Shown one piece after another: positions 1 to 64,000 of a stretch of 64,000 bases of DNA. The translations under genes and the position numbers were made by a program. Under the pieces are notes generated by a model. It was not told the DNA's origin, made no database searches, and saw nothing but the letters and a program-made list of their open reading frames with translations. Within the stretch, counting starts at the first letter, position 1. Every line of letters starts with the position of its first letter. The DNA lies in NCBI RefSeq assembly GCF_028618525.1, contig NZ_JAQITC010000009.1:1-64000 (forward strand). The letters are read 5' to 3'. The stretch comes from Bartonella sp. AU55XJBT (GTDB lineage Bacteria > Pseudomonadota > Alphaproteobacteria > Rhizobiales > Rhizobiaceae).

Positions 1-202
1 AGGTTTTAAAGACCCTTTTAAAGGTCTTTGAAGACCCTTTGAGAACCCCTTAAAAATCCTTTGAAAAAAAATAATTTGGTACAAAACCTAGTGTCAAAAT
101 ATACAAAACCCGCCGACAAGCTACAGCAAAATATACAAAACCCGCTGGCAAGCTACATACATACAGTCAAAATATACAAAACCCGCTGGCAAACTACATC
201 GG
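1..202. repeat. Short tandem repeat next to tRNA-Met
   Basis: Three imperfect copies of a 32-41 base unit begin at 95, 127 and 168. Each holds the core CAAAATATACAAAACCCGC followed by a variant of TGGCAAGCTAC. The fragment ACAAAACCTAG at 81-91 looks like a further partial copy. Positions 1-50 contain a small inverted repeat (AAAGACC / GGTCTTT) and directly repeated AAGACCCTTT blocks. The array abuts the 3' end of the minus-strand tRNA gene. I see no gene here. Confidence 0.7.
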
Positions 203-276
203 TAGCGGAGGAGGGATTTGAACCCCCGACACAAGGATTATGATTCCTCTGCTCTAACCTACTGAGCTACTCCGCC
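203..276 (-). tRNA. tRNA-Met (CAU), elongator type
   Basis: Read on the minus strand this folds into a full cloverleaf: acceptor GGCGGAG with CTCCGCT, D stem GCTC/GAGC, anticodon stem GAGGA/TCCTT around the loop ATCATAA (anticodon CAT), and T stem GGGGG/CCCTC with loop TTCAAAT. Discriminator base is A. CCA is not encoded; the sequence continues CCG. It lacks initiator-tRNA hallmarks (unpaired 1:72, three G:C pairs in the anticodon stem) and matches the Rhizobiales elongator tRNA-Met pattern. Confidence 0.93.
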
Positions 277-436
277 ACAATAAAATTATAAGTGCAAATA
301 ATTACATCTTCTGCGGATATAAGAGGTAGAATAGTGAGATGTCAAGCATCGTTTTTAAGCTTTTCTCTTGTCATTCTATTTTATCCTCGATATGTAAAAG
401 TATAATTTTATAGATAAAGTAAGGTAAGGCGTAAAA

Positions 437-1393
437 ATGGTGCCACGTGTAGCGGTTTTAGGATGCGGTTATTGGGGTGAAAACCATATACGGACACTCC
501 ACTCTCTTGGCGCTTTAGCAGCAGTTTCTGATATTAATGCTGATCGTTCTGCCAGTTTTGCAGCGATGTATGGTGTAGAGGTTGTTCCACCAGATGATCT
601 TTTCACTCATCAAAATATTGATGCACTCGTATTAGCGCTGCCACCACAATTTCATACGCAAAATGTGCTGCGTGCTGTTAAAAATGGCAAAGATGTTTTG
701 GTGGAAAAACCAATAGCCTTGAATGTTGCTGATGCTAAACGCCAAGTTCAGGAGGCTAAGGACTATGAGCGGGTTTTTATGGTGGGCCATATTTTACGTT
801 TCCATCCAGCTTTTGAAAAAATGTGTGAATTGGTGAAAAACGGGAAATTGGGGGAGGTGCGATATATTTACTCTCATCGATTAGGCTTTGGAAAATTTCA
901 CACGCACAGTGATGCTTTATGGGATCTTGTCCCTCATGATCTCTCAATGATTTTGGCATTGACAGAATGTGAACCCTCCGAAATTCGAGGTGAGGGGGCT
1001 GCCGTTGTTGATCAGATTTCTGATTTTTCTCATGTTCATATGACTTTTCCAAATGATGTGCGTAGTCATCTTTTTGCTTCACGTTTGAGCCCTTATCGTG
1101 AGAGGCGTTTAACTGTTGTTGGGACAAAGGCTATGCTCGTTTTTGATGATATGGAACCGTGGAGCCGTAAATTGGCAATGCATCATTTTGCCGTTTGGAA
1201 AGAGAATCAGGAGTGGGCTTTTAGCATGGATGAGCTAAGTTACATTGATGTTTGTGAAGATTTGCCACTTACTTGCGAATTGCGGCATTTTCTTTATTGT
1301 ATTCAAACGCGTCAATCGCCTCGTACAAATGGTGATGATGCTATTGCGGTTTTACGGATTTTAACAGCTGCTGGTGTCAATTATGATAAATAA
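437..1393 (+). CDS. Gfo/Idh/MocA-family NAD(P)-dependent oxidoreductase
   Basis: A 318-residue cytosolic oxidoreductase. The N-terminal Rossmann fold shows the dinucleotide motif GCGYWG at residues 9-14, and EKP at 91-93 carries the family lysine. A histidine in DLVPHDL (about H168) fits the catalytic site. Start ATG 437 follows an AAGG ribosome site. The next gene, a DegT aminotransferase, begins 49 bases downstream on the same strand. A 3-dehydrogenase plus DegT aminotransferase pair is the usual arrangement for making amino- or diacetamido-sugar nucleotides (WbpB/WbpE or WlbA/WlbC type), so surface-polysaccharide precursor synthesis is a reasonable inference. The actual substrate cannot be read from sequence. 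Confidence 0.88.
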   Translation: MVPRVAVLGCGYWGENHIRTLHSLGALAAVSDINADRSASFAAMYGVEVVPPDDLFTHQNIDALVLALPPQFHTQNVLRAVKNGKDVLVEKPIALNVADAKRQVQEAKDYERVFMVGHILRFHPAFEKMCELVKNGKLGEVRYIYSHRLGFGKFHTHSDALWDLVPHDLSMILALTECEPSEIRGEGAAVVDQISDFSHVHMTFPNDVRSHLFASRLSPYRERRLTVVGTKAMLVFDDMEPWSRKLAMHHFAVWKENQEWAFSMDELSYIDVCEDLPLTCELRHFLYCIQTRQSPRTNGDDAIAVLRILTAAGVNYDK

Positions 1394-1442
1394 AAGAGAT
1401 AAGTAGTGCTTTTGTATTCTTGTGATGATCAATGGAGTTAAT

Positions 1443-2561
1443 ATGCAATTCATCGACCTTGGGGCGCAGCGGGCGCGTATTGAAGATAAAATTAATTCTG
1501 CAATTGCGCATGTGGTCGCGAGTGGTCAGTATATTTTGGGGCCAAAAGTAACAGAATTTGAAGAGAAATTGGCTGAGTATCTTGGCGTTAAACATGTCAT
1601 TGCATGTGCTAATGGAACAGATGCTTTGAAGATGCCTCTTATGGCTAAAAATATTGGTCCAGGGGATGCTGTGTTTTGTCCTAGCTTTACGTTTTCGGCA
1701 ACAGCTGAAGTCGTTGCTTTGGTGGGGGCTGAGCCTGTTTTTGTGGATGTTTTACCCGATACATTTAATATTGATGTTGAAAAACTTTCTCACGCTATCG
1801 AAATGGTTAAAAAAGAAGGAAGGCTAAAGCCAAAGGCTATTATTGCTGTTGATTTATTTGGACTTCCTGCTGACTATGTGCAAATTGCTCAAGTGGCAGC
1901 AAAGGAAAATCTGTTTGTCATTGAAGATGCTGCTCAATCTATGGGTGGAAGAAGCGGTAATATGATGTGCGGTGCTTTTGGTGATGTGGCTGCCACAAGT
2001 TTTTATCCTGCAAAACCATTAGGGTGTTATGGCGATGGAGGTGCTATGATCACAAATAATGATGATTTGGCAGAACTTTTACGCTCTATTTTGTTTCATG
2101 GGAAAGGTAAAACACAATATGATAATGTACGGATTGGTATGAATTCACGTCTTGATAGTATTCAGGCTGCAATTTTACTCGAAAAGTTTGTGATTTTTGA
2201 AGATGAAATGGAAAAGCGTGGAGAAATTGCTCAACGTTATTCCAATGGGTTAAGAGATATTGTTACAGTTCCAGAAATAGGAGAAAATATTCGTTCTGCT
2301 TATGCCCAATATACGATGAAGGTAAGAGAGCGTGATAAATTAAAAGACTATCTACAAAAAAATTCCATTCCTACCATGATTTATTATAAAACTCCCTTAC
2401 ATCAACAGCTAGCTTATAAGCACTTTCCTTATGTAAAAGATTCCCTTTCTGTTTCAGAGTCTTTAGGAAAGTGTGTGTTAAGTTTACCAATGCATCCTTA
2501 CTTGACGCAAACGGATCAGGATATGGTTATCCAAAAAATAAGAGATTTTTATCACGCTTGA
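1443..2561 (+). CDS. DegT/DnrJ/EryC1-family PLP aminotransferase
   Basis: A 372-residue PLP-dependent sugar-nucleotide aminotransferase. Visible family features are the N-terminal FIDLGAQ segment, GTDAL near residue 58, the cofactor-binding EDAAQSMGG (D162, Q165) and K191 in SFYPAKPLG as the expected Schiff-base lysine. I chose ATG 1443 because GGAG lies five bases upstream and because MQFIDL is a typical family start; an in-frame GTG at 1422 is possible. Expected role is transamination of the keto-sugar made by the upstream oxidoreductase, using glutamate as amino donor. The order matches wbpB-wbpE-like cassettes, but no acetyltransferase gene follows in this window. Confidence 0.88.
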   Translation: MQFIDLGAQRARIEDKINSAIAHVVASGQYILGPKVTEFEEKLAEYLGVKHVIACANGTDALKMPLMAKNIGPGDAVFCPSFTFSATAEVVALVGAEPVFVDVLPDTFNIDVEKLSHAIEMVKKEGRLKPKAIIAVDLFGLPADYVQIAQVAAKENLFVIEDAAQSMGGRSGNMMCGAFGDVAATSFYPAKPLGCYGDGGAMITNNDDLAELLRSILFHGKGKTQYDNVRIGMNSRLDSIQAAILLEKFVIFEDEMEKRGEIAQRYSNGLRDIVTVPEIGENIRSAYAQYTMKVRERDKLKDYLQKNSIPTMIYYKTPLHQQLAYKHFPYVKDSLSVSESLGKCVLSLPMHPYLTQTDQDMVIQKIRDFYHA

Positions 2562-2887
2562 GAGTATACTTTTATCTTTAAAACTTATGGTAAAAGCTTT
2601 ATGGGTGGTCCATCTTAGAAGGTATTTTTTATTAGAGTATGCGATGAATATTTTAAGGTATTATTTGCCTCTAGGACTCGTGAAATGCCGTCCTTTAGGG
2701 CGCTGATGTGACAGGCAAGTGGAATCGTTAGATAAGAAGATGGATTTTTTCAAGTCGGTGTAGAGTAAGAAATTTTTTCTTTAGTTTAGCGGGAAAGTCA
2801 CGTTTAGTAAAAGGCATTTGGATTATGAGAGCTACAATGAACCTTTATTAATTTTTACTCTTCATTGAAGGTGTTGTAAGAAATAAT
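2562..2887. other. Intergenic gap, no gene seen
   Basis: The region lies between convergent genes and holds no convincing reading frame. The only structure I see is a nested dyad at about 2665-2718: TTGCCT pairs with AGGCAA, and inside it AGGAC pairs with GTCCT. It has no T-run, so it does not look like a factor-independent terminator. Confidence 0.4.
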
Positions 2888-3157
2888 TTATTTAACGGGG
2901 CTTTTAGAGGAGAGATAAGTTATTTTTTTGCGAATACGTGATGCTAAATCATTTTTGCTTTTGGATTTTTGAATCAGTGTGTTGATGGGTGATGTATGCC
3001 CTTCCTGTAGGGCTATTTGAGCGGCTAATGTTGCTGCAAGGTCTTTTGTTTCTTCACGGAGCTCTTCCAGTAGTTGGTGGTTAGCAGTCGTATCAAGCGC
3101 ATGAGTTTGGATTTTTTGTATACGTTGCTGATAATATGCGATTTTTTCACGCATCAT
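2888..3157 (-). CDS. Hypothetical small charged protein, third gene of eipA operon
   Basis: An 89-residue protein starting MMREKIAYYQQRIQ. It is rich in Lys, Glu and Gln, predicted largely helical, and has no signal peptide or membrane segment. I do not recognise the family. The start ATG at 3157 overlaps the stop of the preceding gene as ATGA (3154-3157), a strong sign of translational coupling. The same frame stays open further upstream, but that part is only a shadow of the neighbouring gene. It is the last gene of a minus-strand run beginning with eipA, so an envelope-related role is possible by context only. Confidence 0.65.
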   Translation of the reverse strand: MMREKIAYYQQRIQKIQTHALDTTANHQLLEELREETKDLAATLAAQIALQEGHTSPINTLIQKSKSKNDLASRIRKKITYLSSKSPVK

Positions 3158-3534
3158 TTTTGATTTCCTTTGAAGGTGTTTGTTTTGACAATATTTTGTT
3201 TGATGACGATTGATTCTTTGGGAGAAGTGTTTTGTGCGGGGAGGTATAGCCGATAAAGTTGTTCTGTTACTTGGCTCAGGTGTATTTTTTGTTGGGCGTA
3301 TTTTTTTTGCAAAGATTCGTACTTTTGTTGGTTTTTTGCTAATTCTACAGCATGTTGTGCGCGGATAAAATCGTGGTTTGCTTGGATTTCCGTGAGTGAT
3401 AATGGAATTTGTGCACAAACATCTTTATGCGCAAAATGAACGGCTTTACGCCAAATAAGAGGGGATAAAAGCACCAGTAACCAAGAAGTGGAGGCAGCCC
3501 CAAGAATAAAAAAAAGAAACGATTGAATAAGCAT
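3154..3534 (-). CDS. Hypothetical membrane-anchored coiled-coil protein
   Basis: A 126-residue protein with one N-terminal membrane segment (about residues 5-27, rich in Phe, Leu and Ala). The rest is a hydrophilic, Gln- and Lys-rich, probably coiled-coil region containing QQKYESLQKKYAQQKIHL. I placed the start at ATG 3534, preceded by AAGGGG five bases upstream; an in-frame TTG at 3549 is less likely. It begins 27 bases after eipA ends and overlaps the next gene by four bases, so the three genes probably form one transcript. Topology suggests an inner-membrane protein with one soluble coiled coil. No family recognised. Confidence 0.65.
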   Translation of the reverse strand: MLIQSFLFFILGAASTSWLLVLLSPLIWRKAVHFAHKDVCAQIPLSLTEIQANHDFIRAQHAVELAKNQQKYESLQKKYAQQKIHLSQVTEQLYRLYLPAQNTSPKESIVIKQNIVKTNTFKGNQK

Positions 3535-3561
3535 AATACCCCTTTTCAAATAAGAAGACGT

Positions 3562-4158
3562 TTAAAACGGATTCCATGTCGGTCTAGGTGTTAATTTTAA
3601 ATATCCTATGTTGATACCAAGGCGTGCACCGATTCCTGTCCGTATTGGGATTAACAAGGTGTCATGGTATTTGAGCACATGAAAACCAACACCTGCAATT
3701 AAATAGGCCGAACCTGAAATACCACCATAGCGTCCCCATAAATTATTTATGTTCTTAAGATTGTAAACCAAGATCATGAGACGAGAACCTTGTCCACCAA
3801 AATCCCAGCCTACTGAAGGACCTTGCCAAAAAATTTTATGCTGACCATAACTTTTGGTAAAAACTTTTCCTTCGCCATAGGTTAATCCAGCAAAAAAGGC
3901 ACCGGAAGCTTCTTCTCCTAAAATATAGGCATTGGGATAGCCGTATTGTGAAAAAATATTTTGAATTGCGATCGCTAGACCACTGGTTGTTTTTCCAAAA
4001 AAAATATGACCAGAATCAATTATTTCTTGAAGTGAATAATGAGGCTCATTTTGCTCTATTGGTTTTAGTTGAGCATGTGTAGTGTTTATGGTGACGAATA
4101 AAAGGAAGATTAAAGATATAATATTTTTGTACCAGTATTTTAGCAGAGAGAGAGCCAT
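3562..4158 (-). CDS. eipA: DUF1134 envelope integrity protein EipA
   Basis: A 198-residue exported protein of the DUF1134 family, which includes Brucella EipA, a periplasmic beta-barrel-like protein needed for envelope integrity. A classical signal peptide ends near THAQ (about residue 30). The mature part has the glycine-rich family core, including GWDFGGQGSRLMILVYN and GRYGGISGSAYLIAGVG. I chose ATG 4158 because AAGGAG lies just upstream; longer in-frame starts at 4221 would bury the signal peptide. In Brucella, eipA expression is linked to CtrA. Here the gene sits beside chpT and ctrA, which fits, although I saw no clear CtrA box upstream. Confidence 0.88.
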   Translation of the reverse strand: MALSLLKYWYKNIISLIFLLFVTINTTHAQLKPIEQNEPHYSLQEIIDSGHIFFGKTTSGLAIAIQNIFSQYGYPNAYILGEEASGAFFAGLTYGEGKVFTKSYGQHKIFWQGPSVGWDFGGQGSRLMILVYNLKNINNLWGRYGGISGSAYLIAGVGFHVLKYHDTLLIPIRTGIGARLGINIGYLKLTPRPTWNPF

Positions 4159-4374
4159 AGAGTTTTCTCCTTTTATTAGTGACGAACAAAAAGATAATAT
4201 TAGGATTTTCATTCTATTCAAATAAAAAATAAGATGTAAGGTTATTTAAATTCTTGAATTTATTTCTGAAAACTTTTTAGCATGATTGTTAATGTTTTCT
4301 CTTATGCATCAGATGTTAAGAGTTTTTCTTTAAAATAAAGTTTGTTTTTTTGAATTTAGGAGTTTTCAATCGTT

Positions 4375-5013
4375 ATGACGTTCGCTATTTCTTTGAAGCC
4401 TATGGATCTTGCTGCTTTGCTTTGTAGTCGTATGTGCCATGATTTAATTTCACCTGTGGGGGCTATTCAAAATGCAATGGAGCTTTATGACGACGGAGGC
4501 GCTGAAGAAGAGGCTTTGCAATTGGTGCGTTTATCCGTTGCAAGTGCTTCTGCACGTCTACAATTTGCGCGATTGGCTTTTGGTTTTGCTGGTGCAAGTG
4601 GAGGACAAATAGAGACACGTGCCGCAGAGCAGGTTGCGCAGCAATATATGCTGCAAGAAAAAGCAACTTTAAAATGGCAGGCTCCCTCTCTTTTGTTACA
4701 AAAAGATGAAGTTAAACTTTTGCTTAATTTGTTATTGATTGCAAATGCAACAGTTTCTCGTGGCGGTGAAATTGTTGTTATGGTTATGCAAGAGGGGAAT
4801 AAACGTTCTTTTCAATTTGAGATTTTTGGTAAAACTCTCCGTATTCCTCCTTATTTTCTTGCGTTATATCATGGAGAAGCTCAAGAAGAGCTTATTGATG
4901 CACATGTCATCCAATTTTATTACACAATGTTACTTGCTGAAGTGACAGAGATGAAAATAAATATTGATGAACGGGATCATTGTATTGTTTTAGAAAGTGT
5001 GAAAAAGCTTTGA
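4375..5013 (+). CDS. chpT: Histidine phosphotransferase ChpT
   Basis: A 212-residue phosphotransferase that passes phosphate from the CckA hybrid kinase to CtrA and CpdR in alphaproteobacterial cell-cycle control. The phosphoacceptor is H22 in SRMCHDLISPVGAI, the diagnostic ChpT motif on the first helix of the dimerisation bundle. The C-terminal half resembles a degenerate HATPase domain. Length is normal for the family. AGGAG lies about 13 bases before the ATG, rather far. It converges on ctrA with a shared terminator between, so the relay gene and its target regulator are neighbours here. Confidence 0.93.
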   Translation: MTFAISLKPMDLAALLCSRMCHDLISPVGAIQNAMELYDDGGAEEEALQLVRLSVASASARLQFARLAFGFAGASGGQIETRAAEQVAQQYMLQEKATLKWQAPSLLLQKDEVKLLLNLLLIANATVSRGGEIVVMVMQEGNKRSFQFEIFGKTLRIPPYFLALYHGEAQEELIDAHVIQFYYTMLLAEVTEMKINIDERDHCIVLESVKKL

Positions 5014-5184
5014 ATAAGAAAGAAGCGCTTAAGCCGTATTGGGGAAAAAGAAACTTCGATTAGATTTACAAGCGATAAGATTATATTTGTGAGTAGAGTG
5101 TATTATTTCTTAAGCTTTAAGCGCTTTCCGTATGAGACTTTTTGTTTGTGAGTTTTTTATTTGCAACAGAGAAAAATCTGGAGA

Positions 5185-5215
5185 AAAATCTCGGCCCGCT
5201 ACACTCCGAGATTTT
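5185..5215. terminator. Bidirectional terminator between chpT and ctrA
   Basis: AAAATCTCGG (5185-5194) pairs perfectly with CCGAGATTTT (5206-5215) around an 11-base loop. The A/T flanks give a U-run on both strands, best on the minus strand for ctrA. Confidence 0.8.
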
Positions 5216-5235
5216 ACAATGTGTATTTTCACTGC

Positions 5236-5937
5236 TTAAGCGGTTTTTCGTACGTTCTCTTCAACTGGATCACGCAAGACATAACCACGTCCCCAAACGG
5301 TATCAATGTAGTTTACATTAGAAGAGACTGCTTCCAATTTTTTCCGTAATTTACAGATAAAAACATCGATAATTTTTAGTTCTGGTTCATCCATTCCACC
5401 ATAGAGATGATTGAGAAACATTTCCTTGGTAAGTGTTGTGCCTTTGCGCAAAGAGAGAAGCTCTAACATTTGGTACTCTTTACCGGTTAAATGAACAGGA
5501 CGTCCTGCAACTTCGACAGTTTTTGCGTCAAGATTAACGGTGAGATCACCGGTGACAATAACTGATTGTGCATGTCCTTTAGAACGACGAACAACTGCAT
5601 GAATACGCGCAATGAGTTCATCCTTATGAAAAGGTTTTGTCATATAGTCGTCTGCCCCAGAACCAAAACCACGAACCTTGTCCTCAATGGCATTCATACC
5701 GGAAAGGATAAGGACAGGCGTTTTTATTTTTGCTAACCTTAGAGTTCGTAAGACATCGTACCCTGACATATCGGGCAAATTTAGATCAAGCAAAATGATA
5801 TCATAATCATAGAGTTTTCCTAAATCGATGCCTTCTTCACCAAGATCAGTGATATAAACATTAAAATTGGCTGACTTTAGCATCAACTCAATGCTTTGAG
5901 TAACCGCTCTATCATCTTCAATTAATAATACGCGCAT
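5236..5937 (-). CDS. ctrA: Cell-cycle response regulator CtrA
   Basis: A 233-residue OmpR-type response regulator. The receiver domain (about 1-120) has the acidic pair D8-D9, phosphoacceptor D51 in LLDLNLPD, and K104-type KPF at TKPFHKDEL. The winged-helix domain occupies about 130-225 and ends in the conserved [13 protein letters not shown]. Length and sequence are typical of Rhizobiales CtrA, the essential master regulator of cell-cycle genes that is phosphorylated through CckA-ChpT. GAGGG precedes the ATG. The leader carries a hairpin whose loop holds a GANTC methylation site (see 5955-5978). Confidence 0.97.
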
Positions 5938-5954
5938 TTTAGATCCCTCACTTC

Positions 5955-5978
5955 GCTCCTTGACGAATCACAAGGAGC
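5955..5978 (-). promoter_or_regulatory. ctrA leader hairpin with GANTC in its loop
   Basis: GCTCCTTG pairs perfectly with CAAGGAGC around an 8-base loop that, read on the minus strand, contains GATTC. The hairpin ends 18 bases before the ctrA start codon. Its 3' arm contains AAGGAG, a strong Shine-Dalgarno-like sequence masked by CTCCTT in the 5' arm. The likely working site, GAGGG, lies closer to the ATG. GANTC is the CcrM methylation sequence, and ctrA promoters in this class are known to be methylation-sensitive. Function here is inferred. Confidence 0.55.
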
Positions 5979-6502
5979 ATTTCTATTTTATAAACAGTTG
6001 GTAAAACCACTGTTGATAAAAACAATTCATGAAATTAAACACTTAGCAATAAAGCGTTTATAAATATTTCAGTAGTACGCGTAACAATCACTACCAAATT
6101 CCCCACTATCCATGATAGTGGTTAACAAAATATTTTTATTTTTGAAAGAGGCTACAAAATTATTTTAAAAAAAATCGCGTATTTTTTCACATAATAAGAA
6201 ATGAAGGGCTTTTCCTATAAACTTTAATCTAAAAAAATCTTTTAAAAAAAGTCTTATAAATTACTTTTTTACAATTTCAGTGTTTATTTACGGAGCTTTA
6301 AACCTCTTCATTTTATAGTGGAAGGGAAAAATAAAGAAATAGTTATGGCTCTTTAAAGAAGGTTGTGTTTGCAGATGCTTTAAGGAAGGGCGGAGTTATA
6401 GTCTCATTAATGGACTGTTTTTTCGGCTAGACATATAACTAAAACGATATGAATTGAGTATGAATGCGCGTTTTGAGTTGGCACAATCAAGGAGTAGTGA
6501 GT
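5979..6502. promoter_or_regulatory. ctrA / fliJ-like divergent upstream region
   Basis: A long AT-rich promoter region between divergent genes with no reading frame of interest. It contains a perfect dyad at 6103-6121, CCACTATC-CAT-GATAGTGG, and a related half-site ACCACTGTTGATA near 6006. I looked for the CtrA box TTAA-N7-TTAA and found only poor matches. A repressor or activator site is plausible; its identity is unknown. Confidence 0.45.
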
Positions 6503-6898
6503 ATGAAGCCACGGGAAAATATGGTGCGATTGAGAATGTTTCAAGTGCGTGGAAAGCGCCGTGAAATTGCACAGCTTGAGATGATGATCACAGAATTTGA
6601 ACGAATGGTGTTAGAATTGGAAGCACAGATTTCTCATGAAGAACGTAAATCTGGAAACAATGATGTTCACCATTTTGCTTATTCTGCTTTTGCACGTGCT
6701 GCTCGACAAAGACGTGATAATTTGATCAATTCCATTCGTGATTTACAGCTTCAAAAAACAAATGCTGAAATTGCTCTTCATGAAGCGCATACAGAGCTGC
6801 AACATGCACAGCTTTTGGAAGCACGTGAAAAAAAGACTGCTGCCGATGATGTGGATGATGAAGGTATTTTGATTCAATCAAATTCAATGGTTGGCTAA
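6503..6898 (+). CDS. FliJ-like coiled-coil protein beside ctrA
   Basis: A 131-residue, highly charged, helical protein starting MKPRENMVRLRMFQVRGKRREIAQLEMMI. It resembles the FliJ-like proteins found beside ctrA in many Rhizobiales, small coiled-coil escorts of the flagellar export apparatus. ATG 6503 is chosen because GGAG lies eight bases upstream; an upstream in-frame start at 6464 lacks support. No other flagellar gene occurs in this window. If the strain lacks flagella, as several Bartonella lineages do, the protein may now serve another purpose. It is followed by a strong shared terminator and the convergent sciP. Confidence 0.7.
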   Translation: MKPRENMVRLRMFQVRGKRREIAQLEMMITEFERMVLELEAQISHEERKSGNNDVHHFAYSAFARAARQRRDNLINSIRDLQLQKTNAEIALHEAHTELQHAQLLEAREKKTAADDVDDEGILIQSNSMVG

Positions 6899-6969
6899 TT
6901 CAATGAATGAGTAATCAAAATAATTATTGAAAAAGCAATTCTTTCAGATTTATCTATTGAAAATAATAT

Positions 6970-7006
6970 AAAAACAGCCAAACTTAGTAAAAGTTTGGCT
7001 GTTTTT
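6970..7006. terminator. Bidirectional terminator between fliJ-like gene and sciP
   Basis: A perfect 16-base inverted repeat, AAAAACAGCCAAACTT at 6970-6985 and its complement at 6991-7006, with a 5-base loop. A- and T-tracts at the ends serve both convergent genes. Confidence 0.93.
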
Positions 7007-7046
7007 ATAAAGTGCTTTATGTTATCAAACCATGATCAATGGCAAT

Positions 7047-7322
7047 TTAATGCCTGTAATGTTGAATCTTGGTCGTTCGTAATCCCGCTAAGCCGTGTTC
7101 ATCGATCAAACTTTGCCATGAAAGAAATTCTTCCACAGTCAAAGTATAACGATGACACGCTTCGTCAAGACTTAACAATCCGCCTCTGACAGCCGCAACA
7201 ACTTCAGCTTTGCGACGAATCACCCAGCGCCGTGTTGTTTGTGGCGGTAGGTCGGCAATTGTAAGTGGACTTCCATCTGGCCCAATAACATATTTCATTT
7301 GTGTTTTTATCAAATTGGTCAT
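7047..7322 (-). CDS. sciP: CtrA inhibitory protein SciP (DUF1153)
   Basis: A 91-residue DNA-binding protein of the DUF1153 family. In Caulobacter SciP binds CtrA-activated promoters and blocks CtrA transcription late in the cycle. The conserved helix-turn-helix body is intact: KYVIGPDGSPLTIADLPP, then RRWVIRRKAEVVAAVRGGLLSLDEACHRY. GAGG is seven bases before the ATG at 7322. A GANTC site (7352-7356) lies about 30 bases upstream, almost the same spacing as in ctrA. Its closeness to chpT and ctrA places relay, regulator and anti-regulator within 3 kb. Confidence 0.93.
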   Translation of the reverse strand: MTNLIKTQMKYVIGPDGSPLTIADLPPQTTRRWVIRRKAEVVAAVRGGLLSLDEACHRYTLTVEEFLSWQSLIDEHGLAGLRTTKIQHYRH

Positions 7323-7750
7323 TCGTATCCTCTACCTCTCGTCAAGGATTTGATTCGTTTATAGAGTATGAAATTTAAAAAAGAGCTAAACGCGCTGAAA
7401 GAAAAAATTAATAAAGTGATTGAGCGGGTAAAAAGGGGCTTAAGCGAACTGTGTAGAAGCGCCTCTTGCAACATTTTGCCAGATTGGAAAAAAGAGAAAA
7501 AATTTTCCCTCAATGATTTTTCTAACTGATTTCCCCCAAGTGATGACCATCGTGCCTTATTTCTATCACTCTTTTTTATTTACAGCTGCTTTTAAGAAAA
7601 TGATGCTACGGTTGTGGAAAGGATGAAAAAACAATATAAAGGCAATCAATAGCATAAAAGTTGCAATAGCATAAAAGTGGTGAAGAAGCGCATATAAGAA
7701 TGTTAACATATGGGTATCCATTAATAGAGTACTAAATAGAGAATGAATAC
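7323..7750. other. sciP / mnmA divergent intergenic region
   Basis: Contains the sciP promoter side with GATTC at 7352-7356 and AT-rich sequence leading to mnmA. A direct repeat of CAATAGCATAAAAG occurs near 7647 and 7664. A 64-codon minus-strand frame ending at 7319 overlaps the sciP start, but its sequence is low-complexity and I do not count it as a gene. Confidence 0.4.
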
Positions 7751-8974
7751 ATGTTTTTGAACAGTCTTGATTTACCAGGACAACCTAAGGATTCTCGCAT
7801 TGTTGTTGCAATGTCAGGGGGCGTTGATTCATCGGTTGTTGCGGGTCTTTTGAAAAAGGAAGGGTATAATGTCATTGGCATTACATTGCAGCTTTATGAT
7901 CATGGGGCTGCAACGCATCGGGTAGGGGCGTGTTGTGCGGGACAAGATATTGAAGATGCGCGTCGTGTTGCAGAAACATTAGGAATACCGCATTATGTTC
8001 TTGATTATGAGAAACGCTTTCGCGAAGCTGTTATTGATCCTTTTGCAGAAAGTTATGCTCATGGAGAGACTCCAGTGCCATGTATCGCGTGCAATCAGAC
8101 AGTTAAGTTTGCTGATTTATTAGCAACAGCGCGTGAATTGGGGGCCGATGCTTTGGCAACGGGACATTATATTCGTTCGCGTTCTCATGGGGCACATCGA
8201 GCACTCTTTCGTCCTCTCGATAACGATCGTGATCAGAGTTATTTTCTCTTTGCCACAACACAAGAACAGATTGATTATTTGCGTTTTCCCCTTGGCGACC
8301 TTCCAAAAGCGCGCGTTCGTGAAATGGCCGCGGAAATGGGCTTTGTGGTTGCCAATAAGCATGATAGTCAGGATATTTGTTTTGTTCCACAAGGAAAATA
8401 TTCAGATGTTATCGCAAAGCTGCGTCCAGAAGCAGCCAATCCTGGCTTTATTGTTCATATCGATGGAAAGATTTTGGGCAAACATTCGGGGATTGTTAAT
8501 TATACGGTTGGTCAACGTCGTGGTATTGGGGTGTCAACAGGGGAAGCGCTTTATGTGGTTTATCTCGACGTGGAAAATGCTCGTGTTATTGTTGGTCCGC
8601 GTGAAATGTTAGAGACATATAAGCTTTTTTTACGGGATGTGAATTGGCTTGGTGATGAGTCGTTAGATGATTTCCCTTCTCAAGGTATTGAGGTGGCTGT
8701 AAAGGTGCGTTCAACACGTCCGCCTCACCTTGCACGTTTACATTATAAAGAAGGTATTTTTTCCGTTGATTTGTTGGAATGTGAAAATGGTGTGGCACCA
8801 GGGCAAGCTTGCGTTCTTTATGATGGAAGTGCCCATGATGCGCGTATTCTGGGGGGAGGATTTGTAACGCATTCAGAGCGTGCGGCTGACATTGAAAGGA
8901 TGTTGAAGCGTGTTTTGTGCAATCTTGAAACAGAAGATTCTGTTTCCTCTGAACTTAAAACAACAGCTTCATAA
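7751..8974 (+). CDS. mnmA: tRNA-specific 2-thiouridylase MnmA
   Basis: A 407-residue enzyme that thiolates U34 of tRNA-Lys, -Glu and -Gln. The PP-loop ATPase motif SGGVDSS is at residues 22-28. The catalytic cysteines are C114 in [10 protein letters not shown] and C210 in [10 protein letters not shown], both present. The tRNA-binding segment ATGHY lies near 136-140. The C-terminal beta-barrel includes [10 protein letters not shown]. Length is slightly above Escherichia coli MnmA because of a short N-terminal extension and a C-terminal tail common in Rhizobiales. It is transcribed alone and ends at a probable terminator. Confidence 0.96.
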
Positions 8975-9021
8975 AAAGATAGTAAGTTAATTTATAATGA
9001 TAATTTTTATCCTTCAATTTG

Positions 9022-9064
9022 AATGAGAGACTTATGTAAAACTTTCTCATTGTAATTTTTTTTT
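9022..9064 (+). terminator. Probable mnmA terminator
   Basis: AATGAGAGA (9022-9030) pairs with TTTCTCATT (9043-9051, one G-T pair), followed after four bases by a run of nine T. It lies about 50 bases after mnmA. The remaining gap up to 9260 holds nothing else I can support. Confidence 0.6.
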
Positions 9065-9260
9065 GTGATTGAATGCCTTCAACCATGTCTTTTGCCTATT
9101 ACAAGGGGGGATAGTGGACAAGTGGGCATATGGTGGGGAAGTTGATAAAAAGAAATGTAAAAATGTCTTTGATGAATGCTCTCAAATGCTAGGGGATAGC
9201 AACTTGTGGGGTTGGCAAAGAACATACATCATTGGATATTTGTTACAACTTAAAATTTTA

Positions 9261-10076
9261 TCATCTTAAGTGTTCAAAGTCGGTAAAATGGGCGAGGGCA
9301 ATCCCTGAGGCTGTGGCAACATTGAGGCTGTCAAAGCCATCCGTCATGGGAATTCGTAAGGCTTTTGATTGTTGTAGTATATGGGGTGGTAAGCCATCAC
9401 CTTCTGTTCCAAAAATAAGGGCCATTCTTTTGGTTTTGTTGGCTTGCTTAAGCGTGTGTGAGGCAGAAGGGGAGAGTGCATAAAGATGAAAGTTTTCATC
9501 GTTTAGAGCAGCTATAATGTCATCAATATCGGCGTTTTGCGTATAGGGCACTTTTAGAGCAGCGCCGGCAGAAACTCTGATTGATTTGCGATAAAGTGGA
9601 TCGCATGAGGTTTTGTCAACAATAATTCCGTTAATGGCAAAGGCTGCTGCATTACGAAAAATTGATCCCATATTATCGTGATTTGAGATACCACATAAAA
9701 CCAGAATCAAAGCTTTTTCTGGAAGATTTTGTAAAAAACTTTGTAATGATGGGAGCGTTTTGCGTTTACCAATACCCAGAACACCACGATGAACATGAAA
9801 GCCGGTGATATTATCCATGACTTTTTGTGGAACGCAATAAATGGGACAGAGAGGCTGTGTTTTTTCTAAAAGCGTTAGAAGTCTAGGCAGACGTTTTGCT
9901 ACGATAAGCAGCGAGAGAGCAGAAAATTCTTTCGAATGCAATAATGCGGATAACGTTATTTTACCTTCAGCAATAAATTGATGTTGTCGTCCAACGAGAT
10001 CTTTTTCACGAATATTATGATAGTCTCTCAGCCGTGGATCATCTGTTTCATTGATTGTTGTGATATTCAAATGCAT
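9261..10076 (-). CDS. SpoU/TrmH-family RNA 2'-O-methyltransferase
   Basis: A 271-residue SPOUT methyltransferase. The N-terminal part (about 1-110) is the substrate-binding domain seen in RlmB/TsnR-type enzymes. The C-terminal catalytic domain has the three knot motifs: motif 1 NHDNMGSIFRNAAAF, motif 2 ALIFGTEGDGLP and motif 3 IPMTDGFDSLNVATASGIALAHF. It should transfer a methyl group from SAM to a ribose 2'-OH in rRNA or tRNA. The exact target cannot be told from sequence. Other assignments, such as RlmB or TrmH itself, are possible. Confidence 0.9.
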   Translation of the reverse strand: MHLNITTINETDDPRLRDYHNIREKDLVGRQHQFIAEGKITLSALLHSKEFSALSLLIVAKRLPRLLTLLEKTQPLCPIYCVPQKVMDNITGFHVHRGVLGIGKRKTLPSLQSFLQNLPEKALILVLCGISNHDNMGSIFRNAAAFAINGIIVDKTSCDPLYRKSIRVSAGAALKVPYTQNADIDDIIAALNDENFHLYALSPSASHTLKQANKTKRMALIFGTEGDGLPPHILQQSKALRIPMTDGFDSLNVATASGIALAHFTDFEHLR

Positions 10077-10207
10077 GCGAGATTTTTAAGGCTTTTTTCT
10101 TTCAATTTCCAGATATTAGAATTTGCTTTATTAAAAAAAAGAGAGATGAAAAAATATTATTTTAAAACTTATGGTAGAAATTTATGTTGACAGCATATAA
10201 TAATGGG

Positions 10208-10352
10208 TGTATTGTGAAGACACTGATGCGGGATAATAAATTTTGTTTTCGTATCGGGTGCAGTGTCTTGGGTCCCCGCTATTTCCCAAGTTCTGTATGC
10301 CCTTAAATTATAAGGGAAAAGAATCTGGGTCCCCAATGCCCAGATTCTTTTT
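10208..10352 (+). ncRNA. Candidate small RNA with twin UGGGUCCCC hairpins
   Basis: No protein gene lies here on the plus strand, but a terminator does: AGAATCTGGG (10320-10329) pairs with CCCAGATTCT (10339-10348), then TTTTT. Upstream are CTTGGG/CCCAAG (10267-10290), CCCTTA/TAAGGG (10300-10316) and a long stem AAGACACTG (10217-10225) with CAGTGTCTT (10261-10269). Two hairpins share TGGGTCCCC at the 5' side and its loop. Promoter candidates are TTGACA (10187-10192) spaced 17 from TATTGT, or TATAAT at 10196-10201. The 5' end is therefore uncertain. I cannot match it to a named RNA family. Confidence 0.55.
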
Positions 10353-10833
10353 GGGGGCATAACTTTTTTTCTAAATTTTTTAGCAATCATATTTTAAAAT
10401 GTCCTTAAGCTGTGAGGTTACAGGAGAGCGCTCAGTCATTTTTTCTAAGGTGAAAAGATGTTTATAGATGAGTTATAATGCACATCATAAGAAGTGAAAA
10501 TAATGCTTGATCATGATATATTTGAGCAAAAGCTAAGTTCTTCGTTCATAAGACGTGAGATGGCTTTATGTTATTCAGAAAACGTTTAATAGAGGGGATG
10601 TATTTGATTTTTGATGTGTATATTTCTCTCGGGAAAGCTGTTTGTTTATGACTTGTTTTCTTCATCCTTTATTGCTGATGTTCGTGTAACTTGAGCAGTT
10701 TTTGCGATAACAATAGTGAATTGAGACGTTTAGTATATGATGAAGCTTCTGTAATATTGAGAAAATATTGGTGATATGCCAAAAATATCATTATAGGGCT
10801 AAAAATATTATTCCTTGTTTTGTGAGGAAAAGG
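10353..10833. other. Intergenic gap upstream of CDF transporter
   Basis: An AT-rich region with no gene I can support. It should contain the promoter of the CDF transporter gene, which I could not pin down. Confidence 0.4.
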
Positions 10834-11751
10834 ATGGGGTTCATGAATGTGAAAATCAATATACAAAGCTTAACTTTATACTCTATTTTTATTGCGTGTA
10901 TTGTTTTTGCTTTAAAATATTGGGCATATCACATTACAGGGTCGGTTGCACTTTATTCTGATGCGTTGGAATCAATTGTCAATATCCTTGCGTCATTGGC
11001 GGCATGGTGGGCTGTTAAAGTGAGTATGAAGCCAGCGGATCATGATCATCCTTTTGGACACCATAAAGCGGAATATTTTTCCGCGATTCTTGAAGGAGTT
11101 CTCATTATTATTGCGGCAATTGTTATTTTAAGAGAAGCATGGATAGCACTTGCCACCGTTAAATTATTGCAGAAACCTGGAATATGGCTTGTTATTCATT
11201 TTGTTGCAACTGTCATAAACTGTATGTGGGGAGTGGTTCTGATTTGGCAGGGAAAACGGCATCGCTCACCGGCTCTTAAAGCTGATGGGGTACATTTTAT
11301 AACGGATGTTTTTACTTCGCTTGCAATTTTAATTGGTCTGATTGCTGGTTTTGTCGGGGGATGGGGCGTTTTAGATCCAATTTTAGCGATAATTGTTGCC
11401 GTTAATATTCTCTTACAAGGCTGGAAGGTGATTAGGAATGCTGTTCAAGGATTAATGGATGTTGGCGTTGAATTGAATGAAACCATGCGGATTCGGGAGC
11501 TTATTTCTGCCAATGCATCTGGTGCACTTGAGATCCATGATTTACGCACGCGTGTTGCTGGGAGGGTTACTTTTATAGAGTTTCATTTGGTTGTGCCTGC
11601 TGTCATGCAGGTCGGAGAAGCCCATAAAATTTGTGATAAAATTGAAGGTGTTCTTCAAACAGAATTTGATAATGTGCGTATTTCTATTCATGTCGAACCT
11701 GAAGATGAGGCAAAATTGCCTCCCGGTACAACGATGATACCTTTTATATAA
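10834..11751 (+). CDS. Cation diffusion facilitator (CDF) metal exporter
   Basis: A 305-residue inner-membrane metal/proton antiporter of the FieF type. Six membrane segments fill residues 1-200. Metal-site signatures are SDALESIVN in the second helix and ADGVHFITDVFTS (an HxxxD pair) in the fifth. A His-rich loop, DHDHPFGHHKAEYF, follows the second helix. The C-terminal domain (from about 210) is the usual cytoplasmic ferredoxin-like fold. I took ATG 10834 because GAGG lies just before it; the frame is open upstream and a later ATG at 10843 is possible. Zinc, iron or manganese are candidate substrates. Confidence 0.9.
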   Translation: MGFMNVKINIQSLTLYSIFIACIVFALKYWAYHITGSVALYSDALESIVNILASLAAWWAVKVSMKPADHDHPFGHHKAEYFSAILEGVLIIIAAIVILREAWIALATVKLLQKPGIWLVIHFVATVINCMWGVVLIWQGKRHRSPALKADGVHFITDVFTSLAILIGLIAGFVGGWGVLDPILAIIVAVNILLQGWKVIRNAVQGLMDVGVELNETMRIRELISANASGALEIHDLRTRVAGRVTFIEFHLVVPAVMQVGEAHKICDKIEGVLQTEFDNVRISIHVEPEDEAKLPPGTTMIPFI

Positions 11752-11761
11752 AAGGTATCAT
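11734..11761 (+). terminator. Terminator overlapping the CDF stop codon
   Basis: ATGATACCTTTTA (11734-11746) is complementary to TAAAAGGTATCAT (11749-11761), followed by TTATATAAAA. The left arm includes the last codons and the stop of the CDF gene. It may also serve the convergent gene. Confidence 0.55.
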
Positions 11762-11855
11762 TTATATAAAATACTTTAATGAGATAACCATCATAACATA
11801 CCTCGCTTTACTTATTCTTACAAAAAAATATGTCTTTCATATCGCTGTGATGTTA

Positions 11856-12692
11856 TTAAAGAGCCCTTAAAACAATGATTCCTGGTGTTTTTGCAACATA
11901 ATCCATAAAAGGGGAATCAACTACTTTTTCATTTGTTTTTCGTGAAGAAGCATTGCGTAACATTGGCCCTTTATCCGTCATGATAAAGAACCCCACATGT
12001 GTCACGTCTAATCCTGCAATTTTTGTATAAATGCCAATGAAATCACCTGATTTTAAACGGCTTATAACCTCTTCATTAATAAAGTTACTTGGAATATAGG
12101 TTATTGTGCGTTTTACAATTGGCAGTCCGAGAAGATAGGTTCTATCATCAGCTTTTTTATTGAGATACTTTTCTATGCTGACGGCATGAGGACTTATTTC
12201 AGCGGTAATATCAGCGGCGAGTTTATATTCTCTATAAGCCCAGTCTGTAAAAAAATGTTTTCGATTTAAAAAATGAACATTACCTTTAATGTAACGCGTT
12301 TTTATGACGTTATTGATGAATTCTTTTGGGGATGTTGATTTGCGCAATGCTTCAACATAATCTAGATACGTAAAGCAATCTAAGCCTCTAAAATCAATAA
12401 TGAGTTTTTCTGGTGTATTTTCTGAGCCCTGTAACATATTTGCTTTGTAAGGTGTCCCTAAAAATGCTTTAGAAAAAAAATCAATCAGGGTTCCCTTTTC
12501 GTGATCATTTAATTCTGAACGTTTTTTGAGAAGAGCATTTAATTTATTTAAAGTGTAGGGATCTAGCTCTACGTTAGTTGTTTGTTGGTTTTCTCTTTTA
12601 TTTTCTAAAGCACCCTTTTGTGAATCAGAATTTTGAACATCACATCCTGTCACAAACATTAAAGTAAGAATTAATAGGGATATTTTTCGCAT
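11856..12692 (-). CDS. DUF1460 lipoprotein, NlpC/P60-like amidase
   Basis: A 278-residue lipoprotein starting MRKISLLILTLMFVTGC, with a clear lipobox whose cysteine would be lipidated. The mature protein is a DUF1460 (N-acetylmuramoyl-L-alanine amidase-like, papain-fold) domain. The catalytic cysteine is expected in DFRGLDCFTYLDYVEAL and the histidine in VTHVGFFIMTDKGPMLRNASS. Family members cleave peptidoglycan fragments. A GTG eight codons upstream (12716) is also open, but the signal peptide fits ATG 12692 better. Neither start has a good ribosome site. Confidence 0.85.
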   Translation of the reverse strand: MRKISLLILTLMFVTGCDVQNSDSQKGALENKRENQQTTNVELDPYTLNKLNALLKKRSELNDHEKGTLIDFFSKAFLGTPYKANMLQGSENTPEKLIIDFRGLDCFTYLDYVEALRKSTSPKEFINNVIKTRYIKGNVHFLNRKHFFTDWAYREYKLAADITAEISPHAVSIEKYLNKKADDRTYLLGLPIVKRTITYIPSNFINEEVISRLKSGDFIGIYTKIAGLDVTHVGFFIMTDKGPMLRNASSRKTNEKVVDSPFMDYVAKTPGIIVLRAL

Positions 12693-13319
12693 TTTATACA
12701 CTATTTTTAAATTCACAGCTCATGGACAACTGTCTCTAAAGGGGTAGAGCCTCATGCTTATTCGTTAGATCATTATTGGATTTAATAATAGCATATAATC
12801 ATTGATGTCCTCAATAAATATGATCCGTTTTTACAGTGTAAAGCTATTCTGATGATGTTTCTTTAATCTTATCGTATATTCTGAGGATGAAATTTTTTTT
12901 AAGAGCTTATCTTTTGTAATGTTTTAATGATTATAGGGTCTCTGAGCTATTCAATAAAATTGCGATTTTTGAAAGGTGTGGTATGAGTGTGGAAATAATG
13001 ATTGATAAAGTCAATTATAATTTCTTTAAAACTATATAATATCTTTAAAATTATTGTGATGTTCTATCATCTTATGAGATCTTATTCATTATTTTCTTTC
13101 ATGAATATTTATTTGTTTAATGTAAAAAAATAATTTTTATACATTGTATACAAAGTAAAAAATAATTTTATATTTTTATCTTGACTCTTTTTAAAATTTT
13201 TACTTTGTTATTATTTTGTATGTGAAACTTATACGGTATAGAGTACTTAACAAGAAGAGGGTAAAAGAAAGCGGGGGCGTAACTGTGCGTGTAAAATGAG
13301 TGACTGAGTGTAAAATAGT
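12693..13319. other. Divergent AT-rich promoter region
   Basis: About 600 bases between the lipoprotein and the MFS gene. No gene is apparent. A perfect palindrome TATACA-T-TGTATA lies at 13138-13150, flanked by two near-identical blocks GTAAAAAATAATTTT. This could be an operator for the MFS gene about 170 bases downstream, but no regulator gene is adjacent. Confidence 0.4.
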
Positions 13320-14549
13320 ATGTATGTTATGCAAGATCACAGGCTCAATCCGAAATTTGTTCGGCGTGGGCTCATTTTAGTGTTTATCACTTTATTGTTA
13401 GATATCCTTGGCATTGCAATGATTTGTCCCGTTTTGCCTGAATATTTTTCTCAGTTAACTGGAAAAGATGTCAGTACATCTTTTGTAGAAAGAGGAAAAT
13501 TACTTGCAGCTTATTCAGTGATGCAGTTTTTGTTTGCTCCTGTTATTGGCAATCTGTCTGATCGTTATGGTCGTCGTCCTGTTTTACTTGTTTCTATTAT
13601 CTGCTTTGCTCTTGATAATCTGATATGTGCTATAGCATGGAGCTATTCTATGTTATTTATTGGGCGTCTTTTGTCAGGAATAAGTGGGGCTAGTTTTACA
13701 ACTTGTACAGCTTATCTTGCTGATATATCAGATGAAAAAAACCGTACACGCAATTTTGGTCTATTAGGGGTTGCATCCGCATTAGGGTTTATTTTTGGGT
13801 CATTTATTGGTGGTTTTTTAGGTCAGTTTGGTCCGCGTATTCCTTTTTATTTTGCCGCTGCTTTTTCGATCATTAATTTTATTTTTGCTTGGATTATGCT
13901 TCCTGAAACTCTCTCTTTATGGAATCGACGTTTTTTTGATATTAAGCGGGCAAATCCCTTAGGCGCTTTTTGGCAACTGAAGCAATATCCGATGGTTCTT
14001 TGGGTATTGTTGGTCTTTTTTCTTTATTGGTTTGCGGAATCTGTATGGCTAAGCATTTGGGCGTTCATTGCAAAAGAACGTTATGAGTGGAGTTCGTTTT
14101 CCATAGGGCTATCCTATAGTGTTTTTGGGATAGGCCAATTTATTGTTGTCGCTCTTATTTTGCCTTATTTTTCTAAACGATGGAGCGATTGGCGTATTAC
14201 AATAGTGGGGCTTTTGTTTGCATCCGTTGCTATGCTAGGCTATACATTCGCAATAAAGGGGTGGATGGTTTATATGGTTTGTGCATGTACAATGCTTGAA
14301 TATCTTGTTCATGCACCTATCCGTGCTATTGCTTCAGCGCAGGTGCCGACAAATGTACAAGGAGAACTACAAGGAGCCATGACATCTGTTGTTTCATTGA
14401 GTTTAATATTTGGTTCTGTTTTTTATGTATTTCTCTTTGAATGTTTTACAGATAAAAATGCACTGTTTTATTTTTCTGGTGCTCCTTTTGTTGGAGGTTT
14501 TTTGCTGCTTGTCGTTGCAACGATCATTTTTACCTTGCGGGTACGTTAA
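13320..14549 (+). CDS. MFS transporter, TetA-like
   Basis: A 409-residue inner-membrane major facilitator with about twelve membrane segments. The loop 2-3 motif A reads GNLSDRYGRRPVLL, and GRLLSGISGASFTTCTAYLAD fits the TetA/class G multidrug group (DHA1 family). It should act as a drug/proton antiporter, but resistance to any particular drug cannot be claimed. The start is ATG 13320 or ATG 13329; neither has a strong ribosome site. The gene stands alone. Confidence 0.88.
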   Translation: MYVMQDHRLNPKFVRRGLILVFITLLLDILGIAMICPVLPEYFSQLTGKDVSTSFVERGKLLAAYSVMQFLFAPVIGNLSDRYGRRPVLLVSIICFALDNLICAIAWSYSMLFIGRLLSGISGASFTTCTAYLADISDEKNRTRNFGLLGVASALGFIFGSFIGGFLGQFGPRIPFYFAAAFSIINFIFAWIMLPETLSLWNRRFFDIKRANPLGAFWQLKQYPMVLWVLLVFFLYWFAESVWLSIWAFIAKERYEWSSFSIGLSYSVFGIGQFIVVALILPYFSKRWSDWRITIVGLLFASVAMLGYTFAIKGWMVYMVCACTMLEYLVHAPIRAIASAQVPTNVQGELQGAMTSVVSLSLIFGSVFYVFLFECFTDKNALFYFSGAPFVGGFLLLVVATIIFTLRVR

Positions 14550-14802
14550 TTTGTCGAAGAGAGCTGGTAAAAATATTTTGCGAGAGAATGCAATAATTTT
14601 TAATTTTTTTGTGATGTTTGTTTGGTAATATGAGTATGTATCGTAAAGCTCTTGTTTTTTGCTTAGTACCATTCAGTATTCATGGAGCATTACGTTAAAA
14701 AAATGCTCCAGTGTTAGATGCAGCAGTGTTATACGAATAATTTCAAATTTTTGATACTCAAACTGGAAATAAAATACTGCGTATATTTATTTGCATTTTA
14801 TT

Positions 14803-15999
14803 TTAAGATATTTTTTTATAATTCATAATGAGATCAGAAAAATGCTGAAAGAGGTAGTGACTATCTTGTGGTCCTGGGGAAGCTTCGGGGTGATATTGAA
14901 CAGAAAAAACGGGTTTTCCAATAATTCGAATACCACAGTTTGAACCATCAAAGAGAGAAATATGTGTTTCCTGAACATGTTTTGGTAAAGAGGTTACATC
15001 GACAGCAAAACCGTGATTCATCGATACAATTTCAACTTTTCCAGTGTTAAGGTCTTTAACGGGGTGGTTTGCACCATGGTGTCCTTGGTGCATTTTTACG
15101 GTTTTTGCACCAACTGTCAGAGCGAGAAGTTGATGACCAAGACATATTCCAAAAATTGGTAAATTATGATCAATCAATGTGTTGATTGTTGGTATGGCAT
15201 ATTGAGCTGTCGCTGCGGGATCTCCAGGCCCATTAGAAAGAAAAATACCATCAGGATTCATTGCCAGAATTTCTTTTGCACTTGTGTGGGCGGGTACAAC
15301 AGTAATGCGTGCTTTTTGTGTTGCCATAAGGCGAAGAATATTGCGTTTAATACCATAGTCAATGGCAACGATGTGAAGATTGTGTACATTGTTTGTGCCA
15401 TATCCTTTATTCCAACACCATGGTTCTTCATCCCATTGCATTGACGATTGAGATGTCACTTCTTTCGTAAGATCAAGATTGACGAGACCATGCCATTTTT
15501 GTGCACGTTTTTTTAAAGAAGGAATATCAAAATTTCCATCAGGATCATGCGCAATGACAGCATTTTGAGCACCCTTTTCACGAATAAGAATTGTGAGTGC
15601 GCGTGTATCAATACCACAAAGTGCAATAATTTTACGGGCTTTAAGCCATTGATGAAGGTTTTCATTGGCACGATAGTTTGAAGGATGCGTAATATCTGCC
15701 TTGAAAATAGCCCCAACAGCACCGTGGTCGTGGAGAGGCGTGAGCGCTTCAATATCTTCACTATTTGCCCCTACATTTCCTATATGAGGAAATGTAAAAT
15801 TAATGATTTGTTGTGTGTATGATGGGTCTGTGAGGATTTCTTCATAGCCTGTGATGGCAGTATTAAAGCATACTTCAGCTTCAGCAATACCTGTCGCACC
15901 TGCTCCTTTGCCTTCAATAACGGTTCCATCAGCAAGGACTAAGAGGGCTGTAGGTTTGCTAACACTCCAAGGGCTGCTCGATGAAATCGTTTGTATCAT
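14803..15999 (-). CDS. carA: Carbamoyl-phosphate synthase small subunit CarA
   Basis: A 398-residue glutaminase subunit of carbamoyl-phosphate synthase, feeding pyrimidine and arginine synthesis. The N-terminal CarA-specific domain spans about 1-150 (ALLVLADGTVIEGKGAG, FNTAITGYEEILTDPSY). The class I amidotransferase domain follows with nucleophile Cys in FGICLGHQLLAL and the His/Glu pair in QYHPEASPGP. I set the start at ATG 15999; an in-frame TTG at 16014 is less likely. carB is not in this window. A dyad TGGAGCATT/AATGCTCCA lies downstream at 14683-14710 without a T-run. Confidence 0.96.
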   Translation of the reverse strand: MIQTISSSSPWSVSKPTALLVLADGTVIEGKGAGATGIAEAEVCFNTAITGYEEILTDPSYTQQIINFTFPHIGNVGANSEDIEALTPLHDHGAVGAIFKADITHPSNYRANENLHQWLKARKIIALCGIDTRALTILIREKGAQNAVIAHDPDGNFDIPSLKKRAQKWHGLVNLDLTKEVTSQSSMQWDEEPWCWNKGYGTNNVHNLHIVAIDYGIKRNILRLMATQKARITVVPAHTSAKEILAMNPDGIFLSNGPGDPAATAQYAIPTINTLIDHNLPIFGICLGHQLLALTVGAKTVKMHQGHHGANHPVKDLNTGKVEIVSMNHGFAVDVTSLPKHVQETHISLFDGSNCGIRIIGKPVFSVQYHPEASPGPQDSHYLFQHFSDLIMNYKKIS

Positions 16000-16259
16000 A
16001 GTGTGTACCCACAATTTATTTTCTGAAAGGTATAATAATTAACTTTACACAAAAATCATACCTCTAACAGATGCTGTGTCTATTATTCTAGTCATGTTTT
16101 GCTTAAAACAGAGAGTATAAGGACATTCCATGAAGAGGTAAAGTCTTGTTTTATCTTTTCTAAGATCGAGTTCTTAATTATTTTTTTTTATCCTCCATTG
16201 CAAGATGGATAAAGATTGGTTAAAAGGCATTTTCCGTTTGAACAAAATTGGATAAATTT

Positions 16260-16712
16260 ATGTTGCGTGACCAGATTGATGGGGCTCTTAAGGCTGCTTT
16301 GAAAGCGCAAGATAGGGCGCGTCTTGCTACACTTCGTTTAATGAATGCTGCGGTTAGAGATCGTGATATTCTTTATTATGATGAAGGAAAGCTAGAAGTG
16401 AATGATCAGCAGATACAGTCTGTTTTCATGAAAATGCTTCAACAGCGTGAAAAGTTGATGCGTGTCTATAAAGAGTCTGGCTGCTTGGAATTGGCAGAGA
16501 GAGAACAAGCAGAAATAGAAGTTATTCGTGAGTTTCTTCCTTATCAACTTAAGGAGATGGAAGTAGAACAGGTTCTTTGTGAAGCTTTGGCACAAACGAA
16601 AGCTAAAAAATTACGTGATATCGGTAAGGTGATGGCGTGGCTTAAGGAGCGGTACGCAGGGCAAATGAATTTTTCTAAAGTGTGCAATAGTCTTCGTAAA
16701 AAATTGCAATAG
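16260..16712 (+). CDS. yqeY: GatB/YqeY domain protein
   Basis: A 150-residue cytosolic protein of the YqeY family, related to the tail domain of the GatB amidotransferase subunit and thought to bind tRNA. The family start MLRDQIDGALKAALKAQD is at ATG 16260, giving the usual length of about 150. A TTG at 16248 is in frame but unlikely. REQAEIEVIREFLPYQL and the C-terminal GKVMAWLKERYAGQMNFSKV are typical. It diverges from carA across a 260-base region. In many proteobacteria yqeY sits between carA and dnaG; here dnaG lies 6 kb away on the same strand. Confidence 0.92.
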   Translation: MLRDQIDGALKAALKAQDRARLATLRLMNAAVRDRDILYYDEGKLEVNDQQIQSVFMKMLQQREKLMRVYKESGCLELAEREQAEIEVIREFLPYQLKEMEVEQVLCEALAQTKAKKLRDIGKVMAWLKERYAGQMNFSKVCNSLRKKLQ

Positions 16713-17391
16713 AGCTTATTAATTCAAGCAATTGAAAAATATTTTATTGTGCGTCACTTTTGTAAGTCAGTAAAAATATCAGTATATACTATTTATCTTT
16801 TACAATAAAACTCTTATCAAAAAAAATAACTCTTTGAAGTGAACGAATCTTTCTTAGGGATCATGGCGCAATAAAATATCTTTTCTATCTTATTATTTTC
16901 TGTTCTTCAAAGCTTTTAAATCATTAAAAAAACAAAAAGATTATAGAATTTTTCCTTTTAAAAAGATTTATTGTCTTCAATGTTAAAGATAAAAAAAGAG
17001 GATGATGAGAAAAGCTAACACATAAAAATTTCAAACTTTTTGTAGGTGTGTATTTTAGGCTTTTTTGGTGATTCACAGCGCTGGTTTGGTAAAGAATTGC
17101 TATTATTTTCCAAGAATGAAGATTATTCGGCAAAAAGTTTAAATCCAGATGATTTTATCGATATGGTGCGTGTCTGCTTAATTCAAGCACTTGTTGTCAT
17201 GTTTGGGATAAGAAAGGCAGAACTTTAAACGTTTTTTCTAAGGAACATTTTTAAGCTAAAATAACAAGGTATTTCGAAAAGAAGTTTTCGTTTGTAATCT
17301 GTTTTGAGATAGTTTTGCAATTCTTTTCTTTGATTAAATCCCTTATAAGCTATATAAAATCTATACATTATGCAGAATAAAATGAGTATCC
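16713..17391. other. Intergenic gap, no convincing gene
   Basis: AT-rich region between the convergent yqeY and ubiC genes. A plus-strand frame at 17046-17228 (60 codons, ending VVMFGIRKAEL) has no ribosome site or recognisable relative and could be a relic. TTAATTCAAGCA occurs near 16719 and 17179 as a short direct repeat. Confidence 0.35.
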
Positions 17392-17901
17392 TCACTTATG
17401 GTGGAAGTACAGTGGTGAGTCTGCTAAAAACAACTCAGTGAGCAACAATGGCTCATCCGCTAGCCGCAAACGGGAACGGCGTGCCCAGAGCGCGCCTTGT
17501 TGCCCCATATGAATGTAATCGCGAGTTAGTTTGTCACTATTAAATAAATAGTGTCCTAAGGGGATCGTTCCTAAATGCATCAAGGCTTGATTGTGTTGAA
17601 GAGTTTCTTGTGGAATGACAGTGCGTCCAAGGAGCCAAGGTTTATTATCTCCCATCAATATGACTTCGCGGAGCCAATAATGCGTACTTTTGGGGAGATG
17701 TTTTGCTTCTTCTTTTAATTCATCTCGCGTAATAAAACATTCACGTTGTGGTTGAACTTGGAGGCAGGTACAATATTTTTTTAATCGAAGCGTCATCGAG
17801 CCTGATTCCATGAGCCAATCCTGAATGTTTTCTGGTACAGGAGGATTTTGATCAGAGAGCCACTTTAGAGGGGGTAAAATGGAATCTTCAAGATCAGACA
17901 T
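17392..17901 (-). CDS. ubiC: Chorismate lyase UbiC
   Basis: A 169-residue cytosolic enzyme that converts chorismate to 4-hydroxybenzoate plus pyruvate, the first step of ubiquinone synthesis. It aligns by eye with Escherichia coli UbiC along its length: [53 protein letters not shown] and [14 protein letters not shown]. The key arginine (in WLREV) and glutamate (in LTELF) are present. ATG 17901 is preceded by GGAG eight bases upstream; ATG 17916 is an equally open alternative. It stands alone with long gaps on both sides. Confidence 0.92.
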
Positions 17902-18638
17902 TATTTTACTCCACATCTCAAATCCTATTCCATATGTTATGCTGAATGCGCTAAAGAGATGGCCCTATTGTAATATAGGCGTATAAAAGCAGCAAGATTT
18001 TAACAGAAAAATATTAAAGGGAAAATCGAAAGGAAAGATCTTTAAAACAAGATATGTGGAAAATAGGTTATAGAGTTATTTTCATTAAAAGAGCCAAATA
18101 ATATATTGGTGCTTTATCTAAAGTGCTTTCACATAATGCGTTATAGAATTTTCTTTATGGCATGAGGGGGAATGGATAGGATATTTCGTGTTTTAGCATT
18201 CGTTTGTAACGCATATAAAAAAGAGATGAAGAATTCATCTGTGTAAGATGATGTAAAGAGGAAATTTTAAGAGGCGCAAAAGCGTTGTTTTATAGTTTAG
18301 AAAGTGAAGGGATCTCCAAATATTTTGCATTGAAATGGAAAGGTGATCGCATTTTTTATAATACAGAATTTTATAGTAATGTATTTTGGAAAAATTAAAT
18401 AACGCATACACCCCTCCTGATATGCGGAGGCTTATATAGATATGGAAGGGTGCATTACAAAAATCTTTATTGCTTTTTGTTAAGGTACATGACTGTGTAT
18501 GTCAGAAATCGCGACTTAAACACCTCTCACAATCATACCAAAACTGGTAGCGATGAGTTACGGGGAAATATTTCAAACTGTGACGGTTATTTCACAGTTT
18601 TTATTGAATCCCAAAAGGTGATTGAATAAATAAATGCT
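17902..18638 (+). ncRNA. Gap with orphan terminator, candidate small RNA near 18400-18602
   Basis: No protein gene is visible, yet a plus-strand terminator lies at 18575-18602, almost 1.9 kb beyond the nearest plus-strand gene. Upstream is a hairpin CCTCC-TGATATGC-GGAGG (18413-18430), whose 5' arm is CU-rich and could resemble an anti-Shine-Dalgarno sequence. This combination suggests a short non-coding transcript of up to about 200 bases. I found no confident promoter, so the 5' end is unknown. Confidence 0.35.
18575..18602 (+). terminator. Orphan terminator
   Basis: AAACTGTGA (18575-18583) pairs with TCACAGTTT (18592-18600) around an 8-base loop, and the T-run continues to 18602. Confidence 0.65.
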
Positions 18639-18890
18639 CTATGATCGAATTTTTCGTCCTATCCATATAAGAATACAGGCTCCTATAAAACCTGAAACAA
18701 GATAACCGAGCCAACCAGCAAAACTTACGCCTAAAAGACTAAAAAGGAAACTCGCTAACGCAGCGCCAATAATCCCTAAGATAATATTTAACAATATTCC
18801 TGTTTGGCTTTTCATAATATATTGTGCAGCCCAACCTGCAACTCCGCCGATAATAATAGCTGCAATCCAACCGATGTTTGCATTTTCCAT
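18639..18890 (-). CDS. GlsB/YeaQ/YmgE-family membrane protein
   Basis: An 83-residue inner-membrane protein of the transglycosylase-associated (YeaQ/YmgE) family, with three closely spaced hydrophobic segments and the pattern IAAIIIGGVAGWAAQYIM, ILLNIILGIIGAALASFLF and GWLGYLVSGFIGACILIWIGR. Relatives are often stress-induced; biochemical function is unknown despite the family name. GGAGAG precedes the ATG at ideal spacing. It is monocistronic. Confidence 0.9.
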   Translation of the reverse strand: MENANIGWIAAIIIGGVAGWAAQYIMKSQTGILLNIILGIIGAALASFLFSLLGVSFAGWLGYLVSGFIGACILIWIGRKIRS

Positions 18891-19751
18891 GATACTCTCC
18901 TTTGCCTGAATTTAAATTGTAACTAGAGTAAACTTTTTAAAGATCAAGGTTTATTCCTTTTTTACCCAGTGAAAAGGACATTTCTGTTAGAGGTTTTACT
19001 TATTACTTTCTTGTATATTCAAATAATATACATTTATATAATGTATAATACTTATTAAATGTAAATATATATAACATATTTTAATTTATAAATAAATTAT
19101 TTAAGTGAGAAATATGAATAAAAAAAGAAAATATTGGTAAAAATATTTTAAGAATGTATAAAGTGTATTTATAAGATTTTTTGCAATCTCTCTCTTAGGT
19201 TAAAAAAACAATAGTGATTAAAGCAACCGGTAAAATAGATATTTAAAAGTTTGGAGTTTGCCAATTGGTTTCAATGATGTTTGAAATGAAATTAAAACTG
19301 TTTTGTTGACGCGTTATAAAATGCTTTGTAAATTAGGTTTCTACAAATATTGATATAAATGTTGTAGTTGGGTGGGGTTTTGCATCTCTTATAGAAGATT
19401 TTTGTTTTTTGCTGTTGCTGTGGAGTGGTTCCATTTTTACAAGACGGATTTAGGTTGGCACCATCATTTCTTTTACCTTCTCTTTTATGTGGTTAACAGT
19501 TTTTGTTTTGAGATGGTGAGGCATTTTATGTCTTCCTTCAAGAGCTTTATTCTGTATGCTGCTCCGCGTGTCATGTGTAAGCAGAAGACTTTGAGTCATT
19601 CATTATGAATAATGAATAGATTAAAAATAAAGAAATTTACGATGAAGAGAGCTCATTCAAATCGTCAAATGATAAAATAATTTTATTAAATCAATATATT
19701 TGAATGTTCAAAATTGAGTAATCGATGCGATGCCTTTCTTGTTTGGAAAGT
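18891..19751. other. Long AT-rich gap
   Basis: Contains the promoter side of the YeaQ-type gene. An AT-rich palindrome TATACATT-TATAT-AATGTATA lies at 19027-19047. The plus-strand frame 19372-19608 (78 codons) is Phe- and His-rich without a ribosome site and is not counted as a gene. Confidence 0.35.
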
Positions 19752-21443
19752 TTAAGATTTTTCTATCTGTTCTTCAGCAGGGTTGCGTAGGCGAGAACTT
19801 TGAAGAAGTCCCTGTTCTTCTAAAATGGGGTAGATCATTGAGGTCAAAAGAGAGTTAATTTGTTTGAGGTCACGAACAGTATCAAGATGAAGACTAGATG
19901 ATTCTACGTTTTTGAGATCCCCTTCACGCAAGCGTTTAAAATGTTTTAAACTCATCTCTTTTTCTAAGTTTCGTAGTTGATCTTTTTTTTGTACCAATAG
20001 ATGTGCTGTGTGCGTGTCCCGGGAGACAAGAACGTTAAATGCTATATGTGCGTTGGCGAGTACAATGGCATGGAAACGAAGGAGATCATCCCAGCCTTCG
20101 TTGCTGAACTTTAGATTTTTTTGTTGTTTCTTTTTAACTAGCATCAGCATATTGTGAATAATGATATCGCCTGCTTGGTCTAATTTTATACAGGCGCCTA
20201 GAAGTTCTTGCGTTTGAAGAGCTTCTTCATCGGATAATTTTTGTCCCGCTAATCGTGCAAGATAAAGTTTGATGGCGATATGTTTTCTGTCCAATATGGT
20301 GTTTAGTTGATTGAGTTCAGCAATAATATTGGGATCTGGTTCTTCATAAAGTTCCATGATTTTTTCTAACATGATGTCGACAAGATCACAAATATGAATA
20401 ACTTCACGCATGACATTCGAGAGCGCTAAAGCTGGGCTTTCAAGAACGCTATCATCAAGAGCTGTTTGATCCGATAAATTAAGCGTTTTATCGGTTTGCA
20501 TTTTTTTTGTACTCATATGAACGATTTTAGTGGTCAATTTCAAAACCCATTTTGAAAGCGGTATTCCAGCGAGGAGAATGAAAACATTAAAAATGATATG
20601 GGCATTGATCACTTGAGTAGGGGCGTTATTGCCAAGCCATGTGATGGGGGGGTGAAAAGACAGAAATAAGATCAGCACAAGGATTGAACCGGCTCCACGC
20701 ATGAGTAAATTCCCCAAAGGAACAAGGCGGGTATTTGGAGAAGCGTTGCGTGTTAAAAGCGGTGCTATAAGAGAAGAGCCAAAGTTAACACCAAGAACCA
20801 TGACAACGCAAAGTTGCGTATGGATAAGGTCGTAGTTGGCAAAATTAACCAGCAAAATGATTCCTGCAATGGATGAATGTAAAAGATAGGTTAAGGTGGC
20901 TGCCAGCAAAAAAGTTGAAACAGGATCGGTTGAAAGGTAACGAATGATGCTCGGCAAAATTTCGCTATCCCGTAAAGGTTCTGTCGCTGTACTGATCATT
21001 TGTAAAGACAAAATCAAAAGACCAATACCGATGACAATACGTCCTATTTGACGCCACTCACGTTTTTCTGTTGTCATGAAGATACAAGTGCCAATTAAAA
21101 GGCAAAGGGGTATAATAAGGGTGAGATCGTAGGTGAGAATTTTAACAACGAGTGCTGATCCTAATTCTCCTCCACGTACAGCCATAAGTCCCGCTAGCCC
21201 AGAGACAAAACCAGATTCAACGAAAGAACCAACGAGAAGCGTTATGGCTGTAGAGCTCTGTAAAATCATTGCTGTAAAAAGCCCAAAACTTACAGCAAAC
21301 AATGGTTTGGAAATGATGTGGCGCATGTTATATTTAAGCTTGTCACCATAGGCGCGTTCAATTCCTGTGCGCACCATGCGTGTGGCCCAGAGAAGTAAAG
21401 AAACAGCGCCAGCAAGATGGAGGAGTACCAATGAGCCATTCAT
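19752..21443 (-). CDS. Na/Pi-cotransporter family protein with PhoU-like tail
   Basis: A 563-residue inner-membrane protein. Residues 1-310 form two inverted Na/Pi-cotransporter repeats, marked by MILQSSTAITLLVGSFV and by LLHSSIAGIILLVNFA, with about eight membrane segments. Residues 340-550 are helical and resemble a PhoU-type cytoplasmic domain (DLVDIMLEKIMELYE and following). The family moves phosphate with sodium, or may regulate phosphate export. It lies 70 bases after the MscS-type channel gene on the same strand, so the two may be co-transcribed, possibly linking osmotic and phosphate responses. Confidence 0.88.
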   Translation of the reverse strand: MNGSLVLLHLAGAVSLLLWATRMVRTGIERAYGDKLKYNMRHIISKPLFAVSFGLFTAMILQSSTAITLLVGSFVESGFVSGLAGLMAVRGGELGSALVVKILTYDLTLIIPLCLLIGTCIFMTTEKREWRQIGRIVIGIGLLILSLQMISTATEPLRDSEILPSIIRYLSTDPVSTFLLAATLTYLLHSSIAGIILLVNFANYDLIHTQLCVVMVLGVNFGSSLIAPLLTRNASPNTRLVPLGNLLMRGAGSILVLILFLSFHPPITWLGNNAPTQVINAHIIFNVFILLAGIPLSKWVLKLTTKIVHMSTKKMQTDKTLNLSDQTALDDSVLESPALALSNVMREVIHICDLVDIMLEKIMELYEEPDPNIIAELNQLNTILDRKHIAIKLYLARLAGQKLSDEEALQTQELLGACIKLDQAGDIIIHNMLMLVKKKQQKNLKFSNEGWDDLLRFHAIVLANAHIAFNVLVSRDTHTAHLLVQKKDQLRNLEKEMSLKHFKRLREGDLKNVESSSLHLDTVRDLKQINSLLTSMIYPILEEQGLLQSSRLRNPAEEQIEKS

Positions 21444-21513
21444 GATACTTTTTCTTTCTCTTTTGTTTATGAATAGGGTTAACTCAAAATTGATAACTTG
21501 AAGTTTATTGTTT

Positions 21514-22725
21514 TTACTTTGCTTTTAATATTTGATTAAAATCAGAACCGCTAGGATTTTGAAAAACCTTTAAACCAAAAAAGGGAAGAATGGAATAAAG
21601 GTGGTCAAAAATATCTCCTTGAATTTGTTCGTAGTCTAGCCAAACGGTGGTGTTCGTAAAGCAATAGATTTCTAAGGGTAAACCATTTTCTGTAGGGGGT
21701 AATTGTCGGGCCATAAAGGTCATATTGGGGTTAATGTTGAGATGCTGTTGTAGATAAGCAAAAACATAAGCGCGAAAAGTTCCAATGTTGGTTAAGCGGC
21801 GCGTATTGGCTAAAATATCATGATTTTTATCTAATTGTGCATTCCATTGATCGATTTCTGCTATTTTTTGCGTGAAATAATTTTCTAATAAATTAAATCG
21901 GGAAAGATATTTTTGTTCTTCTTCTGTGAGAAAATGGATACTTGATTGATCAATAAAAAGAGAGCGTTTGATGCGTCTGCCCCCTGATTCTTGCATTCCA
22001 CGCCAATTTTTAAAAGGGTCGGTTACAAGCTTACGGATCGGGACAGAGGTAATGGTGTTGTCGAAATTTTGAACTTTAACAGTATGAAGGGCAATTTCAA
22101 TTACATCACCATCAGCACCAAGATTGGGAATTTCAATCCAATCACCAACACGAACCATATCCGTGGATGAAATTTGAATGCCGGCAACAAGAGAAAGAAG
22201 TGTATCTTGAAAAATTAACATGAGAACTGCGGCCATTGCACCAAGACCGGAGAAGAGAATAAGAGGGGAACGGTCAATTAAGGTGGCGACCATTAAAACG
22301 GCTGCAATAGCAAAAAGTGCAATTTTAGCAATTTGAATATAACCTTTTATTGGTTTTAGTCGTGCTGTTGGTCGTTGTTCGTAAAGAATGTTAATGATAT
22401 TGAGACAGGCAGAAATTGTCAGAACAACAAAAAAGATAATGAAGGCGTTGGCAACATTATCAATGACAGTGCTGAATGCATCAGGTAATGTCGGTATAAA
22501 ATTAACACCGACTGAAAGAATAAAAGCTGAAATGATATTCGCTAGGTATTGAATAGCATTTTTAATATCAGTCGTTGTATTCTTGGGGAGGAAAGAAGAG
22601 AGCTTTTTTGCTCCGTGAATGAGTAATTTTCGTCCTACAAAGTTGATTAAAAGGGCCACTATAGTAAGAATAATAAGCCAAGAAATAGCTTCTAACCACG
22701 GATATTGAACAATAAATTCGATCAC
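21514..22725 (-). CDS. MscS-family mechanosensitive channel
   Basis: A 403-residue inner-membrane protein with about five N-terminal membrane segments and the MscS pore/beta domain near 165-245: SGLGAMAAVLMLIFQDTLLSLVAGIQI, then VRVGDWIEIPNLGADGDVIEIALHTVKVQNFDNTITSVPI. The longer soluble C-terminal region resembles YbdG-type channels. It should open on hypo-osmotic shock. It leads a probable two-gene unit with the Na/Pi transporter and diverges from dnaG across 136 bases. Confidence 0.92.
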   Translation of the reverse strand: MIEFIVQYPWLEAISWLIILTIVALLINFVGRKLLIHGAKKLSSFLPKNTTTDIKNAIQYLANIISAFILSVGVNFIPTLPDAFSTVIDNVANAFIIFFVVLTISACLNIINILYEQRPTARLKPIKGYIQIAKIALFAIAAVLMVATLIDRSPLILFSGLGAMAAVLMLIFQDTLLSLVAGIQISSTDMVRVGDWIEIPNLGADGDVIEIALHTVKVQNFDNTITSVPIRKLVTDPFKNWRGMQESGGRRIKRSLFIDQSSIHFLTEEEQKYLSRFNLLENYFTQKIAEIDQWNAQLDKNHDILANTRRLTNIGTFRAYVFAYLQQHLNINPNMTFMARQLPPTENGLPLEIYCFTNTTVWLDYEQIQGDIFDHLYSILPFFGLKVFQNPSGSDFNQILKAK

Positions 22726-22861
22726 TTTATTTACTCTCCATTTTTAAAATTATAGGCAGTTGAGAGATTAAAATTTTACAACTGTTTAAGAGGAAGCCTT
22801 GGAATTATGCTCTAAAGTCGTTAAATATGCAAAAAAGAATTTTTAAACTCTGTGAGAGATA

Positions 22862-24799
22862 ATGCGTTTTCCGCCTGATTTTCTTAATGAACTACGTAGC
22901 AGACTTCCAATTTCAACAGTGATTGGTCAACGGGTGGATTTTGATCCTCGAAAAAGTAAGCCTTCACGGGGAGATTTTTGGTGTTGTTGTCCATTTCATG
23001 GTGAGAAAACGCCCAGTTTTCATTGTGATGATCATAAAGGGCGTTATTATTGTTTTGGTTGTGGTGTAAGCGGAGATATTTTTACCTTCCTGTGCGAGCT
23101 TGATGGATTGCACTTTTCCGAAAGTGTCCAGCGTTTGGCTGATTTTGCAGGAATGAAACTCCCTATTTTGGATCCACAAAGTTATCAACGTCAAATAGAA
23201 AAAGCTGATCTTTATGATGTGATGAAAATTGCGACAGATTTTTTTCAATATCATTTACGCGATCAAGAAGGTGTGCAGGCACGTCGTTATCTGGAGGAAC
23301 GTGGTGTTACGCAAAAGCTTATAGAGCGTTTTCGAATTGGTTTTGCACCGGTAAGGCGTACAGCTTTGAAAGAAGCTTTAAGTGCCCGTGGTATCTCAAT
23401 AAAGCAAATGGAAGAATGTGGACTTCTCACAGCGTATGAGGAGAGGGCGGATTCTTATGATCGATTTAGAAATCGCATTATGTTTCCTATCGAAGATTTG
23501 CGCGGTCGTGTGGTGGCTTTCGGAGGGAGGGCGTTAGAGAAAGAGACACGCGCAAAATATCTTAACAGCCCTGAAACAGTGCTCTTTCATAAAGGCAATA
23601 TACTTTACAATGCGGCATCGGCGCGCAAAAATAGTCGCTTTGTTGGCGATGAAAAAATTCATTCACTTCTGGTTGTTGAGGGGTATATGGATGTCATTGC
23701 ATTGACTAAAGCCGGTTTTGAAGGAGTCGTAGCGCCCTTAGGGACAGCATTAACGGAAACGCAAATTGAGCTTTTATGGCAGATGGGCAAGGAGCCTATT
23801 TTGTGTTTTGATGGTGATGATGCTGGTTTAAAGGCTGCTTTTCGCGTTGCTGATCGGGTATTGCCTCTTTTAAAGGTTGGGGTTTGTGTCTGCTTTGTTT
23901 TGTTGCCACAAGGAAAAGATCCTGATGAAATTGTTCGTGCTGGTGGTGCGCCCCTTTTTTCTTCTTTTTTGCAAAAAGCCATTCCTTTGATTGAACTTTT
24001 ATGGTGGAGGGCCACCTATGGAAAGAATTTTGAAACGCCAGAGACATGTGCGGCGCTTGAAAAACAACTCAAACAACAAATTTTTACGATTAAGGATGAA
24101 GATGTCCGTCGTTATTATTTGCGAGATATAAAGCAACGCCTTTTTGAGTTTTTTCGTCCCTCTTTTTCAAAAAAGAAGGGAGGAGGACGCTATGAAAAGA
24201 CTTCACCCAATAGGATCTTTAAAGATCAATCCTTTTCTCTGTTAGAAAATTCTGAAATAGTACGAAATTCCTCGCAGGCTATTCCTTTACGTGAAGCTGT
24301 GATTTTACTCACTTTAGCTTACTATCCTGAGTTATGGCATGAAAATTTTGAAATTCTCTCTGAGTTAGAATTAAAAAATACACAATTGATGTATTTTCAC
24401 CAAACGATGTTGGAAATTCTCGGGAATCAGCTGCTTCATGATAAAGAAACGATGGTTGCGTTCTTAGAAAAAAGAGGGCAAAAGGCTTTATTAGAGCGTA
24501 TGAAACATCTTGTGCAGAATATTGGTATGCGTATTATCTTTGCTGGAGCTCCTATAAAAGATGCACGTGCTATATTAAAACAAGCTGTCTACTTGCATCT
24601 TCAGGAACACCACCTACATAAGAGGTTACAGGATATTGAAGAGCAACTTATAGAAAATCCTAAGAGTGAGGTTTTTGATCTGCTTCGGGAGATAAAAAGT
24701 GAGCTGGAGCAGATGCAGGCAACAGAAGCGTTAATTGAAGGGTTTGGAAGTTGGTTGGATGAAAAAATAGACGGGAACATACAAGATACGATAAAATGA
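22862..24799 (+). CDS. dnaG: DNA primase DnaG
   Basis: A 645-residue primase. The N-terminal CHC2 zinc ribbon uses C43, H46, C64 and C67 (CPFHGEKTPSF and YCFGCGVSG). The RNA-polymerase core has LNSPETVLFHKGNILYN and the Toprim motifs VVEGYMDVIAL and CFDGDDAGLKAA. The C-terminal helical part (about 470-645) is the DnaB-interaction domain. Length is normal. The stop codon overlaps a perfect dyad, TGATTCGC/GCGAATCA. dnaG followed by rpoD is the conserved macromolecular-synthesis order, although rpsU is not between or before them here. Confidence 0.96.
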   Translation: MRFPPDFLNELRSRLPISTVIGQRVDFDPRKSKPSRGDFWCCCPFHGEKTPSFHCDDHKGRYYCFGCGVSGDIFTFLCELDGLHFSESVQRLADFAGMKLPILDPQSYQRQIEKADLYDVMKIATDFFQYHLRDQEGVQARRYLEERGVTQKLIERFRIGFAPVRRTALKEALSARGISIKQMEECGLLTAYEERADSYDRFRNRIMFPIEDLRGRVVAFGGRALEKETRAKYLNSPETVLFHKGNILYNAASARKNSRFVGDEKIHSLLVVEGYMDVIALTKAGFEGVVAPLGTALTETQIELLWQMGKEPILCFDGDDAGLKAAFRVADRVLPLLKVGVCVCFVLLPQGKDPDEIVRAGGAPLFSSFLQKAIPLIELLWWRATYGKNFETPETCAALEKQLKQQIFTIKDEDVRRYYLRDIKQRLFEFFRPSFSKKKGGGRYEKTSPNRIFKDQSFSLLENSEIVRNSSQAIPLREAVILLTLAYYPELWHENFEILSELELKNTQLMYFHQTMLEILGNQLLHDKETMVAFLEKRGQKALLERMKHLVQNIGMRIIFAGAPIKDARAILKQAVYLHLQEHHLHKRLQDIEEQLIENPKSEVFDLLREIKSELEQMQATEALIEGFGSWLDEKIDGNIQDTIK

Positions 24800-25183
24800 T
24801 TCGCTTTTTTAATGCGAATCAGTCACTTAAATTTTAGATGAGGAAGTGTATGTGGAGTGACATTTTCATAAAGATGACAATTGAATTTTAGAGTAAATTT
24901 TAGGAAAAGCGGGAAATTGGTTCTTACGATAGGGTACAGAGATTATCTCAGAAGGGCTGAGAGGTGTCGGGGAAACTTCTGGAGTTTTCCCGCGTTTTTG
25001 TCTGGATGGCAAGTTTGTCTGGATATTAAGGCGTATACAAAATGTATTCTTTCCAATAGTAATCTCTTAAAAGGAAGTATATATGAGAAACTGTTGGTTG
25101 ATTTAAGTGAGAACAAAAAAAGCTGGTCACATGAAGACTATGGTTACATGGAAGCTATGAAGTGATCGAGTGGAGTTTATGGT
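24800..25183. promoter_or_regulatory. dnaG-rpoD spacer with dyad and terminator-like hairpin
   Basis: A dyad TGATTCGC (24797-24804) / GCGAATCA (24814-24821) overlaps the dnaG stop and contains two GANTC sites. A second hairpin at 24969-24992, GGGGAAACT/AGTTTTCCC, is followed by CGTTTTT and may be a weak terminator. The 94-codon frame at 24881-25165 is not a convincing gene. The rpoD promoter should lie in the last 200 bases. Confidence 0.4.
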
Positions 25184-27199
25184 ATGGCAACAAAGGTTAA
25201 ACAGAAAGATAATGCGGAAGTCACAAGCCAAGCGAGTTTGGATGGTCCTCTTCTTGATTTTTCTGATGATGCCATCAAGAAAATGATTAAACTTGCCAAA
25301 AAAAATGGTTACGTAACGATGGATGAACTCAATGCCGTTCTTCCTTCCGATGAGGTTACGTCCGAACAAATTGAAGATATCTTGGCGATGTTTTCTGAGA
25401 TGGGGGTTAATGTTGTCGATGATGAGGATGAAGTTGAGTCTGAAAATTATGAAGACGAAGTTACGGTAGAGGGGGGAGACTTAGTAGAGGCCTCTAGCCA
25501 CGCACTTGCAACGACAACAAATAAGCGCGAAGTAACAGATCGTACGGATGATCCGGTGCGTATGTATTTACGTGAAATGGGAGCTGTTGAGCTTCTTTCA
25601 CGGGAGGGCGAAATTGCTATTGCTAAGCGTATTGAAGCAGGGCGTGAGACAATGATTGCCGGACTTTGTGAGAGTCCTTTGACTTTTCAGGCCCTGATTA
25701 TCTGGCGTGATGAGTTAAAAGAACAGCGTATTCTTCTTCGTGAAATTATTGATCTTGAAACGACTTATGCTGGTCCAGAAGCAAAGCAGGCTCCTGTTAT
25801 TGAGCGAAGTGAAGTTGATAAGATAAAAGAAGAAAAGGTGTCTTCTGCTATACGTAATATGGGGGAAAATGTAGGAGAAAGAAGCATTGAAGAAGATGAT
25901 GAAGAAGACGATGATGATGTTAACTTATCTCTGGCAGCAATGGAAAATGAGCTTTGTCCTCAAGTTATGGAAACATTGGATTTTATTGCTCAAACCTATG
26001 TAAAATTACGCAAATTACAAGATCAGCATGTTGAAAGCAGTTTGGCAGAGCGTAAGGAGGGGGCTCTTACAGCTTCTCAAAAGAAAAAATATATTCAATT
26101 AAAGGGTGAGTTGATTCAAGCTGTGAAATCTCTCTCTTTGAACCAAAATCGTATCGAAGCTTTGGTTGAACAGCTTTATGACATCAATAAGAGATTGATT
26201 CATAATGAAGGTAAGCTGAAACGAATCGCGAACAGTTATGGGATTGGTCATGAAGATTTCTTAAGAGAATACCAAGGACGCGAATTGGATGCAGATTGGA
26301 TGAATTATATTGCCGCTTTGCCTGCACCGGGTTGGAAAGAATTTTCAATGCGTGAAGCAAAAGAAATTCAGAAACTACGGAGTGAAATACAAAATCTCGC
26401 ACAGGAAACGGCTATTTCAATTGGTGAATTTCGCCGGATTGTTATGCAGGTACAGAAAGGTGAACGCGAATCAACCATTGCAAAAAAAGAGATGGTCGAA
26501 TCTAATTTACGTCTTGTCATTTCAATTGCAAAAAAATATACGAATCGTGGTTTGCAGTTTCTTGATCTTATTCAAGAAGGCAATATCGGTTTGATGAAGG
26601 CTGTGGATAAGTTTGAATATCGGCGCGGCTACAAATTTTCAACTTATGCCACATGGTGGATTCGTCAAGCCATTACACGTTCAATTGCGGATCAGGCACG
26701 CACTATTCGTATCCCTGTGCATATGATTGAGACAATTAATAAAATTGTTCGTACCTCACGTCAGATTCTCCATGAAATTGGACGAGAGCCAACACCAGAA
26801 GAATTATCTAGCAAGCTTTCTATGCCGTTAGAAAAAGTGCGAAAGGTTCTTAAAATTGCAAAAGAACCTATTTCACTGGAGACGCCTGTTGGTGATGAAG
26901 ATGATTCTCATTTGGGTGATTTTATTGAGGATAGGAATGCATTATTACCTATTGATGCTGCTATCCAAGCGAATTTACGCGATACGACAACACGCGTTCT
27001 TGCTTCATTAACACCACGGGAAGAACGTGTTTTGCGGATGCGTTTTGGGATAGGGATGAATACAGATCACACCTTGGAAGAAGTGGGACAACAGTTCTCA
27101 GTTACAAGAGAACGTATTCGTCAGATTGAAGCAAAGGCACTTCGTAAATTGAAGCATCCTAGTCGCTCACGAAAATTACGCAGTTTTCTCGATTCTTAA
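25184..27199 (+). CDS. rpoD: RNA polymerase primary sigma factor RpoD
   Basis: A 671-residue housekeeping sigma factor. Region 1.1 is at the N-terminus ([22 protein letters not shown]), region 1.2 at about 125-160 ([21 protein letters not shown]), then a long acidic non-conserved region with an EDDEEDDDD stretch. Region 2 follows ([55 protein letters not shown] in segments), then region 3 and region 4, with the -35 recognition helix in [33 protein letters not shown] precedes the ATG. It is the conserved partner of dnaG. Confidence 0.97.
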
Positions 27200-27618
27200 A
27201 TAAAGAATTGATGCATTCTAATCATTCCCCTTTTTTCTTCATAGAGGGGAAGATTTGTTACTGTGTACTTAGGTGTTTTTTTAAGAAAAATATGGGAAGA
27301 CTTCGAATAATCTAGAAAATTTACGATATTTAACGTTTTTCGTAGCTTCGAGACTTTGTGCTTCTCTGTTTCAAAAAAACAGACATAGGGCAAAGAGTGG
27401 GTATGGAGCAGAGAGGTGAGGGAGGCTCAGTCAAGAAATGAACGATAAAATATTCTTTTCCCTAGAGCAGTTCGTTTTTTAAAAGATAGGATATCTCAAG
27501 ACTACACTATAGTGCAGTGAGTTGAAGCTTTTTAAGAGACAGTAATAGATGAAATTATAAAAATTAAATTTTTAATTTTTTATCAATCGTCTTCATTAAA
27601 AAAGGTGTGCTTAAGTTT
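27200..27618. other. Intergenic gap after rpoD
   Basis: A short inverted repeat TTCCCCT (27225-27231) / AGGGGAA (27245-27251) follows rpoD but has no T-run after it. No other feature seen. Confidence 0.4.
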
Positions 27619-28080
27619 ATGAGTGGAGAACTTCCTTTTTGGAAAGTAAAAAAATTAGAAGAGCTTTCCTTCTCTGAGTGGGAAAGCCTTTGTGATGGCT
27701 GTGGTCGTTGTTGTCTCCACAAAGTTGAGGATGATGATACGGGTGATTTGTATGCAACTAGTATTGCTTGTCGTCTTTTAGATGGGAAAACTTGCCAGTG
27801 TCGAGACTATGTTCATCGTAAATCAATTGTACCAGATTGTATATCGTTAGACATTACAACAGTTAAAACGGCGCGTTGGCTTCCAGAAAGTTGTGCTTAT
27901 AAATTAATTTATGAAGGAAAAGATCTCCCATGGTGGCATCCATTGGTATCAGGAGATTGTCAGACGGTGCATAAAGCACACATTTCTGCACGTGGATACA
28001 TAGAAATCTACGAAGATGAATTATCATCTGAAGAAAATTATCTCACTCATATTACTGGTCTTCTCTGTGAAGGCCAGTGA
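27619..28080 (+). CDS. YcgN-family Cys-cluster protein (UPF0260)
   Basis: A 153-residue protein with the family N-terminus [32 protein letters not shown]. The CxxCxxCC motif, plus further cysteines in [14 protein letters not shown] and VPDC, suggests an iron-sulphur or zinc site as in the Fe-S oxidoreductase-like UPF0260/YkgJ group. Function is unknown. I chose ATG 27619 by family alignment; a GTG at 27607 is in frame, and the nearest AAGG is 13 bases from the ATG. It converges on the next gene with only 29 bases between. Confidence 0.88.
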
Positions 28081-28109
28081 TATGAGCGTTTTATACAATG
28101 CTTGGTGAT

Positions 28110-28841
28110 TTAATCGATCGCAAAGACGACGGTGACACTCACATTATAATTTAATTCACCCCCTGCAAAATTTGTATCTGCGTAGCTTGCATCTGCTGCT
28201 CTACTCATGAGACGTGGGGTTGGATGATAGTAATCATCTCTTTCATTGATCTCAATAATTTTTCCTAATTTTAAATCAGCCGCTTGTGCTATTGTTTGCG
28301 CTTTTTCAATGGCTTCAGTAATGGCTTTTTTACGTGCTTCTTGATAAAATGGCTTCGTATCTGCATTGGTGAAAGTAATGCCGTTCACTGAATTAATCCC
28401 CAGAGCCATCGCTTGATCAAAGATTTTACCAGCATTGCTAAGATCACGAATGCGTACAGTTAAAGAATTTGAAACGTGATAGAGTTTTTCATTATTCTTT
28501 TTTTCCTGTGATGACTGATAAATAGATAAACCTGATGTTTGCAAATCATTTGCTTGGATGCCATTATTTTTAAAAGCTTTTATAATATCATTGATCGATT
28601 GATTATTGGACGCTAATGCTTTCTGAGCTGTTTTGTCATGGGTAACAACGGCAAGATTAATAATTGCCATATCCGGTGCAGCTTGACTTTCTCCGATTGC
28701 AGTCACTGTAATCGTTGCATCTCTTTTGTTTTCTTCAGCATAAGCATGGACAACAGTCAATGAAGTGGCTAAGAGTGTGAATGTTAATATAGCTATTTTA
28801 ACCAAAGAACTCTTCAGTAGTTGAATTTTCTTTTCTATCAT
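28110..28841 (-). CDS. SIMPL-domain (DUF541) periplasmic protein, BP26-like
   Basis: A 243-residue exported protein. The signal peptide ends at about AYAEE (residue 36). The rest is one SIMPL domain beginning ATITVTAIGESQAAPDMAIINLAVVTHDKTAQKAL and ending YNVSVTVVFAID. This is the family of Brucella BP26/Omp28, a major periplasmic immunogen that forms channel-like oligomers. A small hairpin CTCTCA/TGAGAG lies about 30 bases upstream in the leader (28872-28887). Confidence 0.9.
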   Translation of the reverse strand: MIEKKIQLLKSSLVKIAILTFTLLATSLTVVHAYAEENKRDATITVTAIGESQAAPDMAIINLAVVTHDKTAQKALASNNQSINDIIKAFKNNGIQANDLQTSGLSIYQSSQEKKNNEKLYHVSNSLTVRIRDLSNAGKIFDQAMALGINSVNGITFTNADTKPFYQEARKKAITEAIEKAQTIAQAADLKLGKIIEINERDDYYHPTPRLMSRAADASYADTNFAGGELNYNVSVTVVFAID

Positions 28842-29009
28842 ATCTATTCCTTTACATTTATCATGACGACTCTCTCATTTTTGAGAGTTCTTGTAAAGAA
28901 ATTAGGGCATTAGAAAAAAAACCAATAGAAAAGAGAAAAAGATGGGTTATAATCTCGGTCAGCTCTTGTATCATGGAGCATTTTAGTTTAGAGAGAGACC
29001 ACCTATATG

Positions 29010-29086
29010 GGGCCTGTAGCTCAATTGGTTAGAGCCAGCGGCTCATAACCGCTTGGTTGGGGGTTCGAGTCCCTCCGGGCCCACCA
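29010..29086 (+). tRNA. tRNA with CAU anticodon, probably tRNA-Ile2
   Basis: A full cloverleaf with encoded CCA: acceptor GGGCCTG/CGGGCCC, anticodon stem AGCGG/CCGCT with loop CTCATAA, T stem GGGGG/CCCTC. The anticodon is CAT. It lacks initiator features and differs from the elongator tRNA-Met at 203-276. The GGGCCTGTAGC start resembles alphaproteobacterial tRNA-Ile2, whose C34 is changed to lysidine by TilS so that it reads AUA. Automatic annotation may label it tRNA-Met. An accessory region follows it. Confidence 0.9.
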
Positions 29087-30149
29087 ATAGGAAATTGTCC
29101 AAGAGAAAAATGAATAGCTGAGTGAAAGTTTGAGGATTCTGCATCCTTCATTCTTTTGATTTATTTCTCTGTTTGTTCTCAATTCTTTTGTCATTTTTTG
29201 TTGCAATGTTTTTCTATAAATCATTTTAATATATAAAGTGATGATATAATTTTCAGGCTCATTAAAAAAATGCTTTGATTTGCGGCATTAGTGCATCTGG
29301 ATTAAATTTAATATGTATTGCTGTTTGCATTCTTATTTTTACCATTGTGCATTTTCTGCTTCATGCTCAAATTACAGTTTTTATGTCATTCAATTGAAGT
29401 CACGAGGTTTTTTTTGATTTTACGCTCATAAACTATTGGCTGTATTTCCTAAACCTTATCTTTTTTATTGCTAAATTTTTTTCGTATTGATTGTAAAAAG
29501 AGTTTTTTCTTTTCTACAAAATGACTGGCAAGGGAAGTGATTTTTTTTGGAAAAATTTAAAAGTCATGATTTTTTATTGATGTGAGAGAATTTCTTCCTT
29601 GTTGTAAATCGATATACAATTTACCTATGGAGATCATGGGTGATGATTCATTTTATTTTTTTTAACATCGCCATTTTTATTCATGATAGAGAATCAGTAT
29701 TTAAAGAGTGTTTTTAGAGGGGAGTTTGCCTTGTCAATGTGTTACAGGGTTTTAGGGGACGCGGCTATTTATAAGGACTTATTCCTATAACATTGTTATA
29801 TTCTTGCTTTGTAATATTGTTAAAAAAATATAGGTGGTGCTAGTTAGAATAAAATTTTGATATATTATCTCTTTTGAAATAAGCCTTTTCGTGTTCTCTT
29901 ATAAAGAGTTCAGGGATATTTTCACATTAATTTGTTATTGGTTCGAATCAAAAGATTTGCGTAACATTATTCGCGTTGTTGATAGATCATACCAATTTTC
30001 ATAAGAAGGTCTGGATCAAGCGATGCTTTCTTTTTCACCATGGTACATAACTCATAGAACTTTATCTGATTTTATAAAATAAGTTTGTACACAATTGCTT
30101 CCATACTGCCTATTGCAAATATTTTTTTCTAAGGTATGAGATATGTTTA
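29087..30149. other. Gene-poor gap behind the tRNA
   Basis: About 1.1 kb of AT-rich sequence without an intact gene. It begins the accessory region. I searched by eye for a repeated tRNA 3' end (an attachment-site remnant) in the following 5 kb and saw none. The only coding-like stretch is the short relic at 29967-30071. Confidence 0.4.
29967..30071 (-). pseudogene. Possible relic of the C-terminus of an FAD-linked oxidase
   Basis: A 34-codon minus-strand stretch ends at a stop and reads FYELCTMVKKK then ASLDPDLLMKIGMIYQQRE. The LDP-x-LLMKIG pattern resembles the LDPxxLMNPGK tail of FAD-linked oxidases. The frame is closed immediately upstream, so only a tail would remain. The match rests on a short motif and could be chance. 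Confidence 0.25.
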
Positions 30150-30163
30150 AACGCTTTAGCGTT
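30150..30163. promoter_or_regulatory. Operator-like palindrome upstream of the small convergent gene
   Basis: AACGC-TTTA-GCGTT lies about 30 bases before the start at 30192. The sequence ACGCTTTAGCGTTATA closely matches ACGCTATAGCGTTAAT at 30633, upstream of the Xre-type gene. TTGACA follows at 30171. A shared operator is inferred. Confidence 0.55.
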
Positions 30164-30191
30164 ATATAGTTTGACAATATGGAGTGTGACT

Positions 30192-30374
30192 ATGAAGAAT
30201 GATGAAAAGTTTGAGGCGGTTTTATCGGATATTATTGTGAAATGGGAGTCTTTATCGACGTCTCAAAAGCAAGCGATATTGGATAGAGTGGAAAATTCTA
30301 CAACTGCTTCTCATTCAACAGAACATTTAAAGCTTCAATCTTCTTTTTATCTCCCGACGAAATCAAAGCTATAA
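30192..30374 (+). CDS. Hypothetical 60-residue protein convergent with Xre regulator
   Basis: A small protein starting MKNDEKFEAVLSDIIVKWESLSTSQKQAILDRV, helical and mildly acidic in its first half. GGAG lies seven bases before ATG 30192. Its last 77 bases overlap, in antisense, the end of the Xre-type gene at 30298-30612. An operator-like palindrome shared with that gene sits upstream. I do not recognise a family. It could be a Cro-like or anti-repressor partner, or a toxin-antitoxin component, but nothing in the sequence decides this. Confidence 0.5.
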   Translation: MKNDEKFEAVLSDIIVKWESLSTSQKQAILDRVENSTTASHSTEHLKLQSSFYLPTKSKL

Positions 30375-30612
30375 GTTTTAAGTCTTCATCAGAGATGTTG
30401 AAGCCAGTTATAACGTATATGGCACTAGCATTTCCGAGTGTGTTTAGAATCGCCATAAGTTTATCGACTGAAGGTCTTTTTCCTCCTTTTATCATTTGTT
30501 GGACATAGTTTTGTCCACAGCCTGCTGCTCTGCTTATTTCGATCATTGTCCGTCCGTCACTTTTTATTAATTCAATTAAGCGTTGGAACCAATCTTTTTC
30601 AGTCTTTGTCAT
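30298..30612 (-). CDS. Xre-type helix-turn-helix regulator
   Basis: A 104-residue protein with a phage-repressor-like helix-turn-helix at about residues 8-60: LIELIKSDGRTMIEISRAAGCGQNYVQQMIKGGKRPSVDKL. Its tail is short and lacks a peptidase domain. AAGG lies seven bases before ATG 30612. The perfect palindrome ACGCTATAGCGT sits 21-32 bases upstream of the start, where it would cover the promoter, so autoregulation is likely. Small Xre proteins of this size occur in Bartonella next to the Brt regulatory RNAs; whether this is one of them I cannot confirm. Confidence 0.82.
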   Translation of the reverse strand: MTKTEKDWFQRLIELIKSDGRTMIEISRAAGCGQNYVQQMIKGGKRPSVDKLMAILNTLGNASAIYVITGFNISDEDLKLIALISSGDKKKIEALNVLLNEKQL

Positions 30613-30632
30613 TTTTAGACCTTTACACATTT

Positions 30633-30644
30633 ACGCTATAGCGT
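30633..30644. promoter_or_regulatory. Operator-like palindrome of the Xre gene
   Basis: ACGCTATAGCGT is a perfect 12-base palindrome immediately upstream of the Xre-type gene. The right flank TAAT also resembles the flank of the second site at 30150-30163. Confidence 0.6.
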
Positions 30645-30996
30645 TAATATTGCATCGCGAATCCAGAATACATGATACAAGGAGCGTGAAAATATCCATG
30701 TGTAGCTCTTCGCTAATGAAGCATATAGAGTTGTTTTTAACTAATAACAAAATGTCCCCATACACTTTTAGATTCGAATCAATAAAAATGGTTCCTTAGT
30801 TCCACGGTTGTGAAGAAATCAGCGCGTATACCAGAAACGGTGATACGCACGCGTGTGTTCATAAGATTTCGCTGTGATAGTATACGTAGCAGCATTATAA
30901 ATCAAGATATACCCCAACATCAGCATTTGTAAAAATTCTGTGTTAAGCCGGTATATGAGCATATAACGAAGCTTTACAGCCTTAAGAGACAAGATC
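30645..30996. other. Gap with imperfect hairpin
   Basis: An imperfect hairpin GCGCGTATACC / GGTGATACGCACGC lies near 30821-30853. A minus-strand TATAAT near 30896-30901 could start a short leader transcript toward the Xre gene. Overlapping GATTC and GAATC sites sit at 30771-30780. No gene seen. Confidence 0.3.
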
Positions 30997-31663
30997 GTGA
31001 TTGGAGAAAAAAAACATAAATTCATAGGTTTTAAACGCCTATTTCTCTTTTATTGTCATAAATTAGGTCACTATCAGCTGGTGTGTGCATTAAAAAACTT
31101 TGGAAAGATCAAAAAAAATGATTTTGGTGTTTTTATAGAATACAAAAATAATTTTGGGCACGAAGGTGGTTGTTTGATGGAATGGGATACACGTCACCAA
31201 TGCTCCTATGAAGATGAGGGTGCTTTTGACGATACGACGGTTTATCATAAAGTTTGTGTTTTTGAGGATATTTTTGTTTATGATAATGCGCTAATATATG
31301 GTTGTCTTGGGGGACAAGAATTTGCATGTTTATGAGAGGGGAGAACTTTATTGTCATTTGAATATAAATGGAGAGGCATGTTTTTTCACTAATGTAGTTG
31401 TTTTTAGCTAAATTTTGAATGCTCAATATATTGAAGTTTTTAGGGATACTGGTGATTATAGAAAGATTTGTGGGAAGGTAAAAGATTACAGAAAAGCTGT
31501 GTTTTGTGACATCGAAGATTTTTGTAATAATGAAAGAATTCCCACATACAGCCATATTCCACATAGCGTAAAAGAGGAAGATAGGAGTGTTTCAGAGAAG
31601 ACATGTATTGATTTTATTACGTCGTTCATTTTGTTGGAAGTTCCTTATTTTTTATATTTTTGA
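30997..31663 (+). pseudogene. Decayed phage-type VYDNA-repeat protein
   Basis: The first frame (30997-31335) reads ALKNFGKIKKNDFGVFIEYKNNFGHEGGC, then VYHKVCVFEDIFVYDNALIYG. This resembles the conserved start and the repeated V(Y/F)GDARVYDNA-like units of a phage/prophage protein family (ALKDFGxVKxGDLGGFIExExNLSHEGNCWV, then beta-helical repeats). After a stop, a second frame (31415-31663) continues in the same style: YIEVFRDTGDYRKICGKVK and AVFCDIEDFCNNERI. Intact relatives have one uninterrupted frame with many repeats. The breaks and eroded repeats indicate a pseudogene. Family match is from memory of the repeat pattern. Confidence 0.55.
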
Positions 31664-31882
31664 TCAATAAATATGTCGCAAATAATTGGTGTAAGCGTGT
31701 GGATTTAGCCGCTTTCAGAGTATTTTGCGTTATTTATCATTATCTTAATGGAGAAAATACGAATACCGAGAGTGATTATTCGCACTTGGAGTATGGAGTT
31801 TATTAGCTTCTTTTTTGATGGAGGATGAAACAAAACAAATTGTTTAAGATGATCACTTGAGCGGCAATGAGAGGAGATCAAA

Positions 31883-32194
31883 ATGAGTTTAAACGAGATT
31901 TTATTGGGAGCAATAATTATTATTTTGTTGTTCTGCGGGATTATATTCCGGTTTTCTTTATATTATCGTAGTCAAATTAAAGCTCTAAAAGAGGAATCCA
32001 GAAGGATAAAGCATGAATTTTTAAAGGATTCTATGAAGATGACTGAAGAACGAAATAGAACTCTTAGAGAGCAGAATATGGTGATTAAAAGACGCGATCA
32101 AGCAATTGAAAAACTGAAAAAACAAATTAAGCAATATGAAGAAAACGAAAAGAAATATCAAAAAGTGTTTAAATCTGAAGATGATAAAGAGTGA
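31883..32194 (+). CDS. Hypothetical membrane-anchored coiled-coil protein
   Basis: A 103-residue protein with one N-terminal membrane segment (about residues 6-28, Ile- and Leu-rich) followed by a highly charged helix with heptad-like spacing, for example EESRRIKHEFLKDSMKMTEE and IKRRDQAIEKLKKQIKQYEE. GAGGAG precedes the ATG at good spacing, which supports expression. Size and layout resemble phage inner-membrane spanins (Rz type) or Bartonella phage-associated small proteins, but there is no adjacent holin or endolysin. No family recognised. Confidence 0.65.
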   Translation: MSLNEILLGAIIIILLFCGIIFRFSLYYRSQIKALKEESRRIKHEFLKDSMKMTEERNRTLREQNMVIKRRDQAIEKLKKQIKQYEENEKKYQKVFKSEDDKE

Positions 32195-32940
32195 TTGTAT
32201 TCATATTTTGTATCGAACTTATGCATTAAAAGATTTGGAGATGTGTTAGAAAGATTGGAAATAATGAGAAAGAAATAGGCTTGTATGAAGTCCATAATGG
32301 TTGCTTGTGGAGAGGTTGTCTTGGAAGAGAATATTCAAGCTTACTCTGATCTATAATTCATAAAATCGTTAAAGTTGACAGAAAGGTCATTGTGACAAAA
32401 TAAAAGTTTATAATGATGTCCCAGTTTATAGCTATGCTAAAGTATTAAAAAGGGGATCTATGCAATTCAGCTATTGTTGTGGTGATTTATATTATTGTAA
32501 AAAAAATTGCGCGTTCCTTTTAGATTTTAGGTATAATGTTGCGATATTATTCAAGGAATAGGCATAAAAAATTGCATCATAATAGAAAGAGATATTTGAT
32601 AAAGACGAAGGGCATAAGTCAGTTATGATGATCTGATATAAAATAGGACGATGGACGCAAATGATATTGATAGCTAGGAAAGCACTCACATTCCTAATCT
32701 ATAATCTATTTCTCTTCATGGGCGTTTGTTCTATAAAGAGACACAAGGCTTGAGGGATTTTCTTCTTGATAGATGCTACTAAAATCCAATTATCTTTGAA
32801 TATAAACATACAGCTTGCGAAAAATAACGCAAAAAAATCCTCTTCATTGAGAAAAAATCAACCCCCTTTTATTCATTACAAAAATGTAACCAAAAATCTC
32901 ATTATACAAATCAAACTCTTAATCTTAATGGTAAAGAACG
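32195..32940. other. Gap in the accessory region
   Basis: AT-rich and without an intact gene. A short coding-like relic lies at 32371-32450. Frames at 32492-32689 and 32766-32960 lack ribosome sites and family resemblance and are not counted. Confidence 0.35.
32371..32450 (+). pseudogene. Second relic of a VYDNA-repeat protein
   Basis: Two frames joined by a +1 shift read KVDRKVIVTK and KVYNDVPVYSYAKV. The spacing of V(Y) residues matches the repeat pattern of the relic at 30997-31663, of which this may be a detached distal part. Confidence 0.35.
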
Positions 32941-33120
32941 TTAAGATTGCAGTTCTTTAATAAGAGCTTTATGGGTAATTTCTTTGATTTGCTCAATATT
33001 CATTAAGATATCTTGTTTCGTTGGATATCCTTTACTCGAAAAAGCAATTTTTTGTGCATCTCCTGAGATTAAACGCCAGTACCATTGATTGTGAACTCCT
33101 TGAAACACCTCAAAATACAT
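32941..33120 (-). CDS. YegP-like DUF1508 protein
   Basis: A 59-residue protein made of a single DUF1508 unit: MYFEVFQGVHNQWYWRLISGD, then SSKGYPTKQDILMNIEQIKE. The FEVFQ...WYWRLIS..G..IA.SSKGY..K pattern is the hallmark of the YegP fold, a compact alpha-beta unit often found as tandem pairs; here there is one. GAGGTGAG precedes ATG 33120 well. Function of the family is unknown. It sits in the prophage-like scar but could be a resident gene. Confidence 0.78.
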   Translation of the reverse strand: MYFEVFQGVHNQWYWRLISGDAQKIAFSSKGYPTKQDILMNIEQIKEITHKALIKELQS

Positions 33121-33416
33121 GTTTCTCACCTCATAAAATAGCTGATAATTTTCAGGATAAATACTCAACTAACCCATTTACGAATACTAATGTATGTCTC
33201 TATAGGAAGTCGTCAATATATTCCCCTTAAATTTTCTGACCTAAAAAGTAATTTCTATGAGAGCTACTATTCTTTTAACGAGAAAAAATTTCTTGTCAAT
33301 AAGATCTGAATGAGAATTTTATACTATAAAATCATTTTTTTAATTTAATGACACTATATGTCTATTTACAATACAAATATTTTTCTTTTACAGAAGTAAA
33401 TTTTATAAAGCATACA

Positions 33417-33471
33417 AACCGCCACCCGTATAGAGAAAGATTTTTTTCCTCTCTCTATACGGGTGGCGGTT
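33417..33471. repeat. Long perfect inverted repeat, 20-base arms
   Basis: Arms at 33417-33436 and 33452-33471 are exact complements (core CCGCCACCCGTATAGAGA) with a 15-base loop containing seven T. It lies 35 bases downstream of the Xre-type gene at 33506. Neither strand has a clean U-run after the stem. It is GC-richer than its surroundings. It could be an unusual terminator, an RNA-stabilising element or a relic of a mobile repeat. Confidence 0.8.
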
Positions 33472-33505
33472 AATCATTTCTTGTTTTTTCTTTTGAAATA
33501 AACGC

Positions 33506-34045
33506 TTATTGATTAGCGATAACTTCTTTTTGGGACACGCTTCGAATGAGTAAATCAATGAATAAGCTGAGGGTATAAGAATTAGCCATTTTGGCTTTCA
33601 TATCGATCAGAGATGTTGCAGTTTTAGGGTTAAGGCCATTTGATAAACCTTGTCTTGACAAATATTGCTGCAATTTTTCATAAGAGCTGTCGATTTTTTC
33701 TTGATTGAGTTTTTCATTACGATCACTATTGGCAAGTGTTTCTTCTAGTCCCTCAATTTTTTTAATAAAATAATTCCAGTCAAAATCACCTTTTGTATAT
33801 TCTGCGTCAAACATTTTTCCTTGTCCGGTTAAAAGCCAATTAATATTGACACCATATAATGTGCGGTATGTTTGTAAGACACTAAGATTGGGTTCTCTTT
33901 CTCCACGCTCATAAAAAGCAATGGAATTTTTTGTCATGCTAAAACTTTTAGCTAAGGTCTCACGTGATGGATCGCCTAAAGCAAGACGTACATAACGTAA
34001 ACGTTTTCCAAATATAGTTTTTGATTCAGTTTCAGGACGTGCCAC
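33506..34045 (-). CDS. Xre-family phage-repressor-like regulator
   Basis: A 179-residue DNA-binding protein. The N-terminal helix-turn-helix covers about residues 12-75: FGKRLRYVRLALGDPSRETLAKSF, then SMTKNSIAFYERGEREPNLSVLQ and a WLLTGQGKMF ending typical of phage repressors. The remainder is helical without an S24 peptidase domain, so cleavage-type induction is not expected. A perfect palindrome TGACATAATGTCA (34120-34132) overlaps the probable -35 TTGACA on the minus strand, suggesting autoregulation. It is the second Xre regulator of the accessory region. Confidence 0.82.
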   Translation of the reverse strand: MARPETESKTIFGKRLRYVRLALGDPSRETLAKSFSMTKNSIAFYERGEREPNLSVLQTYRTLYGVNINWLLTGQGKMFDAEYTKGDFDWNYFIKKIEGLEETLANSDRNEKLNQEKIDSSYEKLQQYLSRQGLSNGLNPKTATSLIDMKAKMANSYTLSLFIDLLIRSVSQKEVIANQ

Positions 34046-34410
34046 GAATTATCTCCCTCAGTAAATCATCATGGTATAAATTATTAAATAATAAAAGCAC
34101 ACTATGTATTAATATTCTATGACATAATGTCAATATTTATCGTTTTAATTTTTCTTTATTTTTTTATTTTAACGGATAAAAAACAATCTCTCAACTCTAT
34201 TGTATTGACGATTAATATTCATTTTAAAACAAAATTCTCTGTTTACTGCATTTATCTCTTGCTTTTTTTGAGAAAATTTTCATGTAACTTTACCATGTAT
34301 ATTCTATACACCTCTGCATTAGGAGATGCAACTTTAAAGAAATACAAGCTTTTGATTTGCACTATGTATGTGCTGTAGGTGGATTAGAAAATAAACTTTG
34401 AGGAATGATC
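34046..34410. promoter_or_regulatory. Divergent promoter region with TGACATAATGTCA palindrome
   Basis: The 13-base palindrome at 34120-34132 is the clearest element and reads TTGACAT on the minus strand, placing it on the Xre promoter. A weaker relative, TGACA-CTATA-TGTC, occurs near 33349 beyond the gene's far end. The rest is AT-rich, with the promoter of the DUF475 gene expected near 34330-34390. Confidence 0.5.
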
Positions 34411-35460
34411 ATGGCCCTACTACGTTATTTTGGGTTTGCTTTTTTTTTCACGATTATTGGTGTCTTTTTAGGAGGGGCTATTGGTTGGTTTGAAACGGGA
34501 AGCATGACTGGTTTTCTTAAATATTTTTTTATTTGCTGTGTTTTAGGGGTTTTGGAAATTTCTTTATCCTTTGATAATTCTATTATCAATGCACGTGTTC
34601 TTGGTAGAATGAATCTGTTATGGCGTCGCCGTTTTCTTATATGGGGTATTTTGATCGCTGTATTTGGGATGCGGATTGTTTTTCCGTTGTTGGTGGTGGT
34701 TGTGGCTGTTGGGATTAATCCAATTGCTGCAGTTCAATTAGCAATAGGGGAACCTCATCGATATGCAGAAGTTTTAATCGATGCGCATATGGGAATTGCC
34801 GCTTTTGGAGGAACTTTCCTTATGATGGTTGGCTTAAAATATTTTTTTGATTCAGAAAAAGAGGTCCATTGGCTTAATGCTATAGAGAGATCTGCTCAAA
34901 AGTTTGGGGCGCTTGTGGGGGGTGATATTGCAATTGTTTTGATTTTGATCTTATTCGTGTCAGGGCAGATTGGTGCGGAAGATAAAGTCACTTTTTTATT
35001 AGCAGCCCTTTATGGGCTTTTGACTTTTATCGCTGTTGAAGCTGTCGGTCATCTCTTGGATGCTCCTAAGAAGACTTTGACGACAGTGACTCAAGGGGGA
35101 GTAGGGGCATTTCTTTATTTAGAAGTGCTCGATGCGAGTTTTTCTTTTGATGGTGTGGTTGGTGCTTTTGCTTTTTCACACAACCTTTTTATTATCGCAA
35201 TTGGTCTTGGGATCGGTGCATTTTACGTTCGTTCTATGACAATTATGTTGGTCGAATCAGGGACATTGTTGCATTATCGTTATTTGGAGCATGGTGCTTT
35301 TTATGCAATTTTAGTTCTTGCCGTGATTATGTATCTGCAAACGATTATATCGGTTCCTGAAGTTTTAACAGGACTTGTGGGAGTCTGTATTATTGGAATG
35401 GCATTATATTCTTCGATTCGTTTTAAGCGTCGTCAATTGGATAAACATGTTGCGTCTTAA
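34411..35460 (+). CDS. DUF475 integral membrane protein
   Basis: A 349-residue inner-membrane protein with about nine hydrophobic segments, of the DUF475 family within the TerC/LysE-related superfamily. The family motif EISLSFDNSIINARVLGRM is present near residue 50, and a second LDASFSFDGVVGAFAFS near 245. The paired S-F-D-N/G motifs suggest a metal- or ion-binding site in the membrane. Relatives are linked to metal or tellurite tolerance, but function is unproven. ATG 34411 is chosen since GAGG lies seven bases upstream; ATG 34405 is too close to it. Confidence 0.88.
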   Translation: MALLRYFGFAFFFTIIGVFLGGAIGWFETGSMTGFLKYFFICCVLGVLEISLSFDNSIINARVLGRMNLLWRRRFLIWGILIAVFGMRIVFPLLVVVVAVGINPIAAVQLAIGEPHRYAEVLIDAHMGIAAFGGTFLMMVGLKYFFDSEKEVHWLNAIERSAQKFGALVGGDIAIVLILILFVSGQIGAEDKVTFLLAALYGLLTFIAVEAVGHLLDAPKKTLTTVTQGGVGAFLYLEVLDASFSFDGVVGAFAFSHNLFIIAIGLGIGAFYVRSMTIMLVESGTLLHYRYLEHGAFYAILVLAVIMYLQTIISVPEVLTGLVGVCIIGMALYSSIRFKRRQLDKHVAS

Positions 35461-35814
35461 GTCATTAAAACTTCATGCTTTTGTTTATCGCATATTCTTA
35501 ATAGAAGAGATCTTTCATGCAAAACAAAATGCCATTGTCTTTCTTATTGGAGTCCTTATTTTAAAGCTGAATCGATGGTATGATTCTTCCCGTGAAGGGA
35601 ATAATGTAAAATTTCTTGGAGCGCTTTGACTTAAATACAAGGTGCAAATGGGCATTATGCTTTTTATTCGCTTTCAGTACGACGACAGCTTTTGTCTTTA
35701 ACGATGCATAAGAAGCATTTTTGCTGCTTTTCTAGTTTCTCACTTAAATATGCAAAAAAATAATTTATTTCTTATTCATCAATACCTTGTAATATATTTC
35801 GAGAATACAATATT
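35461..35814. other. Intergenic gap, no gene seen
   Basis: Lies between the convergent DUF475 gene and pncA. A frame overlapping the end of the DUF475 gene runs to 35629, but it has no supported start and no recognisable product. Confidence 0.4.
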
Positions 35815-36423
35815 TTAGGAGACCATTAACAATTCGATACCAGCTTTGTTCATTGTTTTAAGCATCGTGTTTAGGGATTCGTTTACATCAATACCAGCGC
35901 AGGCATTTAATGAAACACTGACTTTAAAACCACATTGTATGGCGTGAAGAGCAGAAAATCCAACACAAAAGTCTGTTGCTAAGCCACACATAACGAGCTT
36001 GGTAAAACCATGTTCTTTGAGATAAACTTGTAAACCTGTTGGTGTTTTTTGATCATTTTCAAGAAAGGCAGAATAACTATCCATTTTTTGATTATAGCCT
36101 TTTCTAAGGATAAGTTGTGCCTTTTCCACTCTGAGAGATGGATGAAATTCTGCTCCTTGGGTTCCTTGTATGCAATGATCAGGCCAAAGTATTTGCGGAC
36201 CATAGTCAAGATTGATGGTATCATAGGGCTTTTTTTCAGGATAGCAGGAAGCAAAGCTGCAATGATTTTTGGGGTGCCAGTCTTGGGTTAAGATAATGTG
36301 GTCAAAATGATTGATGAGATTATTGACGGCGGGTAAAATAGCATCACCTTGTGGTACTGCGAGTGCTCCACTGGGTAAGAAGTCATTTTGAACATCAATG
36401 ACGAGTAAGGCTTTTTTTTCCAT
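35815..36423 (-). CDS. pncA: Nicotinamidase PncA
   Basis: A 202-residue cysteine hydrolase that converts nicotinamide to nicotinate for NAD salvage. The triad is visible: D10 in LLVIDVQNDF, K108 in LRKGYNQKMDSYSAF and C153 in ATDFCVGFSAL. The metal site fits D48 and H50 (DWHP), H54 and H83. The cis-peptide segment CGLATDFCV is intact. It would also activate pyrazinamide. The next minus-strand gene, 36470-37006, lies upstream by 46 bases, so the two may be co-transcribed. Confidence 0.94.
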   Translation of the reverse strand: MEKKALLVIDVQNDFLPSGALAVPQGDAILPAVNNLINHFDHIILTQDWHPKNHCSFASCYPEKKPYDTINLDYGPQILWPDHCIQGTQGAEFHPSLRVEKAQLILRKGYNQKMDSYSAFLENDQKTPTGLQVYLKEHGFTKLVMCGLATDFCVGFSALHAIQCGFKVSVSLNACAGIDVNESLNTMLKTMNKAGIELLMVS

Positions 36424-36469
36424 AAATATATTCCTATAGAAGATGAGCTTTTATCGTATTTTTAAAAAG

Positions 36470-37006
36470 CTATATTTCGTCTTGAAGTTTTGAAATGACT
36501 TGCTGAATATTGATCTTATTTTTATAATTATCAAGCCAAAAGAGGGGGATAGATAAGTTTTTACAATTCATTTTATAGTTTTTTACGAAGTGTAACCACG
36601 TACCAATGGGAAGTGCACTGTCGTTATTTGTTGCGACATGTTGACGTAAAGCTTTCATGATCATTGGGCTTGGGACGTCAGATCCCATAAGGCGGCGGTC
36701 GCTTTGTAAACGTAATTTAAGCCACATCAAGGCAAGGGGCGAAGTCCATTGTTTTCCGTAACAAAAAATCGATGAAAAAAGGGAAGGGTTTTTTACTGCG
36801 TAATATAAAGCCCATAAAGCAAAAAAAGAAGGTGCATAGAGAATTGCTTTTCTTTCTGGTTCCAGATTACACTGATAGGTTGGTTTAATACGGTAAAAAT
36901 ACACTGTTATCTCTGGTATGGAAAAGAGGGGCAATGTTTGATAACATGTTTCAGGTACCGCTAAAAAAATTTGCTTTTTGCTTCGTGAGAGGATGTTTTT
37001 TTGCAT
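36470..37006 (-). CDS. Degenerate alpha/beta-hydrolase-like protein
   Basis: A 178-residue protein. The stretch ILYAPSFFALWALYYAVKNPSLFSSIF has the layout of an alpha/beta-hydrolase nucleophile elbow (normally GHSxGG, then ALxYAxxHPxLF), but the glycines are replaced, giving APSFF. Further on, SDRRLM and ALPIGTWLHFV resemble the lysophospholipase L2 (PldB) pattern. The protein is about half the usual length and lacks a recognisable acid/histidine pair. It is probably a shrunken, inactive or repurposed family member. The assignment is tentative. It is probably co-transcribed with pncA. Confidence 0.5.
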   Translation of the reverse strand: MQKNILSRSKKQIFLAVPETCYQTLPLFSIPEITVYFYRIKPTYQCNLEPERKAILYAPSFFALWALYYAVKNPSLFSSIFCYGKQWTSPLALMWLKLRLQSDRRLMGSDVPSPMIMKALRQHVATNNDSALPIGTWLHFVKNYKMNCKNLSIPLFWLDNYKNKINIQQVISKLQDEI

Positions 37007-37184
37007 TTAGAACCATACTGGGGCTTGTGAGATGAGAAAAAATGTACCAATATTAAGGCGAAAAGCTTTTGAGATGATGTAAGCTCTATTTACTGTACAG
37101 TTTCAAAAAGCGAAAGCAGTTTTTTCAAAATCCTAATCTTTAATATCGCACAATATAAAAAGAAATTTATATAAAGAGAAATTT

Positions 37185-38834
37185 ATGGCACGTCAATTTA
37201 TCTACCATATGGCTGGGCTCAACAAATCTTACGGCAATAAAAAAATTTTAGAAAATATTCATTTGTCTTTTTATCCAGATGCAAAGATCGGTATTTTAGG
37301 GCCAAATGGTGCAGGTAAATCGACTATTTTACGGATCATGGCTGGGCTCGATAAGGAATATACGGGAGAAGCGTGGCTTTCTGAAGGAGCACGTTGTGGC
37401 TATCTACCACAAGAACCTGTACTTGATGCAAGCAAAGATGTGCGTGGCAATGTGATGGAAGGTGTTGCAGATAAACAGGCCATTCTTGAGCGTTATAACG
37501 AATTGATGATGAATTATAGCGAGGAAACGGCTGATGAAAGTGCAAAGCTGCAGGATATTATTGATAGTCAGAATCTTTGGGATTTAGAAAGTCAAGTGGA
37601 AATGGCAATGGCTGCTCTTGGTTGTCCACCAGCTAAGGGGGATGTGACAAAACTTTCGGGTGGTGAAAAGCGGCGTGTGGCGCTTTGCAAATTGCTTTTG
37701 TCAAAACCTGATTTGTTGCTTTTGGATGAACCGACAAACCATTTAGATGCTGAAACGACAGCTTGGCTTGAAAGGCATCTGCGTCAATATCCTGGCGCCG
37801 TGCTTTTGATAACCCATGATCGTTATTTTCTCGACAATGTCACGGGGTGGATTTTGGAGTTAGATCGCGGTAAAGGTATCCCTTATGAGGGCAACTATTC
37901 CGCTTATTTGGGGGCTAAAGCTAAGCGTTTGGCTCAAGAAGGGCGTGAAGAGGCTGCGCGTCAACGTGCTTTATCGCGTGAAAAAGAATGGATTGCTTCT
38001 AGTCCAAAAGGGCGACAAGCAAAGTCAAAGGCGCGGATTAAAGCTTATGATGAGTTGGTTCAGGCAGCACATGAGCGCCGTCCTGGAGAGGCGCAAATCA
38101 TTATTCCTATAGGAGAAAGATTAGGACAGGTTGTCATTGAAGTTGATCATCTCTCTAAAGCTTATGGCGAGCGTGTGTTGATTGATTCTCTCTCTTTTAA
38201 GCTTCCTGCTGGGGGCATTGTCGGTGTTATTGGGGCTAATGGTATGGGAAAGTCGACCTTGTTTAAAATGTTGACAGGACAAGAACAGCCCGATTCAGGT
38301 CAAATACGGATTGGTGAAACAGTTAACATGAGTTATGTGGATCAGAGTCGCGATTCCTTGGCAGGGGATAAAACTGTTTGGGAGGAGATTTCTGGTGGAA
38401 ATGACATTATTAAGTTAGGCAAATATGAGATGAATAGTCGTGCTTATTGTGGGGCTTTTAATTTCAAGGGGGCTGATCAACAGCAGAAGGTGGTAAATTT
38501 ATCAGGAGGTCAGCGCAATCGCGTCCATTTGGCAAAACTTCTAAAAGAGGGGGGGAATGTGCTTCTTCTTGATGAACCGACAAATGATCTTGATACTGAA
38601 ACATTGGGTGCATTGGAAGATGCTTTGGAAAATTTTGCTGGTTGTGCAGTGATCATATCGCATGATCGTATGTTTCTTGATCGATTGGCAACGCATATTT
38701 TAGCCTTTGAAGGTGATGGTCATGTGGAATGGTTTGAAGGAAATTTTGCTGAATATGAGGCTGATAAAGTTCGCCGTCTTGGGGCTGAATCCCTTAACCC
38801 TAAACACACAAATTATAAGCCTCTTACACGCTAG
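37185..38834 (+). CDS. ettA: ABC-F translation factor EttA
   Basis: A 549-residue soluble ABC-F protein with two ATP-binding cassettes. Cassette 1 has GPNGAGKST, signature LSGGEKRRVALCKLL and LLLLDEPTNHLDAET. Cassette 2 has GANGMGKST, signature LSGGQRNRVHLAKLL and LLLDEPTNDLDTET. The linker between holds the charged P-site tRNA interaction motif region. Length and sequence fit EttA, which gates the first elongation step at the ribosomal E site in response to energy state. It has no membrane partner, as expected. It is monocistronic. Confidence 0.95.
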   Translation: MARQFIYHMAGLNKSYGNKKILENIHLSFYPDAKIGILGPNGAGKSTILRIMAGLDKEYTGEAWLSEGARCGYLPQEPVLDASKDVRGNVMEGVADKQAILERYNELMMNYSEETADESAKLQDIIDSQNLWDLESQVEMAMAALGCPPAKGDVTKLSGGEKRRVALCKLLLSKPDLLLLDEPTNHLDAETTAWLERHLRQYPGAVLLITHDRYFLDNVTGWILELDRGKGIPYEGNYSAYLGAKAKRLAQEGREEAARQRALSREKEWIASSPKGRQAKSKARIKAYDELVQAAHERRPGEAQIIIPIGERLGQVVIEVDHLSKAYGERVLIDSLSFKLPAGGIVGVIGANGMGKSTLFKMLTGQEQPDSGQIRIGETVNMSYVDQSRDSLAGDKTVWEEISGGNDIIKLGKYEMNSRAYCGAFNFKGADQQQKVVNLSGGQRNRVHLAKLLKEGGNVLLLDEPTNDLDTETLGALEDALENFAGCAVIISHDRMFLDRLATHILAFEGDGHVEWFEGNFAEYEADKVRRLGAESLNPKHTNYKPLTR

Positions 38835-39510
38835 AATTTCTTATCTTATTGGAACTTTATTGAAAAAATAGTGTGTTTTTGTATTTATGACTTCATCAAT
38901 AAAGTCGTGTGTCTTGCGTGGAGGTTTTTATTCATTGGAGAGAGGAGAGACCCTTTATGAGTCCATGGTGTAAATAAAGTCATTCTCTTCGTGATATAGC
39001 TGTCCTTGCTTGTAAAATGGCCATGAAGAGGGAGAATCTTTTTATGGAAAATGCCATTCTATAAATGTTCAGGTCGTTGAGCTTAAGTCTTACTTAAAAA
39101 GCGACAAGCTAAACCGTTCTATTATTTATTTTCCCTCCATGTTGGATCATTTTTGTTTTGAAATAGCTATAAGAGGCATTTCATTTACCTTTATGTTTTT
39201 TTATCCATAGGTCGCCGTTTCTGAGGGGCAAGAGAATGGTTTTGTTTGATTTACCATGAAATAGGTTTGAAATGAAAAAAATTACGCTACTTTAGTTTTT
39301 TATTTAGGTTGTAAATTATGGATTACTATTATAAATCAATATATTATAATTTCTTTTGGGCAATTGGATAAGATTTGTTCATCTTTTACAGGGGCCTATT
39401 TTTTTCATAGTATGATGAAATAGCGGGAACGAAATATATAAGAATATGCGTATTATGCTTGACTTTTGTCCCTATAAACAAATCTTTATAGGAATGTTTA
39501 AGGGGTAGTT
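38835..39510. other. Long gap upstream of ArsR-methyltransferase gene
   Basis: No intact gene. A short frame at 38978-39064 reads SLRDIAVLACKMAMKRENLF and could be a gene relic, but I cannot place it. The clearest element is the dyad at 39471-39492. Confidence 0.35.
39471..39492. promoter_or_regulatory. Dyad upstream of the ArsR-type gene
   Basis: CCTATAAA (39471-39478) and TTTATAGG (39485-39492) form a perfect inverted repeat with a 6-base spacer, ending 18 bases before the start codon. Size and position suit an autoregulatory site for the ArsR-type protein encoded next. A leader hairpin is the alternative. Confidence 0.5.
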
Positions 39511-40449
39511 ATGAAAAAAAGTACAAGTTTAGATGCAATGATTGTACTGCTGAAAGCGGTTACAGAAGTGAGCCATTTACGTGTTCTCAGACTCTTAAAT
39601 CATGAAGATTTAACAATTCCTGATTTTATTTTTATTCTTGATCAGTCGCAAGCGTGTATATCACGACATTTGTGTTTATTGTACGAAGCACGATTGATTG
39701 AGCGTTATCAGAAGGGAGGTTGTCTTTATTTTAAGCTTTGTCATGATTTTTGGAGTAAAGATATTGTGATGAGCATTCTTTCGGCTTTGCCAAAGCATGA
39801 TATGTTGTTAGCGCACGATTTAGAACGTTTGAAGAATGTCAAAAAGCAGCGTCAAAAAACGAGGAAGAAACATTTCTTACAAAATACGTCGCAATGGGAT
39901 GTCTTGCGATCGTCCTATGTGGCAGATCAAGGTGTGGAAAATGCTTTACTTAAAATCGTGGGTGATAAGCCATTTCAGACGATGCTGAGTATTGGGATGG
40001 GGGGAGATTCTCTCTTAAAATTGTTTTCAGATCTTTATACGCATGCGGTTGAAGTTGTGCTTGATCGTGATGTTTTGCATTTGCCTGTTGGAGAGACAAC
40101 TTTTGATTTAGTTATTCTTCATTGGGTTTTACATTTTCTTGAAAACCCTGAAGTGGTTCTTCATAAGATATCAGGTGTTTTGCGTCCTCATGGGCGTTTA
40201 TTGATTGTGGATTTTTGTTATCATAAAGTCCAGTCTTCACATTCTGATCAAGCGCCTATGCATTTTGGATTTTCGGCTTCACAAATAGAACAATGGCTTA
40301 AAAATGCGGGACTTGTTTTAGAGCAAACCATTTGTCTTACGCCTATACAAAATAAAAACAGTGAGGCGTGTGTGGTGACAATTTGGCTTGCTCGTGATCC
40401 GCGTTTATTGGTTGATGATATTCAAGATAAACAAATCGATTTTGCATAA
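39511..40449 (+). CDS. ArsR-type regulator fused to SAM methyltransferase
   Basis: A 312-residue two-domain protein. Residues 1-90 are an ArsR-type winged helix (HLRVLRLLNHEDLTIPDFIFIL, then QACISRHLCLLYEARLIERYQKGG). Residues 125-300 are a class I methyltransferase with glycine-rich SIGMGGDSLLKLF, FDLVILHWVLHFLENPEVVL and LRPHGRLLIVDF. In Rhizobiales this fusion often sits upstream of metF and is tied to methionine metabolism; no metF is adjacent here. The glycine-rich motif is somewhat eroded. A dyad just upstream suggests autoregulation. Confidence 0.85.
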   Translation: MKKSTSLDAMIVLLKAVTEVSHLRVLRLLNHEDLTIPDFIFILDQSQACISRHLCLLYEARLIERYQKGGCLYFKLCHDFWSKDIVMSILSALPKHDMLLAHDLERLKNVKKQRQKTRKKHFLQNTSQWDVLRSSYVADQGVENALLKIVGDKPFQTMLSIGMGGDSLLKLFSDLYTHAVEVVLDRDVLHLPVGETTFDLVILHWVLHFLENPEVVLHKISGVLRPHGRLLIVDFCYHKVQSSHSDQAPMHFGFSASQIEQWLKNAGLVLEQTICLTPIQNKNSEACVVTIWLARDPRLLVDDIQDKQIDFA

Positions 40450-41129
40450 ATCACGTTTGTTAATGTGCAGTATTCTCCGGTTTCCTAAATAACATATAGG
40501 GATGCGTTGGCTATTGTAAGGTAGTTTATCGTTATTGGGAATGATTATAGGGTATGATTCGAAATAAATACCTTCAGAGGTTTCATTTTTTCGTAAGCTG
40601 TTTCAATTCTTTATTGATGTTGTTGCGTAAGAGATTTTACAATATTTTTAAAGGATCATTTTCAGAAATTTTCATGAAGATAGATAAGATTTTTTCTCTA
40701 ATTTATTGTTTTTATTTAAATAATTCATCTGTTCTTTTGAACAGGTGTTTCTGCTTTTATTGTATAAGGCTTAAAGACGACGTTTTTCTTTTGTGGTGAT
40801 CGCTGCTGGGCTAGTGATTCTGCTGATTCTATTTTTTATAGGGCGAATATATACAGATTACTTATTTTTTAATGATGATCATCAGGGTTGTAAAAGAAAT
40901 TATTATAAAAATTATAATGGTTGTAGATTCTGATTGACGCCTATTGAAATAAAATTGCTTCAAATTGGGTCATTTTGAATTTTTTTTGCCTAAATTTCAC
41001 CATTTTTAAACAATTTATAATTCTTTTGTGTTTTTTTTCGTAGAAGATAATAAGAATTTCTTGTTGTTTAAAGCATTTTATTCCATAGCAAGAATATTGC
41101 ATCGGCTCTCTTAGTGGTTGATGCGAGAA
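40450..41129. other. Gap before the small RNA
   Basis: AT-rich without a convincing gene. An 81-codon frame at 40554-40799 is Phe- and Cys-rich, lacks a ribosome site and is not counted. The promoter of the small RNA at 41130 should be within the last 60 bases, but I could not define it. Confidence 0.35.
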
Positions 41130-41217
41130 GACGATCGGGGAACCTCCTCCCCCCCCCCCGCGTGGATCCCCTAGATTGTCTGGCCTGACTGAGGATTTCC
41201 TCAGTCAGGTTTTTTTG
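41130..41217 (+). ncRNA. Small RNA with CCUCCUCCC loop (cuckoo/CcsR-like)
   Basis: Two hairpins in 88 bases. The first stem pairs GACGATC-GGGGA (41130-41141) with TCCCC-TA-GATTGTC (41167-41180), with a 2-base bulge. Its 25-base loop holds an exact CCTCCTCCC at 41143-41151, running on into a tract of 11 C. The second is a strong terminator, CCTGACTGAGG (41184-41194) with CCTCAGTCAGG (41199-41209) and seven T. An anti-Shine-Dalgarno CCUCCUCCC in a hairpin loop before a terminator is the defining layout of the alphaproteobacterial cuckoo/CcsR RNAs. The upstream start is uncertain. Confidence 0.75.
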
Positions 41218-41433
41218 TAAATTGTTTTTAGGGCTTGGTAAGGTGTTTCTAGGGGCCTTAAAAGGTGTAAAATTTATTATTACGTAGCATGTAGTCTTAG
41301 GGGGATAAGAGTTCGTTGAGTGGTTCGTGTTATCGTGTTCATTTTCAATAATGAGAGTTTTTCTTTATTGAAAAGTCGTTGAATGCTATAAAGAGAATCT
41401 GTGTTTGATTCTGTAATCTTTAGGTAAGAGATA

Positions 41434-41814
41434 ATGGGATTTTTCTCCAGTCGTATTGCTTTCATTTTATTTATGTTTTTTATTTTTGGTGTGAGCATTT
41501 TTGCTTCTCGCAGTGTTGTGAGTCATAAGTTTTTTTCCGGCTACGTATCTTCTTCTTCTTCTCAGCAGGTTGAGGTAACAGAGGCGTTATTGCTAGAGAG
41601 ATGGGCGATGGCTTTTCCAGATGTTATTGAGCGCCTTTCTAAGATGAGTCCTCAGCAGCAAGAGCTGTTTATTGAGCAAGTACGTCGCGATGCGGTTTCA
41701 TTTGCTTCTGAAAGTGGTCAGAGTCGTGAAGAGGCCTACAAGTTTGGCGAAACTGTCGCTATGGCTCTCTTAAAAGCGATGTCTCGTCCTTCCATTGCTA
41801 ATGCTTATTTTTAA
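41434..41814 (+). CDS. Hypothetical small exported or membrane-anchored protein
   Basis: A 126-residue protein with an uncleaved signal anchor or signal peptide (about residues 8-25, FILFMFFIFGVSIFASR). A Ser-rich linker follows, then a helical domain (about 48-126) containing RWAMAFPDVIERLSKMSPQQQELFIEQVRRD. The soluble part should be periplasmic. GTAAGAGA precedes the ATG weakly. I do not recognise the family. A hairpin TTGCGATCA/TGATCGCAA at 41915-41941, about 100 bases downstream, could be its terminator although the T-run is poor. Confidence 0.65.
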   Translation: MGFFSSRIAFILFMFFIFGVSIFASRSVVSHKFFSGYVSSSSSQQVEVTEALLLERWAMAFPDVIERLSKMSPQQQELFIEQVRRDAVSFASESGQSREEAYKFGETVAMALLKAMSRPSIANAYF

Positions 41815-43059
41815 TTATTTTTTTAATCATGCTTTTGGATTTGATTTTAAGGGGTAGAGCTTTTTGTTACGTTTTGAAAAGCACGAGGGAAATAATCAGA
41901 ACATAAGGAAAAGGTTGCGATCATTACAAGAGTGATCGCAAGTTTATTGAGGGCACTTCAGGTTAGCTGCATCAATGACAAAGGAATAAAAAATAGCTTA
42001 TATTTTTTAGAAAAGCAAAGATATGAATTGTTATAACAAAACATGTTAAGCGGATTTTAGGATGTTTATTCGTTGGTATGATTTGTAAAGATAAGGTGCA
42101 AGACTGATAAGATGCCAATCTGGAATTAAGTAAAAAATATTTAGATGAGGAGGAGAGGTCTCTTTTCCTTCAGAAGTCTTTGAGAGTGTAGCATTTTCGA
42201 GAAGTAAAAAACAAATAAAAGTGATCGTTAAGCTCTGTTATAGCAACAAAGAGGGTTATAATTTTTTCTAGCATATCGTTTTATAATTGTTATTTATCCT
42301 TTTACATGTGAAGTGAAAATCTCGAATATTTTGGAATTCTCTTGTTTTCAATCTGTTAAGAAATCAAAATCAGTTTTTTTATACAACACAAAGCGGGGGG
42401 CTTTTGTGGATAAAAACCCTTTTTAGAAAGAAGTAAAAAGCTTCTTTGAGTTATCTCAAAGACCAAAAGCTGTTGCCATATTTTGAATTGATAAAGAGTA
42501 TGAAGGTTTTGGTATATTTATGAGCTTTTTATGCACGATGCTGGGGTGAGAGATTGGTTTTGGTTAATGGTTTATTGACGATAAAGAGTGTTGCGGTCAT
42601 TCATTGGCGCGTGAGAAGCATGGATAACGGTTTTTATTTTTTGTGAAACTTGTGCGATATCGAGGATCTTCAGTAAAGATGATTCTGTCTCTATTTCTTT
42701 GTGGAATTGATCTCAATAAAGAATTTGCTCATTGTCTGTAAAAAAATATTATGCCTATTTAAATTGCTATTTTTGTTCTATAAAAATTGAGCGATACAAT
42801 AGCAATAACAGAAATGGATAGAGTATATCATTTTATTGAATATTCTATAAGATTAAATATAGTCTCTTTATTTTTTTTATTTTATAATATAGGAAATCTA
42901 TAATTTGTGCATAAAGAGATTTTCTTTTGTTGCAGAATTTTATCTTGAAATTGTCTTAGTATTTCCTTTTTAAAGCCGTTCTTTTGCTTTCTTTTTTTGT
43001 ACAATACGCTCGCAAATTATTTGCGGATAGAATTTGAGAATGTTGTGAAGAGAAAGAAA
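41815..43059. other. Longest gap, about 1.2 kb
   Basis: Apart from the hairpin at 41915-41941, it has two overlapping, mutually exclusive hairpins at about 42427-42466 (AAAGAAG/CTTCTTT versus CTTTGAG/CTCAAAG). A minus-strand relic is noted at 42572-42712. No intact gene was found. Confidence 0.35.
42572..42712 (-). pseudogene. Possible gene relic
   Basis: A minus-strand stretch of 46 codons reads HKEIETESSLLKILDIAQV, then SQKIKTVIHASHAPMNDRN, and ends in a stop. The amino-acid mix looks protein-like compared with the surrounding AT-rich sequence, but there is no start or ribosome site and no family I can name. Confidence 0.2.
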
Positions 43060-43569
43060 ATGCAATTTTTGAAAATCTTGTTAAATACAGCGTGTGCTGT
43101 ATTTTTTGTATTTGATATAAGCTGGACTCATAGTGCTTTAAATTTTGCAGAATCAAAAGAAGGCTCAGTGATTGTTGCTTCTAAGACACCTGCTCGTCCT
43201 TATGAGTTTCTTATTCAGAAACTTGCAACTAAGCATAATGTTCCCGTTAATTTAGCACATGCTGTTGTAAAAGTTGAAAGTAATTATAAGGCGGGCATAA
43301 AAGGGGCGGCGGGCGAAATAGGTTTGATGCAAATAAAACCCTCTACGGCACGAGGCTTGGGCTTTAGTGGTTCTGTAAAAGATTTGTACGATCCTGCAAC
43401 CAATCTTGAATATGGTATGCGTTATTTAGCACGGGCCTATAAACTCAGCGGAGGAAGTACGTGTGGTACAATCCTTAAATATAACGCAGGTCATGCAGCA
43501 AAAAAAATGAATTCCATTTCGGCGAAATATTGCGCAAAAGTGAAAATGTATTTGGCTTCATTAAAATAA
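43060..43569 (+). CDS. Lytic transglycosylase, SLT type
   Basis: A 169-residue exported muramidase. The signal peptide occupies the first 25-30 residues. The SLT domain has the catalytic glutamate in VVKVESNYKAGIKGAAGEIGLMQIKPSTARGLG (written here in its two halves: VVKVESNYKAG and GEIGLMQIKPSTARGLG), then YDPATNLEYGMRYLARAY and the YNAG motif. It should cleave the MurNAc-GlcNAc bond of peptidoglycan. I chose ATG 43060; an in-frame TTG at 42997 would add an unlikely leader. It sits just upstream of rnpB and the cell-wall cluster. Confidence 0.9.
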   Translation: MQFLKILLNTACAVFFVFDISWTHSALNFAESKEGSVIVASKTPARPYEFLIQKLATKHNVPVNLAHAVVKVESNYKAGIKGAAGEIGLMQIKPSTARGLGFSGSVKDLYDPATNLEYGMRYLARAYKLSGGSTCGTILKYNAGHAAKKMNSISAKYCAKVKMYLASLK

Positions 43570-43651
43570 AAACGTCTTTTGAAAGGGATTGGCTATAAAA
43601 TATTTTAAGATGCTATTTTCACGGAGCAAAAAATGTTTTATAAGTTAGTGC

Positions 43652-44040
43652 GTCAGTCGGCTGGGCAGCCGCGCTTGTCCAATACTGAAAAGCGGCAGGT
43701 GAGGAAAGTCCGGGCTCCATGGAAAGACGGTGCCGGGTAACACCCGGCGGGGGTGACCCTAGGGAAAGTGCCACAGAAAGTAAACCGCCTATTTTTATAG
43801 GTAAGGGTGAAAGGGTGGAGTAAGAGCCCACCGCGCATTCAGTAATGAATGTGGCAAGGTAAACCCCACCGGGAGCAAGACCAAATAGAAATGACGTGCA
43901 AGATTTAATTTGCAGCCGATTTCCGGGCGAGTCATTCGGGTAGGTTGCACGAGGCGGGTGGTAACATCCGTCCTAGATGAATGGTTGCCATGTAAAGTAC
44001 AAGCTTTACTATACAGAACCCGGCTTATAGGCCGACTGAT
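43652..44040 (+). ncRNA. rnpB: RNase P RNA, bacterial type A
   Basis: The catalytic RNA of RNase P, which trims tRNA 5' leaders. The P1 stem pairs CAGTCGG (43654) with CCGACTG (44032). The universally conserved CR-I block GAGGAAAGTCCGGGCTCC is at about 43701-43718, and AGACCAAATAG with the downstream GGGTAGGTTGCACGAGGC holds the other conserved cores. A conserved P4 half lies near ACAGAACCCGGCTTA at the 3' end. Length about 389 bases is normal. The location upstream of rsmH is common in Rhizobiales. Confidence 0.95.
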
Positions 44041-44305
44041 ATTTCATGATGATCTGCGATATTTGATAAGATCAATGACATATAGGCTTTTATGAAGTCT
44101 GTGTTTGAAATGGATACTTGAATAAAGAGCATTTAAAAAAAATTATAACATTTCTTTAAGTATAATACGTTAGGATGTGTTTTGGGATAGCTTTAACTTT
44201 TTTCGTTCATAGGGATTCATATGAAAGTTAAAGGTTGAGTTTTTCTGATCGGTTGCCATGAAAGAGCTGTTGATTTGAAATAGCATAACTTCAAGACGGA
44301 TTATT

Positions 44306-45304
44306 TTGACAAAACAGGATCAAAGAGCTGAACGCCATATTCCAGTGTTGTTGCAGCCAGTTTTGGCTGGGCTTATGCCATTGGTTGGAGCAAAAGTGAT
44401 TGATGGCACCTTTGGAGCTGGTGGTTATACGCGCGCCTTGTTAAAGGCAGGGGCACAAGTGATTGCTCTTGATCGTGATCCGCATGCTATTGGTGCCGGT
44501 CAGCCCCTCGTTGATGAATTTTTTCCACGACTTCGTTTGGTTCATATGGAATTTTCACAGCTCGATCGTGTCGTTGAAGAGAAGGTGGATGCGGTTATTT
44601 TGGATATTGGTGTCTCTTCAATGCAGCTTGATGAAGCAGAAAGAGGCTTTTCTTTTCAAAAAGATGGTCCCTTGGATATGCGAATGGCACAGACCGGTTT
44701 TACAGCGAGTGATGTTATAAATCATTTAAAAGCAAGGGATTTAGCGCGTATTTTTAAGATCTTAGGAGAAGAGCGTTATGCAGGGCGAATTGCACGAATG
44801 ATTGAAAAGCGTCGTGTTATTCAGCCTTTTTTGCGTACAGGTGATCTTGCGCATGCCATTGAGGTGTTGGTCGGGCGAAAGCCTGGAGATCGTATTCATC
44901 CTGCAACACGGGTATTTCAGGCTCTTCGTATCTATGTTAATGATGAAATTGGTGAATTAGCGCGTGGTTTATTTGCTGCTGAACGCGTTTTAAAAGCTGG
45001 AGGCCGTTTGGGGGTTGTCAGTTTTCATTCTCTTGAAGATCGTATGGTGAAAAGATTTTTTGTCTCTCGTTCTGGAGAAGGTATGAGATCACGCCATTTA
45101 CCTGAAATAAAGCATTCTCCAGCAACATTTTTCCCTTTGTTTAAAGGGGGAATAACGGCAAATAAAGAGGAATTACAGCAGAATCCTCGTTCACGTTCTG
45201 CAAGATTGCGTATGGGGGTGCGGACTGATGCAGAAGCTCTTGGGGAAGATATGAAATTATTTGGTTTAGCAGAGATTGCCGGTTTTGAAAGTGGCAAGAA
45301 ATGA
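44306..45304 (+). CDS. rsmH: 16S rRNA (cytosine-1402 N4) methyltransferase RsmH
   Basis: A 332-residue SAM enzyme (MraW) that modifies 16S rRNA C1402. Motifs: [16 protein letters not shown]-binding [20 protein letters not shown] and [24 protein letters not shown], with [18 protein letters not shown] near the C-terminus. The start appears to be TTG 44306, with GGA at about 7 bases, as no ATG fits. It opens the division cluster. mraZ, which usually precedes it, is missing: the 265 bases before the start are too few for it. The stop overlaps ftsL by ATGA. Confidence 0.94.
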
Positions 45305-45708
45305 CAGTTTTCCGTACATTTGATATGATTTTAGTGATGATTATGATTTGTATGGCAGGCCTTACTTATAAAGTAAAATATGATGTTCAAAAACGTATGA
45401 GTGAGGTTCGTCATCTTGAGCATGAAATTGCTGCAGCAAAAAATACAGTGAGTTTGCTTCATGCTGAGTGGGCTGTCATGATAAGGCCTTCACGCATGCA
45501 AAAACTTGCAAAACGTTATCAAAAACAACTTGGGTTAGAGGTTATAGAGCCGCATCAAATCGTGGAGCTTAAAGATATTCCGGTACGAGAACACGATCCA
45601 ATTGAAGAAATAATTAAACAAAATATCTTGGAAGATCATCAGGATATTTTAGCAAATAATCGGGCTTCTCAAGTCAATCGCGTTGTTCAAAAAGGCGCAC
45701 AGCAATGA
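45301..45708 (+). CDS. ftsL: Cell division protein FtsL
   Basis: A 135-residue bitopic membrane protein. One membrane segment covers about residues 8-24 ([15 protein letters not shown]), followed by a periplasmic coiled coil ([30 protein letters not shown]) as in FtsL, which bridges FtsB, FtsQ and the FtsWI synthase. The sequence is poorly conserved, so the call rests on position between rsmH and ftsI as well as topology. It overlaps both neighbours by four bases. Confidence 0.85.
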
Positions 45709-47447
45709 AATCGTCCTTTTTATTCTCAAAGAAAAAAAAGTGCTTAAAGGATTCGTTGAATCATCATCATGTTTCTGTTCGTCGTTCGTACTCTAGTCGT
45801 CCACGTTTACTTTTTTCGTTGTTCTGCTTTTTAATTTTATATGGCATCATGGGAGCTTGCCTTATTTCTTACGGGCTGGAAGGTGGACAGATTGAAGAAG
45901 CAAAGGGACCAAGCATTCTGCAATTGACGGCACGACCTGATATTGTTGATCGTAATGGTCGGCTTTTAGCAACAGATATTAAAACCTATTCACTTTTTGC
46001 TGAGCCACGACGTATTATTGATGTGGATGAAACAATTGAATTGCTTTCAACAGTTTTGCCTGATCTGAATTGGCAGGAAACTTATAAGCGTTTAAAAAGA
46101 AAAACCGGTTTTTCTTGGATACAGCGTGGGTTAACACCCATGCAGAAAACGCAAATTATGGCTCTTGGTATTCCAGGAATTGGTTTTCGGACTGAAATTC
46201 GTCGTTTTTATCCCGATGGACCTATAAATTCCCATATTCTCGGCATGGTCAATGTGGATAATCAGGGCATTGCAGGTATGGAAAAATATATTGATGATAC
46301 GGGATTGAGTGCTCTGCGTGCTGCTGGTCTTGCCGTGGAAGAATCATTAAAACAAGTTCAGCTTTCGATTGATGTGCGACTTCAGGCAATTGTTCATGAT
46401 GAACTTATTCAGGCTATAAAGCGTTATAAGGCAATTGCTGCAGGCGCTGTTATTTTAAATATACACACGGGGGAAATTTTGGCTTTGGCATCACTTCCAG
46501 ATTTTGATCCTGGAAATCCTATTGAAGCTTTAAAAAGTGATCGTCTTAATCGGATGACGGCTGGAACCTTTGAAATGGGATCGATCATTAAAAGTTTTAC
46601 GACCGCTATGGCTCTTGATTCCGATATTTTTCATTTAAACAGTGTTATTGATGCTTCAAAGCCCATAAAAGCAAGTAGTGGCTATACGATTCATGATTTT
46701 CACGGAAAAAATCGTCCCTTAACGTTATGGGAGGTTTTTATTTATTCTTCCAACATTGGTTCTGCTAAAGAGGCATTAGCGATAGGGATTGATAAACATC
46801 GCAGTTTTTTGCAAAAGCTTGGGCTTTTGGATCGCCTTACAACAGAATTGCCTGAAGTTGCCCATCCTATTGTGCCCCATCATTGGAAGGATATCCATTC
46901 TATGACAATTTCTTTTGGGCATGGTATGGCAACAACACCCTTGCAAACAGCCGTTGGGGCTGCTGCTTTAATGAATGGTGGTTGGTTGATTACGCCGACA
47001 TTTTTAAAACGGACAAAAGAACAAACTTTGCATCATGCAAAACAGGTTTTGAAGACTAAAACAAGTCAAAATATGCGTTACCTTTATAAATTAAATAGTG
47101 ATATTGGCTCTGGACGTAATGCAAAAGTAGAAGGCTATCGAGTGGGCGGAAAAACAGGAACAGCTGAGAAAGTTGAAAATGGAAAATATTCTAAGACAAA
47201 AAATTTCAATAGTTTTCTGGCTGCTTTTCCGATTGATGATCCTGCTTATGTTGTTTTAACAATTATTGATGAACCTAAGCCAGAGGAGGGAAAGCATTCC
47301 GCAACAGCAGGGATGAATGCTGGACCAATGCTTGCTAATATTGTTCGTCGCTCAGCGATTTTTCTTGGTGTAAAGCCCGATTTTAAAAAAGAATATGAGC
47401 CTCTTTTAGGTCAAAAAAGCCATTCAAATTTTGTTAAACAGCGGTAA
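45705..47447 (+). CDS. ftsI: Division-specific transpeptidase FtsI (PBP3)
   Basis: A 580-residue penicillin-binding protein that crosslinks septal peptidoglycan together with FtsW. A short cytoplasmic tail is followed by one membrane segment (about 35-56). A class B dimerisation domain follows, then the transpeptidase with SxxK at S293-K296 (GSIIKSF), SSN in YSSNIGS and KTG in GGKTGTAEKV. All catalytic motifs are intact. Length is typical. The gene is translationally coupled to ftsL and followed by murE after 23 bases. Confidence 0.95.
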   Translation: MKSSFLFSKKKKCLKDSLNHHHVSVRRSYSSRPRLLFSLFCFLILYGIMGACLISYGLEGGQIEEAKGPSILQLTARPDIVDRNGRLLATDIKTYSLFAEPRRIIDVDETIELLSTVLPDLNWQETYKRLKRKTGFSWIQRGLTPMQKTQIMALGIPGIGFRTEIRRFYPDGPINSHILGMVNVDNQGIAGMEKYIDDTGLSALRAAGLAVEESLKQVQLSIDVRLQAIVHDELIQAIKRYKAIAAGAVILNIHTGEILALASLPDFDPGNPIEALKSDRLNRMTAGTFEMGSIIKSFTTAMALDSDIFHLNSVIDASKPIKASSGYTIHDFHGKNRPLTLWEVFIYSSNIGSAKEALAIGIDKHRSFLQKLGLLDRLTTELPEVAHPIVPHHWKDIHSMTISFGHGMATTPLQTAVGAAALMNGGWLITPTFLKRTKEQTLHHAKQVLKTKTSQNMRYLYKLNSDIGSGRNAKVEGYRVGGKTGTAEKVENGKYSKTKNFNSFLAAFPIDDPAYVVLTIIDEPKPEEGKHSATAGMNAGPMLANIVRRSAIFLGVKPDFKKEYEPLLGQKSHSNFVKQR

Positions 47448-47470
47448 AATGAATATAAAGGTGCGTCGTT

Positions 47471-48922
47471 ATGTTGTTTGGAACAGTTTTTACAGAATGT
47501 CTTGAAGATCAGAAGCTTTCTTCAATGGAAATAACAGGAATCAGTGCAGATTCTCGACAAGTTTTGCCGGGCTATGTTTTTGTTGCTGTTCGAGGAAAAC
47601 AAGGGGATGGAAGAGATTATATCCATGATGCGATAAAGCGGGGGGCACGCGCAATCGTTACAGATTGTCATGCTGTTCTTGAGGATTTATCTGTTCCCAT
47701 TTTACGAGTTTCTAATGTTCGTCATAGTCTCGCGTTGGCCGCTGCACGTTTTTATGGCGCTCAGCCTGAAACGGTCGTGGCTGTGACCGGTACAAGTGGT
47801 AAAACATCTGTTGTCTCTTTTGTTCGGCAAATTTGGACTCATGTTGGATTGTGTGCTGCCAGTATAGGAACGGTTGGTGTTGTTTCACCTCACCGGAATG
47901 ATTATGGTTCTCTCACAACACCTGATCCGGTTGTCTTGCACCGTCTTCTTTGTGAAATTTCTCATGAAGGTGTGACTCATGTGGCTCTTGAAGCTTCTTC
48001 ACATGGGCTTGATCAAGGACGCCTTGATGGAGTCCGTTTAACGGCTGGTGCCTTTACCAATTTAGGGCGAGATCACATGGATTATCACAGATGCGTAGAG
48101 GATTATTTACGGGCTAAAATGAGGTTGTTTGATACACTTTTGCCTGTATCTGCTCCTGCTTTGATTTTTGCTGATGATGTCTATTCACAAAAAGTTATTG
48201 ATGCTGTTACACAAGCGCGCCGCCGTGTCTTGACTATTGGACGTAAGGGACAATTTATCACAATTAATCGTGTTGAACATCAACGCTCAAAACAGTGTAT
48301 TGAGTGTCGTGTGGAAAACAAGATTTATACATTTGATTTGCCTTTAGCGGGAGATTTTCAGGTGGCCAATGCACTTGTGGCGGCAGGGCTAGCCCTTGCA
48401 ACAGGACTTTCTCCTGATAAGGTTTTTTCTGCACTTGAAACTTTGCAGGGGGCACCTGGTCGGTTAGAGTTTGTTGGAAAGACAGAAAATAATGCGCCTG
48501 TCTATATTGATTATGCGCATAAACCAGAAGCTTTGGAGCAGGTTTTGCTTTCTGTTCGTCCCTTTACGCAAGGGCGTTTGGTTGTTGTTTTTGGTTGTGG
48601 AGGGGATCGAGATCAAGGAAAAAGAGCTTTGATGGGAAAAATTGCAGCAGATAAAGCGGATATTGTTATTGTAACGGATGATAATCCGCGCACAGAAATA
48701 CCAGAAAAAATACGCAAGGATATTTTACAGGCGGTCCCAACAGCCATAGAGATAGCAGATCGCGGTGAAGCTATTTCTTATGCGGTGGGGCTTTTGAAAG
48801 CTGGTGATACACTCATTATTGCTGGAAAAGGTCATGAAGATGGCCAAATTATAGGGCAGACAACTTATCCTTTTTCAGATCGTCTGAAAGCGATAGAAGC
48901 TCTAGAGGACCGGAGGAGATGA
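47471..48922 (+). CDS. murE: UDP-MurNAc-tripeptide synthetase MurE
   Basis: A 483-residue ATP-dependent ligase adding meso-diaminopimelate to UDP-MurNAc-L-Ala-D-Glu. The ATP loop is GTSGKTS (107-113). The DNPR motif in [12 protein letters not shown] marks DAP specificity rather than lysine. The Mur ligase domain order is normal. AAAGG precedes the ATG. The last codons overlap murF by four bases. Confidence 0.95.
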
Positions 48923-50340
48923 CAGCTTTATGGGATAAACAAGCACTTGTTGCGGCCATTGATGGTATTGTAATGGGAAGTGTACCAGAAACTTTTCCTG
49001 GGGTTTCCATTGATAGCCGTACTCTTGCAGAAGGCGATATTTTTTTCTGTATTAAGGGGCATCATCTTGATGGTCATGATTTTGCTGCGCAAGCTTATGC
49101 ACGAGGTGCAGGCGTTCTTATTGTTGCAGAACACCGTTTGAAGGATATGGAAAAGATATCGGCTCCATTGATTGTTGTTCCTGATGTTTTGCAAGCCTTA
49201 GAAAAACTCGGAAAAGCCGCGCGCAAGCGTTCAAGAGCTAAAATTATCGCAATAACAGGATCGGTGGGAAAAACAACAACAAAAGAAGCTTTAAAACAAG
49301 TCCTTGCAACGGCTGGAAACGTTCATGCCAATCTCGCTTCTTTAAATAATTGCTGGGGGGTTCCGCTTACTTTAGCGCGGATGCCGATGGAGAGTGATTA
49401 TGGTATCTTTGAAATTGGCATGAATCATAAAGATGAAATTCGTCCTCTGGTTAAGCTGGTTTGTCCGCATGTTGCTCTCATTACGCATATTTGTGCAGGA
49501 CATATGGGTTTTTTCAAAGATCTTGAAGAAATAGCAGAGGCAAAAGCTGAAATTTTTGAAGGATTGGATGAGGAAGGCATTGCCATTTTAAATGCAGATA
49601 GTGATTTTTTTTCTTATCTTGTTCAAAAAGCAAAGCAATGCGGTGTGAAAAAGATCTTAAGCTTTGGTGAGATTGAAAATGCTGATTATCAGGCACAGAA
49701 TATACGTCTTTTAACCGATCATTCTTCTATGATGGTGCGCATTGGAGAACAGGATAGGGAGGTTCAAATTGGTGCTCCTGGACGCCATATTGTGCAAAAT
49801 TGTTTAGCTGTTCTTGCGGCTTGTGATGCCATTGGTGTTGATTTAGACCCTATTGTGCTTTCTTTGCGCCATTTTTCTTCTCAAAAAGGGCGGGGTGTTC
49901 GTTATCGATTGTCTTTATCGAATGGAGGCGAATTTTATCTCATTGATGAAAGCTATAATGCTAATCCCGCATCTATGCGTGCGGCTCTTGAGCTTCTTGC
50001 GACAGGGGAAGTCGGGGAAAGGGGGCGGCGAATTGCTGTTTTAGGGGACATGCTAGAGTTAGGGGGGTATAGTGAAAAGCTTCATCGTGATTTAATAAAG
50101 CCAATACGCCTTTCTGGTGCTAATCCCGTTTTTTTATTTGGTGAGGCGATGAAATCTTTAGTCAGTGATTTATCTGCTGATGTTGAGGTTTATTATGCTG
50201 AAAATATTGAGAAAATTTTACCACTTCTTTTGACAGAAATTTCTCCTGGGGATCTGTTGATGATTAAATCATCCAATAGCCTTTGTTCATCAAATATTGT
50301 GACGGCATTGCTTGAGCGCTATAAAGCGGTTTCTTCATAG
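48919..50340 (+). CDS. murF: UDP-MurNAc-pentapeptide synthetase MurF
   Basis: A 473-residue Mur ligase that adds D-Ala-D-Ala. Visible are the N-terminal [19 protein letters not shown], the ATP loop [33 protein letters not shown] and the C-terminal [18 protein letters not shown]. It begins on the ATGA overlap with murE and is followed by mraY after 21 bases. AGGAGG lies directly upstream within murE. Confidence 0.95.
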
Positions 50341-50361
50341 TTTTAAGAGGTTTTTTGTTCC

Positions 50362-51432
50362 ATGATGCTGTTTTTTTCTTCGTTGAGTGATTGGCTTCCA
50401 GGTGTGAATGTTTTCCGCTACATTACTTTTCGTACGATAGCAGCGATGCTGACTTCGGGACTCATTGTTTTTTTGTTTGGACCTAGCATCATTGCTTCTC
50501 TTAAGTTGCGACAGGGCAAAGGGCAACCAATTCGTGCTGATGGTCCTCAAACACATTTTAAAAAGGCTGGAACACCTACAATGGGTGGATTGATGATTTT
50601 AACCGGCATTGTTGTATCGGCATTTTTGTGGTGTAATTTATCGAATATTTATTTTTGGGTATCGCTTTTGGTTATGCTTTCTTTTGGAGCCATTGGATTT
50701 TATGATGATTATCTTAAGGTCACAAAACAAACAGACAAAGGATTTTCTGGGAAAGCACGGTTAAGCTTGGAGTTTGTTGTTGCAGCAATTGCTGCTTTTG
50801 TCATTCTGCAAATTGGCTCATCTGGATTCGCTTTGCCTTTTTTGAAAGATTATCTTATCAGTTTGGGCTGGTTTTTCATTCCTTTTTCTGCGTTTGTCAT
50901 TGTTGCAACGGGGAATGCGGTTAATTTGACGGATGGACTTGATGGGCTTGCGATTGTTCCTGTAATGGTTGCTGCCTTATCTTTTGCTCTGATTGCTTAT
51001 CTTTGTGGGAATATGAATTTTGCTGATTACCTCCAAATACACTATGTATCGGGAACAGGTGAACTGGCTGTTTTATTGGGTGCTGTTGTGGGGGCAGGGC
51101 TTGGCTTTTTGTGGTTTAATGCACCGCCTGCTGCTATTTTTATGGGGGATACTGGCTCGTTGGCTCTTGGAGGTCTATTGGGGACTGTTGCGGTTGCTAC
51201 AAAGCACGAAATTGTTTTGGCTCTTATTGGTGGGCTGTTTGTTGTGGAAGCGTTTTCAGTCGTTATTCAGGTTGGTTATTTCAAATTGACAAGAAAACGT
51301 GTGTTTCTTATGGCACCAATCCATCATCATTTTGAGAAAAAAGGCTGGACTGAAAGCCAAGTGGTGATACGCTTCTGGATTATTTCGATTGTTCTTGCTC
51401 TCATTGGTCTTTCAACACTTAAATTGCGGTGA
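50362..51432 (+). CDS. mraY: Phospho-MurNAc-pentapeptide transferase MraY
   Basis: A 356-residue inner-membrane enzyme with about ten membrane segments that makes lipid I from undecaprenyl phosphate. The catalytic aspartate pair is in [10 protein letters not shown], with [10 protein letters not shown] and the third aspartate in [12 protein letters not shown]. The histidine loop reads [12 protein letters not shown]. The gene is complete and of normal length. Confidence 0.95.
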
Positions 51433-51436
51433 GATT

Positions 51437-52831
51437 TTGATTTCTGTTACGTGTTATAAGGGGAAAAAAGTTGCTCTCTTTGGATTAGGGAAGTCTGGAT
51501 TAGCAACGGCACAGGCATTGATGCGTGGCGGGGCAGAAGTGGTGGCATGGGATGATCATCCTGCGAGCGTGCAAGCAGCTTTTCGGCAAAATATTCCAAC
51601 AAGAGATCTTCACGGTGAAGATTGGTCAGAATTTGTAGCATTAATTCTCGCACCTGGCGTTCCTTTAAATTATCCTCAACCCCATTGGGTTGTTGAAAAA
51701 GCACGTCAAGCAAATATAGAAATTATCGGTGATATTGAATTATTTGTTCGTGCGCGCCATCATTTTTTACAGCATTCTGGTTTTTGTGATGAGGATATTC
51801 CTTTCATTGCGATTACGGGGACGAATGGAAAGTCGACAACAACAGCTTTGCTTGCGCATTTGTTAGAAAAAATAGGCTGTGATGTGCAAATGGGGGGCAA
51901 TATTGGACAGGCAATATTGACGCTTAAGCCCTTTGTTAAAAAACGTATCTATGTCATTGAATGTTCATCGTTTCAAATTGATCTTACGCCTTCTTTACAG
52001 CCAACTATTGGACTTTTATTGAATTTGACACCTGATCATATTGATCGTCATGGGAGTTTTGCTTGTTATGTGCAAACCAAAAGGCATCTAGTTGCTCAAG
52101 CTTCTCAGGCTTTTATTTCCGTTGATGATGCAGCTTGTGAGATGTTGTATCAACAATTGCTTCACGAGGGGCATCAAATTGAGGCAATTTCCAAGGATCA
52201 TTTTGTTGAAAATGGGTTTTATGCAGAGGGGACCAAGCTCTTTTCTGTTCGTCAAGGGCAGCGCCATATGCTTGCAGATCTCGTGTCTATGACTGCTTTG
52301 CGCGGTTGTCATAATGCGCAAAATGCTCTTATGGCCTTGGCAACGTTGCAGGCTTTAAAAATAACGGATCCTTCTATAGAAAAACATTTAGCAAGTTATA
52401 AAGGGTTGGATCATCGTATGCAGCAGGTGCGTAAAATAGGGACGGTTTTATTTATCAATGATAGCAAGGCGACGAATGCGGATGCAACAGCGCCGGCACT
52501 TTGCGCCTTTAATGATATTTTTTGGATTGTTGGGGGGCAGGCAAAAAAGGGAGGAATTGAGTCTCTTAGAGAATTTTTTCCTAAAATTCGTAAAGCCTAT
52601 TTGATTGGGAGTGCAGCGGAAGAATTTGCGCGCATGATTGGTTCTGCTCTTCCCTTTTCTATGAGCTTAACTTTAGAAAATGCAGTGCGTGAAGCCACCA
52701 TTGACGCAATGCATTGCAAGGCAAAGGAGGTGGTGGTTCTTTTGTCACCTGCTTGTGCAAGTTATGACCAATTTAAAAATTATGAGGTGCGAGGCGAGGC
52801 ATTTATCTCTTTGGTGATGCAATTACAATAA
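51437..52831 (+). CDS. murD: UDP-MurNAc-Ala D-Glu ligase MurD
   Basis: A 464-residue Mur ligase that adds D-glutamate. I placed the start at TTG 51437, giving [25 protein letters not shown], because this matches the MIPVT-type Rhizobiales MurD start and because a GGTGAG site overlapping the mraY stop precedes it. An open frame back to 51389 lies inside mraY. The ATP loop is [18 protein letters not shown], with [10 protein letters not shown] and [12 protein letters not shown] further on. A 146-base gap separates it from ftsW. Confidence 0.93.
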
Positions 52832-52977
52832 CAAAAAGCATTACTTATAAAAAAATATTTTTGCGTTAAGACTCCAGAATCTTTTTTTGTGTAATTTAGT
52901 TTTTAAAGTGTTTGTTGGACAGGTTGGGGAACCTTATCACTTTGAGATAATTTATAAAACGGATAAGGTGGCTATAA

Positions 52978-54126
52978 ATGATTACGCGTGCAGATAGAGA
53001 CCCAATTGCGAATTGGTGGTGGACGATTGATCGCTCTATCTTTGCAGCTTGTTTAATTTTAATGGGGATTGGCATTATGCTGTCTTTTGCTGCTAGCCCC
53101 ACTATTGCAAAAAAAATCGGAATTGCTGATAATTTTTATTTTGTTCGCTGGCATATCATTTTTAGCATTTCAGCATTTTTTATGATGGTTACCATTTCTT
53201 TTTTTTCGCTTCCTAATATTCGTCGTTTATGTGCTCTTTTGCTCATTGTAACGCTTGCTCTTATGGTTGCAACACTACTTTGGGGTCCTGAATTAAAGGG
53301 AGCACGGCGGTGGATTTTGCTCTTTGGTTTTTCTGTACAAGCCTCAGAGTTTATGAAGCCAGCTTTTGTGGTGATGTCCGCTTGGCTTTTTTCAGAACAG
53401 ATACGCAAGAGGGGAATTCTAGGTTACATATTAGCAACTCTACTTTATGCCATTTGTTGTGTTCTTCTGGTTTTACAGCCTGATATTGGACAAACAATTT
53501 TAATAAGTGCAACATGGGGTGGGTTGTTTTTTATTGCTGGTGTGCCTCTTACGGTTATTTTTTTCTTTCTCATTTTTGGCGTTGTAGGAATTATTCTCGC
53601 TTATCTTTTTCTGCCTCATGTGCGCGATCGTATCAATGGTTTTTTGACAGGGGAAGGAGATACCTTTCAAGTGGATGTAGGACGTGAGGCTATTTTAAAT
53701 GGTGGTTGGTTTGGACAGGGGCCTGGAGAGGGAACAGTAAAACGGATCATTCCTGATAGCCATACAGATTTTGTATTTTCTGTTGCTGCTGAAGAATATG
53801 GTATTATTCTTTGTTTGTTAATTATGATGCTTTTTGGCTTTATCGTTATGCGTTCATTGTATATAGCTATGAATACACGAGATTCCTTTATACGTCTAGG
53901 TATTACGGGCGTAGCCATGATGATAGGCTTTCAATCAGCTATTAATATGGCTGTTAATCTTCACTTAATCCCTCCCAAAGGCATGACATTGCCGTTTATT
54001 TCTTATGGTGGTTCATCAATGGTGGCAATTGCGTTTTCAATGGGAATTTTACTCAGTTTAACACGTCGTTGGCCAGAGGCCCGTCTTTCAGCTTTTTCTT
54101 CTTCTGTCTTGGATGGCTCTTCATGA
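52978..54126 (+). CDS. ftsW: Septal peptidoglycan polymerase FtsW
   Basis: A 382-residue SEDS protein with about ten membrane segments. It polymerises lipid II at the septum with FtsI. The hallmark stretches GARRWILLFGFSVQASEFMKPAFV, QPDIGQTILI and the C-terminal MTLPFISYGGSSMVAIAFSMGILL are present, as is the aspartate-containing DSHTDFVFSVAAEEYG loop. Length is typical. The stop overlaps murG by four bases. An upstream promoter in the 146-base murD gap is possible. Confidence 0.95.
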   Translation: MITRADRDPIANWWWTIDRSIFAACLILMGIGIMLSFAASPTIAKKIGIADNFYFVRWHIIFSISAFFMMVTISFFSLPNIRRLCALLLIVTLALMVATLLWGPELKGARRWILLFGFSVQASEFMKPAFVVMSAWLFSEQIRKRGILGYILATLLYAICCVLLVLQPDIGQTILISATWGGLFFIAGVPLTVIFFFLIFGVVGIILAYLFLPHVRDRINGFLTGEGDTFQVDVGREAILNGGWFGQGPGEGTVKRIIPDSHTDFVFSVAAEEYGIILCLLIMMLFGFIVMRSLYIAMNTRDSFIRLGITGVAMMIGFQSAINMAVNLHLIPPKGMTLPFISYGGSSMVAIAFSMGILLSLTRRWPEARLSAFSSSVLDGSS

Positions 54127-55259
54127 ATGATAAAAAAGTTATTGTTTTGGTGGCGGGGGGGACAGGTGGACATCTTTTTCCTGCTGAAGCACTTGCTGTT
54201 GAATTAAGGCGGCGTGGATATGATATTCATTTAATAACAGATGAAAGAGCGCGATCTTTTGTACGGAGCTTTGATAAAGAACATACACATATCGTTTCAT
54301 CGGCAACATTTACACGACGTCATCCTTTTGCTTTGATAAAAACGTTTTGGTCTTTGCTCAGAGGTATGGGGCAATCGTTGAGGCTGTTTTATAAGTTACG
54401 TCCTGTTCTGGTTGGTGGTTTTGGGGGATATCCGAGTTTTCCTCCTCTTTTTATTGCGGCCTTAATGCGGCGCGTAACATTTATTCATGAGCAAAATGCT
54501 GTTATGGGACGTGCCAATCGGGTGTTGGCAATTTTTGTGCGTGCAATCGCTGGTGGTTTATTGTCGCCACATGGTCCTTATGCTCATAAAACGCTTTTGA
54601 CGGGGAATCCTGTCCGTGAGTCTGTGCTAAAGGCGGCCGAAATTTCCTATCAGCCTTCTACAGGTGATGAGCCATTTTATTTTTTGATTTTTGGGGGTAG
54701 TCAAGGGGCTTCTTTTTTTTCACATATTGTTCCAGAAGCGATTGCTTTGCTCGATGATCAAAATCGTAAACGCTTACGTATTGTACAGCAAATTCGTGGT
54801 AACGCTGAAGAATTGATTAAAACCTATTGCGATATGGGCGTACAAGCTGAGGTTGCTTCTTTCTTTGATGATATGGCTGAACGTATGGCACATGCCCATT
54901 TTATTTTATCGCGTGCTGGAGCTTCATCGGTTTGTGAGATAGCGGTGATTGGTAGACCCGCTTTGCTTGTTCCTTATCCTCATGCTTTGGATCATGATCA
55001 GGCCGCCAATGCTGCCCTTCTTGCACGTGTGGGTGGTGCGCAAATTATATTAGAAAAAGATTTAAATGCACAAAAGCTTTCTGCCCTGCTAGCGCAAGCT
55101 TGTTGTGCACCCAATTTATTGGAAAAACAAGCGCTTGCTGCAAAAAAAGTTGGGAAACCTCATGCAACCCGTTGCCTTGCTGATATGGCTGAAGCCTTAA
55201 TTGCAGGGCAATTGTTGTCAAATATAAAAGAGGAGCTTTTTGATGAAAATGCCACTTGA
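54123..55259 (+). CDS. murG: Lipid II synthase MurG
   Basis: A 378-residue GT-B glycosyltransferase on the inner face of the membrane, adding GlcNAc to lipid I. The N-terminal G-loop is [16 protein letters not shown]; the second loops are [12 protein letters not shown] and [11 protein letters not shown]; the C-terminal domain has [17 protein letters not shown] and [11 protein letters not shown]. The true start is ATG 54123 on the ATGA overlap with ftsW; an upstream in-frame start within ftsW is not used. It overlaps murC by 17 bases. Confidence 0.95.
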
Positions 55260-56670
55260 TATAGGCGTTATCCATTTTATTGGAATCGGGGGGATTGGTA
55301 TGAGTGGAATTGCGGAGGTTTTTTATAATCTTGGCTATAAAGTTCAAGGGTCCGATCAAGTTGAGAGTGCCAATGTTGAACGTTTGCAGAGAAAAGGAAT
55401 TAATGTTCATATTGGTCATTGTGCTGAAAATTTAGGAAATGCGGAGGTTGTTGTTTTTTCTACTGCCGTTAAAAAAACAAATCCTGAGTATATTGCTGCA
55501 AAAGAAAGACATTTACCGCTTGTCAGACGTGCAGAAATGCTGGCGGAGCTGATGCGGTTTCGGCGTGCAATTGCCGTGGGTGGTACACATGGTAAAACAA
55601 CGACCACATCAATGGTCGCAGCGCTTCTCGATGCTGGTCGTTTTGATCCGGTGGTGATTAATGGGGGTATTATTAATGCCTATGGTACGAATTCTCGTAC
55701 GGGAGAGGGCGATTGGATGATTGTTGAAGCCGATGAAAGCGATGGAACGTTTTTAAAGCTGCCTGCTGATATTGCTGTTGTTACCAATATTGATGCTGAA
55801 CATTTGGATCATTATGGAAGTTTTGATTCTGTGCGGGATGCTTTTCGGCAATTCGTAGAAAATGTTCCTTTTTATGGTTTCGCTGTTTTGTGCCTTGATC
55901 ATCCAGAGGTTCAGTCATTGGCGGGTCGTATTGATGATCGTTGGGTAATTACTTATGGTGCAAATCCACAAGCGGATGTTCGTTTTCTTAATCTTTCGAT
56001 GGATGGCCAAAAAACGTATTTTGATGTTCTTGTTCGTTCACGTAAGACAGGAAGAAAGATTGAGTTGAAAAATTTGCTTTTGCCCATGGCAGGAGAGCAT
56101 AATGTTGCCAATGCAACAGCGGCAATAGCCATTGCGCATGAACTTGGCATTTCAAATGAATTGATAAAGAAGGGTTTAGCGGAATTTGGAGGTGTAAAAC
56201 GACGTTTTACGCGAACAGGAAGTTGGTGTGGCATTGAAATATTTGATGATTATGGTCATCACCCTGTTGAAATAAAGGCTGTTTTGCGCGCGGCACGTGA
56301 GAGTGCAAAAGGGCGTGTCATTGCTATTGCACAACCCCATCGTTATTCACGTTTGTATCATTTATTTGATGAGTTTTCTGCTTGTTTTAATGATGCCGAT
56401 ACAGTGTTGATTGCCCCCGTTTACGCGGCTGGTGAAGAGCCTATTGTAGGGTTTGGTTCGCAAGAATTGGTAGAGCATATTAAAATGGCGGGTCATCGTG
56501 ATGTGCGCTTGATACATGGTTTGGAAGATGTTGTGTCTCTTGTCTCCCAATTTGCTCAGGCAGAGGATTATGTTGTTTTTCTTGGTGCTGGCAATATCAC
56601 ACAATGGGCTTGTGCGTTGCCTCATAAGTTGTTGGAACTTGGTGGTCATGATAAATTTTCAGAACATTGA
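55243..56670 (+). CDS. murC: UDP-MurNAc L-Ala ligase MurC
   Basis: A 475-residue Mur ligase adding the first peptide residue. The Rossmann loop [13 protein letters not shown], the ATP loop [18 protein letters not shown] and [12 protein letters not shown] are intact, as is [18 protein letters not shown] sits seven bases before ATG 55243; TTG 55240 and ATG 55249 are close alternatives. It overlaps murG by 17 and murB by 23 bases, so the three genes are probably translated in series. Confidence 0.95.
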
Positions 56671-57625
56671 TGGTGAGGCGCTATTGGCGCAACTGCAACC
56701 GCTGTTGGGTAATGTCAGAGGCAAGCTTACTCCGAATGTTGAGATGCGTAAGGTGACATGGTTTCGCACAGGCGGATTGGCAGAGCTTTTTTATCAGCCT
56801 GTTGATGAAGAAGATTTGGCTTTCTTTCTTCAAAATTTACCTGAAACTGTTCCTGTAACAATTGTAGGTATCGGTTCTAATCTTCTGGTGCGTGATGGGG
56901 GTGTTCCTGGGGTTGTGATTCGTCTTTCGCCTAAAAATTTTGGGCAAGTGCAGCAAGTTTCTCCAAAAGGATTCTTGGTTGGCGCTGGTACAGCAGATAA
57001 ACATTTAGCTGCTGCCGCTTTAAAGGCAGAAATTGCTGGTTTTCATTTTTATCATGGTATTCCTGGTGGCCTTGGAGGAGCTCTCAAAATGAATGCGGGG
57101 GCGAATGGTGTTGAAACTGCAGCGCGTGTTGTTGAGGTCTATGCGTTGGATCGTAAAGGACAACGTCATATCTTGAGTTTGAAAGATATGCATTATTCCT
57201 ATCGTCATTGTGATATTCCTAAAGATTTTATTTTTACGGCTGCTTTATTGGAAGGGGAACCCAGTCATAAAGATGCTATTCGTGCTGCTATGGATGAAGT
57301 TGCTCTCCACAGAGAAACTGTGCAACCTATTCGCGAGAAGACAGGGGGATCAACTTTCAAAAACCCTGAGAATACATCCGCGTGGCGTGTGATTGATGAA
57401 GCAGGGTGTCGAGGTTTACGGATTGGTGGCGCTCAAATGAGTGAAATGCACTGTAATTTTATGATTAATACAGGGCAAGCAACAGGCTATGATCTTGAAG
57501 CATTGGGAGAAACAGTGCGTGCGCGTGTTTTTGCACATTCAGCTCACCTTTTACAATGGGAAATAGAGCGTATTGGTCAATTTGAACCTGGTCGAAGTGT
57601 TTCTTCTTTTGATCCATTTCATTGA
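56648..57625 (+). CDS. murB: UDP-GlcNAc-enolpyruvate reductase MurB
   Basis: A 325-residue FAD enzyme that forms UDP-MurNAc with NADPH. FAD-binding stretches: [27 protein letters not shown] and [18 protein letters not shown]. The catalytic serine lies in [10 protein letters not shown] and the glutamate near the C-terminus. ATG 56648 gives the family start; an upstream in-frame region lies within murC. A 238-base gap then separates it from ddl. Confidence 0.94.
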
Positions 57626-57660
57626 TTTATTGTTCACTAAAAAAGTATCAATAAAAAATT

Positions 57661-57777
57661 GAGTCATTTCAAAGAGATAATAAAAAATTTCTATTAAGAA
57701 TCAATAAATTAACAAAGAATCTCTTGCATCAGGCTTTTGAGTCTGATTCATTATGCAAAATGCTAGGTTATTGATTC
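57661..57777. promoter_or_regulatory. Cluster of six GANTC sites upstream of ddl-ftsQ-ftsA-ftsZ
   Basis: GANTC occurs at 57661, 57698, 57717, 57739, 57745 and 57773. At a GC content of about 38%, roughly 0.4 sites are expected in 117 bases. GANTC is the CcrM methylation sequence, and in Caulobacter its state, read by GcrA, controls division genes. The cluster lies in the only sizeable gap before ddl-ftsQ-ftsA-ftsZ. I could not define -35/-10 elements. Confidence 0.6.
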
Positions 57778-57863
57778 GCAAGGATAAACTGTGTTTTTCC
57801 TGTATGTGGTACTGATGTCTTCTATATAGGCTACATATAGTATGCGAAAGAGGGTGATTTATT

Positions 57864-58784
57864 ATGAAAGATAAACATATAGCTGTGTTAATGGGAGGTG
57901 TTTCTTCTGAACGGTCTGTAAGTTTATCTTCAGGAACGGCTTGTGCTGATGTTCTTGAGGCGCAGGGGTATCGCGTAAGTCGCGTGGATGTTGACGCTCA
58001 TATTGCTTCTGTTCTTGAACAGTTGCAGCCCGATATTGCTTTCAATGCATTGCATGGTCCATTTGGTGAAGATGGCCGGATTCAGGGAATTCTTGAATAT
58101 TTAAAAATTCCTTATACTCATTCTGGTGTAATGGCGTCCGCTTTGGCTATGGATAAGGGACGTGCAAAAATTATTGTTGCAAGTGTTGGGGTTTGCGTTG
58201 CTCCTTCTCGTATTATGAACCGCTTTGCTATTGGGCAAGTGCATCCCATGGAGCCTCCTTATGTCATTAAACCTGTGTGTGAAGGATCAAGTTTTGGTGT
58301 TCTCATTGTCCAAGAAAATGAAGCTGAACCACCGCATAATATTGGGGGAGCTGAGTGGGGATATGCCGATGAGGTGATGGTTGAGAAATATATTCCTGGT
58401 CGTGAATTGACTTGTGCTGTTTTAGGGAATGAAGTGCTGGAAGTGTGTGAAATTCTCCCCAGCCAACATTTTCCATTCTACGATTATGACTCAAAATATA
58501 AGACGGGTGGTTCTCTTCACATTTGTCCTGCACAACTTTCACTAAATATTTACCAAAGTGTGCAAAGAATGTCTTTAGCAGCCCATCAGGCGATAGGGTG
58601 TCGAGGTGTTAGCCGTTCTGATTTTCGTTTTGATGAGAAAACAGGAGAATTGGTTTGGCTTGAAATTAATACGCAACCAGGTATGACATCGACGTCTCTT
58701 CTTCCTGATATTGCAAAAGCGAGCGGTCGTACTTACGGCGATATTGTTCAATGGATGGTGGAGGACGCATCATGTATGCGTTGA
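57864..58784 (+). CDS. ddl: D-Ala-D-Ala ligase
   Basis: A 306-residue ATP-grasp ligase (DdlB type) that joins two D-alanines for MurF. The N-terminal loop [15 protein letters not shown], the central [42 protein letters not shown] (seen in its segments) and the C-terminal metal-binding [16 protein letters not shown] are intact. GAGGG precedes the ATG at 8-10 bases. It overlaps ftsQ by 13 bases. It is the first gene after the GANTC-rich gap. Confidence 0.95.
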
Positions 58785-59683
58785 ATGTTAATAAAATAAA
58801 TGTTCCGATGGAGGTGCTTTCAGTGCCGGCTTTGCCACGTCTTTATCGTCGTTTTCTTCGGTTTATGTTTGAGTTTGTTTTTGTCAATATTCATATTCCA
58901 CGCCATTTCGGTTCTTTTGCTGTTGTATGGTTTTTCTTTGTGACAGCTTTTTATGGACTTTCATCAAGTGGTCAGATGGCTATGATCGTAAACACGATTA
59001 TATCGGATAGTGGTTTTGTGGTTGTTGATGTCGATGTTAGTGGTAATAAACGCTTGGCAAAGCAGGATATTTTGAAAATTTTAGAACTTGATGTTGCGCC
59101 TTCTATATTCACTTTTGATGTTGAAAGAGCACGTTCTCTTTTGGAAAAACAGGCTTGGGTTCAATCGGCAAATGTTCAGAAAATTTATCCCAATAGAATG
59201 CGCATTTCCATCGTGGAGCGTGAGCCTTATGCTATTTGGCAACATGATGGTGTGGTTGATATTGTTGATCATACGGGGCGTGTTATTGTGCCCTTTAAAG
59301 GAGAAATTGTTTGGGATTTGCCTCTTGTGGTTGGGCAGGGTGCGCAAAATGCAGCTAAAGGATTTATTCAAGCGCTGTCAGTTTATCGGCAAGTGTATGA
59401 TCGTGTTCGTGCTTTTGTGCGGGTAGGGGATCGGCGTTGGGATCTTGTTTTGGATAATGGAATACGCCTTATGTTGCCTGAAAATAATGTCCTTGAAAGG
59501 CTTTCTTCTCTTATTTCATCTGGTACAATGCAAGATCTTTTATCGCGCGATATTCTCAGTGTTGATTTACGTCTTGCTGATCGAATTACTGTTTCTTTAT
59601 CAGATGAAACGTTGGAGCGTTATCAAGCTCGTGTCGCAGAAGAAGAACGTATTTTAAAGGCGCGAAAGGTAGGAAACCCATGA
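58772..59683 (+). CDS. ftsQ: Cell division protein FtsQ
   Basis: A 303-residue bitopic inner-membrane protein. The membrane segment is at about residues 46-62 ([16 protein letters not shown]). A POTRA domain ([20 protein letters not shown]) and an FtsQ domain ([23 protein letters not shown]) follow. ATG 58772 is preceded by GAGG at seven bases, while ATG 58751 lies deep within ddl without a site. It couples FtsL/FtsB with early division proteins. ATGA overlap with ftsA. Confidence 0.92.
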
Positions 59684-60981
59684 TGTTGCTCAGATCACAT
59701 CATCGGGGGGGGCGTAAGACACGTTTTTTAACGGTTCTTGATGTTGGCTCAAGTAAGATTGTTTGTCTTATTGCTTGTTTGCGTCCTTTGAAATATGCGC
59801 ACTATTTGCATGGTCGTACGCATTCTATGGAAATTCTAGGCTTTGGAGTACAGCGTTCACGCGGTATTAAATCTGGTGTTGTCATGGATATGTTTGCAGC
59901 AGAACAATCAATACGCTTGGCTGTTGATGCGGCAGAAAAAATGGCTGGTTTGGTGGTGGATTCAGTAATTGTGAATTTTTCCTCAAGTCGATTACAAAGT
60001 GCTTTGATTCAAGGAAAAGTTCATTTGAATGGTCGTGAAGTTACCAAGCGTGATATGCGTATGGCCTTTTCAGATGTTTCGCGTAAAGCTTTTGATGCTG
60101 AACGTCATGTTATGCATTCAGTTCCAGTTTCTTATATCTTGGATGGAGATAAAGGAATTTCTGATCCTGTTGGCATGGCAGGGGAAACATTTGGTGTCGA
60201 TGTGCATGTGGTAACAGCAGAAACAGCCTCTTTGCGTAATTTAGAAACGTGTATTAATCGTGCTCATTTGAGCGTTGAAGCAATGGTTGCTACTCCCTTT
60301 GCAAGTGGTCTTGCTGTCTTGATGAATGATGAGGCACATTTAGGAGCTGCATGTATTGATTTTGGTGGTGGGACAACAACGTGTTCAGTATTTTTTGAGG
60401 GAAAATTTGTTCATGCCGATGCTCTTGCTGTTGGGGGGCATCATGTTACTCTTGATGTTGCACGTGGCTTTTCTATGTCTCTAACAGAGGCGGAGCGTTT
60501 AAAAGTTGTTTATGGTTCGGCACTTTTAACAAGTGCTGATGAGCGGCAAATGATTAATGTAGCAGAAATTGGGAGTGAACAGCGTGAAATTCAATATCCT
60601 CGCGCGGTTCTTGGGCGCATCGTTCGTGCGCGTGTTGAAGAAATTTTAGAAATGGTGCGTGATTGTTTAAATCGTTCTGGTTTTGGTCACATCATTGGTA
60701 AGCGTGTTATTTTAACTGGGGGAGCAAGCCAGTTAACAGGATTGCCAGAAATGGCACGTACTATATTAGGAAGAAATGTTCGTATCGGGCGGCCTTTAGG
60801 GATTTCGAGGCTTCCTTCTCTTGCAAAAGGGGCGGCGTTTACATCTGCTGTTGGGTTGTTAATTTATCCGCAATTGGTGGGTTTTGAAGAAAAAACAATG
60901 CAGGCGGCAGGAAATCATTTATCGATGAGCACACGTGGGTATTTTCAGCGTGTTGGTCAGTGGTTGCGTGAGAGTTTTTAG
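59680..60981 (+). CDS. ftsA: Cell division protein FtsA
   Basis: A 433-residue actin-like ATPase that tethers FtsZ to the membrane. The phosphate-1 motif VLDVGSSKIVCLI, SHS2 subdomain (GVQRSRGIKSGVVMDM), phosphate-2 IDFGGGTTTCSVF and the adenosine motif LTGGASQLTGL are visible. The C-terminal amphipathic helix, YFQRVGQWLRESF, is intact. AGGA precedes the ATG. It is followed by ftsZ after 63 bases. Confidence 0.95.
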   Translation: MMLLRSHHRGGRKTRFLTVLDVGSSKIVCLIACLRPLKYAHYLHGRTHSMEILGFGVQRSRGIKSGVVMDMFAAEQSIRLAVDAAEKMAGLVVDSVIVNFSSSRLQSALIQGKVHLNGREVTKRDMRMAFSDVSRKAFDAERHVMHSVPVSYILDGDKGISDPVGMAGETFGVDVHVVTAETASLRNLETCINRAHLSVEAMVATPFASGLAVLMNDEAHLGAACIDFGGGTTTCSVFFEGKFVHADALAVGGHHVTLDVARGFSMSLTEAERLKVVYGSALLTSADERQMINVAEIGSEQREIQYPRAVLGRIVRARVEEILEMVRDCLNRSGFGHIIGKRVILTGGASQLTGLPEMARTILGRNVRIGRPLGISRLPSLAKGAAFTSAVGLLIYPQLVGFEEKTMQAAGNHLSMSTRGYFQRVGQWLRESF

Positions 60982-61044
60982 TTAAGTCTAGTTGGATAAA
61001 TTTCATCGCTTTGGCTTGCGGTGTCTTATGAGAAGGAAAAGAAA

Positions 61045-62817
61045 ATGACGATTAATCTGCATCGGCCAGATATCGCGGAATTGAAGCCACGCATTACCGT
61101 TTTTGGTGTTGGAGGTGGTGGCGGGAATGCCGTGAATAATATGATTAATGCTGGTCTTCAGGGAGTTGACTTTGTTGTTGCAAATACGGATGCACAAGCT
61201 TTGGCTATGTCAAAGGCTGAACGTGTTATCCAGCTTGGTGCAGCTGTGACAGAAGGTTTGGGTGCTGGGGCTTTACCAGAAGTTGGACAAGCGGCAGCAG
61301 AGGAATGTATTGATGAAATTATCGATCATCTTGCAGACTCTCATATGGTTTTTATTACTGCTGGTATGGGGGGAGGTACTGGAACAGGGGCTGCTCCCGT
61401 TGTTGCGCGCGCAGCGCGTGAAAAAGGTATTTTGACCGTTGGTGTTGTAACAAAGCCGTTTCAGTTTGAAGGGGCACGGCGTATGAAAACGGCTGAGGCT
61501 GGTATTGAAGAATTACAAAAGTCTGTCGATACATTGATTGTTATTCCCAATCAAAATCTTTTCCGTATTGCAAATGATAAAACAACATTTGCTGATGCTT
61601 TTGCTATGGCGGATCAAGTACTTTATTCTGGTGTTGCTTCCATTACGGATTTGATGATTAAAGAGGGTTTGATTAACCTTGATTTTGCTGATGTTCGTTC
61701 TGTTATGCACGAAATGGGCCGAGCCATGATGGGAACGGGTGAGGCATCTGGTGAGGGGCGTGCTTTGGCTGCTGCTGAAGCTGCTATTGCAAATCCATTG
61801 TTGGATGATACCTCTATGCGTGGAGCACGTGGTTTATTGATTTCTATTACGGGCGGGCGTGATATGACTCTCTTTGAGGTTGATGAAGCTGCTAATCGTA
61901 TTCGTGAAGAAGTGGATGCTGATGCGAATGTAATCTTTGGGGCTATTGATGATGAATCATTGGAAGGTGTTATTCGTGTTTCTGTGGTTGCCACTGGTAT
62001 TGATCGTGAGGGTAGTGATGTGGTTCAGTCCTCTCAGCCTCAGCTCCAACGGCCAATCTCTTCAATACGCAAGAACGATCCTGGAACACCACACAGTTCT
62101 TTTCATGTTCAGTCACCGCCTTTGCGTTCTGAATCAATGGTAGAAGTCATCGAATCACTTGAAATAGAAAAGAATAAGCCAACAGGAGAACAGTTCCGCC
62201 CCAAAAGTCAAATTTTTGCACAGCCTGCAGAAGCAATGATGACACGAAATGTGACAAAAACTGTTGCTTATGGTTCAAATGCTGGGCAAGATCAGATATC
62301 AAATGCTCCACGTATGCAAGGAGGTCGTATTTCTCAACAAACTATGACGGCTCCCGTGAGCATGGAGGCTACAGCGCATGTTCTTGATGAGATGACAGGG
62401 GTTGTGAAGCAAAAAGAAAAGATAGTGCAACCAAAACAAACGCAACAGATGCAAGCACGCGCTCCAATGCGGATGCCTGAGTTAAAGGATTTTCCTCCTG
62501 TTGCTCATGGACAGAGACAAAGAACATCTGTGACTGATCAAGGTCCTCGTAATCTTTGGCAGCGTTTGAAACAGAGCTTGACACATCGCGAGGATGAAGA
62601 GCCAGAAGCAAGATTGGAACCTGCTGTGAGATCCTCACAGCAGCAAGAGTCCTCTCTTTACAATAAAAACTCTCAGGCGCTTTCTCAAGATGCTTCTGTT
62701 TATGTTCCACGTCGTTCTGGTGCGTTGCATCCTCAAGTTCCACAAGATCAGCGTACTTTTATCAGTGAAGAAGATCAGTTAGAAATACCAGCGTTTTTAC
62801 GTCGTCAGGCAAATTAA
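61045..62817 (+). CDS. ftsZ: Cell division GTPase FtsZ with long C-terminal extension
   Basis: A 590-residue tubulin homologue that forms the division ring. The GTPase core covers about 12-325 with the tubulin signature GGGTGTG at 109-115 and the T7 region with catalytic aspartates in [11 protein letters not shown]. After it comes a Gln-, Pro- and Ser-rich linker of about 240 residues, far longer than the 50 or so usual elsewhere. The conserved tail peptide [12 protein letters not shown] ends the protein. AGGA lies about eight bases before ATG 61045; an in-frame GTG at 61021 is also open. Long FtsZ is a recognised trait of Bartonella. Confidence 0.96.
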
Positions 62818-62923
62818 TTGCTAAAAAATGAGGTAAAGTCAGAGATTTTATGATCTCTTTGACGATGAGTTAGAAATTATGAAGTAAAATATATTGTTAT
62901 TTTAGATAAAATACTTTATTTTT

Positions 62924-62954
62924 AAAAAAACCGCTTATTATGAGCGGTTTTTTT
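62924..62954. terminator. ftsZ terminator, bidirectional in form
   Basis: AAAAAAACCGCT (62924-62935) pairs with AGCGGTTTTTTT (62943-62954) around a short loop, with the T-run following directly. It separates ftsZ from lpxC. Confidence 0.9.
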
Positions 62955-63030
62955 ATTATTTACTATGAATATTTTTTTTATGGTTTTATAAATTTTGTTG
63001 AAAGATGTAAAAGAAATTTAATAAAATAAT

Positions 63031-63915
63031 ATGATGAATTTGGTGCCAAAATATCAGTCTACTCTTAAAAAAGCAGTAACATTTAAGGGGATTGGCGTTC
63101 ACAGTGGCTGTTTGTCAGTGGTAAAAGTTTGTCCAGCAGATGTTGGGTGTGGTATTCTTTTTAAGCGTTGTGGATTAGACGGAACAGAAAAAATATTTCA
63201 AGCCCATGCATCGCAAACGGGAAAAACTGAGTTATCAACGGTGCTTGGAGATGGAGAAGTAAGGGTTGAGACAATTGAACATTTGATGGCAGCCATTGCT
63301 GCTTATAATTTGGACAATCTTATTATTGAAGTGTCGCATAATGAGGTCCCGATTTTAGATGGTTCTGCATGGCAATATTGCCAAGCTTTTGAAGATGTTG
63401 GCATTGTCCAGCAAAATGCATACCGTTCTTATTTTATGATAAAAAAGCCGTTGCGGGTTGAAGGAGCGCATGGTTTTGCAGAGCTTTTGCCATTTGATGG
63501 ACGCCGTTTTGATATAACGATCTCTTTTCCTTCTCCTGCAATTGGTAAGCAACATTTCAGTTTTGATCTTACTACACGAGGGTTTCGAGATGATTTGTCA
63601 CGTGCACGCACTTTTGGTTTTATCAAAGACGTGGAAAAATTACGGCTTTCTGGAAAGGCGAGAGGCGCTTCTTTAGAAAATTCTCTTGTTATCGGTTTTA
63701 ATGACGAAATTTTAAATTCCGATGGTCCTTATTGGGAAAATGAATGTGTTCGGCATAAGATGCTTGATGCGATTGGTGATACTGCTTTGCTCGGGGGCCC
63801 TTTTATTGGATTATTTCGTTCTTATTGTAGTGGCCATAGAATTAATGCACAATTGGTGAAAGCTCTTTTGGCAGACGAATCATATTACGAAAAAAACTCT
63901 TTAGAGAAAGAGTAA
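63031..63915 (+). CDS. lpxC: UDP-3-O-acyl-GlcNAc deacetylase LpxC
   Basis: A 294-residue zinc deacetylase, the committed step of lipid A synthesis. Zinc ligands are H84 in IEHLMAA, H242 and D246 in VRHKMLDAIGD; the general acid-base H269 is in SGHRIN. The N-terminal KKAVTFKGIGVHSG is typical. The start is ATG 63031 or ATG 63034; neither has a clear ribosome site. A short charged tail ends the protein. Because a terminator precedes it, it probably has its own promoter in the 213-base gap. Confidence 0.95.
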   Translation: MMNLVPKYQSTLKKAVTFKGIGVHSGCLSVVKVCPADVGCGILFKRCGLDGTEKIFQAHASQTGKTELSTVLGDGEVRVETIEHLMAAIAAYNLDNLIIEVSHNEVPILDGSAWQYCQAFEDVGIVQQNAYRSYFMIKKPLRVEGAHGFAELLPFDGRRFDITISFPSPAIGKQHFSFDLTTRGFRDDLSRARTFGFIKDVEKLRLSGKARGASLENSLVIGFNDEILNSDGPYWENECVRHKMLDAIGDTALLGGPFIGLFRSYCSGHRINAQLVKALLADESYYEKNSLEKE

Positions 63916-64000
63916 AAGAAAATTGACAAGATTTTTTTATTGTTTATTTGATTTTTAAGGGGGTAATTGACCTAAACTGCTAAATTGGTTATGTGCATTT
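63916..64000. other. Window end, no feature
   Basis: Eighty-five AT-rich bases after lpxC. No terminator or gene start is visible before the window closes. Confidence 0.4.

Follow-up and report, generated by a model that had tools for sequence, protein, structure and literature searches.

The question raised by this locus is whether a run of eleven C residues in a hairpin loop, in the window (the whole stretch of DNA analysed, the first 64,000 nt of contig NZ_JAQITC010000009.1 of Bartonella sp. AU55XJBT), belongs to a small regulatory RNA, and, if it does, whether the run is a working part of that RNA. Very probably the locus is a genuine Bartonella gene for a small regulatory RNA, and on the sequence comparisons below we put at roughly 0.6 the probability that it specifies a trans-acting sRNA of around 120 nt, peculiar to Bartonella and transcribed on its own, which would block ribosome-binding sites by means of a C-run seed of drifting length. 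Its elements are as follows.

41052..41063, + strand: inverted repeat AAGAA-T-TTCTT(G), overlapping the -35 box, a possible regulator site
41060..41088, + strand: promoter of the alphaproteobacterial sigma-70 type, with CTTGTT at 41060-41065, a 17-nt spacer and CCATAG at 41083-41088
41099..41124, + strand: SL1, the 5' hairpin, 9 pairs (predicted fold, alignment)
41130..41180, + strand: SL2, the stem-loop with the C-rich loop, 13 pairs (folds, alignment)
41143..41159, + strand: pyrimidine tract CCTCCTCCCCCCCCCCC (17 nt), the putative base-pairing seed, with C11 at 41149-41159
41160..41170, + strand: GCGTGGATCCC, the near-invariant 3' side of the loop and stem
41182..41217, + strand: intrinsic terminator, a 13-pair stem at 41182-41211 and a T run to 41216

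The C11 run forms part of CCTCCTCCC(C)n in the SL2 loop, the copy of CCTCCTCCC itself occupying 41143-41151, and the T run of the terminator covers 41210-41216, its first two T being counted in the stem. Transcription would start at about 41094-41097 and give an RNA of about 120 nt, the feature as drawn here including promoter and 5' hairpin. The preliminary description had the hairpin and the terminator right and began the RNA too late, with the promoter running from 41060 and the first hairpin from 41099. Its statement that no protein gene precedes the RNA for 680 bases holds, as no convincing gene was found in that gap (40450-41129) and it contains only an 81-aa mechanical ORF at 40554-40799. 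On the other side of the RNA, a 126-aa ORF (41434-41814) with a hydrophobic start has no Pfam match, and similar frames adjoin the RNA in many relatives; an RNase P RNA gene (class A, 321.6 bits) lies at 43653-44043.

The pattern CTTG-N18..20-YCATA stands upstream of the RNA in 54 of the 58 sequences of the window clade (57 genomes and the window) and in 12 of the 14 of a diverged clade, or 66 of all 72, and is found in three of 984 blocks of 130 nt in the window, the locus itself included. A generic E. coli-type promoter scan did not list CTTGTT-N17-CCATAG. The shape resembles the sigma-70 signature CTTAGAC-N17-CTATAT given for NfeR1 in the available part of PMC10746234. The inverted repeat at 41052-41063 is conserved as well: AAGAANTTCTTG is present upstream in 49 of the 58 window-clade sequences, and counting both strands of the window it occurs a single time. 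This repeat, AAGAATTTCTTG, overlaps the gene's -35 box and is possibly the site of a regulator.

In the predicted fold, SL2 pairs 41130-41141 with 41167-41171 and 41174-41180. Folding energies are -41.5 kcal/mol for 41130-41217 (z -6.6) and -54.7 kcal/mol for the three hairpins together, 41099-41217 (z -5.0), equalled in each case by none of 200 shuffles. This confirms the earlier claim that C11 and CCTCCTCCC (together 41143-41159) sit in the loop of a stem-loop followed by a terminator. The motif is not open throughout, since a pairing is predicted between its first CC (41143-41144) and the GG of 41164-41165, and the open loop is therefore roughly U-CCUC(n)-GCGU. The mean predicted unpaired probability of the tract is 0.79 in the window sequence, the predicted unpaired fraction is 73-96% in all 72 natural sequences, and across the window clade the predicted accessibility (0.75-0.92) changes little with tract length.

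The nearest genome, G001, shares 31% of sampled 31-mers with the window, and at this locus its copy (L002) and the one in B. elizabethae F9251 (L203) are identical across the tract and 300 flanking bases to either side. BLAST gave matches in 29 of 37 genus genomes and in 30 of 61 genomes overall, the thirtieth being 35 bases over the terminator end in another genus. A covariance model, R1, built from the window sequence together with 29 relatives, found a full-length match in every one of the 71 genus genomes searched, at 90-148 bits in 57 and at 34.8-51.6 bits in 14. In the 30-sequence alignment 98.2% of cells are paired, and changes on both sides are seen in 11 of 35 pairs (40 of 1044 cells). 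None of 500 shuffles reached the paired fraction or the both-side counts, one of 500 reached the further pair types, and slid structures were 33-46% paired; these controls lean towards the structure because the one scored was the consensus fold of the same alignment, minus two loop pairs. By helix, 96.3% of SL1 cells are paired, with both-side changes in 3 of 9 pairs; SL2 reaches 99.2%, with such changes in 2 of 13 pairs and 6 of 13 that never vary; and the terminator reaches 98.5%, with both-side changes in six pairs. The hairpins are thus kept in related Bartonella genomes, with both-side changes in all three helices, and the earlier proposal of an independent small RNA gene with a loop resembling an anti-Shine-Dalgarno (anti-SD) sequence is borne out by its presence in 71 of 71 genus genomes and by covariation. 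At the level of sequence, the genus genomes compared have conserved the gene, its hairpins and the shape of its promoter, and the marks of a trans-acting sRNA, namely promoter shape, conserved structure, an intrinsic terminator and an intergenic place, are all present.

The 14 low-scoring genomes (L067-L080; 2.2-2.9 Mb) make up the diverged clade, in which SL2, the terminator and, in 12 of 14, the promoter pattern are kept. Their loop is GACCCCCCGCAAC or similar, with C6 in 13 and C7 in one, and CCTCC is absent from it in all 14. Homology is partially supported by the 34.8-51.6-bit matches and by synteny: the ArsR-methyltransferase of the window has matches in 11 of the 14 loci, one of them a 37-residue piece. 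Between that gene and the RNA, three of these loci (L067, L070 and L074), for which the ORFs were listed, carry a gene that its sequence marks as metF-like. The place of this metF-like gene corresponds to the gap at 40450-41059 in the window. A metF gene was found in 94 of 101 family genomes and in neither G001 nor G016, and a tblastn search at E<=1 found no remnant of it in the window. In the window clade, then, metF seems to have been lost from beside an RNA gene that persisted, and this loss would account for the bare stretch noted earlier upstream of the RNA.

No convincing homologue was found outside Bartonella in searches of the family, the order and the metF loci. Order-wide, R1 matched 7 of 297 genomes at E<=0.1, two of them in the genus and the other five at 22-28 bits; one of those five, L062, was rejected as only a terminator-like repeat was seen. 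A wider model, R2, run over 151 family genomes, gave matches at E<=1 in 58, two in the genus, the best outside it scoring 33.7 bits (E 7.2e-6). Twelve of the 13 outside loci examined (L225-L237, the remaining one being L236) were dismissed as simple inverted repeats of the terminator type, with no C-rich loop in the letters displayed, and several match on both strands. At 30 metF loci outside the genus, drawn from the 94 genomes with metF and taken with about 1.4 kb downstream in 29 (24 bases in L144), neither R1 nor R2 gave a match at E<=1. Downstream of metF, C5 or more followed by G was seen in 5 of the 30, and CCCC in a hairpin loop in 2 of 29 (L134 and L143); one of the five, CCCCCCGCG in L147, lies 174 bases 3' of metF and was discarded, its predicted fold having no such loop and no terminator following.

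Within the 58 window-clade sequences the tract is 14-20 nt long and ends in a run of 5-14 C, nine or more in 53. The exact CCTCCTCCC opens it in 43 of the 58 and in none of the 14 diverged-clade sequences, while five or more C followed by GC occur in all 72; on this comparison the constant part of the loop is the C run with GC, not CCTCCTCCC. A quick tree was made from about 220 flanking bases, the tract excluded, and is short and rough; on it the total tract length changed at least 30 times, as against two changes in the adjacent distance from GCGTGG to the closing GTC, among the 43 CCTCCTC rows the C run changed 21 times or more, and the presence of CCTCCTCCC changed three times. Among 22 listed pairs with flank identity above 93% over 520 bases, 18 are distinct (of the four set aside, two were one record twice and two repeated others through such a record), and tract length differs in 11 of the 18 (93-97% flank identity), these pairs not being independent. 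The closest differing pair is B. elizabethae F9251 (C11) and B. queenslandensis BqUM (C12), 95.3% identical over 4988 bases; B. queenslandensis AUST/NH15 (C11) and BqUM (C12) are 93.0% identical over 6454 bases, and B. tribocorum C635 (C12) and L103 (C10) are mutually absent from the best 14 matches. The length variability proposed in the preliminary description stands, then, for differences between species, and in the sequences of the window clade the run can be seen to drift within bounds.

The Rfam family ar14 (RF02344), to which NfeR1 belongs, bears directly on the earlier suggestion of kinship with the cuckoo and CcsR RNAs. The locus does carry CCUCCUCCC in a hairpin loop, has three hairpins and about 120 nt, and matches the ar14 model weakly, at 18.5 bits (E 0.31); the gathering score is 58.8. 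In a family sample the model matches 60 of 61 genomes, 55 over the cut-off, and in 14 control genomes it matches one at E<=1 and none over the cut-off. In the genus it matches 41 of 71 genomes at E<=1, 27 below the cut-off and 14 over it, the latter being exactly the diverged clade, and in none of the 41 does the match fall at the place of the present RNA, positions having been compared by eye. All 14 diverged members, moreover, lack the motif in the present loop and have an over-cut-off ar14 elsewhere. In ar14/NfeR1 all three hairpins carry CCUCCUCCC; here one of three does. Cuckoo RNAs, defined by hairpins with CCUCCUCCC loops in the available part of PMC3927594, have at least two such loops in the described members. 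A DUF1127 gene, often but not always linked to cuckoo/CcsR CIN1 loci, was not found by Pfam among the four neighbours scanned. Membership was rejected on the sub-cut-off score, the separate ar14 locus in 41 genomes and the single motif loop, and descent as a diverged member of the cuckoo/ar14/CcsR family is very improbable. Those RNAs have two to four motif loops against one here, and the exact CCUCCUCCC belongs to a single sub-clade (43 of 58 window-clade and 0 of 14 diverged-clade sequences).

The ar14 loci of the genus offered what is the most striking observation of the analysis. In 8 of the 15 read (L164, L170-L172 and L177-L180) the second loop resembles TTCT(C6-C9), six have CTCCTCCC or CCTCCTCCC there, and the one from the diverged clade has CTCCTCCC or CCTCCTCCC in every one of its three hairpins. 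The C6-C9 loops imply that a second, unlinked sRNA has swapped its anti-SD loop for a variable C run, of which no prior report was found in a limited literature search.

Several explanations other than a length-drifting seed have to be weighed. That the tract belongs to a small ORF, encoding a leader or phase-variable peptide, is hardly credible: an ATG frame spans it in 37 of the 58 window-clade sequences and is absent in the other 21 and in 12 of the 14 diverged ones, and the letters 3' of the tract are near-invariant, the frame not. GCGTGGATCCC follows the tract directly in 56 of the 58 window-clade sequences though the tract lengths give all three frames, which argues for a constraint on the RNA and not on a peptide. 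It is unlikely, though less so, that the C run has grown as a homopolymer under weak selection or none, in genomes where G/C runs grow as a rule, the RNA acting through other parts. Long C runs are indeed commoner in the window clade, where the median number of C9 positions per genome (both strands, overlapping) is 14 vs 2 in the diverged clade. In the window itself, two places have C8 or more (5 overlapping matches against 0.55 expected), and CCTCCTCCC occurs twice against 0.17 expected, a count reached by one of 100 shuffles. The second CCTCCTCCC copy lies antisense inside an ORF at 22862-24799 (645 aa), presumably dnaG-like. G001 has seven places with C9 or more, five of them besides the present locus and the ar14 loop. 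Of these five, one of which is a C11, two with C9-C10 were traced in 17 genomes and kept C9 or more in 0 of 15 and 0 of 9 matching genomes, while the present run is C9 or longer in 53 of 58 sequences; its GC edge is invariant, and a C6 core occurs also in the diverged clade, which shows no such general growth of runs. One of the two, L168 (contig 15 of G001), is a C10 directly 5' of a terminator-like hairpin, with C4-C8 in 15 matching relatives, and possibly marks the end of a third RNA that bears a C run; the other sits in a 219-aa open frame.

A bolder proposal is that of a contingency-type sRNA, in which selected slippage of the C run switches or grades seed strength and targets within a population; a hypermutable seed would then grade translation control, and this sRNA together with the unlinked ar14 RNA would act as a genome-wide dial on mRNAs. 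The many length changes on the rough tree set against two in the adjacent stretch, the differences between close (non-independent) pairs and the C6-C9 run gained by the separate ar14 RNA all speak for it, as does the RepG precedent, in which pairing is graded by G-run length (PMC8295292, available part). All the length comparisons are between species, however, predicted accessibility is little altered by length, homopolymers of this size slip anyway, and assembly errors in C runs are possible. One count speaks against the length-drifting seed itself. G7 at 4-10 bases before ATG exceeds its reversed-pattern control 2.2-fold in the window clade (1149 vs 524) and 2.4-fold in the diverged C6 clade (70 vs 29), overlapping matches being counted as listed; there is no special G-run enrichment at start sites beyond the C6 clade's level, and the similar excess in both clades gives no sign of targets having changed with the tract. 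We regard such a dial as a doubtful, rather speculative prospect and take drift within bounds as the default reading of the length changes. With a C run arisen in parallel in the ar14 RNA, chance alone becomes a less likely explanation, and the matter can be put to the test.

For the length-drifting seed that we prefer, events would run as follows. A promoter of the sigma-70 type would drive an RNA of SL1, SL2 with its C-rich loop, and the terminator; the loop would pair with G-rich Shine-Dalgarno regions of mRNAs and block ribosome binding, in a mode like that of NfeR1 (ar14) and with C-on-G chemistry like that of RepG of Helicobacter. The long tract is presumably a derived form of a shorter, C6-like loop, the direction not being proven, and its length may be confined by a lower and an upper limit, with slippage that is tolerated, and not a switch, behind most of the changes. 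A genus-wide candidate regulatory RNA is thereby added for blood-borne bacteria with few understood RNAs, and a natural series from C6 to C14, in one gene across 71 genomes, is available for asking whether the length of an anti-SD-type seed is drift or dial. Were it a dial, slippage in two sRNA genes would tune many mRNAs at once.

Among known systems, ar14/NfeR1 is also an alphaproteobacterial sRNA of about 120 nt with three hairpins and CCUCCUCCC in an anti-SD loop, such loops blocking translation in NfeR1 (PMC10746234, available part); the present RNA differs in being a separate gene with one motif loop instead of three, a core of C run and GC, and a C run of variable length. The CCUCCUCCC families SmelA075 and A099 have three and four motif loops, and their family group has members in Bartonellaceae among others, the locus not being given in the available part of PMC3927594. 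The CcsR RNAs of Rhodobacter share the alphaproteobacterial setting and anti-SD-type loops; there, four RNAs are processed from the ccaF1 (DUF1127) transcript under an RpoHI/RpoHII promoter (PMC10253847, available part), whereas here a single gene is preceded by a sigma-70-type promoter of its own, and the four neighbours scanned include no DUF1127. Within the genus, the available part of PMC7717549 describes 160 sRNAs of B. bacilliformis, including three with a single CCTCCT and BbsR14, which has anti-SD loops, two TTCCTCCTAA loops in contrast to the present locus, and would appear to resemble the ar14-like RNA of the genus instead. The orthologue in B. bacilliformis Ver097 (L186/L028) has CCTCTCTCCTCCCCCCC without CCTCCT, and is therefore probably neither BbsR14 nor one of those three sRNAs, although a different strain may depart from this. 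RepG of Helicobacter pylori, with which no sequence kinship is claimed, also has a C/U-rich loop; it pairs with G-rich leaders in a manner graded by run length over the 6-16 G tested (PMC8295292, available part), and the variable homopolymer lies in the target mRNA there and in the sRNA here.
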